Made by a program: the position numbers and the translations under genes. Positions 1 to 64,000 of a DNA stretch of 64,000 bases are shown here, one piece after another. The stretch's first letter is position 1; each line of letters starts with the position of its first letter. The stretch covers positions 744,001 through 808,000 of the forward strand of contig NC_014098.1 in the NCBI RefSeq assembly GCF_000092905.1, given 5' to 3'. Below the pieces are notes generated by a model. It was not told where the DNA came from. It made no database searches and saw only the letters and a program-made list of their open reading frames with translations. The DNA is from Kyrpidia tusciae DSM 2912. GTDB lineage: Bacteria; Bacillota; Bacilli; Kyrpidiales; Kyrpidiaceae.

Positions 1-148
1 CGGGATCTTGCCCAAATTATACGGGATTCGCGCCGAGTTCGCACCTGGTTTTTTGCCGGCACTTTGGCAGATGGAGTTTTTTTCGTTACAATACGGTACA
101 GGGGTATATCACGGGCCCATTTCCGCAGCCCCGAGGAGGGATTTGACA

Positions 149-1066
149 GTGGTTTATGACACCATCATTCTGGGCGGCGGTCCCGCCGGACTGTCCGCCG
201 CCGTCTACGCCCTGCGTTCGGGTTTGAAAATGCTCCTGGTGGAACGCGGCCTGTACGGCGGGCAGATGCAAAACACCGAGGAGATCGAAAACTACCCCGG
301 ATTCACGTCGATTTTGGGGCCGGATCTGTCGGAGAAGATGCGGGAACACGCCGAGTCTCTCGGTCTTCAGACCGAGCGGGGCGAGGTGGAAAGCCTGGAG
401 TTCGGCCCGCCCGTTCATCGCGTGCATCTGTCCGGAGGAGAGGTGCTGGAAACCAAGACGGTGATTATCGCCACGGGCTGTGAGCCGAAAAAGCTCGGAA
501 TCCCGGGGGAGAAGGAGTTCTCCGGCAGGGGGGTGTCCTACTGCGCGGTCTGCGATGGCGCCTTCTTCAAGAACAAAAACCTCTACGTAATCGGCGGTGG
601 GGATTCGGCCTGCGAAGAAGGCGTGTATCTGACTCGCCACGCGGCCAAAGTGACCATTGTGCACCGCCGGGACAAACTGCGGGCACAGCCAGTCCTTCAG
701 GAGCGAGCCAGGAGCAACGAGAAAATCTCGTTTTTGTTCAATCGTCGGCCGGTGGAGGTTCAGGGCGAGCGCAAAGTGGAACGCTTGGTTCTAGAGAACG
801 CCGTGACGGGAGAACAAGAAACCGTGGAGGCGGACGGGATTTTCATCTACATTGGGCTCAAGCCCAACACCGAGTTTCTGAAAGGGACGCCGATCGTCAA
901 CGCGGAAGGGTGGATTCCCACTGATGATCGGTTTCGAACGGCGGTCCCCGGGGTGTTTGCGGCAGGGGATGTGCGGGAGACCTGGCTCCGCCAAGTGGTC
1001 ACTGCCGTCGCCGAAGGGGCGATGGCCGCGATGTCGGCCTACTACTACGTGGAAGAGCAGTCGTGA
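149..1066 (+). CDS. trxB: Thioredoxin reductase-type NAD(P)H/FAD oxidoreductase
   Basis: A 305-residue flavoprotein of the thioredoxin-disulfide reductase family; such enzymes pass electrons from NADPH through FAD and a redox disulfide to thioredoxin in the cytoplasm. Visible are the N-terminal FAD motif GGGPAG (about residues 9-14), the active-site CAVC (132-135), the NADP-binding GGGDSACEEG, the HRRDKLRA signature associated with NADPH preference, and the C-terminal FAD motif GVFAAGDVRE. The frame is open from base 8, but GTG at 149 is chosen because GAGGAGGG (133-140) lies 8 bases upstream and the family motif starts a few residues in. No redox partner is adjacent, so it could serve another dithiol substrate. 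An intrinsic terminator follows at 1114. Confidence 0.9.
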   Translation: MVYDTIILGGGPAGLSAAVYALRSGLKMLLVERGLYGGQMQNTEEIENYPGFTSILGPDLSEKMREHAESLGLQTERGEVESLEFGPPVHRVHLSGGEVLETKTVIIATGCEPKKLGIPGEKEFSGRGVSYCAVCDGAFFKNKNLYVIGGGDSACEEGVYLTRHAAKVTIVHRRDKLRAQPVLQERARSNEKISFLFNRRPVEVQGERKVERLVLENAVTGEQETVEADGIFIYIGLKPNTEFLKGTPIVNAEGWIPTDDRFRTAVPGVFAAGDVRETWLRQVVTAVAEGAMAAMSAYYYVEEQS

Positions 1067-1113
1067 TCTGTGCTGCACCGCGAAGAATCGAACGGAATCT
1101 TTTCCGCCCTGTT

Positions 1114-1142
1114 GGGGTCCGGCCACGCCGGGCCCCTTTTTT
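1114..1142 (+). terminator. Intrinsic terminator after trxB
   Basis: GGGGTCCGGC (1114-1123) pairs with GCCGGGCCCC (1127-1136, one G:U-type mismatch) and is followed by six T (1137-1142). Confidence 0.8.
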
Positions 1143-1305
1143 CCTCGCGGCCTCCCGTTTTTCCGGGTCTCCAGGACCCTGGGTCGAGCCGGCCGTTGGC
1201 GGGTCATTCGCTTCCTCCCGGTTCCCCGTGTATAATGTGAGACAAGTGGTAAAATGTTCACCCGTTGTCTGGGTGGCGGGGAAGCGAGGGTTCCGGCGGA
1301 GCAGG

Positions 1306-1569
1306 TTATTCCCGATCCTTTCCCTCCGAGTCGGGGGGCAGGGCCATCAGGAAAAGCCATTCGAACAAAGAGACGGCCGCGATGAAAGCGGCGGTATGGA
1401 TGGCGGAGGCCTTCAGGTCGACCGGGCGGATGTCGTCGAAATAATAGAGACGGCGCATATCCGGACTGAGGGATTGCTCCCACTGCCAGGTGCGGACGTC
1501 GCGGATAAAATACCCGACGGCGATCGCCACCAAGATGACGGTGACGATCAGAGAAACTTTGCGCACCAT
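1306..1569 (-). CDS. Small two-helix membrane protein, unknown
   Basis: An 87-residue protein with an N-terminal hydrophobic segment (VSLIVTVILVAIAVGYFI) and a second near the C terminus (AAFIAAVSLFEWLFLMAL), joined by a charged loop. ATG at 1569 is preferred over the in-frame TTG at 1575: the ribosome site AAGGAGG (1578-1584 on the opposite strand) is 8 bases from the ATG but only 2 from the TTG. It is divergent from the LCP gene at 1659, with about 90 bases shared between the two starts. I do not recognise the family. The good ribosome site and membrane pattern make it a likely real gene. Confidence 0.6.
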   Translation of the reverse strand: MVRKVSLIVTVILVAIAVGYFIRDVRTWQWEQSLSPDMRRLYYFDDIRPVDLKASAIHTAAFIAAVSLFEWLFLMALPPDSEGKDRE

Positions 1570-1658
1570 GGCCAATGCCTCCTTCGTCGGACGAACTCAT
1601 CCCAACGATATCACGAAACTCCGGAAGATGCCATGGTCGGGCGGGGTGAGGGACATCG

Positions 1659-2816
1659 ATGACGCCGGGGAAACGGGTGAAGCGGCTGCTGTGGCTCCTC
1701 GCTTTTCTGTTGCTGGTTGTGACGGGGTATTATGGCTTCGTTTTGACCAGATTTGTGTCCGGCGTCTCCGAAGGAGCGCCCCCAGGCATCTGGCCATCCG
1801 GGGACGTGCGGGTGTTGGTGCTCGGTGTGGACAACCGGGGCCAGGATCCTCATCCCCGGTCGGACACGATGCTGCTCCTGAGCATCCCCCAAGGAACCGG
1901 GGGAGTGACGGTGGGCTCCATTCTGAGGGATACTTGGGTGTCCATTCCCGGGGTGGGTCAGGAGAAGATCAATGCGGCCTACGCCGCAGGGGGGCCGGAT
2001 TTGGCCAGGAAAACGGCGGAAGCGTGGCTGGGTCTAGACATTCCGTTCTACGCCGTGACAGATTTCGAAGGGTTTATCCACATCGTGGACGCCCTGGGCG
2101 GGGTGGACATCGATGTGGAAAAGCCGATGGATTACGTGGACGACGGGCGTTACGATATTCACTTAAAACCGGGACTTCAGCATCTCAACGGGGCTCAGGC
2201 TCTGGGATATGTGAGGTTTCGGCACGATGCCCTCGGGGATTACGCCCGCACCGAGCGACAAAGGAAGTTTGTGCAGGCCGTTATCCGCCAGATGATGCGC
2301 CCGCAGAACCTGGTGCGCTTCCCGAACGTTCTCGCCGCGGCCGAGCCTTATATTCGGACGAATCTCTCGCCGGGAGACCAACTTCGCCTGGGACTGTGCC
2401 TGTGGAGGGATCGGGGGCAGAGCATCACTCAGATTCAACTCCCGCCGGCGGATGCGTTTCGCGAGGGGTGGTCGTCAGATGGCCAGAGCATTCTCATTCC
2501 GGATACCCCGGCAGTGCGGCAGTACGTCCAGAAATATTTTCCTGGTAATTCACTCGGATCAAGTTTCGGTGGGACCCAGAGTCCGGCCTCTTCGGCACCG
2601 GTGACGGAACAGACACTCATGGGTCGGGTGAGTGGAGAGTGGGTGAACTTTCGCGCCGGCCCTGGGACCGATTATCCCACCCTCGGGCGGTTGGTACACG
2701 GTACGGGGTTCGAGGTATTGGATCGCCAGCCCGGTTGGCTTCACATCCGGCTCGGGGATGGCCGGGAGGGGTATGTGAGCGCCGCTTTTGTGCAGATCGA
2801 CAATGCCCCACAGTGA
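1659..2816 (+). CDS. LytR-CpsA-Psr (LCP) family protein with C-terminal SH3 domain
   Basis: A 385-residue protein with one N-terminal membrane anchor (about 7-27) and an extracytoplasmic LCP domain. LCP enzymes move undecaprenyl-phosphate-linked glycopolymers onto peptidoglycan. Family landmarks are VLVLGVDNRG with the following RSDTMLL, SILRDTW, KINAAYAAGG and the later RFRHDALGDYARTERQ block. After a Ser/Thr/Pro-poor linker, residues about 320-383 form an SH3b-type domain (GEWVNFRAGPGTDYPTLGRL), expected to bind the cell wall. ATG 1659 follows GTGAGGG at short spacing. The LCP+SH3 arrangement is less usual than the bare LCP form. It stands alone, with an SDR gene 66 bases downstream. Confidence 0.88.
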   Translation: MTPGKRVKRLLWLLAFLLLVVTGYYGFVLTRFVSGVSEGAPPGIWPSGDVRVLVLGVDNRGQDPHPRSDTMLLLSIPQGTGGVTVGSILRDTWVSIPGVGQEKINAAYAAGGPDLARKTAEAWLGLDIPFYAVTDFEGFIHIVDALGGVDIDVEKPMDYVDDGRYDIHLKPGLQHLNGAQALGYVRFRHDALGDYARTERQRKFVQAVIRQMMRPQNLVRFPNVLAAAEPYIRTNLSPGDQLRLGLCLWRDRGQSITQIQLPPADAFREGWSSDGQSILIPDTPAVRQYVQKYFPGNSLGSSFGGTQSPASSAPVTEQTLMGRVSGEWVNFRAGPGTDYPTLGRLVHGTGFEVLDRQPGWLHIRLGDGREGYVSAAFVQIDNAPQ

Positions 2817-2882
2817 TAGAATGTTTCCGGTCGCAAGGTGCGCGGTGGCAAAAAAGCGGATGAATCGAGAGGAGTGGCGGAC

Positions 2883-3662
2883 ATGGACGGACGGAAAGTG
2901 GCGATTGTAACAGCAGCCAGCAAGGGGCTGGGGCGGGCGGTGGCGCTGGAGTTGGCCCAGGCGGGCAACGATCTCGTCATCGCCAGCCGGGATGCACAAA
3001 GAATCGAAGAGACCGCCCGGTGGATTCGAGAGCGGTCTGATGTGGAAGTCATCCCCGTCCAAGCGGACGTAGCTTCTGCCGGTGACATCGAGGAGGTGGT
3101 CCGCGCGGCGGCGGATCGGTGGGGCCGGGTGGATATCCTCATCAATAACGCGGGGGGGCCGCCGGCCGGGGCGTTCGAGCAGTTCGATGACAAGGCCTGG
3201 TATGCCGCCGTGGATTTGAACCTGATGAGTGTCGTGCGGGCCACCCGCCTGGTGATCCCGTACATGAGGCTCCAGGGCGGGGGGAGAATCATCAACCTTA
3301 CCTCCACATCCGTCAAACAGCCCATCCCGAACCTCGTCCTTTCCAACACTGTCCGGGCGGCCGTGGCGGGGTTGACGAAGACGTTGTCCATCGAGCTGGC
3401 CCCTTATAACATCTTGGTCAATAACGTGGCCCCGGGGCGCATCGAAACGGATCGGGTTCGGGAGTTGGACCGGATCACTGCTGAGAAGACCGGAGAACCT
3501 GTGGACGAGGTCCGCAGGAGATGGGAAGATCAAATCCCCCTGGGCCGGTACGGCACTCCGGAAGAGTTTGCAAAAGTGGTCGCGTTTCTTTGTTCCCCGG
3601 CGGCGAGCTATCTGACCGGTTTGACCATTTCCGTTGACGGCGGATTGACGAAAAGTCTGTGA
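2883..3662 (+). CDS. SDR-family oxidoreductase, atypical active site
   Basis: A 259-residue short-chain dehydrogenase/reductase. The Rossmann motif TAASKGLG is at the N terminus, NNAGG follows mid-protein, and the C terminus has [12 protein letters not shown] and [11 protein letters not shown]. Where classical SDRs have Ser and YxxxK, this protein reads [20 protein letters not shown]: the catalytic Tyr is Leu and the Lys is not in place. I know a subgroup of FabG-like SDRs with this LSNxxR pattern, so this is probably a family trait rather than damage; the substrate is unknown. ATG 2883 is chosen over the longer frame from 2838 because GAGAGGAG (2867-2874) is correctly spaced. Confidence 0.85.
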
Positions 3663-3689
3663 TGAACAATCCGAAGGGAGGACGGGTCC

Positions 3690-3854
3690 ATGAATCGGAT
3701 CCAGTACCGCGGCCGATGGTACACCTTTCCTGAGGCCATAGAGGCGGGTGTGGTGGGGCCGACCCGCCACAAGCGCGAAGGGGAGTCGGAGCCGAAAAAG
3801 AAGCGCCCGGGCAAGAACCTCCTTCTCCGAATCCGGCGCCCCCGGGACGAATGA
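3690..3854 (+). CDS. Small basic hypothetical protein (54 aa)
   Basis: A 54-codon reading frame starting at ATG 3690 after GAAGGGAGG (3673-3681). The protein begins with an aromatic/basic segment (YRGRWYTFPEAIEAG) and ends in a Lys/Arg-rich tail (PKKKRPGK, LRIRRPR). No family recognised. The positive tail suggests binding to nucleic acid or an acidic surface, but that is a guess. It sits 27 bases after the SDR stop and may be co-transcribed with it; the next promoter starts right at its end. Confidence 0.5.
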   Translation: MNRIQYRGRWYTFPEAIEAGVVGPTRHKREGESEPKKKRPGKNLLLRIRRPRDE

Positions 3855-3855
3855 T

Positions 3856-3884
3856 TTGACAGAATCCAGGACGTCCATTATAAT
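3856..3884 (+). promoter_or_regulatory. Consensus sigma-A promoter for metY
   Basis: TTGACA (3856-3861), a 17-base spacer and TATAAT (3879-3884): a perfect vegetative promoter 57 bases ahead of the sulfhydrylase start. The short leader leaves no room for an S-box or SAM riboswitch. Confidence 0.85.
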
Positions 3885-3916
3885 CTCTGTAATCCGATTA
3901 ATATACTCCAGAATGA

Positions 3917-5230
<1,314 letters not shown>

Positions 5231-5281
5231 CGGCGGGCCGCCGGTCCAAAGTTGCACCCTCCTCCTTCGCCGCTCTTTTTA

Positions 5282-5315
5282 CCGAGGTTCCTCTTTGTCG
5301 AGGGCCTCGGTTTTT
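5282..5315 (+). terminator. Intrinsic terminator after metY
   Basis: CCGAGG (5282-5287) pairs with CCTCGG (5305-5310), followed by TTTTT (5311-5315). Confidence 0.7.
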
Positions 5316-5429
5316 GTCAATTTTTTTCTGAGTAGGACGACGGCTTTTGACAGGATTCCCAAAGGAGATTTAACGGCGAGTGGCGAAACCACGGATAGAC
5401 AATCATTCGTCCCAAGGAGGGTGGTCGGA

Positions 5430-5798
5430 GTGGCGCAACAGGGTCGTGTCGATTTAAAATTGGGATCAATCTCTCTGGTGTACGTGGGAGTCCGGGTTTC
5501 CCGAGGTCTGGCCGAACGGTTTCATCGCAGGTGCGAACAGTTGAACTGCTCAACCCAGGAGACCCTCGTGGCACTGATCGAAGCCTTTGTCGAGGGAGCC
5601 GGGGAGCAGGAAGATCAACCCCTGTCGAGCGGTTTCCCCCCTGCGGGCGATCGGTGGACTCCCGTATCGCCGCCAGAACGGGAACAGTGGCCAAACGAAG
5701 AAGACGTTTGGGCATTTTGGAAGGATATGCAGAGGACGGCGGCAGAAGAAACGCGGGAGCCCCGGCTGCCTTTTGTGATCACTCCGTTTCAGAACTAG
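5430..5798 (+). CDS. Hypothetical protein, possible ribbon-helix-helix type
   Basis: A 122-residue protein starting at GTG 5430, 8 bases after AAGGAGGG (5414-5421). Residues about 15-50 (VGVRVSRGLAERFHRRCEQL followed by STQETLVALIEAFVEG) look like a strand then two helices, as in ribbon-helix-helix DNA-binding proteins; the C-terminal half is acidic and Trp-rich. No family recognised with certainty. It is a single gene between the metY terminator and the oppositely oriented binding-protein gene, with which it converges. A weak TTGACA (5347) to TTTAAC (5369) promoter may drive it. Confidence 0.55.
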   Translation: MAQQGRVDLKLGSISLVYVGVRVSRGLAERFHRRCEQLNCSTQETLVALIEAFVEGAGEQEDQPLSSGFPPAGDRWTPVSPPEREQWPNEEDVWAFWKDMQRTAAEETREPRLPFVITPFQN

Positions 5799-5938
5799 TT
5801 CCCAGAGGCCGAGGGCGGGCGATGGCCTTACGGCTCGTCCGCCCCCTTGTCGCCAGACTCCTCTCGGTTCATCTCCTCCAGGCGCCGGTCATTCCCCCTG
5901 TTTTGGGAAGGGGTGTCGAATTCCGCCGCCTCGTCCGT

Positions 5939-7564
5939 TTATGGCGTCACCGCTCGCCCGGGATTCACCCCTAACTGTTCAAGATACCGGAACAATACTA
6001 CGGGTGCCGGATCCGCTTGCTCGACATTGACAACGGTGCGGCGCACGGCCAGAAAGCCTTCCGGGTATACCAGGGGGATCAAGGGAACGTCATCGCGAAT
6101 GCTTTGATCGATCTGTCGGTACAAGGAGAGCCGCGCCCCTCGATCCGAAGTTTCCCGGGCCTGGGTAAACCACTTGCCCACTTGGGGGTTGTCGTACTCT
6201 TGAAAATTGTATTCCCCGTGTATCGTCAACAGATCCGCAAAGGCGTCCGGATCTGGGCCCAGCCAATAGGTGTTCAGCGCCAGGTCAAAATTTTTGTCAG
6301 GAGCATCCAAAGTTTGATAAAAGGCCGTTCGGTCAACCCCTTTGGGTTGAATTTGGATGCCCACCTCAGCCGCCTGGTCTGCTAACATCTGGGCGATCTT
6401 GTCTGTCGTGCGGTCAGAGATGTACAGCAGTTGAAAGCTCAGGACCTTTCCATCTTTGACCCGCCACCCGGAACTGTTGGTCACGTAGCCCGCTTCGTTC
6501 AAGATTTTTTTTGCAGCGTCGGAGTTTGGCCCCGGAGGCGTTCGATTGTCGTGGGCCCAGTTTCCGGGTGGAAAAAGGGAGTCGGCGGGGGAAGCCAATC
6601 CCGGACCTCCAAAGGCTTTATCCGCAATGGCCGATCGATCGATCGCCAGGGCCAGGGCCTTTCGTACGGCGTGGTCCGCCAGGGATGCCCCCCGCTGGTG
6701 CACCAACAGGGTCATCACCGATTCGCCGGGATAGCGGACCAAGTCCGGTTTGTCCGCGGACATGTCTTGTTGAATCTTCAAGATGTCGGCCGGAGTCGGG
6801 ACAAACACGTCGATCGATTTGCTGGCAAAGGCGGACCGCTGGTTCGATTCCGGCACAATCCGATAGGTCAATTGGTCGACGCCGGGCCGGCCCGCGAAAT
6901 ATCCATCGAAACGTTTTAACTGGATGTTTTGCCCGCGGTTCCATTGCATGAAGGAGAAGGGCCCGCTTCCAACGGGGTGGTCGCTAAAGCGCGAATCTTT
7001 GACATCCCCGTTTGGAAACGCGTGTTCGGGAAGAATGCCGACGGTAAGCGCGTTGACAAACCCCGCCGAGGGATGGGGCAAACGGATCTCCAGGGTGCGT
7101 TCGTCCAACTGGCGCATTTCCGGCGGTTCCCCGTCGACAAGGAACAGCGGTCGATAGGGGGATTGCACCTGGGGCCGGAGAATCGCCCGGTATGTGAATA
7201 AAACGTCGGCGGCGGTGACCGGCTCACCGTCGTGCCATTTGGCCCCGGGCCGCAAATGAATGGTGTAGGTGGTGCCATCCTGGCTCACCGTCACGCGGTC
7301 GGCCAACTCCGGCCGGGGGACCCCGTCCGGACCTTCAGCTTCCACACTGTCGAACAACGCGTGAATCACCGCCAGAGACGAACGGTCTTCGGCGAAAATC
7401 GGGTTGAGGGTCTGAGGTTCAGACGGGATGCCGACGGTGATTTCCGTGGGTGGAGGAGGGGGAGGGGTGACCGGCTTTCCCAACATGCCGCAACCCGCGG
7501 TGAGCAAGGCGACGGCCCCCACCAAAGTCAACCGGACCCGTTTCCCGAGCGGTTTTCGCAACAT
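5939..7564 (-). CDS. Peptide/nickel-type ABC transporter substrate-binding lipoprotein
   Basis: A 541-residue extracytoplasmic solute-binding protein of the SBP_bac_5 (OppA/DppA) family. It starts with a basic N region, a hydrophobic core and the lipobox LTAGC (Cys about 25), so it should be a lipid-anchored lipoprotein. The family signature is present: EPQTLNP near the N terminus, HLRPGAKWHDGEPVTAADVLFTYRA in two adjoining pieces, and the C-terminal EYDNPQVGKW...YRQIDQ block. ATG 7564 follows AAAGGAGC. No permease or ATPase genes are next to it, so it either feeds a transporter encoded elsewhere or acts as a peptide sensor. Ligand unknown. Confidence 0.88.
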   Translation of the reverse strand: MLRKPLGKRVRLTLVGAVALLTAGCGMLGKPVTPPPPPPTEITVGIPSEPQTLNPIFAEDRSSLAVIHALFDSVEAEGPDGVPRPELADRVTVSQDGTTYTIHLRPGAKWHDGEPVTAADVLFTYRAILRPQVQSPYRPLFLVDGEPPEMRQLDERTLEIRLPHPSAGFVNALTVGILPEHAFPNGDVKDSRFSDHPVGSGPFSFMQWNRGQNIQLKRFDGYFAGRPGVDQLTYRIVPESNQRSAFASKSIDVFVPTPADILKIQQDMSADKPDLVRYPGESVMTLLVHQRGASLADHAVRKALALAIDRSAIADKAFGGPGLASPADSLFPPGNWAHDNRTPPGPNSDAAKKILNEAGYVTNSSGWRVKDGKVLSFQLLYISDRTTDKIAQMLADQAAEVGIQIQPKGVDRTAFYQTLDAPDKNFDLALNTYWLGPDPDAFADLLTIHGEYNFQEYDNPQVGKWFTQARETSDRGARLSLYRQIDQSIRDDVPLIPLVYPEGFLAVRRTVVNVEQADPAPVVLFRYLEQLGVNPGRAVTP

Positions 7565-7815
7565 CCTGCCGTGCTCCTTTCCGTACCCGAACCATACGTA
7601 CCATAAAAACGGGCAAAATTCCGCAAGTCGCTCTTATGATAGCAGAAAATCGGACAGGCGTGCACCCGACCGAAAAAGCCCACGTGGTCGGTGGATTTTT
7701 CCCCCAAGCGGCGGTGAAAAAGTCAGGCGTGGAGAGATTGCCGGAACTTGGAGTGGCCGGGTATAATACAAGATGGACATCCGGGGAACGCCATTGCCAG
7801 AAAGGGGTAGCCGAC

Positions 7816-7989
7816 ATGGTACTGTCCGGGATTTTCTTTGTCATCATGGCCTTGTTTGCGCTCAAGGCCCTGATCGGGAGTATTCGCGAGAAAGGTTGGG
7901 GTCGCACCACGTATTTGGGTCTTTCCTTCATCGGTCTCGCCATTGCCGCGTTTATTAATTTTTCCGCGGCGGCCGGAACCGGCCAGTGA
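7816..7989 (+). CDS. Small membrane protein, possible DUF2759-like
   Basis: A 57-residue protein from ATG 7816 with AAAGGGG (7801-7807) upstream. It has two hydrophobic stretches (LSGIFFVIMALFALKALIGS and TYLGLSFIGLAIAAFI) around a short basic loop IREKGWGR. Size and pattern recall the small DUF2759 membrane proteins of Bacilli, but that match is from memory. It is divergent from the binding-protein gene and convergent with the HesB-like gene. Function unknown. Confidence 0.55.
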   Translation: MVLSGIFFVIMALFALKALIGSIREKGWGRTTYLGLSFIGLAIAAFINFSAAAGTGQ

Positions 7990-7993
7990 GGGG

Positions 7994-8025
7994 GCGGGGT
8001 GCGGTGACGACAGACTGCACCCCGC
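7994..8025. terminator. Hairpin between convergent genes, no T tract
   Basis: GCGGGGTGC (7994-8002) pairs perfectly with GCACCCCGC (8017-8025) between two convergent stops. It could stop transcription from both sides, but neither strand has a U-run, so it is at best a weak terminator. Confidence 0.35.
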
Positions 8026-8032
8026 GAGTTGA

Positions 8033-8320
8033 CTAACAGATGGAGCCGAAACGGTCCGGATGGCGAAACGTCAGGTCGTCCTCTTCGGCGGAGTAATCCA
8101 CCACCAGTTCATCGAGAAAAGTGGCTGAAAAAGGGTCGGCCAGGATCGTCAATTCCGATGCCGTGATCTCTGTGTCCCCGGGGCGGGGATCGTCGAGGCT
8201 GAGGAGGAACCTCGGTCCTCCACAACCGGGAATGACTTGCAGGCGAACGCCGCGCCAGGGTCTTTCTTCAGCCCGGGCAAGGTCGAGGATGTACCGGCGT
8301 GCTTCTGGACTTACGGTCAT
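8033..8320 (-). CDS. HesB/IscA-like iron-sulfur fold protein
   Basis: A 95-residue HesB-like protein; relatives carry or deliver Fe-S clusters. It begins MTVSPEARRYI and has the beta-rich VRLQVIPGCGGPRFLLSL core. The usual A-type pattern has three cysteines (one mid-protein and a C-terminal CGC); here one lies in PGCGG and only one at the very C terminus (GSIC), so A-type cluster binding may be lost or changed. ATG 8320 is chosen over GTG 8329 because GAGGTG sits 6 bases before it. It stands alone, divergent from rpsU. Confidence 0.75.
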   Translation of the reverse strand: MTVSPEARRYILDLARAEERPWRGVRLQVIPGCGGPRFLLSLDDPRPGDTEITASELTILADPFSATFLDELVVDYSAEEDDLTFRHPDRFGSIC

Positions 8321-8454
8321 GGATGTCACCTCGGGTTGTCCGTTATCGGAGTTAAGTCTATGATACCACGTTCCACGGATGGGCGGGATCCGCAGGATGA
8401 CCCCATGAGGGACCCTCTAACCCGCGGCGAATGGCAATAAATGGCAAACCATCG

Positions 8455-8484
8455 TTGACACGGTGAAAAAGCTTCGATTATAAT
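8455..8484 (+). promoter_or_regulatory. Sigma-A promoter for rpsU-yqeY
   Basis: TTGACA (8455-8460), an 18-base spacer and TATAAT (8479-8484), about 90 bases ahead of rpsU. The untranslated leader carries no obvious stem. Confidence 0.85.
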
Positions 8485-8572
8485 GATTTTAATGGACGGG
8501 TGCTTACCGGGATAGGTACGCCTTGTGCCTCTCGTGATCGTCACGGGATGTTAGGCGGAGGGAGGGAATCAG

Positions 8573-8752
8573 GTGTCGGAGATTCGGGTTCGGAAGAACG
8601 AGTCCCTCGATAGCGCGTTGCGCCGCTTCAAGCGAGCGACGGCCAAGGACGGTATTCTGGCCGAGGTCAAGAAGCGCAAACACTACGAGAAACCGAGCGT
8701 GGCCCGGAAGAAAAAGTCGGAGGCGGCCAGGAAGAAGCGCCGCAAGTACTGA
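8573..8752 (+). CDS. rpsU: 30S ribosomal protein S21
   Basis: A 59-residue highly basic protein with the S21 hallmarks: [18 protein letters not shown], then a helical middle and a C-terminal run [16 protein letters not shown]21 sits on the 30S platform near the anti-Shine-Dalgarno and affects initiation. GTG 8573 is preceded by the strong site GGAGGGAGGGAA. It is followed after 59 bases by yqeY, the standard Bacilli order, and both share the promoter at 8455 and the terminator at 9273. Confidence 0.95.
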
Positions 8753-8811
8753 TGGCGGTGGAACGGGCATTGGCCGACGGGGACCCGGAGATGGAAAGGG
8801 GCTCTTAAGCG

Positions 8812-9258
8812 TTGAACGTGCAGGACCGGCTCACAGACGACATGAAACGGGCGATGAAGGAAAAGGACAAGATGCGGTTGTCTGTGATTCGCATGGTGCG
8901 TACGGCCTTGAAGAACGAGGAGATCGAACGGCAGCGCCCGTTAACTGAGGAAGAGACAATCCAAGTGTTGCAGCGCGAGCGAAAGCAGCGGCGCGAATCC
9001 CTCCAGGCCGCGCAACAGGCGGGGCGTACCGATTTAGAGGCACAGGCGCAGCAAGAGATCGCCATCCTCGAAGAGTATCTCCCCACTGCTTTGTCCGAAG
9101 AGGAACTTCGCACACTTGTAGAAGAAACCATCGCAGAAGTTGGGGCGAAGGGGAAGGCGGATTTGGGCCGGGTGATGGCCGCACTGATGCCAAAAGTCAA
9201 AGGCCGCGCCGACGGGAAAGCGGTCAATGCCTTAGTCCAGGAATTGCTTAGATCGTGA
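8812..9258 (+). CDS. yqeY: GatB/YqeY domain protein
   Basis: A 148-residue protein of the YqeY family, which shares the C-terminal tRNA-interacting domain of GatB. It begins NVQDRLTDDMKRAMKEKDK, contains the LEEYLPTALSEEEL block and ends GRADGKAVNALVQELL, covering the full family length. TTG 8812 follows AAAGGGG. Role unproven; a link to tRNA or aminoacylation is suggested only by homology. It lies second in the rpsU operon, and a strong terminator follows 14 bases downstream. Confidence 0.9.
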   Translation: MNVQDRLTDDMKRAMKEKDKMRLSVIRMVRTALKNEEIERQRPLTEEETIQVLQRERKQRRESLQAAQQAGRTDLEAQAQQEIAILEEYLPTALSEEELRTLVEETIAEVGAKGKADLGRVMAALMPKVKGRADGKAVNALVQELLRS

Positions 9259-9272
9259 AGGGGTCAAAGAAA

Positions 9273-9303
9273 AAGCCCTGCACAAGCCGTGCAGGGCTTT
9301 TTT
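9273..9303 (+). terminator. Intrinsic terminator of rpsU-yqeY
   Basis: AAGCCCTGCAC (9273-9283) pairs perfectly with GTGCAGGGCTT (9289-9299), with T continuing to 9303; a textbook terminator. Confidence 0.92.
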
Positions 9304-9374
9304 AGGGCTTTTGCCCCTGCTTCCGGCGGATCCCGGGCGCAGGGGCCACGATGTGCGGGGGTGGGGGAGACGGC

Positions 9375-10241
9375 GTGAAACAGGTGGAATGGGACGACAC
9401 CTTGTGGAGCCGGTGGCCGACGTGGCGGCTTGTGGTGGAGGAGCAGCCGGGGACTATCGAAGAAAAAATTGCTCGGGACCAGGCGATGGGCCGGAGGGTC
9501 GCGGCGGGGGGGCCCCCCACGTTCCGACTCTGGGTCAACGATCCGTGCCTCGTGGTCAGCCGCCGGGATATTGTACAAGGATTGCGCCGAGGGGGTGATC
9601 CGCCCCGGGAGGTGGACGGCCTGCCGATACGGGTTCGGTCCAGCGGGGGCACGGCGGTGCCCCATGGACCCGGGGTGCTGCAGTTTTCCCTGGTGGTTCC
9701 CCGGATGGATCGCGTGGGGATGGAGGAAGTGTATCGAACGTTGTGCCGCCCGGTGGAGGCGGTGCTGGGTCAACGGGGGTGGCGAGCCGAGTTTGGGCGC
9801 GTGGCGGGTTCATTTTGCGACGGTGCCCATAATTTGGTGGTGAACGGGCGGAAAATCGCAGGGACGTCTCAAAGCTGGAAGGGTGGGTTGGCGGTCCCGG
9901 GCTCCCGAAACCGGGGGTACATCCTGGCTCACGGGACCCTGTGGGTGCGCGTGGACCCGGAGCAAGCGGCGGATTGGTTGAACGATTTTTACGAGCAGAC
10001 CATCGGGGAGCGCCCGATTCGGGCCCGGGCTTCCACGTCCTTGCACCTGTTGCCGGGCGGGGAGGGCGTGGATGTCAGGCAGGTGATTGCTGAAACGGCG
10101 AATGTCCTGGAGAGTGCCATGGGTCCACAGGTGAAGCTGGAGAGGGTCCGCGCTTTGACCGACGAAGAAATCTCCTGGGGGAGAGAAGGGGCTTCGGAGA
10201 CCGACCCGAGACGAGTGGCGTACGGGGTGGATCGGCCGTAA
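9375..10241 (+). CDS. Lipoate-protein ligase/octanoyltransferase family protein (LipL-like)
   Basis: A BPL/LplA-fold protein of about 288 residues. Visible motifs are the substrate-binding RSSGGTAVPHGPG and the block GSFCDGAHNLVVNGRKIAGT, where the Cys and the later Lys match the active-site region of LipL (octanoyl transfer from GcvH to E2 subunits) better than ATP-dependent LplA. LipM or a general LplA homolog remain possible. ATG 9351 also opens the frame, but GTG 9375 has GGGGGAG (9363-9369) before it and removes an odd glycine-rich start. No glycine-cleavage or E2 genes are nearby. Confidence 0.78.
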   Translation: MKQVEWDDTLWSRWPTWRLVVEEQPGTIEEKIARDQAMGRRVAAGGPPTFRLWVNDPCLVVSRRDIVQGLRRGGDPPREVDGLPIRVRSSGGTAVPHGPGVLQFSLVVPRMDRVGMEEVYRTLCRPVEAVLGQRGWRAEFGRVAGSFCDGAHNLVVNGRKIAGTSQSWKGGLAVPGSRNRGYILAHGTLWVRVDPEQAADWLNDFYEQTIGERPIRARASTSLHLLPGGEGVDVRQVIAETANVLESAMGPQVKLERVRALTDEEISWGREGASETDPRRVAYGVDRP

Positions 10242-10340
10242 TCGGCCGGGCGCGGGGCCGGCAAACGCCTGGGCCGGGGAAGAGGCGCTTTTCGAACGCT
10301 TTTTGGGAAAAAAAGATGATCGTTTTCGTGAACGGATGTA

Positions 10341-10349
10341 TGCTATACT
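10341..10349 (+). promoter_or_regulatory. Extended -10 promoter of the nfeD-floA operon
   Basis: TGCTATACT is a TGn-TATACT extended -10 element about 28 bases before nfeD. The -35 region is poor. In B. subtilis related flotillin operons are sigma-W controlled, but I could not find a TGAAAC/CGTA pair here. Confidence 0.5.
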
Positions 10350-10376
10350 ACGAGCGCCGGGCGAGGGGGTGAGCCT

Positions 10377-10895
10377 ATGGACTGGCAGGGATGGGTCAGT
10401 TTGATTCTGCTCGGTGCCGGCATTGTGCTGCTCGCCTTGGAAATGGTTATTGTCAGTTTCGGCATCCTGGGCACCCTGGGGGTGTTAGCCGTGGGGGCTT
10501 CGGTGGTCATGGCCCTGGCCGGTGCCCGCTACGGTCTAGCGTCCCTGGGAATTGGGGCGCTCTTGGCCGTTGCTGTCGTCATCGCGCTTTTACGCTATTA
10601 TGGCAAACGGGGGTTGTGGAACCGGATCGTTTTGGGAGACCGTCAGGAGAGCCGGGAGGGATATGTGCCCACCCGGGATCTCAGCTATCTTATCGGGAAA
10701 ACCGGCACGGCGGTGATGCCCCTTCGACCCGCGGGAATCGCGGAATTTGGCGATGAGCGCGTGGATGTGGTGACAGAGGGCGAGTTTATCGAGCGGGGAG
10801 AGGAAGTTCAGGTGGCAGCGGTGGAAGGGCCCAGGGTCGTGGTGAGGCGCGTCCCGGCTTTTCGAACGGGATCGTTTGTAGACCACCATTTTTAA
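10377..10895 (+). CDS. NfeD family membrane protein
   Basis: A 172-residue short-form NfeD protein with three closely packed membrane helices (about 7-75) and a C-terminal soluble OB-fold domain (about 105-160, LIGKTGTAVMPLRPAGIAEF then RVDVVTEGEFIERGEEVQV). NfeD proteins pair with flotillins in membrane microdomains; floA follows 20 bases downstream, as expected. ATG 10377 follows GCGAGGGGGTGA. It lacks the N-terminal protease domain of long NfeD proteins. Confidence 0.9.
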   Translation: MDWQGWVSLILLGAGIVLLALEMVIVSFGILGTLGVLAVGASVVMALAGARYGLASLGIGALLAVAVVIALLRYYGKRGLWNRIVLGDRQESREGYVPTRDLSYLIGKTGTAVMPLRPAGIAEFGDERVDVVTEGEFIERGEEVQVAAVEGPRVVVRRVPAFRTGSFVDHHF

Positions 10896-10915
10896 TGAAA
10901 GTGGGGATCGGCTGA

Positions 10916-11923
10916 ATGAACGCCGCGTGGATCGGCCTCGCGCTGATCGTACTCGTCATCGTCGTCTTTTTTGCAGTCCTGTTTACCTTTGTGCCGGTGA
11001 TGCTGTGGATTTCCGCTTGGGCCGCCGGGGTCAGGGTGGGGATCTTTACGCTGGTCGGCATGCGGTTGCGCCGGGTCATTCCTTCTCGCATCGTGAACCC
11101 TTTGATCAAGGCGACAAAGGCAGGGCTGAATCTTACGACGAATCAACTCGAAAGCCACTATCTCGCCGGTGGGAATGTGGACCGGGTGGTCAACGCCCTC
11201 ATTGCGGCGGAGCGGGCCAACATCGCTCTCGGGTTTGCCCGGGCGGCGGCCATCGACCTGGCTGGACGGGATGTGCTCCAGGCCGTCCAAATGAGCGTCA
11301 ACCCCCGGGTGATCGAAACGCCCATCGTGTCGGCGGTGGCCAAAGACGGCATTGAACTGAAAGTAAAAGCCCGGGTGACCGTCCGGGCGAACATCGACCG
11401 GTTGGTGGGCGGCGCCGGGGAGGAGACGATTCTCGCCCGGGTGGGGGAGGGGATTGTGACGACTATCGGTTCCGCCACTTCCCATAAGGACGTGCTGGAG
11501 AATCCAGACAAGATTTCACGCACGGTGCTGGACAAAGGATTGGATGCCGGTACGGCGTTTGAGATCCTCTCCATCGACATCGCCGATGTCGACATTGGGA
11601 AAAATGTCGGCGCCCAGCTCCAAACGGACCAGGCGGAGGCGGATAAGCAGATTGCCCAAGCCAAGGCCGAGGAGCGCCGGGCGATGGCGGTAGCCCGGGA
11701 GCAGGAGATGCGGGCGTACGTTGAGGAGATGCGGGCGAAGGTGGTGGAGGCCGAATCCGAGGTGCCCCGGGCCATGGCCGAGGCGTTGCGGGAGGGCAAG
11801 CTCGGGGTCATGGATTACATGCAGATGCAGAACATCGTGGCAGATACTCGGATGCGGGAATCCATTGCCAAATCTCCACCGCCTGATCTCCCGGGGCCCT
11901 TGTCGGGAGGGGAAACGAAGTGA
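10916..11923 (+). CDS. floA: Flotillin-like protein FloA
   Basis: A 335-residue FloA (YqfA) homolog at the usual family length. An N-terminal membrane hairpin (about 5-45) is followed by the PHB domain and a helical C-terminal part with the EA-rich [20 protein letters not shown] and the late block [14 protein letters not shown], both typical of FloA. FloA oligomerises in functional membrane microdomains and affects signalling, secretion and cell shape. It lies between nfeD and a coupled third gene whose start overlaps its stop (GTGA), so the three should be one transcript. Confidence 0.96.
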
Positions 11924-12342
11924 ACGGGGAGAAACTGCCCGAAGATGTGTCGGCGTGGGACTGGCTCTTCCGGGACCCGGACAAGGCAAGCTCGGACCAA
12001 GAAGGAAGCCCAGGGATGGAAGGGACCGAGGGGCTGCCGGGGGAGGAAGGCTCTTCTGGCCAGGAGGGTTCCGGGGAACCCCAGGTGCGCAAAGACGAGG
12101 CGCGGCCCGAGCCCCATCCACGGCCCGCCGAGTGGGGGCCTGCCGAAGTGGTTGTGCCCGGGCGGGCACCGGTGGAACCCCCCACCCCTGTCCACCCGCG
12201 AGAAGCGTCTCCGGTTGGTGTACCCGTGGTTCGAAGGGATCACCGCGGGGAGGCGTACCGGGAAAGCTGGCGCCGGGCGGTGATGGCGGCGGTGATTCTG
12301 GGGCCGCCCAAGGCCGCCCGGGGCCGATTCCGCCCTTGGTGA
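11920..12342 (+). CDS. FloA-coupled disordered protein, unknown
   Basis: A 140-residue protein whose GTG start overlaps the floA stop by 4 bases, implying translational coupling. It starts with an acidic segment ([11 protein letters not shown]), then an extended Gly/Glu/Pro/Ser-rich region ([17 protein letters not shown]) that should be disordered and looks collagen-like, and ends with a helix and the short hydrophobic-basic element [17 protein letters not shown] remember similar ILGPPKA tails in proteins encoded after floA in other Bacilli, but cannot verify this here. No catalytic motif. It may tether or modulate FloA; that is inference from position. Confidence 0.7.
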
Positions 12343-12443
12343 ACGTATTGCCTGACAGAGGTGCCCAGGATCCAGAAGCCGGCCAAGTGCGGGTCTAGGC
12401 CGGTCGGCAAACGCATACAGGTCTACCAAAGGAGGGGTGACCT

Positions 12444-12740
12444 GTGGGCGGGAGGGGGCGTTTCTGGAAATCCTGGGCAACCGAAAAATTACAGCTGCCG
12501 GAGGATGTGATCTGGGACCATCCTCGGGTGGATTGGGTCCCCGGCGGCCTGTTGCGGCTGGACAACCACGGCCGCATTGTTTCTTTCCGGGAGGACGCCC
12601 TGGTGGTGGAGTTCGGCGATGCCGAACTGCAGGTTGCCGGAGCGGATCTGGTGCTGGTTCGCCTCTCGCCGGATCACTGCGTGATTCAAGGCCACGTGAC
12701 CGACCTTTCGTACCGGGCGCGAAAGGGGCGAGAGGGATGA
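12444..12740 (+). CDS. yqfC: Sporulation protein YqfC
   Basis: A 98-residue YqfC-family protein, a small beta-rich protein made in the mother cell in B. subtilis. The middle GLLRLDNHGRIVSFREDAL and the end DHCVIQGHVTDLSYR match the YabP/YqfC fold. GTG 12444 follows AAAGGAGGGG. The stop overlaps the yqfD start (ATGA), so both are translated together. A CATACA at 12413 recalls a sigma-E -10 element, but no matching -35 was found. Confidence 0.88.
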   Translation: MGGRGRFWKSWATEKLQLPEDVIWDHPRVDWVPGGLLRLDNHGRIVSFREDALVVEFGDAELQVAGADLVLVRLSPDHCVIQGHVTDLSYRARKGREG

Positions 12741-13939
12741 ATCTATACGGGATGTCGTGGTTTGAGCTGGAGCTGTGGGGCTTGACCGATGCCCGGGAGT
12801 TGGACCGGGCGGTCCGGGAGGGCGCGCGGCTGGAGGAAATTCACTGGGTCGGAAAGGATCGTTTGCGCCTTCGAACCGATTGGCAGGGCATTCGGATCAT
12901 TCGGCAGGTATACCGCGGACAGCGGGTCGGGATGCGGGTGAGCCGGTACGGGGGGTGGCTGGCGTGGTGGAGATTTCTTCGCCGCCGCCCGTTGTGGATT
13001 GCCGGATTCGGGATGTTCGTGGCCGGCCTCTACGTGCTCAGCTCGTTGATTTGGACGGTACAGGTCACGGGAACGGATCGGGTGGAACCGGAAGAGGTGT
13101 TGGCGAAAGCCCGGGAGATAGGACTCGTCCCCGGGGCGTGGAGGCCCTCCCGGATGGAAATCGACCGCTTGCAAGGCCAGTTGCTCGAGTTATTACCCGA
13201 TGCGGGATGGGTGGGGTTACACCTGTCCGGTACCCGGGTGACCATCGAGGTGATGGAGCGGATCAAGCCGAAGAAAGACGAGGTTCAGCCCCAGGGGCCG
13301 CAAGAAGTGGTGGCGGGAAAACCGGGGGTGGTGGAGTCGGTCCTCGCCCGGCGGGGAATTTCTCTCGTGCAGCGGGGGCAGGCGGTGGCCCCGGGGACGG
13401 TGATCATCTCCGGTCAAATGCCTGACGGAACCTTTGTGGCGGCGGAGGGCAAGGTCAATGCCCACGTTTGGTACACCTCGGACATCGTCGTCCCGCTCCA
13501 AGGCCGGCAGTTGGGATTGACCGGGGAAAAGGTGAGCCGCACGTACATCACCCTGGGATCTTGGGCCATTCCGGTGTGGGGGGCCGCTCACATTCCTTTT
13601 GCGTCCTATGTAGAACGATCGGTGGATGAGTCGCTGAAGGTGGCGGGACGAATCTGGCCGCTGGGGCTGCGCAGGGTCGACTACCTGGAGGCCGCCGGCC
13701 ATAGGTGGACGATTGCCCAGCAAGAAGCGGTAGAGCGGGGGCTGGCCGCGGTGCGGGCGGATCTTTTGGCCCGGGCAAAACCGGGCGCCCGGGTGCAGGA
13801 ACAAAAGATTTTGCACCAGGAGTGGAAGAATGGTAATCTATATATGACTGTTTGGACAGATGTGGTCGAAGATATCGGGGTGGCCCGGCCGATGGCCGCC
13901 CCGGCGCCGGGGTCGCCGGAGCCGATTTCGCCGAATTAG
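12737..13939 (+). CDS. yqfD: Sporulation protein YqfD
   Basis: A 400-residue YqfD (stage IV-type) sporulation protein. A soluble N-terminal part is followed by one membrane segment (about 84-107, LWIAGFGMFVAGLYVLSSLI) and a large C-terminal region expected outside the membrane. Family elements are VTGTDRVEPEEVL, PDAGWVGLHLSGTRVTIEV and KPGVVESVLARRG. ATG 12737 overlaps the yqfC stop. It acts in the mother cell during forespore development; the exact role is not known. phoH follows 16 bases downstream. Confidence 0.93.
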   Translation: MNLYGMSWFELELWGLTDARELDRAVREGARLEEIHWVGKDRLRLRTDWQGIRIIRQVYRGQRVGMRVSRYGGWLAWWRFLRRRPLWIAGFGMFVAGLYVLSSLIWTVQVTGTDRVEPEEVLAKAREIGLVPGAWRPSRMEIDRLQGQLLELLPDAGWVGLHLSGTRVTIEVMERIKPKKDEVQPQGPQEVVAGKPGVVESVLARRGISLVQRGQAVAPGTVIISGQMPDGTFVAAEGKVNAHVWYTSDIVVPLQGRQLGLTGEKVSRTYITLGSWAIPVWGAAHIPFASYVERSVDESLKVAGRIWPLGLRRVDYLEAAGHRWTIAQQEAVERGLAAVRADLLARAKPGARVQEQKILHQEWKNGNLYMTVWTDVVEDIGVARPMAAPAPGSPEPISPN

Positions 13940-13955
13940 GGAGTGAACGTGGCGT

Positions 13956-14975
13956 TTGACCAAACAAAGCGCCTTGCGGAAGATCAGCCTTCAGGACAAC
14001 CGTGAAGCGGCGTTATTGTTCGGAGTTCACGATGCGCATCTTCGCCGCATCGAGGAACAATTCCCGGCCAAGATCGTGGCGCGCGGCGGGGATATTGTCA
14101 TCAGCGGGGACCCCCGGGATGTACAAACCCTGGAGCGCCTCTTTTCCGTTTTGTTGCAACTGGTGCGCAAAGGCCACTTCCTGACCGAGCCCGACGTGGG
14201 TTACGCCATCGAGATGGCCCGGGAGGGCCGGCTGGAGTCGTTGTTGGATTTGTACGGGGAAGCGCTCGGGGTCAGCGCCAAGGGGAAGTCCATCCGGGCG
14301 AAAACATTTGGGCAGCGCGCTTATATTGAGGCGATTCGCAAGCGGGATATCGTGTTTGCCATAGGCCCTGCGGGAACGGGAAAAACGTACCTTGCCGTGG
14401 TGATGGCGGTGCAGGCGTTGCGCCGGGGGGATGTCCAGCGGATCGTGCTGACCCGGCCGGCGGTGGAGGCGGGGGAAAACCTCGGGTTTTTGCCGGGGGA
14501 TCTTCAGGAGAAGGTCGACCCGTATCTTCGCCCACTTTACGATGCCCTGTACGACGTATTCGGCGCTGATCAGGTTCATAAGGCGCTGGAGCGAGGCATG
14601 ATCGAGATCGCTCCCCTTGCCTATATGAGGGGCCGCACGTTGGAAGAGTCTTTCGTGATCTTGGACGAAGCGCAGAACGCCACCGGAGAGCAGATGAAGA
14701 TGTTTTTAACCCGGCTCGGACTCGGGTCGAAGATGGTCATTACCGGGGATGTCACCCAGATCGATCTGCCCCGGGGCAAGCGCTCGGGCTTGAAGGAGGC
14801 GGCAGAGATTCTCAGGGGAATCGGGGAGATCGCGTTTGTGTACCTGACGGGGACAGACGTCGTCCGCCATCCCTTGGTGCAAAAGATCATTTCAGCCTAT
14901 CAAGCGGCGGAAGACCGAAGGGATTCTCGGAGCGCATCCGGGGAAGCTGCGCCGCTTGGGACGCGGGGAGATTGA
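13956..14975 (+). CDS. phoH: PhoH family P-loop ATPase
   Basis: A 339-residue PhoH-like ATPase. The N-terminal 100 residues carry the PhoH/PIN-proximal region with FGVHDAHLRRIEEQF; the ATPase core has Walker A AIGPAGTGKTYLA (about 133-145), Walker B SFVILDEAQN (about 231-240) and MVITGDVTQIDLP. Its cellular task is unsettled; links to RNA processing come from its constant placement next to ybeY, as here with yqfF between. The start is TTG 13956, about 10 bases after GGGAGTG; no better start exists in frame. Confidence 0.92.
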   Translation: MTKQSALRKISLQDNREAALLFGVHDAHLRRIEEQFPAKIVARGGDIVISGDPRDVQTLERLFSVLLQLVRKGHFLTEPDVGYAIEMAREGRLESLLDLYGEALGVSAKGKSIRAKTFGQRAYIEAIRKRDIVFAIGPAGTGKTYLAVVMAVQALRRGDVQRIVLTRPAVEAGENLGFLPGDLQEKVDPYLRPLYDALYDVFGADQVHKALERGMIEIAPLAYMRGRTLEESFVILDEAQNATGEQMKMFLTRLGLGSKMVITGDVTQIDLPRGKRSGLKEAAEILRGIGEIAFVYLTGTDVVRHPLVQKIISAYQAAEDRRDSRSASGEAAPLGTRGD

Positions 14976-14981
14976 TCCCTC

Positions 14982-17117
14982 ATGCCGATAGGAAACTTGG
15001 CGTGGCCTCCGGCGGCGTTGCCGGGGACCTGGAAGAGCAGCCGCGGGGTGCGGGTGTTAATCTATGTCGTGCTGGGGCTTATTTTGTATGGCCTTTTTGT
15101 CGGAAACACCCTGCCGCAAAAATATAATTTTCAGGTGGGGGCGATCAGTGATGTTGACATTAAGGCGCCCACCGACGCCGTGGACACCCTGGCGACCCAG
15201 CAACGGAAAGATGACGCAGCGGCGAAAGTGCCCAAACAATATACGGTGGACCCATCGGTGGAGGATTCGGCTCTTCAGGACTTGAGCCACCTGTTTTCCA
15301 GTGTGCAGGAGCTTGCGGGGCAGACGTCTTTGTCGCCGGTCCAGCGCTTCCAGCAGCTCAAAGCCGCCGTGCCACCCGGGCTGCAGGTCAGCGATGACGT
15401 GTTGAATAGCCTTTTGTCCCTGTCCCCCCAAGAACTGAACACGGTCCGGAACGAGACGAACCGCATGGTGGAACAGTTTTTGGGCCGGGAGTTTGGCCCG
15501 GAAGATTTGGCCAGTGCGCCCTCGGAAGTGGATCGACAACTGGTGGGTTTGGACTTGTCCAGGAATGCTCGGCTGGTGATCCACAATTTAACCCTGGGCA
15601 GTTTGCGCCCCAACAAGTTGTACGATGTGAAGCGGACGGAGGAATTGCGCCAGCAGGCCCGGGACAGTGTGCCCGACGTTTGGATCCAAAAGGGCGAGAT
15701 TGTGGTGCGGGCCGGAGAGCGGATCACTCCGGAGATTTTGTCGCGCCTTCGAGATCTGAACCTGCTCGCCGAGCAGCCGAATTATCGCCTTTTTCTCGGT
15801 TTTGCCGTGGTGATCGCGGGGCTGGTCAGCGCTTTGGCTCTGTACATTGAACGGATCCAAAAAAAGATTGTTGAGAGCAATCGGTTGCTTGTGGTGCTGG
15901 GGCTAATTGTGGTGATCGTGGCTTTGGAGGTCAAAGGGGTCAGTATGATATCCCGGCAATTCGACCTTACCAGCTTGGGGTATTTTGTGCCTGTGGCCGT
16001 GGGCTCAATGTTGGTGACGATGTTGTTTGACCTCTCTCTGGCGGTGTTTGTTTCGTTTTTGTTTTCCTTTTTCGCCGCCTTTGGGTTTGACGACTCCTTT
16101 GCGGTCCAGTTTGTGAGCTTGGTCGGGGCCTTGGCCGGTGCTTTTGCCGTGGCCCGGGTGAAACAGCGCTTTGTCATCGTGCGGGCGGGGTTTGTGGTGG
16201 CCATTGTGGACATGATTGCCATTGCGGCGATGCGGGCGCTGTTTACCGGCTCGGAGCCAGGGATTTACAATTTTTTACGGACCCTGCTTTTAGGTCTTGC
16301 AAATGGCATGTTTTCGGCGATCTTGACCACGGGGTTGCTGCCCTTTTTCGAGTCGGCCTTTGGCCTTCTCACCCCCATGCGCCTTCTTGAGCTATCCAAC
16401 CCCAACCATCCGCTTTTGCGCAAACTGTTGCTCGAGGCTCCGGGAACGTACCATCACAGCCTCATCGTCGGCAATCTCGCTGAAGCCGCGGCGGAGGTGG
16501 TGGGGGCGGATCCCCTGTTGTGCCGGGTGGGGGCTTATTACCACGATGTGGGGAAAACGAAGCGGCCGGCCTTTTTCGTGGAGAACCAAATGACCCGGGA
16601 GAACCCCCACGACAAAATCGCCCCCAGTCTGAGTCATCTGATTATCACGAGTCATGTCCGGGATGGCTTGGAACTTCAGGAGCAACACCGCCTGCCGGAG
16701 TCGATACGGGATATCTGCGCCCAGCACCACGGGACCACCGTCCTGTGGTATTTTTACAACAAGGCCCTGGAGCAAGATAAAAGCGGCACTGTAAGCGTGG
16801 ACAGTTATCGCTATCCCGGGCCCAAGCCCCGGTCGAAGGAGGCGGCGGTGGTCATGCTCTGCGACGCCGTGGAGGCGGCGGTGCGGGCCATGGCCCGGCC
16901 AACCCCCCAACGCATCGAGGCGGTGATTCGCAAGATCATCCGGGACCGACTTCAGGATGGACAGTTGGATGAGTCGCAGTTGACCTTGCGGGATCTGGAT
17001 CAAGTGGCGGAGGCCTTTATGCGAACGCTGAACGGGATTTATCATCCGCGGATTGAATATCCCGAGCCGCCCAAGGCTGCGACCAAGGCCGAATCAAGAG
17101 GGGGAGCTCAGGGGTGA
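14982..17117 (+). CDS. pgpH: Seven-helix membrane HD phosphodiesterase (c-di-AMP, PgpH type)
   Basis: A 711-residue YqfF/PgpH homolog: one N-terminal helix (about 24-44), an extracytoplasmic 7TMR-HDED domain (about 50-265), a seven-helix bundle (about 270-470) and a cytoplasmic HD domain with [22 protein letters not shown] and [13 protein letters not shown] supplying the metal ligands. Homologs hydrolyse the second messenger c-di-AMP. It starts 6 bases after phoH and its end overlaps ybeY (GTGA). Length and domain order are typical. Confidence 0.95.
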
Positions 17118-17602
17118 ACCGAGTTGAGGTGTGGGTGGAACAGGAAAGGGACGCGCAAGGTGTACCCGATGTGGAACGGTTGCTCTCTGCCGTGTTGGAG
17201 GAAGCCGCGTCCCGGGAGGGGGTGGAAGCGGCGGAAGTCTCGGTGGTGCTGGTGGACGACGAGCGCATTCACGAGCTGAACCGCGACTACCGCGGGGTGG
17301 ACCGACCGACGGATGTCCTGTCCTTTGCGATGCGGGAAGGCGAGGGGGAGCCGGTACAAACCGAAGAGGGCCGGGAGCTTCTCGGGGATATCGTGATCAG
17401 TGTGGAGACGGCCGAGCGCCAGGCGAATCAATACGGGCACAGCCTCCGACGGGAATTGGCGTTTCTGGCGGTTCATGGATTTTTGCACCTGCTCGGGTAT
17501 GATCACCAGTCCCCGGAACAGGAACGGGTGATGTTTGGCAAGCAAGAAGAGGTGTTGAGTGCCCTCGGTCTCATGAGGGGGAACCCCGGTGGGCAGCCGT
17601 AG
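17114..17602 (+). CDS. ybeY: Endoribonuclease YbeY
   Basis: A 162-residue YbeY, a single-strand endoribonuclease that matures 16S rRNA 3' ends and joins in ribosome quality control. The catalytic zinc site [11 protein letters not shown] is intact (three His, about 117-127), preceded by [10 protein letters not shown] and LLGDIVIS. The GTG start overlaps the pgpH stop by 4 bases, and the stop overlaps the next gene by 14 bases. Confidence 0.95.
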
Positions 17603-18293
17603 GCGCTTGACGGACAGTTTTCGCTGTGCTGCCGATGGGGTGGTTCATGCCCTGCGAACCCAGAGAAATATGCGGGTTCATTTCGCCCTGGCGGTCGCCG
17701 CCCTGGTGGCGGCTCTTTTGTTTCAGCTTTCAACGGTGGAGTTGGCTCTGGTGTTTGTTTCGATTTCCTTTGTGATCGCGGCCGAGTTGTTTAATACAGC
17801 GGTCGAAGCGGTGGTCGATTTGGTATCCCCCCAGTATCACCCCTTGGCGCGCATCGCGAAGGACACGGCGGCGGCGGCCGTGCTCCTGGCGGCCATCAAT
17901 GCGCTGGTGGTGGGGTACTTTGTGTTCCTCGGGAAGATCGACCCGTGGATGCTGCGGGGACTTCAGGAGTTGCGCCGGGATCCTGTGTACGTGACCTTCA
18001 TTGCCCTGGGCTTGACGATGGTCGTGGGATTCATAGGAAAATCCCGGCACAGGGTGTACAACTATTTTCAGGGGGGCATGCCCAGTATTCACGCAGCGGT
18101 GGCCTTTTGCCTGGCGACGGCCGTCGGCTATATCACCTGGAATGGGATGGCAACGTTGTTGGCCTTCGTGTTGGCGGGGTTGGTGGCCCAAAGTCGGGTG
18201 GAAGGCGGGATCCACACGCTGGGGGAAGTGGTGGCCGGGGCGGTGCTGGGGGTGGCGGCGACGGCCGTCCTGTTCTCTCTTATCCAAGGGTGA
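17589..18293 (+). CDS. DgkA-type kinase fused to PAP2 phosphatase-like domain
   Basis: A 234-residue fusion. Residues 1-120 are a DgkA-family membrane kinase (undecaprenol/diacylglycerol kinase) with the signature [14 protein letters not shown]. Residues about 130-234 look like a PAP2 lipid phosphatase: [21 protein letters not shown] and [13 protein letters not shown], the usual P-S-x-H and S-R...H motifs, although the last acidic residue is Glu rather than Asp. The two halves would phosphorylate and dephosphorylate a lipid alcohol such as undecaprenol. GTG 17589 lies inside ybeY, so coupling is likely. In B. subtilis dgkA is unfused and cdd follows it; cdd is absent here. Confidence 0.85.
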
Positions 18294-18361
18294 GCCCTGT
18301 TCCCATCGCCGTCGTGAGGCACCGGGGTACCCGGCAATACTGAAAAGGGGGTGAAAGCCCA

Positions 18362-19264
18362 GTGGCGGACAGCTCAGGATTTCGCTCGGGGTTTGCAGCT
18401 TTAGTCGGTCGCCCCAACGTGGGCAAGTCTACGCTGCTCAATCGGCTCATCGGCACGAAGATCGCGATCATGTCCGATAAGCCGCAAACCACCCGGAACC
18501 GCATTCGCGGGGTCTTGACCCGGGAGAACGGTCAAGTGATTTTTTTGGATACGCCGGGGGTGCACCGGCCCAAACACCGTTTGGGGGATTATATGAACCG
18601 CCTGGCGTTGGCGACGCTCCAGGAGGTGGATCTCGTCCTCTTTGTCATTGACGTGACGTCGAAGTTCGGCCCGGGGGAGCAGGTGATCCTGGATCATCTG
18701 CAAGGGGTGGAAACGCCTGTGTTCCTGGTGATCAACAAGATCGACCTGGTTTCGCCGGAAGAGTTGCTGCCGATGATCGACGAGCATCGAAAACGGTACC
18801 CGTTCCGGGAAGTTGTCCCGGTTTCCGCAGTGAAAGGGACGAACCTCGACCGCCTGGAGGAGCGGATTTTTGCCACTTTGCCCCAAGGCCCGGCGTATTA
18901 TCCGGCGGATCAGGTCACGGATCATCCCGAGTCCTTCATTGTCGCCGAGTTGGTGCGGGAGCAAGTCCTGAATCTCACCCGGGAAGAGGTCCCCCATTCT
19001 GTGGCGGTGACGGTGGAAGAAATCACTCCCCGGGAGAATGGCTTGCTCTACATTCGGGCGGTGGTGGTGACGGAGAAGGAGAGTCAAAAGGCGATCCTGA
19101 TCGGCCGGGAGGGCGGGATGTTGAAGCGGGTGGGCCAGAGGGCCCGGAGAGAAATCGAGGCGCTGCTCGGCTCGCGAGTCTATTTGGACCTCTGGGTGAA
19201 GGTAAAGAAAGACTGGCGAAATCGCGAGCCGATCCTCCGCAATTTTGGGTACGTAGACGATTAA
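18362..19264 (+). CDS. era: GTPase Era
   Basis: A 300-residue Era. The G domain has GRPNVGKSTLLNRL (G1), TTRNRIRG (G2), DTPGVHRPKH (G3) and NKID (G4); the C-terminal KH domain contains GREGGMLKRVGQRARREIE, which binds the 16S rRNA 3' end. Era acts in 30S subunit assembly together with YbeY, encoded two genes upstream. GTG 18362 follows AAAAGGGGGTGAAAG. Standard length and order for the family. Confidence 0.97.
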   Translation: MADSSGFRSGFAALVGRPNVGKSTLLNRLIGTKIAIMSDKPQTTRNRIRGVLTRENGQVIFLDTPGVHRPKHRLGDYMNRLALATLQEVDLVLFVIDVTSKFGPGEQVILDHLQGVETPVFLVINKIDLVSPEELLPMIDEHRKRYPFREVVPVSAVKGTNLDRLEERIFATLPQGPAYYPADQVTDHPESFIVAELVREQVLNLTREEVPHSVAVTVEEITPRENGLLYIRAVVVTEKESQKAILIGREGGMLKRVGQRARREIEALLGSRVYLDLWVKVKKDWRNREPILRNFGYVDD

Positions 19265-19348
19265 GCGATGTAATGATTCCCTTGCATAGTGCCCCCCGGT
19301 TGGGATACGCTAACGGTACTCCGAATCCCAAAGTGAGAGTGATGGGTT

Positions 19349-19501
19349 GTGCGGGAATTGTCCTGGCGGTGGTTCACCCATACGGGATCGATCGACGCCT
19401 ATCTCCTCTATATACAGTACCAGAGTTCGGAGAACGCGCCGGGGGAGGAGGGGAAAGATCCGCCGGCTTCGGGAAGCGAGGAAGCGGAGGCCAAAGTATG
19501 A
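19349..19501 (+). CDS. yqzL: YqzL-like small protein
   Basis: A 50-codon reading frame between era and recO, exactly where Bacilli have yqzL. The N terminus MRELSWRWFTHTGSIDAYLL matches the YqzL pattern (aromatic W..F..TG.ID.YLL); the C terminus is acidic and Gly/Ser-rich. GTG 19349 is preceded by GAGAGTGATGG. The stop overlaps the recO start (ATGA), which also fixes the recO start. Function unknown in all bacteria. Too short for most automatic callers. Confidence 0.75.
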   Translation: MRELSWRWFTHTGSIDAYLLYIQYQSSENAPGEEGKDPPASGSEEAEAKV

Positions 19502-20283
19502 ACGTCCAGGTGGAAGGCATCGTGCTGCGGGGAGTGGACTATGGGGAAACCCATCGGATCGTGACATTGCTGACGCCGGAGATCGGGAAGGTCGGGGCCA
19601 TGGCCCGTGGAGCCAAACGGCCTCAGAGCCGCCTGCGCGCCTTGGTGCAGCCCTTGGTGCGGGGGACATTCTCCCTGGCCTATCGGGGGCAGGGCATGGC
19701 GATCATTCGCCAGGGCCAGTGGTTGGAGGGGTACCGGGCGATCCAGGAGGATCTTTGGAAGCACGCCTACGCCGGGTATGCGGCGGAGCTGGTCGATCGG
19801 TTTGTGGAGGAGGCGACCCCGGACCCCGGAGTTTATGAGTTTTTCCGCCAGTGGCTGGAAGCGCTGGCCGCGGGGAAAGATGCGGAAATTCTCACTCGCT
19901 TGTTTGAGTTGCACGTATGCGAGTGGGCGGGGGTGCGCCCGGTGCTCGATCGTTGCGCCGGATGCGGCGCGGCGGTGGGATACGTCCGGATGTTTGATTT
20001 GTCCGGCGGCGGGCCTCTCTGCGACCGGTGTTTCGACCTGCGCCGCGGCATTCCCATTCGCCCCCAGACTTACGCAGTGATGCGCGCCTTGCAGTCGGTG
20101 CCCGTAAACCGCCTGGGGGATATACGGGTGGGTCCCGATACCCGCCGGGAATTGGCCAACCTGGTCGGGGCGTATTTGGAACATCACACCGGGGCTCGCC
20201 TGCGGGGCCGGGAGTATATTCGCAAGCTGCGGGAATACGCCTGGCCGGGTCCGCTTGACGGGGCCGGAGGGGATTTGGTATGA
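19498..20283 (+). CDS. recO: DNA repair protein RecO
   Basis: A 261-residue RecO, which loads RecA on SSB-coated DNA with RecF/RecR. The N-terminal OB fold begins VQVEGIVLRGVDYGETHRIV; the zinc site is formed by CAGCG and CDRC (about 151-181). ATG 19498 is chosen over the longer open frame from 19273 because it overlaps the yqzL stop, has a GGAGG just upstream and gives the family length. Its last codons contain the promoter for the glyQS T-box transcript. Confidence 0.93.
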   Translation: MNVQVEGIVLRGVDYGETHRIVTLLTPEIGKVGAMARGAKRPQSRLRALVQPLVRGTFSLAYRGQGMAIIRQGQWLEGYRAIQEDLWKHAYAGYAAELVDRFVEEATPDPGVYEFFRQWLEALAAGKDAEILTRLFELHVCEWAGVRPVLDRCAGCGAAVGYVRMFDLSGGGPLCDRCFDLRRGIPIRPQTYAVMRALQSVPVNRLGDIRVGPDTRRELANLVGAYLEHHTGARLRGREYIRKLREYAWPGPLDGAGGDLV

Positions 20284-20284
20284 T
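20255..20284 (+). promoter_or_regulatory. Promoter of the glyQS T-box transcript
   Basis: TTGACG (20255-20260), an 18-base spacer and TATGAT (20279-20284) overlap the end of recO; a start near 20291 would include the whole T-box leader. Confidence 0.6.
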
Positions 20285-20290
20285 TCGGTC

Positions 20291-20510
20291 CGACAAGGAC
20301 CAAGAACGGGCGAAGAAGGGTCAATAGTACCCGGGGGCACTGACCCCAAGCGAGCTGGGATGGGTGGGAGCCCGGCGGAAGTCCCGGGGAAACGGCAGCC
20401 TGGAGCCTGGGTGGAAAAGAGGGTTCGCACCGGGGGTGCGGATCAAGTAGGGTGGAACCGCGGGAGAACCATCTCTCGTCCCTATGGGGCGGGGATGGTT
20501 TTATTTGTTT
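20291..20510 (+). promoter_or_regulatory. T-box riboswitch (glycine) ahead of glyQS
   Basis: The invariant T-box AGGGTGGAACCGCG is present at 20449-20462, preceded by structured sequence and followed by a terminator whose arms are AACCATC (20467-20473) and GATGGTT (about 20494-20500) with TTATTTG behind. Uncharged tRNA-Gly is expected to stabilise the antiterminator and allow glyQS expression. I could not place the specifier codon with certainty; the tRNA identity is inferred from the downstream genes. Confidence 0.9.
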
Positions 20511-20561
20511 GCAGAGGTTTTGACAGGATGTTTTAAAGGAGGCGTAACGCGGAGGATGGCC

Positions 20562-21410
20562 ATGACCTTTCAAGAGATGATTCTGCGGCTGCAAGAGTTT
20601 TGGGCGGGCCGGGGCTGCGTGCTGGCCCAGCCCTACGATGTGGAAAAGGGAGCCGGGACGATGAACCCCATGACCTTTCTGCGGGTGCTCGGCCCCGACC
20701 CGTGGCGGGTGGCCTACGTGGAACCTTCCCGGCGCCCGGCGGACGGGCGGTACGGCGAGAATCCAAACCGATTGTACCAGCACCATCAGTATCAGGTGAT
20801 TCTCAAACCCTCGCCCGAGGACGTCCTCGAGCTGTATCTGGAAAGCTTGCGCAGGTTGGACATCGACCCGGAGGAACACGATATCCGGTTTGTGGAGGAC
20901 AACTGGGAATCGCCGACTCTGGGGGCCTGGGGGTTGGGTTGGGAGGTGTGGCTGGACGGCATGGAGATCACGCAGTTCACGTATTTTCAGCAGGTGGGGG
21001 GATTGGACGTCCGGCCCGTGGCGGCGGAGATCACCTACGGGCTGGAGAGGCTCGCCTCCTACATCCAGCAGTGTGACAACGTGTTCGACCTGGTCTGGGT
21101 GGAGGGCGTGACTTACCGGGACGTGTTTTTGCGGGGGGAGTACGAGCACTCGAAATACAGCTTCGAGGTTTCCGATGCCGAGCAGCTCTTTGAATGGTTT
21201 TCCTCCTATGAGCGGGAAGCCCGGCGTGCCCTGGAGGCGGGGCTGGCCCTTCCGGCTTACGATTATGTGTTGAAGTGTTCCCATACGTTCAATCTTCTCG
21301 AGGCTCGGGGAGCCATCAGCGTATCCGAGCGGACAGCCTTTATCGGCCGGGTGCGCCAGTTGGCTCGCCTGTGCGCGGAAGCCTATGTCGGAGAAGGGGG
21401 GCGGGAGTGA
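20562..21410 (+). CDS. glyQ: Glycyl-tRNA synthetase alpha subunit
   Basis: A 282-residue catalytic alpha subunit of the bacterial alpha2beta2 glycyl-tRNA synthetase. Class II signatures include [37 protein letters not shown] and [18 protein letters not shown] 20562 is chosen since GCGGAGG (20549-20555) lies 6 bases before it and the protein then aligns with B. subtilis GlyQ; ATG 20556 is a two-codon longer alternative. Expression is controlled by the T-box leader. The stop overlaps the glyS start (TGATG). Confidence 0.96.
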
Positions 21411-23497
21411 TGGCGGCACCCTTTCTGTTGGAAATCGGCGTGGAAGAGTTGCCGGCCCGGTTTGTCCCTGAAGCCCTGGACCAACTCCGGGTGAAAATGT
21501 CTGAGTGGTTGGAGGCGCAAGGCCTCGCCCATGGTGCATTACAGGTTTACGGCACCCCCCGCCGCCTGACGCTGTACGCGGCGGATCTGGCCGAAAGACA
21601 GGAAGATCGGGAATTCCAGGTTCGGGGGCCGTCCCTGAAGGCGGCGAAAGGACCAGATGGCCGCTGGACCAAGGCGGCGGAAGGGTTTGCCCGAAGTCAG
21701 GGAGTGGCCGTGGACGATCTGGTGGAGCGGGGGACGCCCCAGGGCGTGTACGTTTACGCGCTGAAGCGAGAAGCCGGCCTTCGGACCCCGGAGCTTCTTG
21801 CCGGCTATATCCCGGAACTTGTCCTCGGCCTCTCGTTCCCGAAAACGATGCGTTGGGGGACAGGGGATGTCCGGTTTGCCCGGCCCATTCGCTGGTTGGT
21901 CGCCCTATACGGGGAGGAGATCGTGCCGGCGGAGGTGGCCGGCGTGAAAACCGGCCGCACCAGCCGGGGGCACAGAACCCTTCATCCCGGGCAGGTGGAG
22001 ATTCCCCGGGCGGAGGCATACGTCGATGTGCTGGACGCGGCCTTTGTGATGGTGGATGTGGCGCGGAGAAAAGAGGTGATCGTCGATCAGGTTCGCCGGG
22101 CGGCGGCAGAGATCGGAGGCCAGGCGGTGATCGACGAGGAGCTGCTGGAGGAAGTGGTGCATTTGGTGGAATGGCCGACGGCTTTCGCCGGGGCCTTTGA
22201 TCGGGACTTTCTCCAGGTGCCGCCGGAAGTCATCATGCTGACGATGAAAGAAAACCAGCGGTATTTTCCCGTGGTGGACGGGGACGGCGGTCTCATTCCC
22301 GGATTCGTGGGGGTGCGAAACGGTGGAGACCACCGGCTGGACGTGGTCAGGGCGGGGAACGAAAAGGTCCTGCGGGCGCGATTGGCGGATGCAAAGTTTT
22401 TTTACGACGAAGACAGGAAAATCGCCCCGATTCGAGCGATGGAGCGGTTGCGGCACATCGTTTTCCAAGAGGGCGCCGGCACAATGTACGACAAGGTGGA
22501 ACGGGTGCGCCGGGTGGGCCTGGAGTTGGCGGACAGGCTCGGTTTGGCTCCCCGGGAAGTGGAGACGATGGAGGCGGCGGGCAGGATCCTGAAATTCGAC
22601 CTGGCCACCCACATGGTGTATGAGTTCCCGGAGCTAGAAGGGGTCATGGGGCGTTATTATGCCCTGGAAGCCGGGGAGGGACCGGAGGCGGCCGAGGCGA
22701 TCCTGGAGCATCACCGTCCGCGGTTCCCGGGGGACGAGTTGCCCGGCAGTCCGGCGGGCACGGTGTTGGCTGTGGCAGACAAAGCGGATACCCTGTGCGC
22801 CTCCTTCTACGCCGGCATTCGGCCCACGGGCTCCGAGGATCCCTACGGACTGCGCAGGAACGCCCTGGGGCTGCTCCAGATTTTGCGCTATCTGGAGATC
22901 CCCATCACCTTGGGCGAAATCTTCGATCTCGCCGAGGCGGCTTTGCGCGCCAGCGGGTTTCAGGACGGCGGGACGTGGCGGGCGGATTTGGACAGTTTTG
23001 TCACGACCCGGCTCCGCACTTGGCTGTTGGAGGAAGGCCGGCGGCACGACTTGGTGGATGCGATTCTCCATCGAGCCGATGAGCCCCTTGCTGTCCTGAT
23101 CGGGCGGGTGCGATTTTATGAAGGCCTGGCTGACGAAGGCCACCCCGGACTCTACGAGACCGCCGAAGCCGCCAAGCGGGTGCACAATCTCGCGAAAAAG
23201 GGTGAAGGCCTCGCCGGGGAGCCGGACCCGGGTCGGTTCCAGGACGATGCGGAACGGGCCCTCCACGAAGCCTCCCGGCTGGCGCGCCGGGAGTTGCAAG
23301 CGGCCCGGGCTGCGGGGGACGAAAAGAGGGCTCTTGACGCCGTGGGCCACCTGAATCGGGCCGTGCACCCGTTCTTTGATCGGGTGATGGTGCTGGTGGA
23401 GGACGAGGAGATTCGAGAGAATCGATTGCGCCTCCTGCGGGATGTGGCGGACGTTTACAATCTGTTGCTCGACTGGAGGCAAGTGGTACTGCCGTAA
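21410..23497 (+). CDS. glyS: Glycyl-tRNA synthetase beta subunit
   Basis: A 695-residue beta subunit that recognises tRNA-Gly and works with GlyQ. It begins FLLEIGVEELPARFVPEAL and contains VYGTPRRLTLYA, SFPKTMRWG, a mid HD-like region (ATHMVYEFPELEGVMGRYYA) and a C-terminal anticodon-binding part ending VYNLLLDWRQVVLP. ATG 21410 overlaps the glyQ stop, and the frame upstream of it is only glyQ antisense to the family. Full length. Confidence 0.96.
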   Translation: MAAPFLLEIGVEELPARFVPEALDQLRVKMSEWLEAQGLAHGALQVYGTPRRLTLYAADLAERQEDREFQVRGPSLKAAKGPDGRWTKAAEGFARSQGVAVDDLVERGTPQGVYVYALKREAGLRTPELLAGYIPELVLGLSFPKTMRWGTGDVRFARPIRWLVALYGEEIVPAEVAGVKTGRTSRGHRTLHPGQVEIPRAEAYVDVLDAAFVMVDVARRKEVIVDQVRRAAAEIGGQAVIDEELLEEVVHLVEWPTAFAGAFDRDFLQVPPEVIMLTMKENQRYFPVVDGDGGLIPGFVGVRNGGDHRLDVVRAGNEKVLRARLADAKFFYDEDRKIAPIRAMERLRHIVFQEGAGTMYDKVERVRRVGLELADRLGLAPREVETMEAAGRILKFDLATHMVYEFPELEGVMGRYYALEAGEGPEAAEAILEHHRPRFPGDELPGSPAGTVLAVADKADTLCASFYAGIRPTGSEDPYGLRRNALGLLQILRYLEIPITLGEIFDLAEAALRASGFQDGGTWRADLDSFVTTRLRTWLLEEGRRHDLVDAILHRADEPLAVLIGRVRFYEGLADEGHPGLYETAEAAKRVHNLAKKGEGLAGEPDPGRFQDDAERALHEASRLARRELQAARAAGDEKRALDAVGHLNRAVHPFFDRVMVLVEDEEIRENRLRLLRDVADVYNLLLDWRQVVLP

Positions 23498-23513
23498 AAT
23501 CGGTGTGCCATCT

Positions 23514-23549
23514 TTGACCACCCTCCCTTGCGGAAAGGAGGGTGGTCAA
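23514..23549 (+). terminator. Strong hairpin after glyS
   Basis: TTGACCACCCTCC (23514-23526) pairs perfectly with GGAGGGTGGTCAA (23537-23549). The following bases are A/T-rich without a long T-run. Its loop and right arm overlap the likely ccpN promoter, so it may also influence that promoter. Confidence 0.65.
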
Positions 23550-23567
23550 TTAGTATATACGATATAC
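23528..23567 (+). promoter_or_regulatory. Likely ccpN promoter with palindromic operator
   Basis: TTGCGG (23528-23533), 17 bases and TAGTAT (23551-23556) form a sigma-A-like promoter. The -10 region overlaps the palindrome GTATATACGATATAC (23553-23567). Part of it, TATACGATATA, agrees at 9 of 11 positions with the remembered B. subtilis CcpN consensus TRTGHYATAYW, so self-control by CcpN is plausible but unproven. Confidence 0.45.
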
Positions 23568-23660
23568 GGCATAATAGCCAAAAAGTATAACACATTGACC
23601 GACACCCCTTTCCACATGCAGCGTGATCATTCGGGCCGGGGGTGGTGAGGAACCATCGAA

Positions 23661-24293
23661 TTGACCAAGCGGCAAGAGCAGATTCTTGAAATCGTACGCC
23701 GAGAGGGACCGATTACCGGGGAACGAATCGCCGAACGGTTACATCTGACCCGGGCGACCCTTCGACCGGATTTGACCGTGCTGACCATGGCCGGGTTTCT
23801 GGACGCCCGCCCCCGGGTGGGGTATTTTTACGTCGGCAAGCCCATGGGGGAAGTGATTGCCGACCAGCTTCGCAAAATGAAGGTCAAGGACTACAAGTCG
23901 GTCCCGGTGGTGGTCAGCGAGGGCACTTCGGTGTACGACGCCATTGTGACGATGTTTTTGGAGGACGTGGGGACGCTTTTTGTGGTTCGGGATCAGGCGG
24001 TCCTGGCAGGTGTGGTGTCCCGGAAAGACTTGCTGAAAGTGGCGATTGGCGCCCAGGATGTTCGGGAAGTGCCGGTGGGCTTGGCGATGACCCGGATGCC
24101 CAATATCATCGTGGTGACGCCGGAGGAGAACGTTTACGAGGCCGCGACGAAGCTGATCGATTATCAGATCGACGCATTGCCGGTCGTCCGGGTCATGGAT
24201 GCCCACAACAAACAACTTGAAGTGGTCGGCCGCTTTACCAAGACGACGATCGCCCGAATCTTCGTCGAGTTGGGATCGGGCCGGGACATCTGA
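23661..24293 (+). CDS. ccpN: CcpN-family transcriptional repressor (HTH + two CBS domains)
   Basis: A 210-residue regulator. The N-terminal winged helix (KRQEQILEIVRREGPITGER, then LTRATLRPDLTVLTMAGFL) is followed by two CBS domains (about 75-205) that can bind adenine nucleotides. In B. subtilis CcpN represses gluconeogenic genes (gapB, pckA) under glycolytic conditions. It is directly followed by ppsR, the conserved pair. TTG 23661 is the only usable start: an in-frame stop lies at 23646, yet the three codons just upstream (T-I-E) still match the B. subtilis N terminus, hinting at an ATC start at 23655. Confidence 0.92.
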   Translation: MTKRQEQILEIVRREGPITGERIAERLHLTRATLRPDLTVLTMAGFLDARPRVGYFYVGKPMGEVIADQLRKMKVKDYKSVPVVVSEGTSVYDAIVTMFLEDVGTLFVVRDQAVLAGVVSRKDLLKVAIGAQDVREVPVGLAMTRMPNIIVVTPEENVYEAATKLIDYQIDALPVVRVMDAHNKQLEVVGRFTKTTIARIFVELGSGRDI

Positions 24294-24312
24294 GGAGGGG
24301 ATCCGGAGCTTT

Positions 24313-25125
24313 ATGCGGCGCATTGTCTACGTGGTTTCCGATTCGGTCGGCGAGACGGCGGAATTCGTCGTGCGGGCGGCCGCCAGTCAGTTCGACGGAG
24401 GGAGGGTGGATGTACACCGAATTTCCTTTGTCGACGATGTATCCACGCTCCGGGAGGTGGTGGAGTCCGCCCGGGAGGACGGGGCGCTGATCGCCTTTAC
24501 ACTGATTCTTCCGGAGTTGCGCCGGGAGATCGCTCGGCTGGCGGAGGAGGGCGGGGTGATCGCTGTCGACATCATGGGGCCGATGATGGATGCCTTCGGA
24601 AAGGCCTTTGGCACGCCCCCGAAGCTTCGCCCGGGCTTGGTGCATCAGCTGGACGAGGAGTACTTTCGCCGGGTGGAGGCGGTGGAGTTCGCGGTCAAAT
24701 ACGACGATGGCCGGGATCCCCGGGGGCTGGTGCGGGCCGATGTGATCTTAATCGGCGTGTCCAGGACGTCGAAGACGCCCCTGAGCATGTATTTGGCGCA
24801 CCGGCGGTTAAAGGTGGCCAATGTCCCGCTGGTTCCTGAGGTGGATCCGCCTGAGGAACTGTTTACCCTCCCGGCCAAAAAGATCATCGGTTTGACGATC
24901 CACCCGGAGGAACTCAACAAGATCCGGACTGAACGCCTGCGGTCCTTGGGATTGACGGCCCAGGCCAATTACGCGACTCTGGAGCGAATTCTGGTTGAAC
25001 TGGATTATGCCGAAGGGATCATGAAAAAAATCGGCTGTCCCATTATCGACGTCAGCAGTAAGGCGGTAGAAGAGACGGCCAGTATCGTGCTCGACATTCT
25101 GAAGCGGGGGGGAACCCGGGTATGA
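24313..25125 (+). CDS. ppsR: PPDK/PEP synthase regulatory protein (bifunctional kinase/pyrophosphorylase)
   Basis: A 270-residue DUF299 protein (YqfL). It starts RRIVYVVSDSVGETAEFVV and has the P-loop GVSRTSKTPLSMYLA (about 150-164). Members use ADP to phosphorylate a Thr next to the catalytic His of pyruvate phosphate dikinase and also remove that phosphate, switching the enzyme off and on. ppdK starts within its last codons (overlap ATGA), so regulator and target are co-translated. ATG 24313 follows GAGGAGGGG about 12 bases upstream. Closely similar members act on PEP synthase, but the adjacent gene here is ppdK. Confidence 0.94.
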   Translation: MRRIVYVVSDSVGETAEFVVRAAASQFDGGRVDVHRISFVDDVSTLREVVESAREDGALIAFTLILPELRREIARLAEEGGVIAVDIMGPMMDAFGKAFGTPPKLRPGLVHQLDEEYFRRVEAVEFAVKYDDGRDPRGLVRADVILIGVSRTSKTPLSMYLAHRRLKVANVPLVPEVDPPEELFTLPAKKIIGLTIHPEELNKIRTERLRSLGLTAQANYATLERILVELDYAEGIMKKIGCPIIDVSSKAVEETASIVLDILKRGGTRV

Positions 25126-27764
25126 CACAGGTGAAGCAGATTTACGCCTTTGATGAGGGCAACGCCGGGATGCGGGATTTGCTGGGGGGAAAAGGTGCAG
25201 GATTGGCGGAGATGACCCGGGCCGGGCTGCCGGTCCCCGAGGGTTTCACCATCACCACAGCGGCGTGCCGGGCGTATTTTGCCGCCGGGGGCGAGTGGCC
25301 CGAGGGGCTGCTCGACGCCCTGGATGAGGCTGTGTCGCAATTGGAGGAGCGCACGGGGCTGAAGCTGGGGGATCCCGATCGGCCGCTGCTGGTGTCTGTC
25401 CGCTCCGGGGCCGTGTTCTCTATGCCGGGGATGATGGATACGATTCTAAATCTGGGACTCAATGATGACACCGTTTTGGGGTTGGCCCGGCGGACGGGGC
25501 AGGATCGGTTTGCCTGGGATTGCTATCGCCGTTTTATCCAAATGTACGGGGACGTGGTGCTCGGGGTGGACCACTACGCCTTCGAACAGATCATCGACGA
25601 GCAGAAGGCCGCCCGGGGAGTGCGATTGGACACCGAACTTTCGGCCGAGGATTGGAAAAACGTGGTTGAAGAGTATAAACAGTTGGTGGAAAAGGAGACC
25701 AAGCGACCCTTTCCCCAGAATCCGAGAGAGCAGTTGCTGGGGGCGGTGCGGGCGGTGTTTTCGTCCTGGAACAATCAGCGGGCGGTGGTGTACCGCAAAA
25801 TCCACGGGATTCCGGAAGATCTCGGCACGGCGGTGAATATCCAGCGCATGGTGTTCGGCAATCTCGGAGACGATTCGGGCACCGGGGTGGTGTTCACCCG
25901 GAATCCTGCCACCGGGGAGGCGAAGCTGTACGGGGAGTTTCTGTTAAATGCCCAAGGAGAAGATGTGGTGGCCGGGATTCGCACCCCTTCGCCCATCGCC
26001 CAGCTGGAAGAAACAATGCCCGAAGTTTACCGCCAGCTCCTGGATGTCGCCCGGAAGTTGGAGCGCCATTATCGGGACGTGCAGGACATCGAGTTTACGG
26101 TGGAGCGGGGACGGCTGTTTTTGCTCCAGACCCGGGCGGCAAAACGCACCGCCCAGGCCGCGGTGAAGGCGGCGGTGGATCTTGCCAAAGAGGGAATTAT
26201 CGACCGCGTGGAAGCGATTCGCCGGGTGGATCCGGACAGTTTGACCCAGCTGCTGCACCGGCGGATTGACGAGGCGGCCGATCTGGATCGGCTGGCGAAA
26301 GGGTTGCCCGCTTCCCCGGGGGCGGCCAGCGGCCGGGTGGTGTTCGATGCCGATGAGGCGGTTCGGAGGGCCAACGAGGGAGAAGCGGTGATTCTCGTCC
26401 GGTCGGAGACCACGCCGGAAGACATCCACGGCATCGTGGCCAGTCAAGGCGTCTTGACGTCCCGGGGCGGGATGACCAGCCACGCCGCCGTGGTGGCCCG
26501 GGGTATGGGCAAAGCTTGCGTGTGTGGGTGCGAATCGGTGCGGATCGATTTTCGCAAGCGGGAATTCCTCGTGGAGGACGGTCGGACCATCCGGGAAGGG
26601 GACGTCATCACCATCGATGGCGGAACGGGACAGGTGTACCTCGGGGCGGCTCCCTTGGTGGCCCCGGTGTTGTCGCCGGAGTTTCAGGAGTTGTTGGCCT
26701 GGGGAGATGAGGTGCGGAAACTGTCGGTCTTGGCCAACGCGGACAATCCGGAAGATGCGGCCAAAGCCCGGGAGTTTGGCGCCCAGGGTATCGGCTTGTG
26801 CCGGACGGAGCACATGTTTTTGGGGCCCGATCGGGTCTCGATCGTTCAGCGGATGATTCTGGCGGAAGACGAGGAGGAGCGGGGGCGAGCCCTGGAGGAA
26901 TTGCTCCCCTTGCAACGGCAAGATTTTGTCGGGATTCTCCGGGCCATGGCCGGGCTGCCGGTGACGGTGCGCCTGCTCGATCCGCCCCTTCACGAGTTTC
27001 TCCCCAACCTCGAAGACCTGTTGGTGGAGGTCACGCAGCTGAGGGAGCGGGGCGACGACCCGGACCGCCTGCGGGAGCGGGAACGTTTGTTGCGCAAAGT
27101 CCGGGTGTTGCACGAAGCCAATCCGATGCTGGGTCATCGGGGCTGCCGGCTCGGCATCACCTTCCCGGAAGTGTATCGCGTGCAGGTCCGGGCGCTCTAT
27201 GAGGCGGCGGCTGAGCTGGCGGCCGGGGGTGTGTCCGTGAAGCCGGAAGTCATGATCCCCCTCGTCGGGCATCACCGGGAGCTGGAGATCCTTCGGGCCC
27301 AGGTGATTGAGGAGGCGGAGCGGGTTCTTCAGGAGAAGGGCGTGGAGTTGCCCATTAAAGTCGGCACCATGATCGAGGTGCCCCGGGCCGCCCTGACCGC
27401 CGGGGAGATCGCCGCCCAGGCCGACTTTTTCTCCTTTGGCACCAACGATTTGACCCAGATGACCTTCGGGTTCAGCCGCGACGACGCCGAGGGAAAGTTT
27501 CTCCACGCCTATGTTCAAGGGGGAATTCTCGACGCCGACCCCTTTATGGTGCTGGATGAGCCGGGGGTGGGCAGGTTGATTCGCTGGGCCGTGCAGGAGG
27601 GGCGCACGGCGAATCCTGAGCTCAAGGTGGGGATCTGCGGCGAACACGGCGGCGATCCTCGTTCGATCACTTTTTGCCACAACGTGGGCTTGGATTATGT
27701 CAGTTGTTCCCCTTACCGGGTGCCCGTCGCGCGATTGGCCGCCGCCCGGGCCGCCCTGGGATAG
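25122..27764 (+). CDS. ppdK: Pyruvate, phosphate dikinase
   Basis: An 880-residue PPDK, reversibly converting pyruvate, ATP and phosphate to PEP, AMP and pyrophosphate. It has the N-terminal ATP-grasp domain (LLGGKGAGLAEMTR start), the phosphohistidine domain with TSRGGMTSHAAVVARGMGK (catalytic His near residue 453; the neighbouring Thr is the PpsR target) and the C-terminal PEP-binding TIM barrel ending ICGEHGGDPRS. Length is typical. It is the last gene of ccpN-ppsR-ppdK, placing PEP/pyruvate flux under one transcript. Two hairpins follow. Confidence 0.97.
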   Translation: MTQVKQIYAFDEGNAGMRDLLGGKGAGLAEMTRAGLPVPEGFTITTAACRAYFAAGGEWPEGLLDALDEAVSQLEERTGLKLGDPDRPLLVSVRSGAVFSMPGMMDTILNLGLNDDTVLGLARRTGQDRFAWDCYRRFIQMYGDVVLGVDHYAFEQIIDEQKAARGVRLDTELSAEDWKNVVEEYKQLVEKETKRPFPQNPREQLLGAVRAVFSSWNNQRAVVYRKIHGIPEDLGTAVNIQRMVFGNLGDDSGTGVVFTRNPATGEAKLYGEFLLNAQGEDVVAGIRTPSPIAQLEETMPEVYRQLLDVARKLERHYRDVQDIEFTVERGRLFLLQTRAAKRTAQAAVKAAVDLAKEGIIDRVEAIRRVDPDSLTQLLHRRIDEAADLDRLAKGLPASPGAASGRVVFDADEAVRRANEGEAVILVRSETTPEDIHGIVASQGVLTSRGGMTSHAAVVARGMGKACVCGCESVRIDFRKREFLVEDGRTIREGDVITIDGGTGQVYLGAAPLVAPVLSPEFQELLAWGDEVRKLSVLANADNPEDAAKAREFGAQGIGLCRTEHMFLGPDRVSIVQRMILAEDEEERGRALEELLPLQRQDFVGILRAMAGLPVTVRLLDPPLHEFLPNLEDLLVEVTQLRERGDDPDRLRERERLLRKVRVLHEANPMLGHRGCRLGITFPEVYRVQVRALYEAAAELAAGGVSVKPEVMIPLVGHHRELEILRAQVIEEAERVLQEKGVELPIKVGTMIEVPRAALTAGEIAAQADFFSFGTNDLTQMTFGFSRDDAEGKFLHAYVQGGILDADPFMVLDEPGVGRLIRWAVQEGRTANPELKVGICGEHGGDPRSITFCHNVGLDYVSCSPYRVPVARLAAARAALG

Positions 27765-27785
27765 TGCTGTGGGGGGGGAATGATC

Positions 27786-27857
27786 TTTCGACACAGGGGC
27801 CGGTGGACTCGGGTGATGTCGATGTGCTTGTCTACGTGTGTCGAAAGTGAATTTTTT
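27786..27857 (+). other. Long-range inverted repeat with T tract downstream of ppdK
   Basis: TTTCGACACA (27786-27795) and TGTGTCGAAA (27837-27846) are perfect inverted repeats with a 41-base loop, followed by GTGAATTTTTTG. It may be a first terminator or a processed 3' structure; a second, tighter terminator lies at 27866. Confidence 0.4.
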
Positions 27858-27865
27858 GTGGCTGA

Positions 27866-27898
27866 CTCCCGCCGATCGATCCGGCGGGAGGATTTTTT
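27866..27898 (+). terminator. Intrinsic terminator after ppdK
   Basis: CTCCCGCCG (27866-27874) pairs with CGGCGGGAG (27882-27890), followed by ATTTTTT (27892-27898). Confidence 0.88.
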
Positions 27899-28000
27899 GA
27901 GGAAAAGACGTAAATATGTAGAGCGGGCCTTTACAGCTTTCAGGGGTTTTTGACGGTTTCGCTGGAAATTCGTCGAATCTGCTGTCGGACTGTCGCCGGG

Positions 28001-28029
28001 GCAGGAATTTGGAGTGGATTGTAGAATAC
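28001..28029 (+). promoter_or_regulatory. Sigma-H-type promoter of dnaG-rpoD
   Basis: GCAGGAATT (28001-28009) fits the sigma-H -35 consensus RNAGGAWWW, and GTAGAATAC (28021-28029) fits RNNGAATWW except at the last base, at the 11-base spacing. In B. subtilis the dnaG-sigA operon carries a sigma-H promoter, so a match here is expected. The rest of the 27899-28133 gap shows no gene and no consensus sigma-A promoter that I can defend. Confidence 0.6.
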
Positions 28030-28133
28030 TTTATCTACGTTGGAATTTTAAACGGTGGTGATGAGCTGCAGGAGTTTGTCGAGTAGTGTCGAATTGACGT
28101 ATTGTTCCTGTCTCTCGGGCGAGGAGGGACATC

Positions 28134-30002
28134 GTGGCCAGGCGGATTCCGGAAGATCTCATTGATCGTGTGCGGCAAAGTGTGGACATTATCGACGTCA
28201 TCGGTGAATATGTACACCTCAGGAGGGTTGGGCGCTCGTACGTGGGCCTGTGCCCGTTTCATTCCGAACGGACGCCGTCTTTTACCGTCTCGCGGGAGAA
28301 GCAAGTGTATCACTGTTTTGGCTGTCAGGCAGGCGGCACTGTTATTCATTTTCTCATGGCGATCGACGGCATTGCGTTCCAGGAGGCCGTCCGGAAGCTC
28401 GCAGCCCGGTCGGGGATCCCGGTCCCGGATGTCCAAGAGGACGAAGAAGAATCGGGGTACGCCGAGAAACGGCGGGATGCACTCAGGGCCTACGAGCTCG
28501 CCGCCAAGTGGTATCAACATCTGCTGTTGAATACGGTCTACGGGAGGCCGGGTCGAACATATCTTGAAAAACGACACATCTCCACTACCACCGCCCACGA
28601 TTTTCAGCTGGGGCTCGCACCTGCGTCCCGGGATTCGCTGATGGCGTTTCTCGAGAGACGGGGGCTCGACCCGGTCCTTTTAATGGAGATCGGGTTGGGG
28701 GCGACGGGGGAACACGGCAGATACGATCGGTTCCGGAACCGTTTGATGTTTCCCATCTGGGACGGACAAGGCCGCGTCGTGGCGTTCGGCGGCCGGGTTC
28801 TCGGCAGGGGGGAGCCGAAGTATCTGAACTCTCCTGAAACGCCGCTTTTTCACAAGGGTCGCCATCTCTATCCGTGGCACAAGGCGCGATCGGCCCTCCG
28901 GAAGACTCGCCGAGCGTTTCTCCTGGAAGGCTATATGGATGTGGTGGCCATGCACCAGGCCGGCTTTACGGCGGCGGTGGCCTCCCTTGGGACGGCACTG
29001 ACCGAAGAACAGGCCAGCATGTTGAAGCACAACGTCGATGAAGTCATTGTGGTCTACGACGGCGATGACGCCGGTCGGCGCGCAGCCGTACGGGCGGGAC
29101 TCCTCTTGCAACGCGTGGGGGTGACAGCCAAAGCCGTTCGCCTTCCCCCAGGGATGGACCCCGACGACCTTCTCAGGGAGAAGGGACCGGAGGCCATGAA
29201 GCGGGTGCTGGAACAAGAGACCATGAGTTTGACGGCGTTTCGATTGGCGGACCTCCGGGACCGGCGGGCGCTTTCCAACGTCGAGGATCGGGTATCCTTC
29301 TTGCAAGAAGCCTTGAATGTCCTGGCGGACGAAGAATCGGCTGTGGAAGCGGAAACCCATCTGCAGAGTCTGGCAAGTGAGTTTCATATATCCCTCGAGG
29401 CGTTAAGGCACGATCTAGATGAAGCGAGACAAAGACAGACCTTGACGAGGGATAAGCATGGCAACAAGTGGAATACTAATATAGATCCCACCACAGGACC
29501 GCAGATGAACCATTATCCGCCTCACGTTGCGGCGGAACGCCAGATGCTCACCTCTATGTTACTCGATCCGGGGGCTGCCAGACAAGTTGAAGAGGTGGTG
29601 GCTGACGAATTTTGTGTTGAAAGCCACGCCGTACTGGCCGCCCATCTGTACCGGTATTACGGAGATGGAGGGACAGCGGATCCCACCGCCTTTTTGGAAA
29701 CGGTGGACGATCCCGCCGTGCGCTCGGTGGTGACTTCTCTGATTATGGAACATGAACGCCGCCGAGATCAAGGCCGGGCGGGGTGGAGTTTAGAGGATTG
29801 CTTCGCAACGTGGCGGATGGCCCGATACGAAGACGCATTGCGGCAGGTCCGGGAATCTTTCGATGAGGCCGCCCGGGCCGGTCGGTTTGAAGAGATGTAT
29901 CGACTTCAAGAACAGATGAAAAGCCTCCGGGAGGAGATCGACGCGTTGAAGAACCACCAGGGCGTTTTTTCGCAGTCCCGTATGGAAGGAGGGATTCGGT
30001 GA
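28134..30002 (+). CDS. dnaG: DNA primase
   Basis: A 622-residue primase. The N-terminal zinc finger is CPFH ... HCFGC (about 40-65), followed by the RNA-polymerase core ([41 protein letters not shown]) and the TOPRIM metal site ([30 protein letters not shown]). The C-terminal helicase-binding domain (from about 460) is present. GTG 28134 follows GGGCGAGGAGGGA. dnaG makes primers for lagging-strand synthesis; it overlaps rpoD by one base (TGATG). Confidence 0.97.
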
Positions 30003-31141
30003 TGACGGAGCCGGGCGATGACAACAAGGAGCGGCAGCCCGAGGAATCCCTTGAGCAGGTCAAACAACAACTCGTGGAGACGGGTCGCAAGCGCGGGGCT
30101 CTGACGTACCACGAGATTATGGATAGATTGGCTCCTTTTGAGCAAGATCCAGATCAGATGGACGAGTTTTTCGATTATCTGTCGGAACAGGGGATCGAGG
30201 TTCTCAATGAGAACGAAGAAGATCTTGTCCTGGAAGAGGACAACGAACATCCGGCAGAAGAAGAGGATCACGAGGAATACGACCTGGAAGATCTCAGCGT
30301 TCCCCCCGGCGTCAAGATCAACGACCCCGTCCGGATGTATTTGAAAGAGATCGGCCGGGTTCCCCTCCTTTCGGCGGAAGAGGAGATCGAGCTGGCCAAG
30401 CGGATTGAGCAAGGGGATGAAGAGGCGAAGGCGGCGCTTATCAAGGCCAATCTGCGGCTGGTGGTCAGCATCGCGAAACGGTATGTCGGACGCGGGATGT
30501 TGTTTCTGGATCTCATCCAGGAAGGCAACCTCGGACTGATCAAAGCTGTGGAGAAATTCGACTTTCGCAAGGGGTTCAAGTTCAGCACCTATGCGACGTG
30601 GTGGATCCGTCAGGCGATCACCCGAGCCATCGCCGATCAAGCGCGAACCATCCGGATTCCGGTTCACATGGTGGAGACGATTAACAAACTGATCCGGGTA
30701 TCCCGGCAATTGTTGCAGGAGTTGGGGCGGGATCCCACTCCCGAGGAGATCGCCGAGGAGATGGATATGAGCCCGGACAAAGTGCGGGAGATTATGAAGA
30801 TTGCCCAAGAGCCGGTTTCCCTGGAAACGCCCATCGGCGAGGAGGACGACTCCCATTTGGGGGATTTTATCCCGGACGATGACGCGTTGGCGCCGGCCGA
30901 CGCCGCGGCCTACGAGTTGCTCAAAGAGCAACTGGAGGACGTGTTGGATACCCTGACGGAGCGGGAAGAGAATGTGTTGCGTTTGCGCTTCGGTTTGGAC
31001 GACGGCCGCACCCGGACCCTGGAAGAGGTCGGGAAGGTGTTCGGCGTCACCCGGGAGAGGATTCGCCAGATCGAGGCCAAGGCCCTGCGCAAACTGCGCC
31101 ATCCCAGCCGGAGCAAGCGGCTGAAAGATTTTCTGGAGTAA
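30002..31141 (+). CDS. rpoD: Primary sigma factor SigA (RpoD)
   Basis: A 379-residue housekeeping sigma factor. Region 1.1 is at the N terminus; region 1.2/2 contains [54 protein letters not shown] and [11 protein letters not shown]; region 4 ends with [23 protein letters not shown] 30002 is 8 bases after AAGGAGGG (29986-29993); GTG 29999 is a one-codon longer alternative. It binds core RNA polymerase and reads the TTGACA/TATAAT promoters seen in this window. A terminator follows. Confidence 0.98.
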
Positions 31142-31161
31142 AAAGGAAGATCCCGATGCAA

Positions 31162-31195
31162 GACATCCGCGAGCGGGCGGGTGTCGTTTTTTTTT
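31162..31195 (+). terminator. Intrinsic terminator of dnaG-rpoD
   Basis: GACATCCGC (31162-31170) pairs with GCGGGTGTC (31177-31185, one G:U), then a run of nine T (31187-31195). Confidence 0.9.
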
Positions 31196-31218
31196 GTCGG
31201 TGGACCGAGAACTCTGGA

Positions 31219-31270
31219 TTGCGGAAATTCCCCCGCCGATCGTATAATAAAATTGAACGAACGCTCAGTC
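31219..31270 (+). promoter_or_regulatory. Promoter and possible operator of acyl-CoA dehydrogenase gene
   Basis: TTGCGG (31219-31224), 18 bases and TATAAT (31243-31248). Directly behind the -10, GAACGAACGCTCAGTC (31255-31270) is an imperfect palindrome of the kind bound by TetR-family fatty-acid regulators; that reading is a guess. Confidence 0.65.
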
Positions 31271-31290
31271 GGACGGGGAGGGGATAGCGG

Positions 31291-32430
31291 GTGGATTTTG
31301 ACCTGACGACGGAACAACGGATGATTCGCGACGCAGTACGGGATTTTGCAGAAGGGGAAGTGGCGCCGAAGGCGGCAGAGGTGGACCGAACCGGGCGCTT
31401 CCCTATTGAGACGTTCAAAAAGATGGGCGAACTTGGCTTTCTCGGCATTCCGTTCCCCGAGGAATACGGCGGTGCGGGAGGTGACACGGTGAGTTATGCC
31501 CTCGCCGTCGAGGAGATTGGCCGGGCCTGTGCGAGTACGGGCCTCAGTTACGCCGCCCATATCTCGCTTGGGTCGTATCCGATTTACGCCTTTGGGACCG
31601 AGGCCCAGAAAAGGGAGTATCTCGTTCCTCTCGCACAAGGAGAGGGCCTGGGGGCCTTTGGCCTGACGGAACCGGGGGCAGGTTCGGACGCGTCGGGAAC
31701 CCGGACGACGGCGGTGCTTGAGGACGGATTTTGGCGGTTGAATGGGTCGAAGAATTTTATCACCAATGCGGGGTATGCCCGGAGTGTGGTGGTGACCGCG
31801 GTCACGGATCGGGAGAAGGGCGCCAAGGGGATCAGCGCTTTTATCGTGCCCACGGATAACCCCGGGTTTCGAGTGACCACCACCTACGAGAAACTGGGGC
31901 TCCGTGGTTCCAATACCGTCGAATTCGTTCTCGACGAGACCGTGATTCCCGAAGATCATCTTCTCGGGGCCGTGGGTGAAGGGTATAAGCAGTTTTTGAT
32001 CACTCTGGACGGCGGGCGAATCAGCATCGGGGCCCTGTCGGTGGGGATCGCCCGGGCGGCGTACGAAGCGGCTCTGTCCTACGCCAAGGAACGGGTCCAA
32101 TTCGGCCGGAGCATTTCGAAATTCCAGGCCATTCAGTTTAAGTTGGCCGATATGGCGATGCACATTGAGATGGCCCGGACCATGGTGCTCAAAGCGGCCT
32201 GGCTGAAAGATCAAGGCCGGCCATTCAAAAAAGAGGCGGCCATGGCGAAATTGTTCGCCTCGGAAATGGCCATGCGGACTTGTGACCAAGCGATCCAGAT
32301 CCACGGCGGGTACGGATATATGAAAGACTATCCGGTGGAGCGATATTTTCGAGATGTCAAATTGATGGAGATCGGAGAAGGCACCTCGGAAATTCAGCGA
32401 CTGGTTATTGCCCGGGAAATCGGATGTTGA
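31291..32430 (+). CDS. Short-chain acyl-CoA dehydrogenase
   Basis: A 379-residue acyl-CoA dehydrogenase, which oxidises acyl-CoA to trans-2-enoyl-CoA with FAD and passes electrons to ETF. The FAD/substrate motif [16 protein letters not shown], the region [19 protein letters not shown], and the active-site [20 protein letters not shown] with the later [14 protein letters not shown] (catalytic Glu) are intact. The pattern is that of butyryl/short-chain enzymes. GTG 31291 follows GGGGAGGGGAT. It is placed before an acyl/acetyl-CoA ligase gene, suggesting fatty-acid or short-acid use. Confidence 0.94.
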
Positions 32431-32440
32431 TCCGAGTGGA

Positions 32441-32449
32441 TGATATAAT
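32441..32449 (+). promoter_or_regulatory. Extended -10 promoter before the acyl-CoA ligase gene
   Basis: TGATATAAT joins a TGn extension to a perfect TATAAT (32444-32449), 73 bases before the ligase start; no good -35. Confidence 0.55.
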
Positions 32450-32521
32450 GATAGCGGAGTCCGGGGGAATACCTTTTCCTCCGGCCTGCTGATTTACGAA
32501 AAATCTGAAAGGAGACAGGCC

Positions 32522-34486
32522 ATGTTGGACCAAGATCGCCCGAAGATAATCCAAGACAGTCGCAAAATTGCACCTCCAGCTACTTATGTGCCAAAATCCT
32601 ACGTCCAAGGGGAAGAGGCGTATCGGTCTCTCTACCGGGAGTCGGTAGAATACCCGGAGTCCTTCTGGGCGGCAGTGGCCTCGGAACTGACCTGGATCAA
32701 GCCCTGGGAAACGGTGATGGAAGGAGATTTTCCTGACTTTTCCTTTTTCCGCGGCGGATATTTGAATGTCAGTGAAAACTGTGTGGACCGGCACGCCCTG
32801 GGTTTTCGGCGCAATAAAGTCGCAATTTTTTGGGAGGGGGAAAACGGAGAACGGAGAATCATCACCTACCTTCGCTTGCACGAGAAAGTCCAAAAATTTG
32901 CTAATGTCCTCAAAAAGTGTGGGATTCAAAAAGGGGATGTGGTCAGCGTTTACATGCAGAATCTCCCGGAAACCTTTGTGGCTTTGCTTGCGATTCTGCG
33001 GATCGGGGCTGTTTATAACACGGTGTTCGCCGGGTTTTCTCCCGAGGCCCTCCGGGAGCGGGTGGTGGACTCAAAGGCGAAGATGGTGGTCTGCGCCAAC
33101 CGCAGCTATCGCCGGGGCCGCCCCATTCCCTTGAAGGAAAATGTCGATCGGGCGCTGGAAGGGGTCGACACGGTGAAAACGGTGATCGTGTACCGGCGCT
33201 CCGACGAGCAGGTGCCCATGACTCCCGGGCGGGATTATGATTGGCACGAACTGATGGCGGAAGCGGAGCCCATCTGCCCGGTGGAGCCCATGGAAGCCAA
33301 TGAGCCGGGTCTCTTGATCTACACAAGCGGTACCAGCGGGAAACCGAAGGGGATCGTGCACGCCGGGGGCGGGTTCCTGGTGGGGACCTACGCTTACACA
33401 AAATATCAACTGGACCTCCGGGACGAGGATGTGTACTGGAACACCGCTGACATCGGCTGGTTGACTTCGCATATTTTCGTCCTGGTCGGCGGGCTGGCCC
33501 TCGGGGTGACCACGGTGTTGTACGAAGGGGCGCTGGATTATCCCCACCCCGGGCGATTGTACGAGATGGTGGAGCGGTACCGGGTCAATAAACTGTTTTC
33601 GGCGCCGACGGCTTATCGGATGTTGGTGAAAAATGGCGAGGAACTGGCTCGGCGGTACCGACTGTCGACGCTGGAGTTGTTTGCTTCGGTGGGAGAGCCG
33701 CTCAATCCCGAAGCTTGGGAATGGGTGTATCGCGTGCTGGGTGGCGGGCGCGCGGTTATCAACAACACCTGGGGCCAGACGGAAACGGGGGGGACCCCTC
33801 TGGCCGGGGCGCCGGGAGCGGTGGAGATGAAACCCGGCTCCTGCGGAGTGCCATTTTATGGACATTCCTTGGATGTGGTGGACGGGGACGGAAATCCGGT
33901 GCCGGACGGCACCCCGGGGTTCCTGGTGATCCGCAAGCCGTTCCCGAGCCTGGCCCGGGATATTTTCGGCAATCGGCAACGGTACGTGGATACGTATTTC
34001 AACGTGATGCCCGGCGTGTATTTCACCGGTGACAGCGCCATTCGGGACGAAGATGGGCATTTCTGGGTGTTGGGGCGGGTGGATGATGTGATCAACGTCA
34101 GCGGCCACCGGATCAGCACCATGGAGATGGAAAGCGCCCTCATCACTCATCCGAAAGTGGTGGAGGCGGCGGTGGTGGGCCGGCCGGACCCGGTCAAAGG
34201 GGCGGTCCCGGTGGCCTTTGTCATCCTGGAGGCCGGAGCTGAGCGGGGGCCGGATCTGGAGAAGGAATTGGAGCAGTGGGTGGCGGATGAGATCGGATCC
34301 TTTGCCCGACCGGCCCAGGTGTATATCGTGGAGACTATGCCGCGAACCCGTTCCGGGAAGATCATTCGCCGCATGTTGCGGGAGTTGATCCAAGAAGGGA
34401 AGGTCCAGGGAGACACCACCGGGCTGGAGGATTTTGATGCGGTGGAACGGATTCTGGAGAATTTGCGCGGCCGAACGGGGTTTTAG
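32522..34486 (+). CDS. acs: Acetyl-CoA synthetase-type AMP-forming acyl-CoA ligase
   Basis: A 654-residue AMP-forming ligase with the size and N-terminal ACAS_N segment of acetyl-CoA synthetases. P-loop IYTSGTSGKPKGIVH, the adenine motif NNTWGQTETGG, the hinge GRVDDVINVSGHRIST and the C-terminal PRTRSGKIIRR with the regulatory Lys are present. At the carboxylate pocket it reads IGWLTSH, close to the GWxTGH form of acetate enzymes but with Ser for Gly, so acetate, propionate or another short acid is possible. ATG 32522 follows AAAGGAGACAG. Confidence 0.88.
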   Translation: MLDQDRPKIIQDSRKIAPPATYVPKSYVQGEEAYRSLYRESVEYPESFWAAVASELTWIKPWETVMEGDFPDFSFFRGGYLNVSENCVDRHALGFRRNKVAIFWEGENGERRIITYLRLHEKVQKFANVLKKCGIQKGDVVSVYMQNLPETFVALLAILRIGAVYNTVFAGFSPEALRERVVDSKAKMVVCANRSYRRGRPIPLKENVDRALEGVDTVKTVIVYRRSDEQVPMTPGRDYDWHELMAEAEPICPVEPMEANEPGLLIYTSGTSGKPKGIVHAGGGFLVGTYAYTKYQLDLRDEDVYWNTADIGWLTSHIFVLVGGLALGVTTVLYEGALDYPHPGRLYEMVERYRVNKLFSAPTAYRMLVKNGEELARRYRLSTLELFASVGEPLNPEAWEWVYRVLGGGRAVINNTWGQTETGGTPLAGAPGAVEMKPGSCGVPFYGHSLDVVDGDGNPVPDGTPGFLVIRKPFPSLARDIFGNRQRYVDTYFNVMPGVYFTGDSAIRDEDGHFWVLGRVDDVINVSGHRISTMEMESALITHPKVVEAAVVGRPDPVKGAVPVAFVILEAGAERGPDLEKELEQWVADEIGSFARPAQVYIVETMPRTRSGKIIRRMLRELIQEGKVQGDTTGLEDFDAVERILENLRGRTGF

Positions 34487-34637
34487 TATGATGGGGGCGG
34501 ACGGCTCTTCGTGAGGGGGCTGAGTGCGCGGTGCTCTTGGGTCTGAAGTCCTGATTGAGGTTTGGATTGTCCGGCCACACCGGCGGTAAGGTTCAAGGAG
34601 ATGATGGGCGATTCGTTATGGTCCAAGACTGGAAAAG

Positions 34638-35144
34638 GTGGAGCAGATGGTTCCAGAGTGCCGCGTTGTGGCCGATATCGGGAGTGATCACGGTATGCTC
34701 GCCTGCCGCTTGATTGAAACCGGGAGGGCTCGACGGGTGATCGCTGTGGAAAAGCGGTCAGGCCCGTACGCGAGAACGCGCGCTTGCGTCCGAGCCCGTC
34801 TGGGTGAAGATGCCCCGGTGTCGGTGAGGCTCGGTGACGGTCTGGACCCTTTGGAGCCTGGCGAGGTGGAAGTCGTGGTGTTGGCGGGGATGGGGGGTCT
34901 CACGATCATCGATATCCTCCGCCGGGGCATGGACAAGCTAGGGCCGAATACCTTGGTGGTGGCCCAGCCGATGAAACATGCGGACGCTCTTCGGCGGTGG
35001 TGGCAGGAATCTGGATGGCGGGTGACAGAGGACGGGCAGGTTGAAGACCGGGGGCGGCGGTATGAAGTCATGGCGGCGATGAAACCGGATGCCCCCGGCG
35101 AGTCGTTCTTCCGTTCTTTTCGTTGCAGAGCCGAATCCCGGTGA
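34638..35144 (+). CDS. trmK: tRNA (adenine-N1)-methyltransferase TrmK, C-terminally short
   Basis: TrmK methylates N1 of A22 in tRNA with SAM. The Rossmann motif VVADIGSDHGMLACRL, VVVLAGMGGLTIIDIL and LVVAQPMKHADALRRWW match. The protein ends soon after GRRYEVMAAM; B. subtilis TrmK continues about 70 residues as a coiled coil, and only 34 bases remain before the next gene. At the 5' end, GTG 34638 is the first normal start, but the frame still matches TrmK upstream (about nine codons, RYGPRLEKV) back to an ATT at 34611, 10 bases after AAGGAG. Either a rare ATT start or a small frameshift at the front is likely. Confidence 0.8.
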   Translation: MEQMVPECRVVADIGSDHGMLACRLIETGRARRVIAVEKRSGPYARTRACVRARLGEDAPVSVRLGDGLDPLEPGEVEVVVLAGMGGLTIIDILRRGMDKLGPNTLVVAQPMKHADALRRWWQESGWRVTEDGQVEDRGRRYEVMAAMKPDAPGESFFRSFRCRAESR

Positions 35145-35178
35145 ACGAAGCGCCCGGAGACGTACAGGAGGTTTAGCA

Positions 35179-36294
35179 ATGGTCAAAGTCGGAGATATCG
35201 TCGCGTGGATGGACGAGTGGGCCCGACCGGCACTGGCCATTGACGGCGATCCAGTGGGGCTGCAGCTCGGGGATCCCGCGAAACCGGTGACAAAGGTTTT
35301 GGCAACCCTGGAATTGACCCCGGCCGTGGCGGAGGAGGCGGTGGCCCGGGGAGTGGAGCTCGTGGTCTCTCATCACGCCGTTCTTTATCGCCCTGCGGAT
35401 CGCATTCGGGAAGACGACCCCGCAGGCCGGATGTTACGCCGGCTGATTCAAGCCGACGTTGCGGTGTACAATGCCCATACCAACCTCGATGTAGTGCCAG
35501 GCGGCGTGAACGATCAACTGGTGGAGCGTCTGGGGCTCTTGGACGTCGAGGTGCTTGCTCCCACGCGGCACGAGCGCATGTTCAAGCTGGCCGTTTTCGT
35601 GCCCGTGGATCACCACCGCCGGGTGCTCGATGCCGTCTGCTCGGCAGGGGCGGGGTGGATTGGAGGTTACAGTTCGTGTACGTTTAACATTCCCGGTAAG
35701 GGGACGTTTAAGCCGGAGGAAGGCGCGAATCCGTACATAGGATCGGTGGGGAAGCTGGAAGAGGTAGACGAAATCCGCTTGGAAACGGTGGTTCCCGCCG
35801 ACCGACTGAATGCGGTGGTGGACGCCATGTTGGCTGCCCATGCCTACGAGGAGGTGGCTTATGATGTCTACCCTTTGGAGCAACCCGCCAAAACCTTCGG
35901 GATTGGGCGCATCGGCACTTTGGCACAGCCCATGGCCTTGAAAGAGTTGGCCATATTCATCAAAGAGCGGCTGGATGCGCCCGGGGTGCGGTTTTGCGGG
36001 GAGGGAACGAAACGCGTTTCTCGCTTGGCCGTCCTCGGTGGGTCGGGTATGGGGTGGGCTGAGGAGGCGAGGAAGAAGGGGGCTGACGCTTTTCTAACCG
36101 GAGACGTCAAACATCACGACGCCCTGGATGCCTTGGCGGCGGGTTTGCCCGTTATCGACGCCGGGCACTACAGCACCGAACGGTGGATCGTTCCCGTGAT
36201 CGTCGCCTATCTACAGGCGAGGGCCGCAGCCCTCGGGACTCTCCTGGAGGTATTTCCGAGCGACCGCATTCGGGAGCCGTTTGCTTTTGTGTGA
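35179..36294 (+). CDS. Nif3-like dinuclear metal centre protein
   Basis: A 371-residue YqfO/Nif3 homolog. Nif3 proteins form hexamers with a two-metal centre; the function is uncertain. Metal-binding motifs VVSHHAVLY, NAHTNLDVV and VIDAGHYSTE are intact, and the inserted PII-like domain (about 135-235, GYSSCTFNIPGKGTF and HAYEEVAYDVYPL) marks the Firmicute long form. ATG 35179 is 7 bases after CAGGAGG. The trmK-nif3 order is conserved after rpoD in Bacilli. Confidence 0.93.
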   Translation: MVKVGDIVAWMDEWARPALAIDGDPVGLQLGDPAKPVTKVLATLELTPAVAEEAVARGVELVVSHHAVLYRPADRIREDDPAGRMLRRLIQADVAVYNAHTNLDVVPGGVNDQLVERLGLLDVEVLAPTRHERMFKLAVFVPVDHHRRVLDAVCSAGAGWIGGYSSCTFNIPGKGTFKPEEGANPYIGSVGKLEEVDEIRLETVVPADRLNAVVDAMLAAHAYEEVAYDVYPLEQPAKTFGIGRIGTLAQPMALKELAIFIKERLDAPGVRFCGEGTKRVSRLAVLGGSGMGWAEEARKKGADAFLTGDVKHHDALDALAAGLPVIDAGHYSTERWIVPVIVAYLQARAAALGTLLEVFPSDRIREPFAFV

Positions 36295-36376
36295 TACAGT
36301 CCCCCGTGTCATGGAGAGTTCATTTGGGTCATAGGATGGGTTCAGGAGGCTTCGGCGACAGGAGGACCGATCGACC

Positions 36377-36598
36377 ATGGCGCGGGGCATGTTGGCATGG
36401 GGGATTGATGGAGCGGCGGCTGTGCTGTTTGCCATTGGGATGACCTGCATTCACGCGATGATGGCCTTTGAGCAAAAATGCTCAGTTTGTGGTCGCAATC
36501 TCGATGGGTTGGAGTCGGTAACGAGCATGTCTGAGCGCGGCGGCCGATGTCACTTTTGTGTATGGAAAATTGCTCCATTGCGGTCCGAGAGTCGATAG
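36377..36598 (+). CDS. Small membrane protein with double CxxC knuckle
   Basis: A 73-residue protein. An N-terminal hydrophobic stretch (GAAAVLFAIGMTCIHAMMAF) is followed by CSVCGR and CHFCVW, four cysteines spaced like a zinc ribbon. ATG 36377 lies about 12 bases after AGGAGG. Not recognised. The rnpB promoter begins inside its last codons. It could be a membrane-tethered zinc protein; nothing nearby indicates a partner. Confidence 0.5.
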   Translation: MARGMLAWGIDGAAAVLFAIGMTCIHAMMAFEQKCSVCGRNLDGLESVTSMSERGGRCHFCVWKIAPLRSESR

Positions 36599-36606
36599 CT
36601 TATAAT
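36578..36606 (+). promoter_or_regulatory. Sigma-A promoter of rnpB
   Basis: TTGCGG (36578-36583), 17 bases and TATAAT (36601-36606), placing the start close to 36613 ahead of the RNase P RNA. Confidence 0.8.
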
Positions 36607-36634
36607 GAAAAGCTGAGACCCTCTTTTTTAACCA

Positions 36635-37063
36635 CGCGGAAAGGCAACCGGGCAATCGCGCGTGCAGTGCCGAAAGGCCGCATGCGAGGAAAGTCCGAGC
36701 TCCGCAGGGCAGGGTGCTGGGTAACACCCAGTGGGAGCGATCCTAAGGAAAGTGCCACAGAAATGCAGACCGCCGACGGCCCGCCCCGGGAGGTTCCCGG
36801 TGCGGGATCGGGCAAGGATGCAACGGTGCGGTAAGAGCGCACCAGCGGTGCGGAGACGCATCGGCTAGGTAAACCCCACCCGGAGCAAGACCGGATAGGA
36901 GCGCCATGCGGTGGCCCGTCGCGCGCTCGGGTAGGTCGCTGGAGCCGGCCGGCAACGGTCGGCCTAGATAGATGATTGCCCCTCCAGATCGGTGGGAGCG
37001 CCTTTTCGGGCGCGCCCGCACCACCGGGAGGACAGAACTCGGCTTATAGGTTGCCTTTCCGCG
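36635..37063 (+). ncRNA. rnpB: RNase P RNA
   Basis: The catalytic RNA that trims tRNA 5' leaders. The ends pair: CGCGGAAAGGCAAC (36635-36648) with GTTGCCTTTCCGCG (37050-37063), forming P1. Conserved core elements are GAGGAAAGTCCGAGCTCC (36688 on), the universal AAGAGCGCACC (36835 on) and GACAGAACTCGGCTTAT (37031 on). The arrangement looks like the Bacillus-type B architecture, but I judged this by eye only. Reading frames inside it are not genes. Confidence 0.95.
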
Positions 37064-37069
37064 ACCCAG

Positions 37070-37101
37070 AACCCACAGGGGATTTTTCCCTGTGGGTTTT
37101 T
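37070..37101 (+). terminator. Intrinsic terminator of rnpB
   Basis: AACCCACAGGG (37070-37080) pairs with CCCTGTGGGTT (37088-37098), followed by T to 37101. It marks the border of the accessory region. Confidence 0.92.
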
Positions 37102-37102
37102 A

Positions 37103-37153
37103 ACTTATGGAAACTTTGTACTGTAACCCCCTGGATACTTATGGAGACTTTGT
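37103..37153 (+). repeat. Two direct copies of a TTATGGA-type end repeat
   Basis: ACTTATGGAAACTTTGT (37103-37119) and ACTTATGGAGACTTTGT (37137-37153) differ at one base and have a 34-base period. The same core recurs at the ends of the TniA-like element copies (43120, 41586, 45807). Confidence 0.6.
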
Positions 37154-37242
37154 CCGGAGACCATCGTCCTCGACTTCTCCATCCTCGGGGTTATTGTGCT
37201 CCAAAATGCCCATTTTGTTCGTTATGTTCTCAAGAACATAAT

Positions 37243-37476
37243 CGAAAAAACTGGTTATTCGCGAACACCCCGAAAGGGGCGAAGGCGAGCGCGACGGTGT
37301 ACAGCATCGTGGAGACCGCCAAAGAAAACGGGCTGAATCCCTACGAATATCTTCGGTACCTGTTTGAGCGGTTGCCCAACGTGGATATCAACGATGCCAG
37401 TGTCTTGGATAGACTGTTGCCTTGGTCGCCCGATCTGCCGGAGTCTGTCCGCCGTCGACCATCAGGCGCCACGTAA
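37243..37476 (+). pseudogene. IS66-family transposase, C-terminal remnant
   Basis: About 77 codons in frame encode RKNWLFANTPKGAKASATVY, then SIVETAKENGLNPYEYL and a LPNVD...LLPWSPDLPE tail, the classic end of IS66 TnpC. The sequence upstream in this frame is unrelated, so the rest of the gene and the tnpA/tnpB partners are lost. It begins about 140 bases after the rnpB terminator. Confidence 0.8.
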
Positions 37477-37562
37477 ACACTGAACTGAAGAGCAGGCCCC
37501 ATCACTTGGGTCGGGTGGGGCCTATTTGGCGTGCCCAAAAAGCCTAACAGCCACCGGCCCCG

Positions 37563-37961
37563 TTTGACGCTTACCAATCGGCTCTCGAACAGGGGAAACC
37601 GGAGATCTGGAACAGCGACCAGGGAAGTCATTTCACCAGTCCACAGTACACGACTTTGCTGAAAGAGGCGGGTGTGCAAATCAGCATGGACGGCCGGAAC
37701 AGGGCTGCGGATAACATCTTCACCGAGCGGTTCTGGCGGACGCTCAAGTACGAAGAGGTGTACACGAAAGAGTACGCCAACCCCAGGGAGGCGAGGGAGT
37801 CCATCAGAACATTCATTCACCATTACAATCATGAGCGGCCACACCAATCGTTGGGATACCACACACCTGCCGAGATTTATCTGAAGGGGATGAGGCCAGA
37901 AGACCCTATACGTCCTCAAGCCTCTACCGAACATACATATTGTGGAAAGGAGAGTGCTTAA
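37563..37961 (+). pseudogene. IS3-family transposase (OrfB), C-terminal remnant
   Basis: About 130 codons carry the end of an integrase-core transposase: EIWNSDQGSHFTS (second catalytic Asp), SMDGRNRAADNIFTERFWRT and KYEEVY (catalytic Glu region), and YNHERPHQSLGYHTPAEIY. The first Asp and the OrfA half are missing, so it is inactive. It lies 86 bases after the IS66 remnant; both are on the plus strand. Confidence 0.8.
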
Positions 37962-38231
37962 AGAGTAGGGGAAGCCGCTTCGCTCCTCCCCTCTGGCCTT
38001 TGGCCATTCACCCCTCCCGCTCCTCCAACAACGAGGGACCGGGTCGGTGGAGAGGCGAGGATATAGCTTAGCAACGCCGGAGAGCCTTTTTCGATGCCGA
38101 AAAGGCCAGGAGGGATAAGGGGTAAGGAGCAGGGACCAGAAAACTTTCCCCCAAAGAAGGCCAGGAAAGACAGGGGTTTTGAATGAGGGGAGGGATAGAT
38201 TCGGACAAATTCACCCCAGTCCAATAAGACA
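37962..38231. other. Non-coding gap between IS remnants
   Basis: 270 bases without a supportable gene. It has several short inverted runs (GGGAAGCCGCTTCGCTCC; CTGGCCTTTGGCCA), probably degraded IS ends. No promoter or family resemblance seen. Confidence 0.4.
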
Positions 38232-38291
38232 GGTGAGTCCTCTTTTGTTAGAATAGTGGTTAGACAAATGATCCAACAAGGAGGACTCACC
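38232..38291 (+). promoter_or_regulatory. Inverted repeat sequestering the transposase ribosome site
   Basis: GGTGAGTCCTC at 38232 pairs with GAGGACTCACC ending at 38291, and the stem extends imperfectly (TTTGTTaGA with TCcAACAA). The right arm contains AAGGAGG (38278-38284), the ribosome site of the transposase at 38294, so read-through transcripts would fold and hide it. The left arm may also be the element's terminal repeat. Confidence 0.55.
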
Positions 38292-38293
38292 CT

Positions 38294-39407
38294 ATGGCCA
38301 TTATACCACAACTCGAACTGTTTTCCTGGGAAGAGATTGAGCCGCTTGGAGACTTGGAACGCCTCCGGCTGGTTCTGGAACATCTGCCGGACGAAGCGCT
38401 CATGGCGCATCTGGAGAAATCGAGAGGTCATGGACGAGATGACTACCCGGTACGGGCGATGTGGAACTCGATGTTGGCAGGAATCGTGTTTCAGCACCCG
38501 TCGATCGAGAGCTTACGTCGGGAACTCTCTCGAAACGGGCAGCTGCGGTCGATCTGTGGGTTGCGCGCAGTTCCCAGCGCAGCCGCTTACACCCGATTTC
38601 TCCGCAGCGTGATGGAGCACGGATCGTGGATCGAATCGATGTTCGACGAGCTGGTGAAGGCCCTGAGTGAGGAACTTCCGGAGTTCGGGCGTCGTTTGGC
38701 GATGGACAGTAAGGCAATCGCCTCGTGGGCGTCCCGTCCCTCGAAAGAAAAGAAGGAAGACGGACGGCGGGATCTGGATGCAGCATACGGGGTAAAAACC
38801 TATCGTGGGACCCGCGAGGACGGGAGTACATGGGAGAAAGTGGTCCGGTGGTTTGGCTACAAGCTCCACCTGGTGGTGGATGCTCAGCATGAATTGCCGG
38901 TGGCGTATACGGTGACCAAGGGGTCGCGCTCGGACGTCAAAGAAGGGCATGTCCTGCTGGATGAGATGGAGAAACGCCATCCGGAGATGTTGAAAAAGGC
39001 CGAGGTCCTGACGGCGGATCGGGGGTACGACGACTCGAAACTCCTGAGTCGCTGCTGGGATGAATATGGGATCAAGCCCGTGATCGACACGAGGCGGATG
39101 TGGAAAGACGGGGAGCAAACGCGGTTATTACCGGGACACACGAATGTGGTGTATGACGAGGGGGGAGCGGTGTACTGTTACTGTCCAGAGACAGGGGCCC
39201 GGCAACAGATGAGCAATGGTGGGTTCGAGAAAGACCGGGGGACGCTGAAAAAAGTATGTCCAGCCAAGGCGTACGGGATCACGTGTCAAGGGCGGGAACA
39301 GTGCCCCGTGGCCGGAGGGGTGCGGGTGGCGCTCGCAGTGGACCGGCGGATCTTCACGCCGATTGCCCGGGAGAGCTACAAATGGGCGAAGGAATACCGG
39401 TACAGCC
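38294..39407 (+). pseudogene. IS1182-like DDE transposase, interrupted by IS1634
   Basis: About 371 codons of a DDE transposase: N-terminal DUF772-type domain (PVRAMWNSMLAGIVFQHPS), the first catalytic block LAMDSKAIASWASRPSKEK, the second VLTADRGYDDSKL and the Cys-rich insert with CPAKAYGITCQGREQCP. It runs up to RESYKWAKEYR, where the C-terminal catalytic region with the last Glu should follow. Instead the frame enters the left end of the IS1634 element and continues with 57 unrelated codons to a stop at 39580. The remaining 3' end was not found beyond the IS1634 right end. Confidence 0.8.
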
Positions 39408-41372
39408 CATTTTTCGCATGTCGAGGAATGTCGAAACATGAAATTGATTATCTGCCTATTTCGACAAGGTTCGACGTTATATCCACAAACCAAGGACCTC
39501 TCGGAGGATTCAGTTGTCGCTTGATGTCGAAAACCCGCCCGCCGAGATGTCGATTACCCACTTTCCGCCGGTGGCAATGAAACTCCCATCAAGAGGTTAT
39601 CCGTTCGGATCCGAATCCATCGAAGAATCTGGATCCCCGTCTCGGTGAGCCCTTGAAGATGATGGGTGACCGTCCCGTCCGGCAGACGCACGATCACGTG
39701 GGTTAACCCGTCAAACTCTTTCAGTAACGTCCGGGTGGTCGGAGAGCGAAACTTCGCACCCGCGATCGCCAGTGCCGTTTGTTGATCCTCCCGCATCCCT
39801 TGGCGCACCCGGTGTTGAATGATCGCGTACACCAACAGCCCCAACAGAAAGACGTAAGCTAAGGCCAACACGCGTTTGGGCGTCTTGACGAAAATTCCGT
39901 GCACAAAATAGGGCTGTTTCAAGGCCCGAAACAGGTTCTCGACCTCAATCTGGCCTTTGTAATCCCGCAGCAGATCGGCATCGTCGGCCCGACGCGTCCG
40001 CGGGACGTTACTGATCAGGACAAATGTACTGTCCCATCGCCGTCTCTGTTCAATGGCCTTCGTGTCGGGTTCCACCGTGAAGGTCACTCGCCACCGGATA
40101 ACCTCTACGTTCCCTTGGTCGGGATCGGTTTTCCGAGGGCGCCCCACCCGCCGTTTGACGGCCGTTTCCTGCACCACCTGGCCGGTGACATGATGAAATT
40201 CCCAGCGATTATGACGCCGCTGCCAATCTTCCAAAGCCACCTTGGCATCGGCTTCACAGTGGTAAACCAGCCGCTCCTGCTGGGCCACCGCCTTCTCAAT
40301 CGCCTGAGCCTCCTCCGCCACGAGTTTCTCCAGTCGCTTGGCTTTGCGCTGATCGAGCGCCGAGGACTCCACCACCACAAACCGATAGGTCCTCCCGTAC
40401 AACTCCTCTTCAAACCCCTGAATCCGGTCGCTCGCCGCCTCTTTCCCCTCCTGAGCCACCGAACCGACCTCGATCCACCGGCTCTCATCGGCAAATGCCC
40501 GGTCCTTGAGCGCCTCACACAGACGATACGTTTCCGGCATGCGGCTAATAAACCACCGCTTCTCGTAGGTGTTCAGGTTTTCCTCGGTGACAAAGGCCGA
40601 ATCGGCCACGACGATCAGGGTATTCCAGACCTCTGGCGACAACAGTTCCGTGATGCGCTCTGTCCATGGCCCGTACCATGTCTTGTCGCTCTGATTCCCG
40701 CTCATGACATCGGCAAATAAGGGAAGCCCGCCGTAGCTCCCCAGCCCAAAGAGAAACTGTTTGAGGTCCGGACGCCGGTCCTTGCTGTATCCTCGGGTGA
40801 TCCGAAAAGGCGCATCCTCGAAGTCGGCCGGATCATAGCTGCCTTGCACGGAAAAGGAGGTGGTATCCAACCGGATGACATCCAGAACCAGGGAGCAGGC
40901 ATCCGGGGATCCCAGGGCAATCTCGTGATAAATGTGCCAAGGATCGGCGTCGGCGAACTTGTCCAGGGCCCGTGCCAAGCGGTCGTCATTGAAGTGGCCG
41001 GCCTCGATGCCATTGCCGAACAATGCCTCCACATCCATGTCCCTGAAGAACCACTCGATCCGGTACAACGGTTCTCGGCGTACGAGAAGATTGACCAAGA
41101 GCGCGGTAATGGCGGTGCCGGGGCTCACCTCGGTCCGATGGCGGTCCCACGCAACGTGGGCATCGATGATCTCCGCCACCCGAAGCTCTCGACACAAGTA
41201 GGCCACCAGTGGTGCCGCTTCCAACTTGTGAACTTCCACCGTAACACCCGGAAGTTGCATGTCTCTCCCCTCCGAACTCTTGTACAGAGAGAATTCGGAG
41301 TTTCTTGTTCATTTTCCTCCTAATACCCCTCAAAAAACATCATTCGACAAAATCTGACATGCGAAAAATAGG
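39408..41372 (-). mobile_element. IS1634-family element, apparently complete
   Basis: About 1.97 kb bounded by terminal inverted repeats: the left end reads CCCATTTTTCGCATGTC, the right end read inwards CCCTATTTTTCGCATGTC, one base different in length, and both continue into a further TGTCGAA match. One transposase gene on the minus strand fills it. No clear target duplication is visible next to the ends. A deleted second copy of its transposase is at 48780. Confidence 0.75.
39554..41260 (-). CDS. IS1634-family transposase
   Basis: A 568-residue transposase. The N-terminal DUF4277-type domain (ELRVAEIIDAHVAWD; LLVNLLVRREPLYRIEWFF) is followed by the DDE core: LDVIRLDTTSFSVQGSYD (first Asp), LIVVADSAFVTEENL (second Asp) and DYKGQIEVENLFRALKQPYF (Glu). 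The length is normal for the family and there is no frameshift, so it may be active. ATG 41260 is preceded by GGGAGAGAC. It is the only transposase in the window that looks intact. Confidence 0.9.
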   Translation of the reverse strand: MQLPGVTVEVHKLEAAPLVAYLCRELRVAEIIDAHVAWDRHRTEVSPGTAITALLVNLLVRREPLYRIEWFFRDMDVEALFGNGIEAGHFNDDRLARALDKFADADPWHIYHEIALGSPDACSLVLDVIRLDTTSFSVQGSYDPADFEDAPFRITRGYSKDRRPDLKQFLFGLGSYGGLPLFADVMSGNQSDKTWYGPWTERITELLSPEVWNTLIVVADSAFVTEENLNTYEKRWFISRMPETYRLCEALKDRAFADESRWIEVGSVAQEGKEAASDRIQGFEEELYGRTYRFVVVESSALDQRKAKRLEKLVAEEAQAIEKAVAQQERLVYHCEADAKVALEDWQRRHNRWEFHHVTGQVVQETAVKRRVGRPRKTDPDQGNVEVIRWRVTFTVEPDTKAIEQRRRWDSTFVLISNVPRTRRADDADLLRDYKGQIEVENLFRALKQPYFVHGIFVKTPKRVLALAYVFLLGLLVYAIIQHRVRQGMREDQQTALAIAGAKFRSPTTRTLLKEFDGLTHVIVRLPDGTVTHHLQGLTETGIQILRWIRIRTDNLLMGVSLPPAESG

Positions 41373-41585
41373 GTTCAGCATGGCCTGAACCATCCAACCT
41401 GTGGATGATAAACCAGATAATGGACATACCAAACTCGCCACGCCGATGGGATTCGTGCTGAAGGTTCGGGGAAAAAGGGACATCGAAAAAGGCTCGGCTC
41501 AAATTGTGCTTGACAAAAACAGTTTGGCAACAGAATCACGAGTTACTGACGTGGTTGAAACAACTGGGGCGGTGAAGCGTAGGTC
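41373..41585. other. Non-coding gap after IS1634
   Basis: 213 bases with no defendable gene; a TTGACA at 41511 lacks a -10. The missing end of the interrupted IS1182-like transposase is not here. Confidence 0.35.
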
Positions 41586-41670
41586 GTTATGGAAAGTCCG
41601 ATTACTGATGAGGCACTCCCTCTAACAGTTTCCGGGCACCAACTTTCCATAACGGCTAGCTTTCCATAAC
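41586..41670. repeat. Cluster of three TTATGGAAAG repeats at the broken end of the TniA-like element
   Basis: GTTATGGAAAGT (41586-41597, plus), ACTTTCCATAAC (41642-41653, minus) and GCTTTCCATAAC (41659-41670, minus) share the core TTATGGAAAG. They sit exactly where the transposase reading frame loses homology (41669), consistent with binding sites at an element end. Confidence 0.55.
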
Positions 41671-42451
41671 CGGTTGCTTCTGGCGAATAGGGCTTGGCGT
41701 AGAGCAACCGAATGCCCAATTTGGCGCACGTGCGTGCCATCCACCGGGTTCGGTATTGTTTCCCGTTGTCAAAATACACCGATTCCGGTACGCCGTGTTT
41801 CTGGATGGCCTTGCGAAAACAGTCCTCCACAATGGCCTGGTCCAGGGTGGGGTAAAACTCTCCGTGCAGGACAAAGCGCGTGGCGTCATCCAACATGACC
41901 ACCAAAAAGACCTGCTTGGAACTCCCGCCGGCACCCAGGGGAAGATACGGGCCGTATTTGATGTCGCTGTGCCACAGGCCATTGCGGTGCCGGCGCTGAA
42001 AACGTCGGGCGGCCACTCCGGCGTCGGCATACATCCGCATCTGGCGAGAACTGTAGCCACGCTGGGCCAGCTTTTCCTGGAGGGTGCTGCGCTTGAGTTG
42101 TCCGGGCTGGGCCAGCCCCTCCCACTCGAGGATCTGAATGATCTGGGCGACGCTGCGACGGGGCACCTCCCGCCGCAGGAGGATCGCCTGCTCCAGGAGT
42201 TTGTCGGGGATGGCCTCCCCTGTCTTCCGGGATTCCCTGCCCTTGGGTTTGAGTCCGTCAAACCCCTCGGCCCGATACCGGGCCACATACCGGCGCAGGG
42301 TCCGCTCAGACAGCCCCGTCTGTTGGCAAAGCTGGGCCCGAATCTCCCGCGCCTTGGCCGCATCCAGACCTTCCGCCAGCAGGGGCGACACCATCTGCAT
42401 CCGCTCGGCCGCCAGCTTCTCCGCTTTCTTCCAGTCTTTCAAGCCTTTCAC
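41669..42451 (-). pseudogene. TniA/Mu-like rve transposase, 3' truncated
   Basis: About 260 codons of a transposase: two helix-turn-helix regions at the front (QTGLSERTLRRYVARYRAEG, then the VPRRSVAQIIQILEWEG region) and the rve core with NGLWHSDIKYGPYLP (first Asp), VYFDNGKQYRTRWM (second Asp) and LLYAKPYSPEATG, where the catalytic Glu should come next. The frame then runs into repeat sequence and ends at 41543. The missing Glu makes it inactive. It starts at GTG 42451 behind AGAGG, overlapping the zinc-ribbon gene in another frame. Confidence 0.75.
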
Positions 42452-42965
42452 CTCTTTCAGGAGGGATTAGCTTGAAAGTAGCCGAAGACGCCCTGGACAA
42501 ACAGGCCGAACGGGTCTGTACCCACAAATTTGCATTGGCCATGGGGCGGACAGTTCGGGCCAGCCATCCGGAGGCCTCCCCCACCAGCCGTCCGATCCGT
42601 TGGAGTGCAGACTGTGGACAAGTGGACGAGCTTTCCACAGGAAACCCGAAGCGATGGGCCAAGGCGTTCAGGCAGCCGGCCGCGTAAGGTGCCCAACCGG
42701 CAAACCAGTGCCGCCAGCGGCGCAATGTGGACTCCTCGACCCCGACAGGCTCCGCAGGCGGCTCACTCACCGCGGCTTCGATGCTGAGGGCCTCATGCCG
42801 TTTGTAAGGCACCAGGATGTCCGGCAGCTCGTGATGGATCCGCCTGCAACGCCCACAACGAAGCCTGCGAATGATGAACTGGATCTTCTCTCCTGCGGAC
42901 CGGACACATCCACGACGCCGACTGCCAATCACGCCAAGCGCCCCCTCACAACACGGACAGGGCAC
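42306..42965 (-). CDS. DUF6431-like zinc-ribbon protein of the TniA-like element
   Basis: A frame of 219 codons from GTG 42965. The N terminus is Cys-rich (PCPCCEG; RLRCGRCRRIHHELPDI followed by VPYKRH), a double zinc ribbon, then a helical DNA-binding-like part. I associate this arrangement with DUF6431 proteins that precede rve transposases in Firmicutes, from memory. The last 49 codons overlap the transposase start in another frame, so the true C terminus may be earlier or programmed frameshifting may occur. Fragments of the same gene are found near 46003 and 49326. Confidence 0.6.
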   Translation of the reverse strand: MPCPCCEGALGVIGSRRRGCVRSAGEKIQFIIRRLRCGRCRRIHHELPDILVPYKRHEALSIEAAVSEPPAEPVGVEESTLRRWRHWFAGWAPYAAGCLNALAHRFGFPVESSSTCPQSALQRIGRLVGEASGWLARTVRPMANANLWVQTRSACLSRASSATFKLIPPERGERLERLEESGEAGGRADADGVAPAGGRSGCGQGAGDSGPALPTDGAV

Positions 42966-43017
42966 CGATTCCGCACTCCGAACAAAAAACCCCGTCTACA
43001 CCTGTTTCAACGAGCTC

Positions 43018-43196
43018 AAAATCTGATACAATGATCACAGGTGATTGTGGTTGGGTGCCTCTGAGGATGCTGTTGACCGCAGTATCCTGATAGACAGAGG
43101 TACCCTTTTCCTTTCCCAGACTTATGGACATTGTATCCGTCAACTTCTGGACAGGCAATCCCGTCAGCATTCGGCCATTATGGCGTAGCGGTAACA
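43018..43196 (-). repeat. Leader repeat copy A (left end of TniA-like element)
   Basis: Read on the minus strand: end motif near 43196, CCATAATGG-type and TTATGGACA-type repeats, a promoter-like TTGCCT-17-TACAAT, and a hairpin with arms GGGTACCTCTG and CAGAGGCACCC (43095-43105, 43053-43063), then a T-rich leader to the zinc-ribbon gene. Copies B (45747) and C (49190) have the same order. Confidence 0.75.
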
Positions 43197-43352
43197 GACA
43201 TATCAAATTACTGTTGCATACGCCCGAATCGCTGAAGGCACGCTTTAACATCGATCTAGCGTTTGTGCCGGGGCAAAGAGCTTCAGCGTGCTTTATCTCC
43301 CCGGTGGTGTGAGTGCCTAAGGGAAAGGCGGAACGACGGAGGGGGTGCGGTC

Positions 43353-44684
43353 ATGATGGAAACCAAGAACCTAGTTGAGGATTCATTATCGATTGAGGAG
43401 AAGGTGAAAAGCCTTCCCGAGTGGCTGAAGCAATATGTGGTATCACCTGAGAAACAGCGGCAGTTGTATAGGAAAACGATAGGGATCGTTATTGCGTCGC
43501 AAATCTTTGGTGGAGCGGGGTTAGCTGCAGGCATCACGGTAGGCGCACTGCTCGCCCAGAATATGCTCGGAACTGATAGATATGCAGGAATTCCTGCTGC
43601 TTTGTTTACATTAGGTTCTGCCGCTGCAGCGTTTTTAGTTGGTCGCCTTTCCCAACGGTTGGGTCGACGAATTGGTGTGGCTACAGGTTTTTTGGCGGGA
43701 GGCATTGGCTCAATTGGGGTCGTTTCGGCAGCAATATTCCATATATTACCTCTGTTTTTTATTTCGTTGTTGGTCTACGGTGCCGGCACAGCGACAAACT
43801 TGCAGGCGCGTTATGCTGGTACGGACTTGGCACTTCCAACACAGCGGGCGAAGGCAATTAGCGCCGCAATGGTGTTCACGACATTCGGCGCAGTGGCGGG
43901 ACCGAATCTGGTCAATATCACGGGGAGGGTAGCGACTTCTCTGGGCGCTCCTGCGCTTTCAGGGCCATTTATGCTGGCTACCGTTGCGTATATTTTAGCC
44001 GGACTGGCCCTTCTCTTATTTCTTCGCCCTGATCCGCTTGTGGTCGCCAAAGCCATCGCAGATGTTGAACGTTCCAAGGAAAATCAAAGCACCGGAACGG
44101 GAACAAAGGTCGCTGAAGAGGGAATCCATAAGCCAGGGGTTATCCTGGGTGCAACCGTGATGGTGTTAACTCAAATTGTGATGATTGCCATTATGACGAT
44201 GACACCTGTTCACATGAAGCATTACGGACATGGGCTAGGGGAGATCGGTCTCGTTATCGGAATCCATATTGCTGCAATGTACTTGCCTTCCCCAATTACC
44301 GGCTTTCTCGTTGATAAGTACGGACGGACGATGATGTTCTACATTTCTGGTGTTACCTTGCTCTTGGCAGGATTGGTGGCTGCATTTGCGCCTGGCCAAT
44401 CGATGGTCCTGCTCATACTTGCGCTGGCGTTGCTTGGTTTGGGCTGGAACTTCGGATTGATTAGCGGTACAGCAGCTATCGTCGATGCCACGCCGCCGCA
44501 AATCCGGGCGAAAACTCAAGGTACGGTGGATGTGCTGATCGCTTTGGCTGGGTCCTCCGGGGGTGCATTGTCCGGCATGGTTGTTGCCCAGTCCAGCTAT
44601 GCCACGCTTTCTTTGGCAGGAGGGTTCCTGTCCTTGCTTTTGATTCCGGTAATCGTCTGGTCAAAGAGTCAAAAGAAGGGATAA
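43353..44684 (+). CDS. MFS transporter
   Basis: A 443-residue major facilitator with about 12 hydrophobic segments. A soluble N-terminal 45 residues (SIEEKVKSLPEWLKQYV) precede helix 1; the loop 2-3 signature is GRLSQRLGRRIG and the second-half counterpart GFLVDKYGRTMMF. Substrate unknown; drug or metabolite efflux is likely. ATG 43353 follows GGAGGGGGTGCGG. The gene is visibly more AT-rich than the core genome and lies between inverted left ends of the TniA-like element, so it looks like acquired cargo. ATG 43356 is one codon shorter. Confidence 0.85.
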   Translation: MMETKNLVEDSLSIEEKVKSLPEWLKQYVVSPEKQRQLYRKTIGIVIASQIFGGAGLAAGITVGALLAQNMLGTDRYAGIPAALFTLGSAAAAFLVGRLSQRLGRRIGVATGFLAGGIGSIGVVSAAIFHILPLFFISLLVYGAGTATNLQARYAGTDLALPTQRAKAISAAMVFTTFGAVAGPNLVNITGRVATSLGAPALSGPFMLATVAYILAGLALLLFLRPDPLVVAKAIADVERSKENQSTGTGTKVAEEGIHKPGVILGATVMVLTQIVMIAIMTMTPVHMKHYGHGLGEIGLVIGIHIAAMYLPSPITGFLVDKYGRTMMFYISGVTLLLAGLVAAFAPGQSMVLLILALALLGLGWNFGLISGTAAIVDATPPQIRAKTQGTVDVLIALAGSSGGALSGMVVAQSSYATLSLAGGFLSLLLIPVIVWSKSQKKG

Positions 44685-44861
44685 CGTGGAAGACTTAATA
44701 AGGGAAAGGTATTGTCCCGTCAAGACCAGCTATGTGGTGTCAAGATACAAACTCTTAAGCCCCGAAATTGGACTGGATCATCTCCGCTAACCATGTCATC
44801 ATGAGATCAACCGGGGTTGTCCCGGTCGTCGTAGATTTTCGTGACGGCCTTTTTCTTCAAT

Positions 44862-45741
44862 TTACGCGGTTATGGATGTTTCTTCCTTCTGGAGTTGTGA
44901 ATGTACACACTTGTGTAATGCGTCGATGAGCAGCGGGATTTGGCGAAATCCCTTGACGGTGCGGAACTTTTTCTCCGCCTCGAGAAAACCCGCGGCAGCC
45001 GAGCGTAGCACCTGTTCCCCATTTTGCCAACGTTTCACGTTCCGACTCCCCAGACGCACTATATCATTCGCCGATTCAATCACATTCGTCGAACGCAGGG
45101 TCCCCCGCAACAGTTCCGGAATACCCAGTCGGATCACGGTCACGGTCTCTTCCATCCCTTCCCGCAAACTGGCTGCCGCCCCTGGATACGCCTTCTCAAG
45201 CTGCGCCGCCAATCGCCTCAGGGCCGCCAGCGCCTCTTTCTCGGTCTCCTGACGCCAGGCCTCCCGCAGTTGCCTCTTGACCCAATCTCGCTGTTTCTCC
45301 GGCAGGTGCTCCAGGACATTGCGCTCTTTGTGCACCTGACACCGTTGAACCACGGCTGTCTCTCCCAGTACGTCCCGCACGGCTGTACGTAAGGCCTTGC
45401 TCCCATCGATCACCACCAGAATCCCGCCGTCAGTCCTCAGTCCTCGGTCCACAAGATCGGTCAGCAGTGCCTTGCGCACCGTCGCATTCTCGGTCGCTCC
45501 TTCCCAGACGCCCAGGATCTGCTTCTTTCCCTCGGCATCAATGCCCAGTGCGGCCACCACGGTGTGGTCCGCCATGACGATCCCGTCGATGACCAGGGCC
45601 ACATACCGGCGGTCATCCAGGCGTCGCTGCATGAGCTTTTCCAGCAGCTTCTTCGTCGCGGCGATGAAACGGCGGCTGACGGCGCTCTTGCTCGTGCCGG
45701 CCGTTTCCACCTCGCTACCCACCGGTTCAAGACCAAATGCA
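44862..45741 (-). pseudogene. IS256-family transposase, N-terminally truncated
   Basis: About 290 codons of the IS256 (transposase_mut) catalytic part: GTSKSAVSRRFIAATKK, VALVIDGIVMADHTVVAALG (first Asp), GILVVIDGSKALRTAV (second Asp), VQRCQVHKERNVLEHLP and the C-terminal STNVIESANDIVRLGSRNVK (Glu). The first 100 or so residues are missing: the frame is homologous up to YAFGLEPVGSEV at 45741, where repeat copy B starts, so the insertion of that element probably removed them. Confidence 0.8.
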
Positions 45742-45746
45742 TAGTG

Positions 45747-46141
45747 TTACCGCTATTCCATAATGGCCGAATGCTGACGGGATTGCCTGTCCAGAAGTTG
45801 ACGGATACAATGTCCATAAGTCTGGGAAAGGAAAAGGGTACCTCTGTCTATCAGGATACTGCGGTCAACAGCATCCTCAGAGGTACCCAATCATCATCAC
45901 CTGTGATCATTATATCAGATTTTGAGCTCGTTGAAACAGGTGTAGACGGGGTTTTTTGTTCGGAGTGCGGAATCGGTGCCCTGCCCGTGTTGTGAGATCC
46001 CTCATGAAAGAGGTGAAAGGCTTGAAAGACTGGAAGAAAGCGGAGGAGTTGGCGGTCGAGCGGATGCAGATGGTGTCGCCCCTGCTGGCCGAAGGTCTGG
46101 ATGCGGCCAAGGCGCCGGAGATCCGGGCGAGGGCAAGTCGA
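45747..46141 (+). mobile_element. Deletion derivative of the TniA-like element (copy B)
   Basis: The left end (45747 on) with the hairpin GGGTACCTCTG (45836-45846) / CAGAGGTACCC (45878-45888) is followed by the first codons of the zinc-ribbon gene (PCPCCE at about 45979). It then jumps directly to the start of the transposase (VKGLKDWKKAEELAVERMQM, from 46014) and stops being homologous after about 45 codons at 46135. Roughly 540 bases of the zinc-ribbon gene and most of the transposase are deleted. Confidence 0.7.
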
Positions 46142-46248
46142 TAGGCGTTTCGGTGACGGCTGTAACCAGAGAACTTCTTGGCCTTGTATGGGCGATTGCT
46201 TGCGAAGTGGAACTGGTAACGCATGAGTAGAGGGTTCCACGCTTGGAT

Positions 46249-46278
46249 TTGACACGAATTCGTGTCTTTAATTATAAA
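46249..46278 (+). promoter_or_regulatory. Promoter with perfect 16-bp palindromic operator
   Basis: TTGACA (46249-46254), 18 bases and TATAAA (46273-46278). The spacer holds GACACGAATTCGTGTC (46251-46266), a perfect palindrome that overlaps the -35 box. Repression by the HTH protein encoded 32 bases downstream is the simplest reading. Confidence 0.7.
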
Positions 46279-46309
46279 ATAAAGCGTTAGGACAAAGAGG
46301 GGGATGATT

Positions 46310-46606
46310 ATGCTAAATCAAAACCATGACGAGTCTTCTGTTCTATATGAGGTGATGACCATCTCTGAGGCTGAAAAGATGTGGGGGCTTGGTAAAGATA
46401 CCCTAAGAAAATCTATCGATCGGGGTCGATTTGCTCGTCATGAGGTCCGGAAAAGCGGTGGCACGTGGTTGATCACTCGGAAGGCGGTGGAGCGGCATTA
46501 TGGACAACCGCCGATTGAACAAGCAACAGAGGATGAAGTTAAGAATGCCCTCGAGCAATTCATCACAAAGTATAAGTCGGCTCTCGACCGGCTGGCAAAA
46601 CAATGA
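46310..46606 (+). CDS. Helix-turn-helix protein, possible antitoxin
   Basis: A 98-residue protein with a MerR/excisionase-like HTH (MTISEAEKMWGLGKDTLRKS, then GGTWLITRKAVERHYG) and a helical C-terminal tail (NALEQFITKYKSALDRLAKQ). ATG 46310 lies 6 bases after AAAGAGGGGG; ATG 46304 touches the ribosome site and is less likely. The palindromic operator in its promoter and a PIN-domain remnant 250 bases downstream suggest the antitoxin half of a broken toxin-antitoxin pair. AT-rich relative to the core genome. Confidence 0.7.
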   Translation: MLNQNHDESSVLYEVMTISEAEKMWGLGKDTLRKSIDRGRFARHEVRKSGGTWLITRKAVERHYGQPPIEQATEDEVKNALEQFITKYKSALDRLAKQ

Positions 46607-46679
46607 AAACGCTTGACAAGAGCCGCATAATCCCACCACCGGTATGGAATCCGAACCACAGGTTGTGAAATGCGAGTTG

Positions 46680-46691
46680 CCCCCCCCCCCC
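46680..46691 (+). repeat. Twelve-base poly-C tract
   Basis: Twelve consecutive C within an intergenic stretch (46607-46857) that otherwise shows no gene; a slippage-prone site or an assembly uncertainty. Confidence 0.8.
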
Positions 46692-46857
46692 GGAATCTTA
46701 TGATGTCTTTGGCAGGTCGCTGGTGATTTCTGAATCGTCGTTTTTTCTGCCCAGAAGAAGAGAATTTAACCATTCGTATGCGTTTCTTGTAGAGAGCCCA
46801 CGTTTGCGTTTGCGGATCTGGATGGAATAACTTTATTTGCCTCTTCTTATTTGCTGG

Positions 46858-47028
46858 ACAGTGAAAAGTTCTTTGATAATGCCGGAACCGCCACCTGACC
46901 AAATGGAACAAGCTATTGAGGAGCTTCGCGATCCCAAAGACGGACCGATTTTGGCGGCCGCCCGGTTCTATAGAGTGGATTTTATTGTCACGGGAGATAA
47001 AGATCTTTTGGTATTGGCTCCGACTCAC
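46858..47028 (+). pseudogene. PIN-domain toxin remnant
   Basis: About 55 codons encode the end of a PIN domain: AIEELRDPKDGPILAAARFY followed by VDFIVTGDKDLLVL, with the acidic residues of the last two PIN motifs. The N-terminal part with the first Asp is missing and the C terminus is fused to unrelated codons. PIN toxins are Mg-dependent RNases; this piece cannot be active. Confidence 0.65.
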
Positions 47029-47273
47029 TTTTGCTCATCTCGTTCAAGACCATGGGGTAGATCGGGCGACTGATCGCCGTCTATCCGCCCCGCCTCTTCG
47101 CTTTCACTTTTTGTCTGGCCAGTTGCTTTTGGGGGCTGATTGCTAAGTGCAATAACACGTTTGGGACAGCCCTCCGATTTGCACTTGATCTTCACGGAAC
47201 GTGAGGATGTATGGCAAGGGTGCCGGCAATTTTTGAAGGAGGCGTCGGGGAGGGAAGGGCCAGAGACAAAGCC

Positions 47274-47628
47274 GTTTGGAGAGTCGGAGAAATTGCGAAG
47301 ATGACAGAATTGTCCGTGCGGACGCTGCACTACTGCGAAGAGATTGGTGCCAGCGGATCGGACTACACCAAAGAAGAACAACGGCTGAACGATTTCTTGG
47401 CGGAACTGATCGGGGCGATGGTTTTGCGCCGGCGACAGCTCGGCCTGACGCAGGAGCAACTGGGCGAAAACCGGGGTCAAGCCATCGGCGATCGCCAGGC
47501 TGGAGACCGGGAACGCAGTGCCGCGTTTGGATACCCTGATCCGAGTTGCGAATGCGCTGGATCTACGGCTGAAACTGGTCCTGGAGGAAGCTGGGAGGGA
47601 ACTTTCGGCGGCTTCGGCAGGAGTGTGA
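47274..47628 (+). pseudogene. Chimeric MerR fragment / frameshifted XRE regulator
   Basis: The frame from 47211 first shows a MerR helix-turn-helix front (VWRVGEIAKMTELSVRTLHY), then changes after about 26 residues into an XRE/HigA-like protein ([29 protein letters not shown]). At about 47462 the XRE homology moves to the +1-shifted frame: [20 protein letters not shown] and [19 protein letters not shown], ending at 47628. Removing one G from the GGG after CAACT restores the frame. Both halves look decayed. Confidence 0.65.
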
Positions 47629-47681
47629 TTATCACGGGGTTTTTACAGGAAGCCGAGACGTTGAGCGCTGGATGAAAAATG

Positions 47682-47711
47682 GCGAGAGGACTTCGGCCCT
47701 CTTGCTTTTTT
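47682..47711 (+). terminator. Intrinsic terminator after the XRE remnant
   Basis: GCGAGAGG (47682-47689) pairs with CCTCTTGC (47698-47705), one G:U, followed by six T (47706-47711). Confidence 0.8.
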
Positions 47712-47879
47712 CTCCCGGCTCACGTGTAGAGCGAGTAGTGTTTCGGCACTTGTCATGCAGGTGTTACCCTGTCAACTCAAAGCTTCTTTTGACACTCTAA
47801 GCGGCTGAAGGGCGGCTTTCCCGCCCGAGGGCTGTAAACGGGGTCACCTTCAGTTCCCTGTTTTCGTGCAAATTTTCTC

Positions 47880-47918
47880 TTTACGTATTTGCCTCTTCGT
47901 TGTATCCTTGAATCAAGG
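47880..47918 (+). promoter_or_regulatory. Promoter and palindrome of the AbrB-RelE pair
   Basis: TTTACG (47880-47885), 17 bases and TATCCT (47903-47908). CCTTG-AAT-CAAGG (47906-47918) is a perfect palindrome over the -10/start region, a fitting site for autorepression by the AbrB-type antitoxin. Confidence 0.5.
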
Positions 47919-47939
47919 ATGAAAGGAGGCCGTCTAAAG

Positions 47940-48338
47940 ATGACGAAGTCGGCGTATGCTGTCAGTGTGCAGGAAAGGAGGCCCACGGCAGTGGAAAAGT
48001 ATGTGCGGATCACGGGGAAGCGTCAAGTGACGATTCCAAAAGAGTTCTTTGATCAGCTTGGCATGGGAAACGTTCTGCGTGCGTATGTCGAGCGAGGCCG
48101 TCTTGTGCTGGAACCGGTCCGGGTCGAAGATCCGATGGATTTTTCGCAGGAAATTATCAACGACTTAGCAGACGAAGGTCTGACGGGTGAGGAACTGAAA
48201 AGGGAGTTTGCGCGGCGCCGGGAGGGCCTGCTGGCGGCCATGAACGAACTGGTTGCAGAAGCCCGCAAGGAGGCGCTGAACGGCTCGGAGCCGGATGGAG
48301 ACGCCTTTATGGAAGAATTGATCAAAGGCGATGAGTGA
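47940..48338 (+). CDS. AbrB/SpoVT-type antitoxin
   Basis: A 132-residue protein. Residues about 20-65 form a swapped-hairpin AbrB domain (KYVRITGKRQVTIPKEFFDQ then GMGNVLRAYVERGRLVLEPV); the rest is an acidic helical region ending in MEELIKGDE that can wrap a toxin. ATG 47940 is 10 bases after AAAGGAGG; later starts (GTG 47991) would lose only the leader. It overlaps the RelE-type toxin gene by 8 bases, the usual antitoxin-first order. Confidence 0.82.
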   Translation: MTKSAYAVSVQERRPTAVEKYVRITGKRQVTIPKEFFDQLGMGNVLRAYVERGRLVLEPVRVEDPMDFSQEIINDLADEGLTGEELKREFARRREGLLAAMNELVAEARKEALNGSEPDGDAFMEELIKGDE

Positions 48339-48639
48339 GTACCGGTACAAGTTGTCGTCAAGGGCGAAGCAGGTATTGAAGAAAATCAAGGACAAGGCGC
48401 TGCTTCGCCGGTACCAGGCGACGATGTGGGCGATCTGCGAAAGGCCGTTTGAGGGAGACCCAAAAGTCGGCGATTTGGGCGGAGTTTTTACGGTCGGGTT
48501 TCGATACGTGGATGGCGAACATCGAGTGGCCTACACGGTCGTCGAAGACGGGGACACAGAGCCTTTTGTTCTCATTTTGCTCGTTGGGACGCGGGAGAAT
48601 TTCTATGAGGAATTAAAACGCATATGGAAAGGGCTGTAA
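48331..48639 (+). CDS. RelE/ParE-superfamily toxin
   Basis: A 102-residue toxin-fold protein: YRYKLSSRAKQVLKKIKDKA (helical hairpin), a central basic GVFTVGFRYVDGEHRVAYTV strand pair and FVLILLVGTRENFYEELKRI. The R-x-x-Y pattern in HRVAY fits RelE/ParE enzymes. RelE members cut mRNA in the ribosome and ParE members target gyrase; I cannot separate these by eye. ATG 48331 overlaps the antitoxin stop. The pair looks intact, unlike its surroundings. Confidence 0.8.
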   Translation: MSEYRYKLSSRAKQVLKKIKDKALLRRYQATMWAICERPFEGDPKVGDLGGVFTVGFRYVDGEHRVAYTVVEDGDTEPFVLILLVGTRENFYEELKRIWKGL

Positions 48640-48779
48640 CTTAAACCGCGAAATGCACCGGACCGTGAGCCGGTCATTCAAGCCATCGCATTCTCGACAT
48701 GGCCTCGGCGGGCATTTATGGGGAGCTGCCGGGCATCGGCGGTCGGTTGACAATGGTTTTCTTGCGCAATGTCTTCCTG

Positions 48780-48980
48780 GAAATAGGGCTGTTTCAGGGC
48801 CCGAAACAGGTTCTCGACCTCAATCTGGCCTTTGTAATCATTGAAGTGACTGGCCTCGATTCCACTGCCGAACAAGGTCCCCACATCCATGTCCCGGAAG
48901 AACCACTCGATCCGGTACAACGGTTCCCGGCGTACGAGAAGATTGACCAAGAGAGCGGTGATGGTGGTGCCGGGGCTAAC
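48780..48980 (-). pseudogene. IS1634 transposase with large internal deletion
   Basis: On the minus strand, LLVRREPLYRIEWFFRDMDV, then FGSGIEASHFND, is joined in frame to YKGQIEVENLFRALKQPYF; in the full copy (39554-41260) these parts are about 320 codons apart. Upstream, the N-terminal codons are also missing: sequence jumps from the region near residue 50 to the promoter-proximal TACAGAGAGAATTCGG. A degraded second copy. 48981-49189 holds no gene that I can support. Confidence 0.75.
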
Positions 48981-49189
48981 CTCGGTACAGAGAGAATTCG
49001 GAATGTTTCAAGGAGGATCTGTGGCCGGCAGGGCGCTATCCCCGCCAAGGTATCACGGATTCAGGCAACGTCTTTTCTTCCTTGAGAATTTCCAGGACAG
49101 CTTTGGTTTTGAAGTAAGTATCATACTTTTTTCGCCTCATGGACCTACTTTAAAATCTTCCTTCTTGTTGTTCATTTTCTTGGGTCCAT

Positions 49190-49345
49190 TATACCTCTGT
49201 CTATCAGGATACTGCGGTCAACAGCATCCTCAGAGGTACCCAATCATCATCACCTGTGATCATTGTATCAGATTTTGAGCTCGTTGAAACAGGTGTAGAC
49301 GGGGTTTTTTGTTCGGAGTGCGGAATCGGTGCCCTGCCCGTGTTG
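49190..49345 (+). repeat. Leader repeat copy C
   Basis: From TACCTCTG (49192-49199) through CAGAGGTACCC (49231-49241) to the start of the zinc-ribbon gene this is nearly identical to copy B over about 150 bases; the part before the hairpin is missing. Confidence 0.8.
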
Positions 49346-49448
49346 TGAGGGGCGCTTGGCGTGATTGGCAGTCGGCGGAGTGGATGTGTTCGGGCCTCGG
49401 CAGCGAAGGTCCAGCTCATCATTCGCAGGCTTCGTTGCGGGAGATGCT
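49326..49448 (+). pseudogene. DUF6431-like zinc-ribbon gene, 5' fragment
   Basis: About 40 codons matching the start of the gene at 42965: CPCCE, then after a one-base loss in the G-run (four G instead of five) IGSRRSGCVR and VQLIIRRLRCGRC. The homology ends at 49448, where an ABC ATPase fragment begins. Confidence 0.65.
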
Positions 49449-49649
49449 GGTTTGACAGAGCACCGGCGGGAACGCGTAGCGCACTTTTCCGCCGGTATGC
49501 AGCGCCGGCTCCACATGGCCGTGGGTCTCGTGCACCGGCCGAAGGTGCTGATCATGGACGAGCCGACGGTCGGCATCGATCCGCAGTCACGCGGGCACAT
49601 CCTCGACACCGTGCGCCGCCTGAACGCCGAGGGCATGACCGTGATCTAA
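49447..49649 (+). pseudogene. ABC transporter ATPase remnant
   Basis: About 65 codons: GLTEHRRERVAHFSAGMQRR (signature motif, SAGMQ), then HRPKVLIMDEPTVGIDPQSR (Walker B and D loop) and RRLNAEGMTVI, ending at a TAA where an H-loop should follow. Walker A and the permease are missing. Likely an ABC-2-type exporter cut by the insertion of element C. Confidence 0.7.
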
Positions 49650-49812
49650 CGAAGCCACTGCGGACATGCTCCTGGGCATTCACAGGCAACTCGAGCAGCA
49701 CCTGTGGATGCTGCTGGCCTTTCTCCGCTGACGCAAGCTGCAATCGGGCGGGAGGGGGCGACGGCCGCCCCTCCCCCGCTGCGATCGTGGATCCTGGTAT
49801 GGCCGGCCGGAG

Positions 49813-52800
49813 TCATTCACAGGCCATCCGCCAACCCGTGCGCTCCTCAAAGGCCGCCGTCCGCTCTTCCGGCACCGGCCTCTCCGTGCGCACGCGGACT
49901 TCCCGGCGGTCCTGGTGAATCCCCGGCGTGCGGAACAGGCCGCAGTCGCCGGCGAGCTCTTCAGCCAGTTGGATCAACGCCTGCTGGTGGATTTTGTTGG
50001 CCACCCGCAATGTCCATCCGGTTTCCTCCGCCATCTGTTCCAGCCAGTCGCGGTGTTTCCGTCCGGCCTCCGGGGTGATGAACATCAGTTCCAGGGACTC
50101 TCCCTGGACGGATTTCTTGTAGACGGCGATCCCGCGCGCTTTTGCCGAAGCCTCGACCCAGGACAGCGCGCGGTTCATCTCCATGCGCTCCCGGCCGGAC
50201 TCGCCGGGCGTCCGGACCGTCTCCTCTTCCCCGGATCCGGTCCCCATGGATCGCGATGGTCCGGCAAATTCCAGTGTCCACCCGGTCCGCTCTCGGAACC
50301 GTTCCGCCACGGCACGGCCCTGTTCCGGTTCCACCGCGCCGCTCACCTGAACCCGGACCACCTTGTCCGCCAACATGAGAGACGGGTTTTTCCGCATCTC
50401 CAGCCCCTCTTCCCGGCACAGTTCCACGGCCGCTTCCGACAGTCGCTGTTGATTGACCGAGTCGGCCCACGCCACTCGCCAGCCGGTAAACCGCTCCACC
50501 CGCTCGGCAAAGGCCGCCGCCTCCGGCCTCTTCCGCACCGCGTCCGGAAAGGCGACCGACAGCGTGATGGTCCCCAGTGCGGGATCCAGACCCGCCTTCT
50601 GCAGTTCCAGCCACGCCGGCGCCTGTTCCCGGACAGCCGCCAAAGCCGCATTTTGCTCCATGCGGCGTTCCGCCGTCCCGGCCGCCTCCCGCAGGTTCAG
50701 GTCCACCGGGACCACCCGCACGGTGCCGCCCACCCGCTGCCGCAGGGAGTCCTCCATCCGGAGGCGCTGCTCCACCGTCAATCCGCCCGCCACGGGCACC
50801 TCCACCCGCCGTTCCTGCGGGTAAATCCTGACATTTCCGGCCTTCCCCCCGACCGACCGGGCCGTCTCTTCGGCCAGACGCTGCACCGCCGGAGGATACA
50901 CGTGGGGCTGGAGTTCGTACCGCCAGCCGCCCTGGATCTCCCGGGCATTGACCGTCTCCCGGACTTCTTCCGGGACGGCCCACGGGAACGCCACATAGAG
51001 GCGGAACACCCGCGACTGTTCATCCGGCTCCACCTTGCGCCAGCCGTACGGGGCCAAGGCTTCACTCACCGCTTCCAGTCCGAGGGGATCCGCCGGAACC
51101 AGCCGCCCCCACTCTTCGGCCAGGCGGTATCCCAGGCGTTCCGCCGGCCGGTACCCCCACACCCGGTTTTCTTCCACGCAGGCTTGCGCCGCCCGCCACA
51201 AACCGGCCAGGTACTCCTCCGGGTGTTCCCCGGCCGGCACCCGCCCCAGGGCATCCACCACCAGGCCCACCGGAACCCGCAGCGCCGTCCCGGCGGCCGT
51301 GGTCACCACGCACGCCGAGGACGTGACCGACGCGCACACCCCGATGGCCAGTTCCCCCGCCTGCCCGGGCGTCCGGAAGACCAGGACCTGCCCGGTCCAG
51401 GAGTGCGCCCGCACCGGGCGTTCCTCCTCGCTCACATCCGCCGAGGTAAATCTGTGTCTCCGTTCTCCGGGGAGGATCTCGACGGTCTCACCCAGTCCGG
51501 CGGCGCGGATGTCGGCTTTGGGCAAATACGCCCGGAGTTCCGCCGCCAGCATTTCCTTGGCCTCGGGATCGCCGTGGACCAGCAACACCTGCCGGGGACG
51601 GAGCTGGGCTGCCGTCTGGACCAGTTCGCGCCGGTCCGCGTGGGCGGACAGCGAGTACAGGGCCACCTTCGCGTTCACCGGCACCACCCGGTCCGGCAGG
51701 AACCACCGCCGCTCCGACTCCGGCTGTTCCGCCATGTTCAGCAGCCGCCGACCCGGAGATTCTTCATCCTGGTAGCCGCACAGGAGGATCGCGTTGTTCT
51801 CGTGCTGGATCAACTTGTCCGCATAGAACACGGACGGTCCGCCGTTCAGCATTCCGGAGGAAGCGACAATGCAGGCGGGCCGGCCCTCCACCACTTCCCG
51901 CCGTTCCTCGGGCCGGCGCACAAACCGGATGTCCTCGCGGTCAAACAGGCTTCCCGTCGTGCGCAGCATCCGTTTCGCCGGGCCCCGCAGCAGCTCCCCG
52001 TGGGCCTCGTAGACCGGACACACCGACCGCACCAGCCCGTCCACCACCAGCGGGAATTTGGGATAGTCTTTGTTGTATCTCATAAAATCCTGGAGAATCG
52101 TCAGCACTTCCTGGGCCCGCCCCACGGCAAAGGCGGGAATGAGCACGAACCCGCCCCGCTCGATGACCTCGGCCACCTGCCGGGCCATCCGGTCCTCCTG
52201 TTCGGCGCGGTTGCCGTGCAGGCGGTTGCCGTAGGTGGACTCGGTGATCACGGCATCGTACGCACTTCCGCGTGGCATCCGGAGGCCGGGGAGCAGCCGG
52301 CCGGGTGTGACGGAAAAATCCCCCGTGACCAGCACGCTGCCCTCGGCTTCGGTCACAAAGCCGATGGACACCGCCCCGAGGATGTGCCCGGCGCTGTATG
52401 TGGCCACCTGCATCCCGTTCCACCCGAACACCTTGTCCTGGCCCATCACCCGCACCCTGGGCCACAGGTCGTTGAGCTGGTCCTCGGTGAACACGCTGAC
52501 CTTTCCCTCTTCCCGGCTCACCTTGAGGGCGTCCGCCAGCATCACCCGGGCCAGGTCCAGGGTCGCCCGGGTCATGAACACCGGCGCATCGGGGAAAAGG
52601 GACGAGATCAGGGGCAGGGCCCCGATGTGGTCCTGGTGGGCGTGAGTGACAAAGATTCCCTGAATCCGGTCTCCTGCCCGGGCCAACCGGTCCAGGCTCG
52701 GAAGCGGGTCCCTGTCGTCCATCCGGACCCCGGCGTCCACCAGCCAGCCGCCCGTTTGGGTCTCAAACCACAGGCAGGAAGCCCCGATGTCAGTCCCTCC

Positions 52801-52818
52801 GAGAAACGTCACCCGCAT
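49813..52818 (-). CDS. Beta-CASP metallo-beta-lactamase nuclease with C-terminal TGW repeat array
   Basis: A 1001-residue protein. Residues 1-450 are an MBL/beta-CASP RNA-nuclease core: zinc motif THAHQDH (58-64), SAGHILGA (142-149), VTGDFS, the beta-CASP motif VITESTYGNR (190-199), SLSAHADRREL (389-399) and LVHGDPEAKEM (413-423). Such enzymes (CPSF73/Ysh1-like) cut RNA. Residues 465-575 are a further unknown domain. Residues about 580-1001 hold five or six degenerate strand-helix-strand-helix units marked by GW at 592, 631, 779, 846, 934 and 995, most as ERTGW or FTGW followed by a strand and an NQQxL helix. ATG 52818 is 8 bases after AGGAG; ATG 52824 is too close. No neighbour explains its role. 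Confidence 0.85.
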   Translation of the reverse strand: MRVTFLGGTDIGASCLWFETQTGGWLVDAGVRMDDRDPLPSLDRLARAGDRIQGIFVTHAHQDHIGALPLISSLFPDAPVFMTRATLDLARVMLADALKVSREEGKVSVFTEDQLNDLWPRVRVMGQDKVFGWNGMQVATYSAGHILGAVSIGFVTEAEGSVLVTGDFSVTPGRLLPGLRMPRGSAYDAVITESTYGNRLHGNRAEQEDRMARQVAEVIERGGFVLIPAFAVGRAQEVLTILQDFMRYNKDYPKFPLVVDGLVRSVCPVYEAHGELLRGPAKRMLRTTGSLFDREDIRFVRRPEERREVVEGRPACIVASSGMLNGGPSVFYADKLIQHENNAILLCGYQDEESPGRRLLNMAEQPESERRWFLPDRVVPVNAKVALYSLSAHADRRELVQTAAQLRPRQVLLVHGDPEAKEMLAAELRAYLPKADIRAAGLGETVEILPGERRHRFTSADVSEEERPVRAHSWTGQVLVFRTPGQAGELAIGVCASVTSSACVVTTAAGTALRVPVGLVVDALGRVPAGEHPEEYLAGLWRAAQACVEENRVWGYRPAERLGYRLAEEWGRLVPADPLGLEAVSEALAPYGWRKVEPDEQSRVFRLYVAFPWAVPEEVRETVNAREIQGGWRYELQPHVYPPAVQRLAEETARSVGGKAGNVRIYPQERRVEVPVAGGLTVEQRLRMEDSLRQRVGGTVRVVPVDLNLREAAGTAERRMEQNAALAAVREQAPAWLELQKAGLDPALGTITLSVAFPDAVRKRPEAAAFAERVERFTGWRVAWADSVNQQRLSEAAVELCREEGLEMRKNPSLMLADKVVRVQVSGAVEPEQGRAVAERFRERTGWTLEFAGPSRSMGTGSGEEETVRTPGESGRERMEMNRALSWVEASAKARGIAVYKKSVQGESLELMFITPEAGRKHRDWLEQMAEETGWTLRVANKIHQQALIQLAEELAGDCGLFRTPGIHQDRREVRVRTERPVPEERTAAFEERTGWRMACE

Positions 52819-53115
52819 TCCCATCGCTCCTGTAGAAACATGATCGTGGTCTCACGTGATCATCATACCGCATCTTTGTTCACCGGGCGAACGATTCCCC
52901 GCGGATCCTCTGCCTCACCGGCGGTCGATCCGACGGTACAGCCAATAAGAGTACGCGACGGGCACAACGCCGGCTGCTCCTCACCTTTGCGGAGTGCGGA
53001 ACCGCAGACGCGTGGCGGCGACGCCAACGAGGTTCAGCGGCCGCCCTTTGCCGTGAGGAATGCCCTAGCTGGCATTGGGACATTCGTACTATTTTTTCTG
53101 CCACAGTTATAAGAC
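52819..53115. other. Non-coding gap between nuclease and protease genes
   Basis: About 297 bases with no supported gene. A TATGAT (minus strand, near 52870) could be the -10 of the nuclease promoter. The region has no repeat array. Confidence 0.4.
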
Positions 53116-53946
53116 CTAGCGGTTTTGCGCCGGGGGGCGCGGTCGGTGGTAAGGAAGCGGAACATAGCCCACCGTGGGGCGACGCTGGGGCGGTTGGGGA
53201 TAGAGGTCCATGAGGGCATAAATCTCTTCGGGCATGTCGGTGCTCACCGGAAGGCCGAAATCCCGCAGCTGCCGGTACATGAGAGGATAGTCGTGGGTCC
53301 AGGTTCCTTCGGAGAGGATCTCGGCCAGATCCCGGGCTTGGTTGTCGGTGAAGTGTTCCCTTAACAGATTCGCCACGAATTCCCGCACCTGGTGAATCGC
53401 CTTTTCCGCCATATCCGCCATAATCCAGGTCTCGTCATCGATGTCCTTCGCTTCTTTGGTGCGGGTGAGGCGGAGGATCGACGCCGCGGGCCATTGCCCC
53501 AGCTGGGGATCCACCGGGCCCAGCACAGCGTTCTCATCCATGACGATCCGGTCGGCGGCCAGGGCGATGAGGGTACCCCCGGACATGGCATAGTGGGGTA
53601 CATACACTGTGACGTCCGCCGGATGCGCTTTCAGGGCCGCGGCGATCTGTTCCGCCGCCAGCACCAGGCCGCCGGGGGTATGCAATACCAGGTCGATGGG
53701 CATGTCGTCGGGAGTCAGGCGGATCGCCCGAAGCACCTGCTCGGAGTCTTCGATGTTGATGTAGTTGCGCAGGGGCACGCCGAGGAAACTGAGGGTTTCC
53801 TGGCGGTTGATCAAGGTGATCATCCGGGTGCCCTGCCTTGTTTCCCAGCGACGGATGGCTCGGATCCGCTGGAATTCCACGGTGCGCTGGTGGACCATCG
53901 GCCACAAGAAGGAGATAAAAATCAGGAACCAAATGATGTTGGACAT
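53116..53946 (-). CDS. SDH-family Clp-fold serine protease, membrane anchored
   Basis: A 276-residue protein of the serine dehydrogenase proteinase (SDH_sah) family, a ClpP/SppA-like fold. One N-terminal membrane helix (NIIWFLIFISFLWPMV) anchors it; the protease core has LVLHTPGGLVLAAEQI (oxyanion region) and HYAMSGGTLIALAADRIVMD, where the Ser after M is the nucleophile, then ENAVLGPVDPQLG. ATG 53946 follows GAGGGGG. The C terminus is Pro/Arg-rich. Substrates unknown; membrane protein quality control is likely from the family. Confidence 0.88.
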   Translation of the reverse strand: MSNIIWFLIFISFLWPMVHQRTVEFQRIRAIRRWETRQGTRMITLINRQETLSFLGVPLRNYINIEDSEQVLRAIRLTPDDMPIDLVLHTPGGLVLAAEQIAAALKAHPADVTVYVPHYAMSGGTLIALAADRIVMDENAVLGPVDPQLGQWPAASILRLTRTKEAKDIDDETWIMADMAEKAIHQVREFVANLLREHFTDNQARDLAEILSEGTWTHDYPLMYRQLRDFGLPVSTDMPEEIYALMDLYPQPPQRRPTVGYVPLPYHRPRPPAQNR

Positions 53947-54066
53947 GAATCCCCCTCGTTTCTCGCCGCTTACCTGATTACGTTGCCTTATTATAAACAT
54001 GCCCCGGGGCGCGGATGCAATGGACGGGGGACAAAAAATGCCGGAGGGGTGCACGCCCCCCCGGCA

Positions 54067-54561
54067 TCAGTCGTGCTCGCCGTGACTTCCCGGTATCGGC
54101 GGATGAACCAGATTGCCGTTCATGGAGACGCCGATGGCCTCTTCATACACCATCTGGCCCCCGTAATAGCCGCTGACCAGCACGGCCACGGCGGCGGACA
54201 GAGAAAGAATTGCATAAGCGGTCTTCTTAACCGCACCACCGACGGGCCGGTGGCGCCAAACCGCCCACAGTCGCCAAGCTGCGACGATCAGGGTGAGTAT
54301 CAACGTCACATCAGCCAATCGCTCATGAGGCTCAAACCAGGCGGAGATCCCCCGGGCGTCGTGTTCCGGTCCCGTGGCCACGGCCAGCGCCGCCCCGGCT
54401 GCAGCGACGAGCCACAGAAGAAGGCCGCGGCCCGGGGGGATCTCCCGATGACGGACGACGGTGATCAGGTCATAAGCGGCTGCGACGACGATCAGCGCAA
54501 TGGGAAAGTGGACGACAATGGGATGGGGGTGACGAAATAGGTCCAGCAGAAAACCGCTCAT
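54067..54561 (-). CDS. DUF2231 membrane protein
   Basis: A 164-residue protein with four hydrophobic segments and the DUF2231 hallmark HPHPIVVHFPIALIVVAAAYD near the N terminus; conserved His residues there could bind heme or metal. The C terminus is His/Glu-rich (PPIPGSHGEHD). ATG 54561 follows GAGGAGG. It lies behind the gerA-type operon start on the opposite strand and is not linked to it. Role unknown. Confidence 0.85.
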   Translation of the reverse strand: MSGFLLDLFRHPHPIVVHFPIALIVVAAAYDLITVVRHREIPPGRGLLLWLVAAAGAALAVATGPEHDARGISAWFEPHERLADVTLILTLIVAAWRLWAVWRHRPVGGAVKKTAYAILSLSAAVAVLVSGYYGGQMVYEEAIGVSMNGNLVHPPIPGSHGEHD

Positions 54562-54687
54562 GGCTCAACCTCCTCGATGTCTCTGCCCATTCTACCCACC
54601 GGGACTAACAGGAACCTGACAGGCGGGTAACAATTCGATAACAACGAACGAAAAGGATTCTCATTATAAACGGGCTTGATCGCTCTC

Positions 54688-54717
54688 TGCATGGACCCTT
54701 TTCCATGGTACACACTA
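54688..54717 (+). promoter_or_regulatory. Sigma-G-type promoter of the gerA-type operon
   Basis: TGCATG (54688-54693) fits the sigma-G -35 TGMATA at five of six positions, and CACACTA (54711-54717) fits CATACTA at six of seven; the spacer is 17 bases. Forespore-specific expression of the germinant receptor is expected. Confidence 0.6.
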
Positions 54718-54783
54718 ATTCCCAGGTGCATCGGAGGATGACGGGCTCATGTCGAACCGCCGGGATGACCGGGTCTGTGGGGG

Positions 54784-56634
54784 GTGGAAACCGTGTCCAA
54801 TCCTTCAGATCAGAAAGGATCGAAAAAGGGGTGGGGACCGGCGACAAGCCGCCGAAAGAATGCCTCCTTCCGCCACCCCCTGCCCTTGCTCGGTCGGGGA
54901 CGGGCCGCCCGGAGTCCCGGCCCCAAGGCCTCCGCTCGGCCTCAAGGGAGCGAAAGCCCGAACACCGGGTCCTCTTCGGGCGGGGACAGATCGGAAGACC
55001 GCTCCTTACAGTCGACGGCTCCTAAAAGCGCCGATTCTCTTCTCGGGGATGTGAGCGGCGCAGTCCAGTGGATGCGGGATACCCTCGGACAAAGCGACGA
55101 TTTTGTCGTGCGGGGGTTTTCGGTGTTCGGACGGTTTCCGGCTGCCCTTTTCTTTTTCTCCGCCATGGTGGAGTTGACCGTGGTGAACGAGGACATTCTC
55201 CGGCCCCTCATGGCCGGGCCCGCCCATCCACGGCATCGGGAACTCTCCCCCCCGGAACTGAAAAAGATCCTGCTGGACGAAACCATTTATCATTGCGAAA
55301 CCCAATTGGAGCCCGATCCTCAAAAGGTGCAGGAAGCGGTGCTTCGGGGAGAGACGGCCATCGTCGTGGAAGGAATGGACGAGGCGATCCTCATCGACAC
55401 CCGGACCATCGAAAAACGGTCGGTGGACCAGCCTGAAACGGAACAGGTGATTCGCGGGGCCCGGGACGGGTTTATCGAGCTGATCAGCACGAACATCTCA
55501 CTCTTGAGGTACCGCCTGCAAACGCCGGATTTTCGCGTCAAAATGATCCAGTTGGGACGGGAGTCGAAGATTAAGACGGCGGTGTGCTATATCGAAGGGG
55601 TTGTGAACCCCGAGCTGGTCAAAGAGGTCTGGGAACGCATGTCGAAAATCACCATAGATGCCGTGGAGGCGGCGGGTTACATTGAACAGCTGATCGAGGA
55701 TCACCACACATCCCCCTTCCCTCAAGTGCAGAATACCGAGCGTCCCGACAAGGCGGTGGCCTCCCTGCTGGAGGGCCGGGTGGTGATCCTGACGGACGGG
55801 ACGCCCTTTGCCCTGATCGTCCCGGCGGTGTTCGCCCAGTTTCTCCAGACCATCGACGATTATTCCGAGCGGTTTCTCATGGCGAGCATGGTGCGCACCA
55901 TCCGTTTTGTGGCGCTCATTTTCTCGCTGATTTTCCCGTCCCTGTACGTATCGTTAATTTCCTACAACCCCGAGCTGATTCCGACCCGATTTGCGGTGGC
56001 GGTGGCCGGGGGTCGGGCGGGGGTGCCCTTCCCCGCCGTCATTGAAGTGCTCATCATGGAGATTGCCATCGAGGTTCTCCGGGAGGCGACAATCCGCATG
56101 CCCGAGCAGGTGGGGGGCGCCCTGTCCATCGTCGGGGCCCTGGTGATTGGCCAGGCCGCCGTATCGGCGGGATTTGCCAGCCCGATCACCGTTGTCGTGG
56201 TGGCGCTGACCACCATTGGATCCTTTGCCACCCCCGCCTACAGCGCGGCGGTGGCTCTGAGGATGTTGCGCTTCCCCCTCACCATCCTGGCGGGCATGTT
56301 CGGGCTGTATGGCGTGATGATCGGGCTGATCGCCATCAGCAATCATCTCCTGTCCCTTCGTTCCTTCGGGGTTCCGTATTTTAGCCCCTTGGTCCCCACC
56401 GACTGGCAAGGGATCAAAGACACCCTCCTGCGCAGTCCGTTGTGGACATTGACCAAGCGGCCCGCCCATCTGTTCACCCGGAACCCGACCCGGGTTGGGA
56501 AGAAAACGATCCAAGCGATGATGAGGCCGACCGGAAGTCCGCTACAGCCGTCCAAATACGTGAAGAAAGAGGGAGGGGCCGGTGCCGGGTCAAAAGCAGA
56601 TCACCACAACCCAAGCGACGGCGGTGGTCATTAG
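54784..56634 (+). CDS. gerAA: Spore germination protein, GerA (GerAA) family
   Basis: A 616-residue A subunit of a Ger receptor. Residues 1-85 are low-complexity (Ser/Arg/Gly/Pro-rich). The GerA domain follows (about 90-520): DDFVVRGFSVFGRFPAALFF, GMDEAILIDTRTIEKRSVDQP-type block, and five membrane helices with EQVGGALSIVGALVIGQAAV. With GerAB and GerAC it forms the nutrient-sensing channel in the spore inner membrane. GTG 54784 or GTG 54793 (after GGGGGGTGG) are possible starts. It overlaps gerAB by 53 bases. Confidence 0.9.
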   Translation: METVSNPSDQKGSKKGWGPATSRRKNASFRHPLPLLGRGRAARSPGPKASARPQGSESPNTGSSSGGDRSEDRSLQSTAPKSADSLLGDVSGAVQWMRDTLGQSDDFVVRGFSVFGRFPAALFFFSAMVELTVVNEDILRPLMAGPAHPRHRELSPPELKKILLDETIYHCETQLEPDPQKVQEAVLRGETAIVVEGMDEAILIDTRTIEKRSVDQPETEQVIRGARDGFIELISTNISLLRYRLQTPDFRVKMIQLGRESKIKTAVCYIEGVVNPELVKEVWERMSKITIDAVEAAGYIEQLIEDHHTSPFPQVQNTERPDKAVASLLEGRVVILTDGTPFALIVPAVFAQFLQTIDDYSERFLMASMVRTIRFVALIFSLIFPSLYVSLISYNPELIPTRFAVAVAGGRAGVPFPAVIEVLIMEIAIEVLREATIRMPEQVGGALSIVGALVIGQAAVSAGFASPITVVVVALTTIGSFATPAYSAAVALRMLRFPLTILAGMFGLYGVMIGLIAISNHLLSLRSFGVPYFSPLVPTDWQGIKDTLLRSPLWTLTKRPAHLFTRNPTRVGKKTIQAMMRPTGSPLQPSKYVKKEGGAGAGSKADHHNPSDGGGH

Positions 56635-57712
56635 CACCGCCATCGGGGTAGGCGTCCTGTCATTGCCATTTTTTGCCTCTTCCTTGGCCGGCTCCTCCGC
56701 CCCCTTGGCCACCGTTTTGGGCGTGGTGTTCGTCCTGATCGCTTTGGCGCTCAACACCGTAGTGAGCTTGCGGTTTTCGACCTTGTCGATGGTGCAGTAC
56801 AGTGAGGAAGTTTTCGGACCGTGGATCGGCCGCATGGCGGGGCTGGGGATTGCGGCCTTGTTTCTCGGGCTCACGGCTCTGGCGGCCCGGGAGTTTGGGG
56901 AGATCGTGACCACCACGTTGCTCCACCGAACCCCCTTGGAGGTAATCCTTACTTTGACCTTGCTGATGGCGGCTGTGTCCAATCGGCACGACATCGCCAC
57001 CTTTGCCTATATCCATTCGTTTTATCTGCCTTTTATTCTGATCCCGGCTTTCATCATGCTCACCATCGCTCTGCGCTATGGAGACCCTTTTCAGGTGATG
57101 CCCCTGTACAACGGTGAATGGTGGGGGATCGCCAAAGGGGCTTTGCTCACCGCTTCGTTGTTTCAAGGTGCCTTTATTATCACTGTGCTCATTCCCAGCA
57201 TGCATCGGCCCCGGTCCGCCTGGTTCGCCGTGACCCTGGGAATGGGCATCGTCGGCCTGCTGATGGTCATGGCGGTGGTGGCGGCGCTGACGGTGCTGGG
57301 AACCGAGGAGGCGAAACAGTTTTTCTGGCCGACTCTTGAAGTGATCCGATCCATAACGCTGCCCGGCGAGATCTTGGAGCGCATCGATGTTCTGATGACC
57401 ATCGTGTGGGTGGTGGCCGTGTACACGACGTTGTTTTCGAGCTACTACCTGACCGTCTACGTTTTGGGGGAAATCGTGCGGCTCAAAGACCACCGGCCTT
57501 TTGCCTTGGCTGTGCTTCCGTTGATTGTCGGCTTGGCTCTTTTGCCCCAGGATGTGCACCAGCTCTACCGATGGATCGGCCGAGTGGGGTACTTTATCGA
57601 CGCAGCATCGGTGGGGTATCCCACCATCGTGTTGATTCTGGCCTGGTTGCGCGGCAAAAGGGGGCGAGCGGTGGATGAAGGGTCGACGGTGGCGCCTCCG
57701 GGCGGGTCGTAA
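56582..57712 (+). CDS. gerAB: Spore germination protein, GerAB/endospore permease
   Basis: A 376-residue APC-type transporter-like B subunit with ten membrane helices, starting ITTTQATAVVISTAIGVGVL, the GerAB front motif. This subunit contributes the germinant-binding pocket. GTG 56582 lies inside gerAA behind GGGAGGGGCC, so translation is coupled. The C terminus is polar. Germinant unknown. Confidence 0.92.
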   Translation: MPGQKQITTTQATAVVISTAIGVGVLSLPFFASSLAGSSAPLATVLGVVFVLIALALNTVVSLRFSTLSMVQYSEEVFGPWIGRMAGLGIAALFLGLTALAAREFGEIVTTTLLHRTPLEVILTLTLLMAAVSNRHDIATFAYIHSFYLPFILIPAFIMLTIALRYGDPFQVMPLYNGEWWGIAKGALLTASLFQGAFIITVLIPSMHRPRSAWFAVTLGMGIVGLLMVMAVVAALTVLGTEEAKQFFWPTLEVIRSITLPGEILERIDVLMTIVWVVAVYTTLFSSYYLTVYVLGEIVRLKDHRPFALAVLPLIVGLALLPQDVHQLYRWIGRVGYFIDAASVGYPTIVLILAWLRGKRGRAVDEGSTVAPPGGS

Positions 57713-57803
57713 TCGGGATCTGAGGCCGCCCTCCGGAGGCCTGGCTGAGCCGGGGCGAGGGCTGCACGCCCCGGGGAGATGTTTCCGAACAGGGACACGG
57801 GTG

Positions 57804-59039
57804 ATGGGGATCGTCGGCCTCTGTGCGCTCATGCTGCCTCTCCTCACCGGGTGCTGGGACCGGCTGGAACTCGAACAGAGGGCCATGATTCTCGGTATCG
57901 CGGTGGACGAAGCCACCCCCGCAGATCTGCGGCACGCCGGAACGACCCACAAGTTGAGCCGCCCACCCCGGGGTGGAGGGGCGACTCCGGTGCGCCTGAC
58001 CGCCCAGATCGCCGTGCCCGGGCGGATACCCTTGGGGCCGGGCGACGCCGGCGGCGGGGGGAGCGGGGGTGGGGGCGGAGGAGGCGGAGCCGCCGGGCAG
58101 CGCCCGGTGTGGGTGCTTTCTGCCTCTGGATACACCATGGAAGATGCCGTGTCCAACCTGCAAAATCAGGTGGCCGAACCCCTTTTCTGGGGGCACCTGC
58201 GCATCCTCATCATGTCCGAGGCTGTGGCCCGGCGAGGGCCCTCGCCGATCAGCGATTGGTTGCGGCGAAACGCGGAGATCCGGAGGACCTTGTGGCTCAC
58301 CGTGTCGAGGGGGGAAGCCGGGGCACTGATGCAGGCGACGCCGCCCCTGGAACGGGTTCCGGCCCTCTATCTTTGGAGCACCCTCGCCAGAGCCCAACAG
58401 CTGGGGCGATTGCCTCTCGGCCATGCCAACATTTTTTGGCGGGCGCTTTCCACCACAGGGCAGGAGCCGATCCTGCCTTACCTGGAGCTGCGCCAGCAGC
58501 AAAATATTTTCATCCGAGGCTTGGCGTATTTTCGTGGAAACCAGATGATCGGCACCCTGAACCCCTGGGAGGTCGGGGTGTTTATGACGGTGAAGGGTCT
58601 CAACCCCGCGGGGGCCAGCGCTTATGTTCAGGTGCCCGGCACGGGTCAGTTTGTCATGATTCGGTCCACTTTGAGGAAATCCCATCTCGAAGTGTTTTGG
58701 GCGCAAACCCGGCCCGGCATTCGGGTGCGCTGTCATGCGGAAGTGGCGGCATTGGAGAAAACTGGGGGACAAATCAATCTCAGCTCCGTGGCTCAGACGC
58801 GGGCTGTGGAAGCTTCGGCCGCCCGGGATCTGACCCGGGAGATCCAGGCTCTGATTGGCCGGACCCAGCGGGAGCGATGTGATATCTTCGGCTTTGGCGA
58901 GTTGGTTCGGGCCCAGATGTACGACTATTGGCAGCACAACGTCCGCACCAAAGCGGATTGGGACCGGATCTATGCCGAGATGCCGGTGGAAGTAGAGGTA
59001 ACCGTGAACCTGCGCCGCACGGGCACGTTGAACCGATAA
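57804..59039 (+). CDS. gerAC: Spore germination lipoprotein, Ger(x)C family
   Basis: A C-subunit lipoprotein with signal peptide and lipobox LLTGC (Cys about 18) followed by WDRLELEQRAMILGIAVDEA, the Ger(x)C start. The C-terminal conserved block includes CDIFGFGELVRAQMYDYWQ. A striking poly-Gly insertion (GDAGGGGSGGGGGGGGAAG) lies around residues 72-96. The frame is open from ATG 57675, which would add 43 Arg-rich residues before the signal; ATG 57804 (or GTG 57801) is preferred, though its ribosome site is weak. Confidence 0.85.
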   Translation: MGIVGLCALMLPLLTGCWDRLELEQRAMILGIAVDEATPADLRHAGTTHKLSRPPRGGGATPVRLTAQIAVPGRIPLGPGDAGGGGSGGGGGGGGAAGQRPVWVLSASGYTMEDAVSNLQNQVAEPLFWGHLRILIMSEAVARRGPSPISDWLRRNAEIRRTLWLTVSRGEAGALMQATPPLERVPALYLWSTLARAQQLGRLPLGHANIFWRALSTTGQEPILPYLELRQQQNIFIRGLAYFRGNQMIGTLNPWEVGVFMTVKGLNPAGASAYVQVPGTGQFVMIRSTLRKSHLEVFWAQTRPGIRVRCHAEVAALEKTGGQINLSSVAQTRAVEASAARDLTREIQALIGRTQRERCDIFGFGELVRAQMYDYWQHNVRTKADWDRIYAEMPVEVEVTVNLRRTGTLNR

Positions 59040-59107
59040 CGCCCGCCCCGGGTAAAACACGGCGTGCGGGGCCCTGGCGGCCAGAGGGCACAGAGAGGGG
59101 AGCGATG

Positions 59108-59314
59108 ATGGAAGCTTGGTGGAGCGATGCCGGGTATATCTCTGTCCTGTTCATCCTCACCGGCCTTGCGGTACTGCGGTTTGACGTCAGGCCCTTTACA
59201 GACAGGCATATGGTCCGGGAGGCCGCCTGGGCCCGGGGGATCGGCTGGCTGAATGTAGCCGCCGGCATTCTTCTATATATCGCCAGGTGGGTTCACGATC
59301 GATGGTGGTTTTGA
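59108..59314 (+). CDS. CLC_0170-family small membrane protein
   Basis: A 68-residue protein with two membrane helices (YISVLFILTGLAVLRFDV and IGWLNVAAGILLYIARWV), matching the CLC_0170 pattern LTGL...FDV...GW...G..LYI known from spore-germination loci. ATG 59108 follows AGAGGGGAG by 6 to 7 bases; ATG 59105 is one codon earlier. It is the fourth gene of the gerA-type operon, 68 bases after gerAC, and is likely a receptor accessory subunit. Confidence 0.75.
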   Translation: MEAWWSDAGYISVLFILTGLAVLRFDVRPFTDRHMVREAAWARGIGWLNVAAGILLYIARWVHDRWWF

Positions 59315-59339
59315 GTTCTGAACGGTCCCGGATCGGCGA

Positions 59340-59415
59340 GAATCCGAACATTCCGGGAGCCGAGCCGTAGAACGTTCGCCTTTTCGTTGACAGGGGAAGA
59401 GGGGATTGATAGACT
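59340..59415 (+). promoter_or_regulatory. Purine operon promoter with two inverted PurBoxes
   Basis: TTGACA (59387-59392), 17 bases and TAGACT (59410-59415). Upstream are two PurR boxes in opposite orientation: AATCCGAACATT (59341-59352) and, on the minus strand, AAAAGGCGAACGTT (59371-59384), 18 bases apart, as in B. subtilis pur control. The leader to purE (59416-59536) is too short and unstructured for a guanine riboswitch. Confidence 0.75.
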
Positions 59416-59536
59416 GAAAGGGCGCAAGGAGAAATCGACAGGCTGAGACAAACTCGTATATCCTCGAGAATCGGGGACTTCACGGGTGGAATCCTATACC
59501 TATAGACAAAACTCGGCGACCCAGGGAGGGAACAGC

Positions 59537-60055
59537 GTGAGTCAGCGGGTACTGATCGTGATGGGCAGTGATTCGGATCTCAAAGTCATGAAAGGGGCCT
59601 GCGATGCCCTCGATGCTCTCGGGGTCGAATACGAAGTTCGCATTTCTTCGGCGCATCGGGTGCCGGACAAGACGGCCCGGCTGGCCCGCGAGGCGGCGGC
59701 AGGCGGCTTCGGAGCGATTATCGCCGGGGCCGGCGGGGCGGCTCATCTCCCGGGGGTCGTGGCGGCGAATACGGTGCTGCCGGTGATCGGCGTCCCGATT
59801 GAGAGCGGGGGCCTAGGCGGAGTGGACGCCCTGTATGCCATCGTGCAGATGCCCCGGGGGATCCCCGTGGCCACCGTGGCCGTGAACGGGGCGTACAACG
59901 CCGGGCTCTTGGCGGCACAGATTCTGGCGGCGGGCGACCCGGAGTTGGGCCGGCGCCTGGTGGCGTACCGGGAGTCTTTGGCCGCCCAGGTGGAGAAAAA
60001 AGACGACGACCTGCAGCGCCTGGGCGTGGCGGGGTATTTGGCCGGGCGGGCCTAG
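59537..60055 (+). CDS. purE: 5-(Carboxyamino)imidazole ribonucleotide mutase
   Basis: A 172-residue class I PurE, converting N5-CAIR to CAIR in purine synthesis. Motifs [31 protein letters not shown] (catalytic His) and [17 protein letters not shown] are intact. GTG 59537 is 6 bases after GGGAGGG; the frame upstream to 59486 is ignored. purK, which makes N5-CAIR and usually follows purE, is absent; purB comes next. Confidence 0.95.
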
Positions 60056-60109
60056 AGGCCCGCAAGATGGTCGGCTTCGGGATCGCCGGTCAATCAAGGA
60101 GGGATTCGG

Positions 60110-61426
60110 GTGATACCGCGGTACACACTGCCGGAGATGGCGGAGATTTGGACCGAACAGAACAAATTTCGCATGTGGCTGGAGGTGGAGCTTCTCGCCT
60201 GTGAGGCCTGGTCGGAGCTGGGCGTGATCCCCCCGGAGGATGTCCGGGCCCTTCGGCAGAACGCCCGCTTTGACGTCCGGCGCATCGCTGAAATCGAACG
60301 GGAAGCCCGCCACGATGTGGTGGCCTTTACCCGGGCGGTATCCGAGTCTCTCGGGCCGGAGCGCAAATGGGTCCATTACGGCCTGACGTCGACGGATGTG
60401 GTGGACACGGCGTTGTCGGCTTTGCTAAAGCAGGCCAACGAGCGGATCCTGCCAGAAGTGCATCGTTTGATCGAAACACTTGCACAACTCGCAAAAAAAT
60501 ATAAATATACTGTCATGATGGGCCGCACCCACGGGGTTCACGCCGAACCCACCACCTTTGGGCTGAAAGCGGCCCTTTGGTATGCCGAGATGCAGCGCAA
60601 CCTGAAGCGGCTGGAAGAGGCGGCGGAGCAGGTCCGGGTGGGGAAAATTTCCGGGGCCGTGGGGACCTACGCGAATATCGATCCTTTTGTGGAAGCCTAT
60701 GTGTGCCGGAATCTGGGCCTCGAACCGGCCCCCATCTCCACCCAGACGCTTCAGCGGGACCGGCACGCCCACTACATCGCCATGATCGCTCTCACCGCCA
60801 CGACCCTGGACAAAATCGCCACGGAGATCCGGGCTTTGCAGAAGACGGAGGTCCGGGAGGTGGAAGAGCCTTTTTACAAAGGCCAAAAGGGTTCGTCGGC
60901 GATGCCCCACAAGCGCAATCCGGTCAGCTGCGAGCAGATCTCCGGCCTGGCCCGAGTATTGCGGGGGTTTGTGGTGCCTGCCATGGAAGATGTGCCCCTG
61001 TGGCACGAGCGGGATATCTCCCATTCTTCCGTGGAGCGGGTGATGCTGCCGGACGCGACGATCCTCATCCATTATCTACTTCGCAAGATGACGGGGATTC
61101 TTCGGGATTTGACGGTGTTCCCGGAGAATATGCGGCGCAACATGGACAAGACCTTTGGGTTGATTTACTCCCAGCGGGTGCTGTTGGCCCTCATCGACAA
61201 GGGCGCCACCCGGGAGAAAGCTTACGACGCCGTTCAGTCCCGGGCCATGCAGGCCTGGGAGGAGCAGCGGCCCTTTCGGGAGCTGCTGGAGGCCGACCTG
61301 TGGATATCGTCGCAGCTTAGCCGGGAGGAATTGGACGATTGTTTTGATCCCAAGTGGCACCTCAAGCACGTGGATGAGATTTTTGAGCGGTTGGGGCTGG
61401 ATGACGACCCCAAAGCGCGGGACTGA
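60110..61426 (+). CDS. purB: Adenylosuccinate lyase
   Basis: A 438-residue lyase acting twice in purine synthesis (SAICAR to AICAR, adenylosuccinate to AMP). The fumarase-superfamily signature [16 protein letters not shown], the His-containing [16 protein letters not shown] and the front [16 protein letters not shown] are intact. GTG 60110 follows AAGGAGGGATTC. Normal length and order for Bacilli. Confidence 0.97.
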
Positions 61427-61455
61427 GAGGCACATTTCAAGGGAGGGGCTTGATG

Positions 61456-62166
61456 ATGGAGAAGCGGGACATGTTGTACGAGGGCAAAGCGAAGAAAGTT
61501 TTCAAGACGGATGATCCCGATTTGTACGTCATTGAATACAAAGACGACGCCACGGCGTTCAACGGGCAAAAACGCGATCAGATCGCCGGCAAGGGCGAGT
61601 TGAACAACAAGATCAGCGCCTTGTTTTTCGAACTTCTGCGATCCAAGGGCCTGGAGAGCCATTACGTGAAGCGCCTGTCGGACCGGGAACAGCTGGTTCG
61701 CCGGGTGACGATCATCCCCTTGGAAGTGGTGGTGCGGAACATCGCCGCGGGGAGTCTCGCCAAGCGACTGGGCTGGGAGGAGGGCCGGGAGTTGCCCCGG
61801 CCGGTGGTGGAATTCTATTACAAGAGCGATGAGTTGGGGGATCCGCTCATCAACGAGTCCCACATCGCCGTCCTCGGGGTGGCGACGCCGGAGCAACTCG
61901 ATGATATCACCACCCAAGCGCTGAAAATCAACGAGATCCTCACGGCGTATCTGAGGGCGCGGAACATCCTGCTGGTGGATTTCAAGCTGGAGTTTGGGCT
62001 GGACGCCGAGGGCCGGGTGCTTTTGGCGGATGAGATTTCGCCGGACACCTGCCGGTTCTGGGATGCCACCACCCGGGAGAAGCTCGACAAAGACCGGTTT
62101 CGCCGGGATCTGGGCGGGGTTGAGGAAGCTTACGAAGAAGTTCTTCACCGGCTGGGAGGTCAATGA
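61456..62166 (+). CDS. purC: SAICAR synthetase
   Basis: A 236-residue PurC, joining aspartate to CAIR with ATP. It starts [20 protein letters not shown] and contains [10 protein letters not shown], the MEVVVRN-like [17 protein letters not shown] and [15 protein letters not shown] 61456 is 7 bases after GGGAGGGG; ATG 61453 and TTG 61450 are earlier but too close. purS begins at the next base after its stop. Confidence 0.96.
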
Positions 62167-62421
62167 ATGTTTCGGGCGCGGGTGTATGTGACCCTGAAGG
62201 CGAGCGTGCTGGATCCCCAGGGCGGCGCCGTGGAGCGGGCTTTGCACGCCCTGGGCTACGAGGAGGTCCGGGGGGTGCGGATCGGGAAGGCCATCGACGT
62301 GACCCTGGAGGCGCCGGATGAGAAGAGCGCCCGGGAGCGGGTTGAAGCCATGTGTCGGGAGCTTCTGGCGAACCCGGTGATGGAAACCTTTCAGATCGAA
62401 GCCGTTGAGGCGGAGGGATGA
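62167..62421 (+). CDS. purS: Phosphoribosylformylglycinamidine synthase subunit PurS
   Basis: An 84-residue PurS, the small subunit that bridges PurL and PurQ and helps transfer ammonia. It has [21 protein letters not shown] and the C-terminal [15 protein letters not shown] 62167 directly follows the purC stop; the stop overlaps purQ by 4 bases. Confidence 0.95.
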
Positions 62422-63104
62422 GCGTGCGGGTGGCGGTGGTGCAGTTCCCCGGGTCGAACTGTGACATGGACACGGTGATGGCCCTCCGGGATGTGACCGG
62501 AGCGGAGCCGGATTTGGTGTGGCACGGGCGGCGGGATCTGTCCGATTACGGGGCGATTTTTCTGCCCGGGGGGTTTTCCTACGGAGATTATCTGCGGGCC
62601 GGGGCCATCGCCCGGTTTGCCGAGGCGATGGACGGGGTGCGAAAAGCGGCGGAAGACGGGCGGCTGGTGATCGGGATTTGCAACGGGTTTCAAATCCTTC
62701 TGGAGGCGGGGCTTTTGCCCGGGGCGATGTTGCACAATGATCATCTGCAGTTCCGCTGCGCCATCGTGCCGGTGCGGGTGGAGCGAACGGACACGCCGTT
62801 TACGTCAACATACGCGGCCGGCCAGGTGCTCAGGCTGCCCATTGCCCATGGTGAAGGGAATTATTACGCCGATGACGAGACCTTGGAGGCTCTGGAGCGA
62901 AATCGTCAGGTGGTGTTTCGGTATGCCGGAGAGAACCCGAACGGCTCGCGCCACGACATCGCCGGGATTGTCAACGAGGCGGGCAATGTGCTGGGGATGA
63001 TGCCCCACCCCGAGCGGGCGGTGCACCGGCTTTTGGGCTCCGAAGACGGCCGGGCGATGATTGAGGCGATTTGGCAGGCGGGGAGGGAACGACAGCTTGT
63101 CTAA
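62418..63104 (+). CDS. purQ: Phosphoribosylformylglycinamidine synthase, glutaminase subunit PurQ
   Basis: A 228-residue class I glutaminase making ammonia for the PurL subunit. PGSNCDMD start, [20 protein letters not shown] with the nucleophile Cys, and [18 protein letters not shown] with the catalytic His and Glu. ATG 62418 overlaps purS by 4 bases; its end overlaps purL by 8 bases. Confidence 0.96.
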
Positions 63105-64000
63105 GGATCCGACGGCACAGCAGATCGAAGCCGAGGCCCTCTACCGGGATCTCGGCATGACCGATGCGGAATACCGCCGGGCCGCGGAGCTGCTCGGGCG
63201 GCGGCCGAACTGGGTGGAGCTGGGCCTCTTCTCGGTGATGTGGTCGGAGCACTGCAGTTATAAGAGTTCCCGCCGGGTGTTGCGGCGGTTTCCCACGGAA
63301 GGGCCTCAGGTCTTGCAGGGCCCCGGGGAGAACGCCGGGGTGGTGGATATCGGGGACGGGCTGGCGGTGGCCTTCAAAATGGAGTCGCACAACCACCCCT
63401 CGGCCATTGAGCCGTATCAAGGGGCGGCCACCGGGGTGGGCGGCATCATCCGGGATATTTTCACCATGGGGGCCCGGCCCATTGCCCTTCTGGACAGTTT
63501 GCGCTTTGGGCCGCCGGATGATCCCCGCCAGCGGTACCTGCTCCGGGAGGTGGTGGCGGGGATTGCCGGGTACGGCAATGCCATCGGCATTCCCACCGTG
63601 GGCGGGGAGGTGAAATTCGCCGAGAGCTACCGGGAGAATCCGCTGGTCAACGCTATGTGCGCGGGGCTGATGCGCCACGAAGATCTGGCCCGGGGGACCG
63701 CCTCCGGAGTGGGCAATCCGGTGATGGTGGTGGGGGCGAAGACCGGCCGGGACGGCATCCACGGCGCGACCTTCGCTTCGGCGGAGGATCCATTGGAGAA
63801 GGAGCGCTCGGCGGTTCAAGTCGGCGACCCCTTTATGGAGAAACTATTGGTGGAAGCATGTCTGGAGCTGATCGCCACCGGCGGAGTGGTGGGGATCCAG
63901 GACATGGGTGCCGCCGGGCTGACTTCCTCCAGCGCCGAGATGGCCAGCCGGGCGGGGAGCGGACTGGATATCGACGTGGCGTTGGTTCCCCGCCGGGAGA
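63097..64000 (+). CDS. purL: Phosphoribosylformylglycinamidine synthase, synthetase subunit PurL (partial)
   Basis: Runs open off the window end; the first 301 codons are present of about 740 expected. It carries the small-PurL start [36 protein letters not shown], the ATP-site [19 protein letters not shown] and [17 protein letters not shown] 63097 lies 9 bases after GGGAGGG (63081-63087), inside the end of purQ. It works with PurS and PurQ encoded just upstream. Confidence 0.95.

Follow-up and report, generated by a model that had tools for sequence, protein, structure and literature searches.

A candidate bacterial counterpart of the archaeal RNA-cutting termination enzyme in the heat-loving bacterium Kyrpidia tusciae

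The closest described counterparts of the protein analysed here are the archaeal nucleases of the aCPSF1/FttA type (arCOG00543, TIGR03675; MTH1203, PH1404 and FttA of T. kodakarensis), in which one N-terminal pair of type II KH-type domains shares a chain with an MBL/beta-CASP core bearing the full set of catalytic motifs. The KH domains of aCPSF1 bind U-tracts at terminators, and function in vivo needs both these domains and the nuclease activity (PMC8716108). A comparable tandem pair of type II KH domains is found in bacterial NusA (KH1-KH2) and in archaeal NusA-like proteins, although NusA is devoid of a nuclease. Homologous cores are known from the short bacterial beta-CASP RNases of the TTHA0252 type (about 430-570 aa), which lack a KH-like tail, and from the beta-CASP effector Cas14 of type VII CRISPR systems (NF045584), where the core is followed by a C-terminal tail. 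An FttA/CPSF73-type termination factor was sought in cyanobacteria in a 2026 paper, where the only candidate was an RNase J with 16.6% identity to FttA (PMC13289151). Searches of an open-licence library returned no paper whose title and abstract describe a bacterial beta-CASP enzyme with KH-type domains, in agreement with the first-pass annotation of this DNA, which knew of no bacterial enzyme of such build. The K. tusciae protein resembles aCPSF1/FttA in the branch and the complete motifs of its core and in its paired, putatively type II KH-type domains; it differs in being bacterial, in carrying these domains C-terminally, as two to three pairs within its family rather than one, and in the presence in that family of an extra SH3-like or winged-helix domain.

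The features of the gene, located in the 64,000-nucleotide stretch of the K. tusciae DSM 2912 genome that was analysed (the window), are collected in Table 1. The locus had been placed at 49813-52818 in the first-pass annotation; the placement holds, but the start chosen there is the second ATG and the full open reading frame reaches 52824.

Table 1. Coordinates in the window of the nuclease gene and of the observed or predicted parts of its product
Feature	Residues	Coordinates	Strand	Basis or remark
Whole nuclease ORF		49813..52824	-	1003 codons from first ATG; stop 49813-49815
Second ATG		52818	-	Gives 1001 aa plus stop
Nuclease core (MBL + beta-CASP + RMMBL)	1-430	51529..52818	-	Pfam, TIGR03675, invariant residues, PDB phmmer
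SH3/Tudor-like five-strand barrel, predicted	477-526	51241..51390	-	Model strands; VIA
Helical linker, predicted	533-569	51112..51222	-	Structure model
Module 1	581-705 (units 581-637, 642-705)	50704..51078	-	HMM, hhalign, model, clade support
Module 2	718-852 (second unit 790-852)	50263..50667	-	Model, profile comparison, HMM
Module 3	877-1001 (units 881-940, 945-1001)	49816..50190	-	Model, profile comparison, HMM

That the protein opens with an intact MBL/beta-CASP core, as first proposed from the letters, was borne out by Pfam matches and by invariant metal-binding and catalytic residues. The matches to Beta-Casp (1.7e-22), RMMBL (2.1e-14) and Lactamase_B (1.2e-10), the first two above the Pfam cut-off, all fall inside residues 12-429; MBL motifs 1-4 and beta-CASP motifs A-C are all present; and H59-x-H61-x-D63-H64, H145, D167, E193, H393 and H415 are invariant in an alignment of 23 sequences. 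The protein matches the aCPSF1 model TIGR03675 at 8.7e-81 (272 bits), and a phmmer search of PDB sequences with the core returned aCPSF1 (2ycb; 1.2e-53, 185 bits), INTS11 (167 bits), CPSF73 (163 bits) and TTHA0252 (106 bits), with RNase J far lower. By sequence, the core is assigned to the CPSF73/aCPSF1/INTS11 branch and not to RNase J. Identity as RNase J was rejected, the score against TIGR00649 being 38.4 bits for a cut-off of 400; a gene resembling RNase J (607 codons) is found elsewhere in the K. tusciae genome (C1:1583468). Nor is the protein a member of aCPSF1, to judge from its domain order and from the curated model: its TIGR03675 score lies below the curated cut-off of 580.2, the match begins at position 175 of the 631 in the model while the core begins at residue 1 of the protein, and the N-terminal KH part of the model is unmatched. 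The match ends at position 613, leaving the last 18 positions, at the dimerisation end of the model, unmatched as well. Against the Cas14 model the score is 214 bits (cut-off 800) and the match is confined to the core. The predicted barrel that follows the core aligns with the Tudor domain of PHF1 (8h43; VIA Z 8.1, rmsd 1.5 over 53 residues) and resembles Spt5 KOW5 as well.

The rest of the tail is an array of three modules of ~125-135 residues, each made of a pair of related units, giving six units in all. Tandem degenerate repeats had been suspected from the recurrence of GW at residues 592, 631, 779, 846, 934 and 995 and of GG at 697. These positions are correct, the tail having six GW where 1.25 would be expected (20,000 shuffles, P = 0.00085), and the repeats were recovered by profiles and HMM. 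The unit ends, however, are residues 631, 697, 779, 846, 934 and 995; GW592 is off this register and sits, in the model, after helix 1 and before strand 1 of module 1's first unit. The earlier unit count had to be corrected to six units arranged in three pairs. Comparison of the tail with itself by BLASTP found no repeat, and family profiles built from about 70 relatives were needed to reveal it. In hhalign comparisons, module 1 detected module 2 at 98.2% and module 3 at 94.5%, and modules 2 and 3 detected each other at 99.9%. First units matched first units, and second units second units, at up to 99.3-99.4%; first against second units reached 78-97% in modules 2 and 3, and the two units of module 1 failed to detect each other. 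Control comparisons against segments of the core (36 with units and 6 with modules) all remained below 4%. An HMM built from modules 2 and 3 only also matched module 1, at residues 581-703, with a domain E value of 7e-8.

Structure prediction points to a repeating tail rather than to a single non-repeating domain, with six alpha/beta units, at least four superposable KH-like ones having been named beforehand as what would support the idea. The AlphaFold2 model of residues 440-1001 (57 sequences) has a pLDDT of 89.4 and a pTM of 0.46, a low pTM being expected of beads on flexible linkers; whole-chain TM-scores are low for the same reason, namely the flexibility of the array. The tail of the Thermoanaerobacter wiegelii relative was modelled with a pLDDT of 92.7. 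In the predicted models, all units other than the first ones in modules 2 and 3 read alpha-beta-beta-alpha-beta; the second units of all modules, and the first of module 1 as well, have a single helix after strand 2. The top Foldseek matches of the Kyrpidia tail include NusA (2.5e-6), FttA (2.6e-5) and aCPSF1 (7.9e-5), and its top VIA rows are 3af5, 2ycb, 9bct and 2xr1; for the T. wiegelii tail, Foldseek rows 1-6 are all aCPSF1/FttA (best 4.5e-6). The best PDB matches of two separately modelled tails are thus aCPSF1/FttA and NusA KH domains, in line with the earlier proposal of a KH-like array as in archaeal aCPSF1. At the level of single units, VIA-align superposed the first unit of Kyrpidia module 2 on KHb of FttA (76-142) with an rmsd of 2.4 A over 67 residues (Z 8.9), and the corresponding first unit of the T. 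wiegelii tail on the same domain with 2.3 A over 67 (Z 9.2); the latter superposes on the KH domain of ribosomal protein uS3 as well, and VIA placed the second unit of module 3 on NusA (4mtn; rmsd 2.0 over 55, Z 7.0). In these model-based comparisons the top FttA KHb rows exceed the lower VIA-align rows (uS3 KH, eS7, NusA, PrgH and LarE, at Z 7-8) only modestly, and the second units also resemble other alpha-beta-beta-alpha-beta folds, namely the ring-building domain of PrgH, LarE and eS7. As modelled, the fold of the array is KH-like.

The sequence evidence agrees weakly with such a fold. Pfam KH families did not match the tail, and searches with the tail in Pfam, NCBIfam and PDB sequences returned nothing significant. 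Among relatives, weak matches were obtained between L138 and positions 65-130 of the aCPSF1 model, which correspond to KHb (E 0.045), and between L118 and a NusA-like model, over both of its KH domains (E 0.054); the aCPSF1 model matched 2 of 51 module-3 segments (best 0.0011). Profile-profile comparison with NusA KH and uS3 KH was weak, reaching 33% at best, on a scale on which the true KH families NusA KH2 and uS3, compared likewise, score 5%. In bacterial NusA the KH2 domain closes with ...LTGWKIDIKS, its TGW standing in register with that of the tail units. The GXXG loop, a typical feature of KH domains that bind RNA, is kept in NusA KH2 (GKEG in K. tusciae NusA) but is degenerate in the array. 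Its form in module 3 is (G/A)-x-(R/K)-(Y/H), with 30 G and 36 A among 67 sequences at position 1 and a basic-aromatic pair comprising R or K in 49/70 and Y or H, at position 4, in 58/70; in module 2 it is variable and has no glycine pair. Given this degeneracy, 'KH-like' is the fitting term.

The explanation that we favour, and regard as probable, is that the protein is an RNase of the CPSF73/aCPSF1 type that stands alone and captures RNA via its C-terminal KH-like array. The zinc-dependent MBL/beta-CASP core would cleave RNA, and the three KH-like pairs, carried on flexible linkers after the SH3-like barrel, would hold single-stranded RNA near the active site. This division of labour, with an array that holds the RNA and a core that cuts it, is drawn by analogy with aCPSF1 (PMC8716108), like which the K. 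tusciae protein most likely works, and the same analogy suggests RNA both as the substrate and as the ligand of the array. Cleavage would be endonucleolytic, possibly also 5'-3' exonucleolytic, and would serve to process or turn over RNA or to form transcript 3' ends. The array might instead be an RNA-independent scaffold, whose KH-like units no longer bind RNA and serve dimerisation or contacts with the ribosome, RNA polymerase or another protein, leaving the core alone to bind the substrate. Such a role would accommodate the degenerate GXXG loop, and PrgH builds protein rings with the same fold; we nevertheless consider it unlikely, given that the module 3 loop retains its basic-aromatic pair and that sister proteins have dsRNA-binding motifs in the tail instead.

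Those sister proteins belong to a large family, as yet without a name, whose members are probably RNA-cutting enzymes. In a phylum sample, the core was matched at E 1e-77 or better in 35 of 398 genomes, well separated from ordinary beta-CASP enzymes of 500-600 residues (~1e-60 and weaker), and the module is patchily distributed, being carried by 11 of the 399 genomes in the class. Relatives were found in Bacillota, in Chloroflexota (Ktedonobacteria among them) and in bins placed in Armatimonadetes, Planctomycetota and Riflebacteria; cultivated hosts include Thermoanaerobacter and Bacillus species, among the latter Bacillus methanolicus with L103, and the findings would bear on many proteins so far annotated as metallo-beta-lactamase-fold hydrolases. 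In the K. tusciae protein the catalytic motifs are intact and the repeat architecture is present; its family is widely distributed and has no linked partner genes. Scanning 95 proteins with the module HMM revealed two modules in 74 and three in 10. In the Kyrpidia/Alicyclobacillus clade (nine members, support 1.0) the third module sits at the inner end, and sequence comparison identifies module 1 as a lineage-specific extra pair; in the Dictyobacter protein L163 the third module is at the outer end, so the array has expanded at least twice. The domain between core and modules varies too, from an SH3/Tudor-like barrel in K. tusciae to an RNase II-type winged helix in several relatives, and three proteins of other lineages (L141, L144 and L147; Chitinispirillaceae, Myxococcota and a bin without classification) have tails with a dsRNA-binding motif (8.6e-13 to 1.5e-10) and at most a trace of the KH-like module. 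Such exchange of RNA-associated domains after a common nuclease core lends support to a role in RNA capture.

Several variants were encountered among these proteins. A Chloroflexi member (L150:252-3014) ends, after two KH-like modules, in a ParB N-terminal-like domain (5.7e-6), and another member (L032, G094:C1:649050-652100) contains one in-frame TGA and is possibly a decayed copy. Four beta-CASP proteins of 805-848 aa (L041-L044) have an N-terminal extension of ~340 residues without a Pfam match; an aCPSF1-like arrangement was considered for them and rejected, as the module HMM matches nothing there.

A special case of the RNA-capturing nuclease would be a bacterial FttA/aCPSF1-like factor that binds nascent RNA through its KH-like array, cuts it and promotes the termination or clearance of RNA polymerase and its release. 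Both the core and the KH-type domains are closest to aCPSF1/FttA, the KH pairs are NusA-like and the barrel after the core is similar to Spt5 KOW5, all of which speak for this possibility; against it stand the patchy distribution of the module, the unmatched N-terminal KH part and final 18 positions of the aCPSF1 model, and the fact that Rho is encoded in 14 of 14 genomes checked (13 that carry a family member and that of the sister species, which lacks one), so that any role in termination would be additional to Rho. We rate this specific function as quite improbable, with RNA processing or turnover at least as likely as termination. If it were true, an FttA/aCPSF1-like factor would act beside Rho in many Bacillota and Chloroflexota. 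Compared with the cyanobacterial RNase J, the core of the present family is by its sequence far closer to aCPSF1, and the family also has KH-type pairs, which makes the question of a bacterial CPSF73-like 3'-end or termination nuclease directly testable.

The surroundings of the gene were also considered, a role in defence having been raised in the first-pass annotation together with the prospect of a recurring gene neighbourhood. Upstream lie genes for an SDH-type ClpP-like protease and a DUF2231 protein, which are 93-95% conserved in a sister species (G001); the homology stops at 53055, short of the nuclease gene, which is missing from the homologous flank of the sister genome. The opposite flank is a transposase-rich stretch, pieces of which are scattered in the sister genome, and the mobile-element zone is peculiar to K. 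tusciae in this comparison. Horizontal movement or loss of the nuclease gene is likely. A position at the edge of this zone, which the sister species does not have at the corresponding locus, and the occurrence of one free module near recombinases in another genome (G267) might suggest a defence or mobile-element nuclease. Neither of the two earlier ideas was upheld, however: across about 70 relatives no neighbour recurs beyond a few close loci, the one larger cluster consisting of generic ABC-transporter ATPases at varied positions; matches to PADLOC defence models are scattered among the 120 neighbours inspected; phage records gave distant matches to the core only; and no place in the plasmid records covers 80% of the protein. 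A defence or mobile-element function is accordingly highly improbable, and the gene has the character of a solitary chromosomal gene of patchy distribution, without linked partners. The free module of G267 is a protein of 169 residues (L185:1640-2149, minus strand) that consists of one KH-like module of the module 3 type without a nuclease, and lies near a serine resolvase and a tyrosine recombinase. Near the transposon zone of K. tusciae, at 47889-48639 of the window, a MazE/AbrB-like antitoxin gene overlaps a ParE-like toxin gene, and the two are likely to form a toxin-antitoxin pair.
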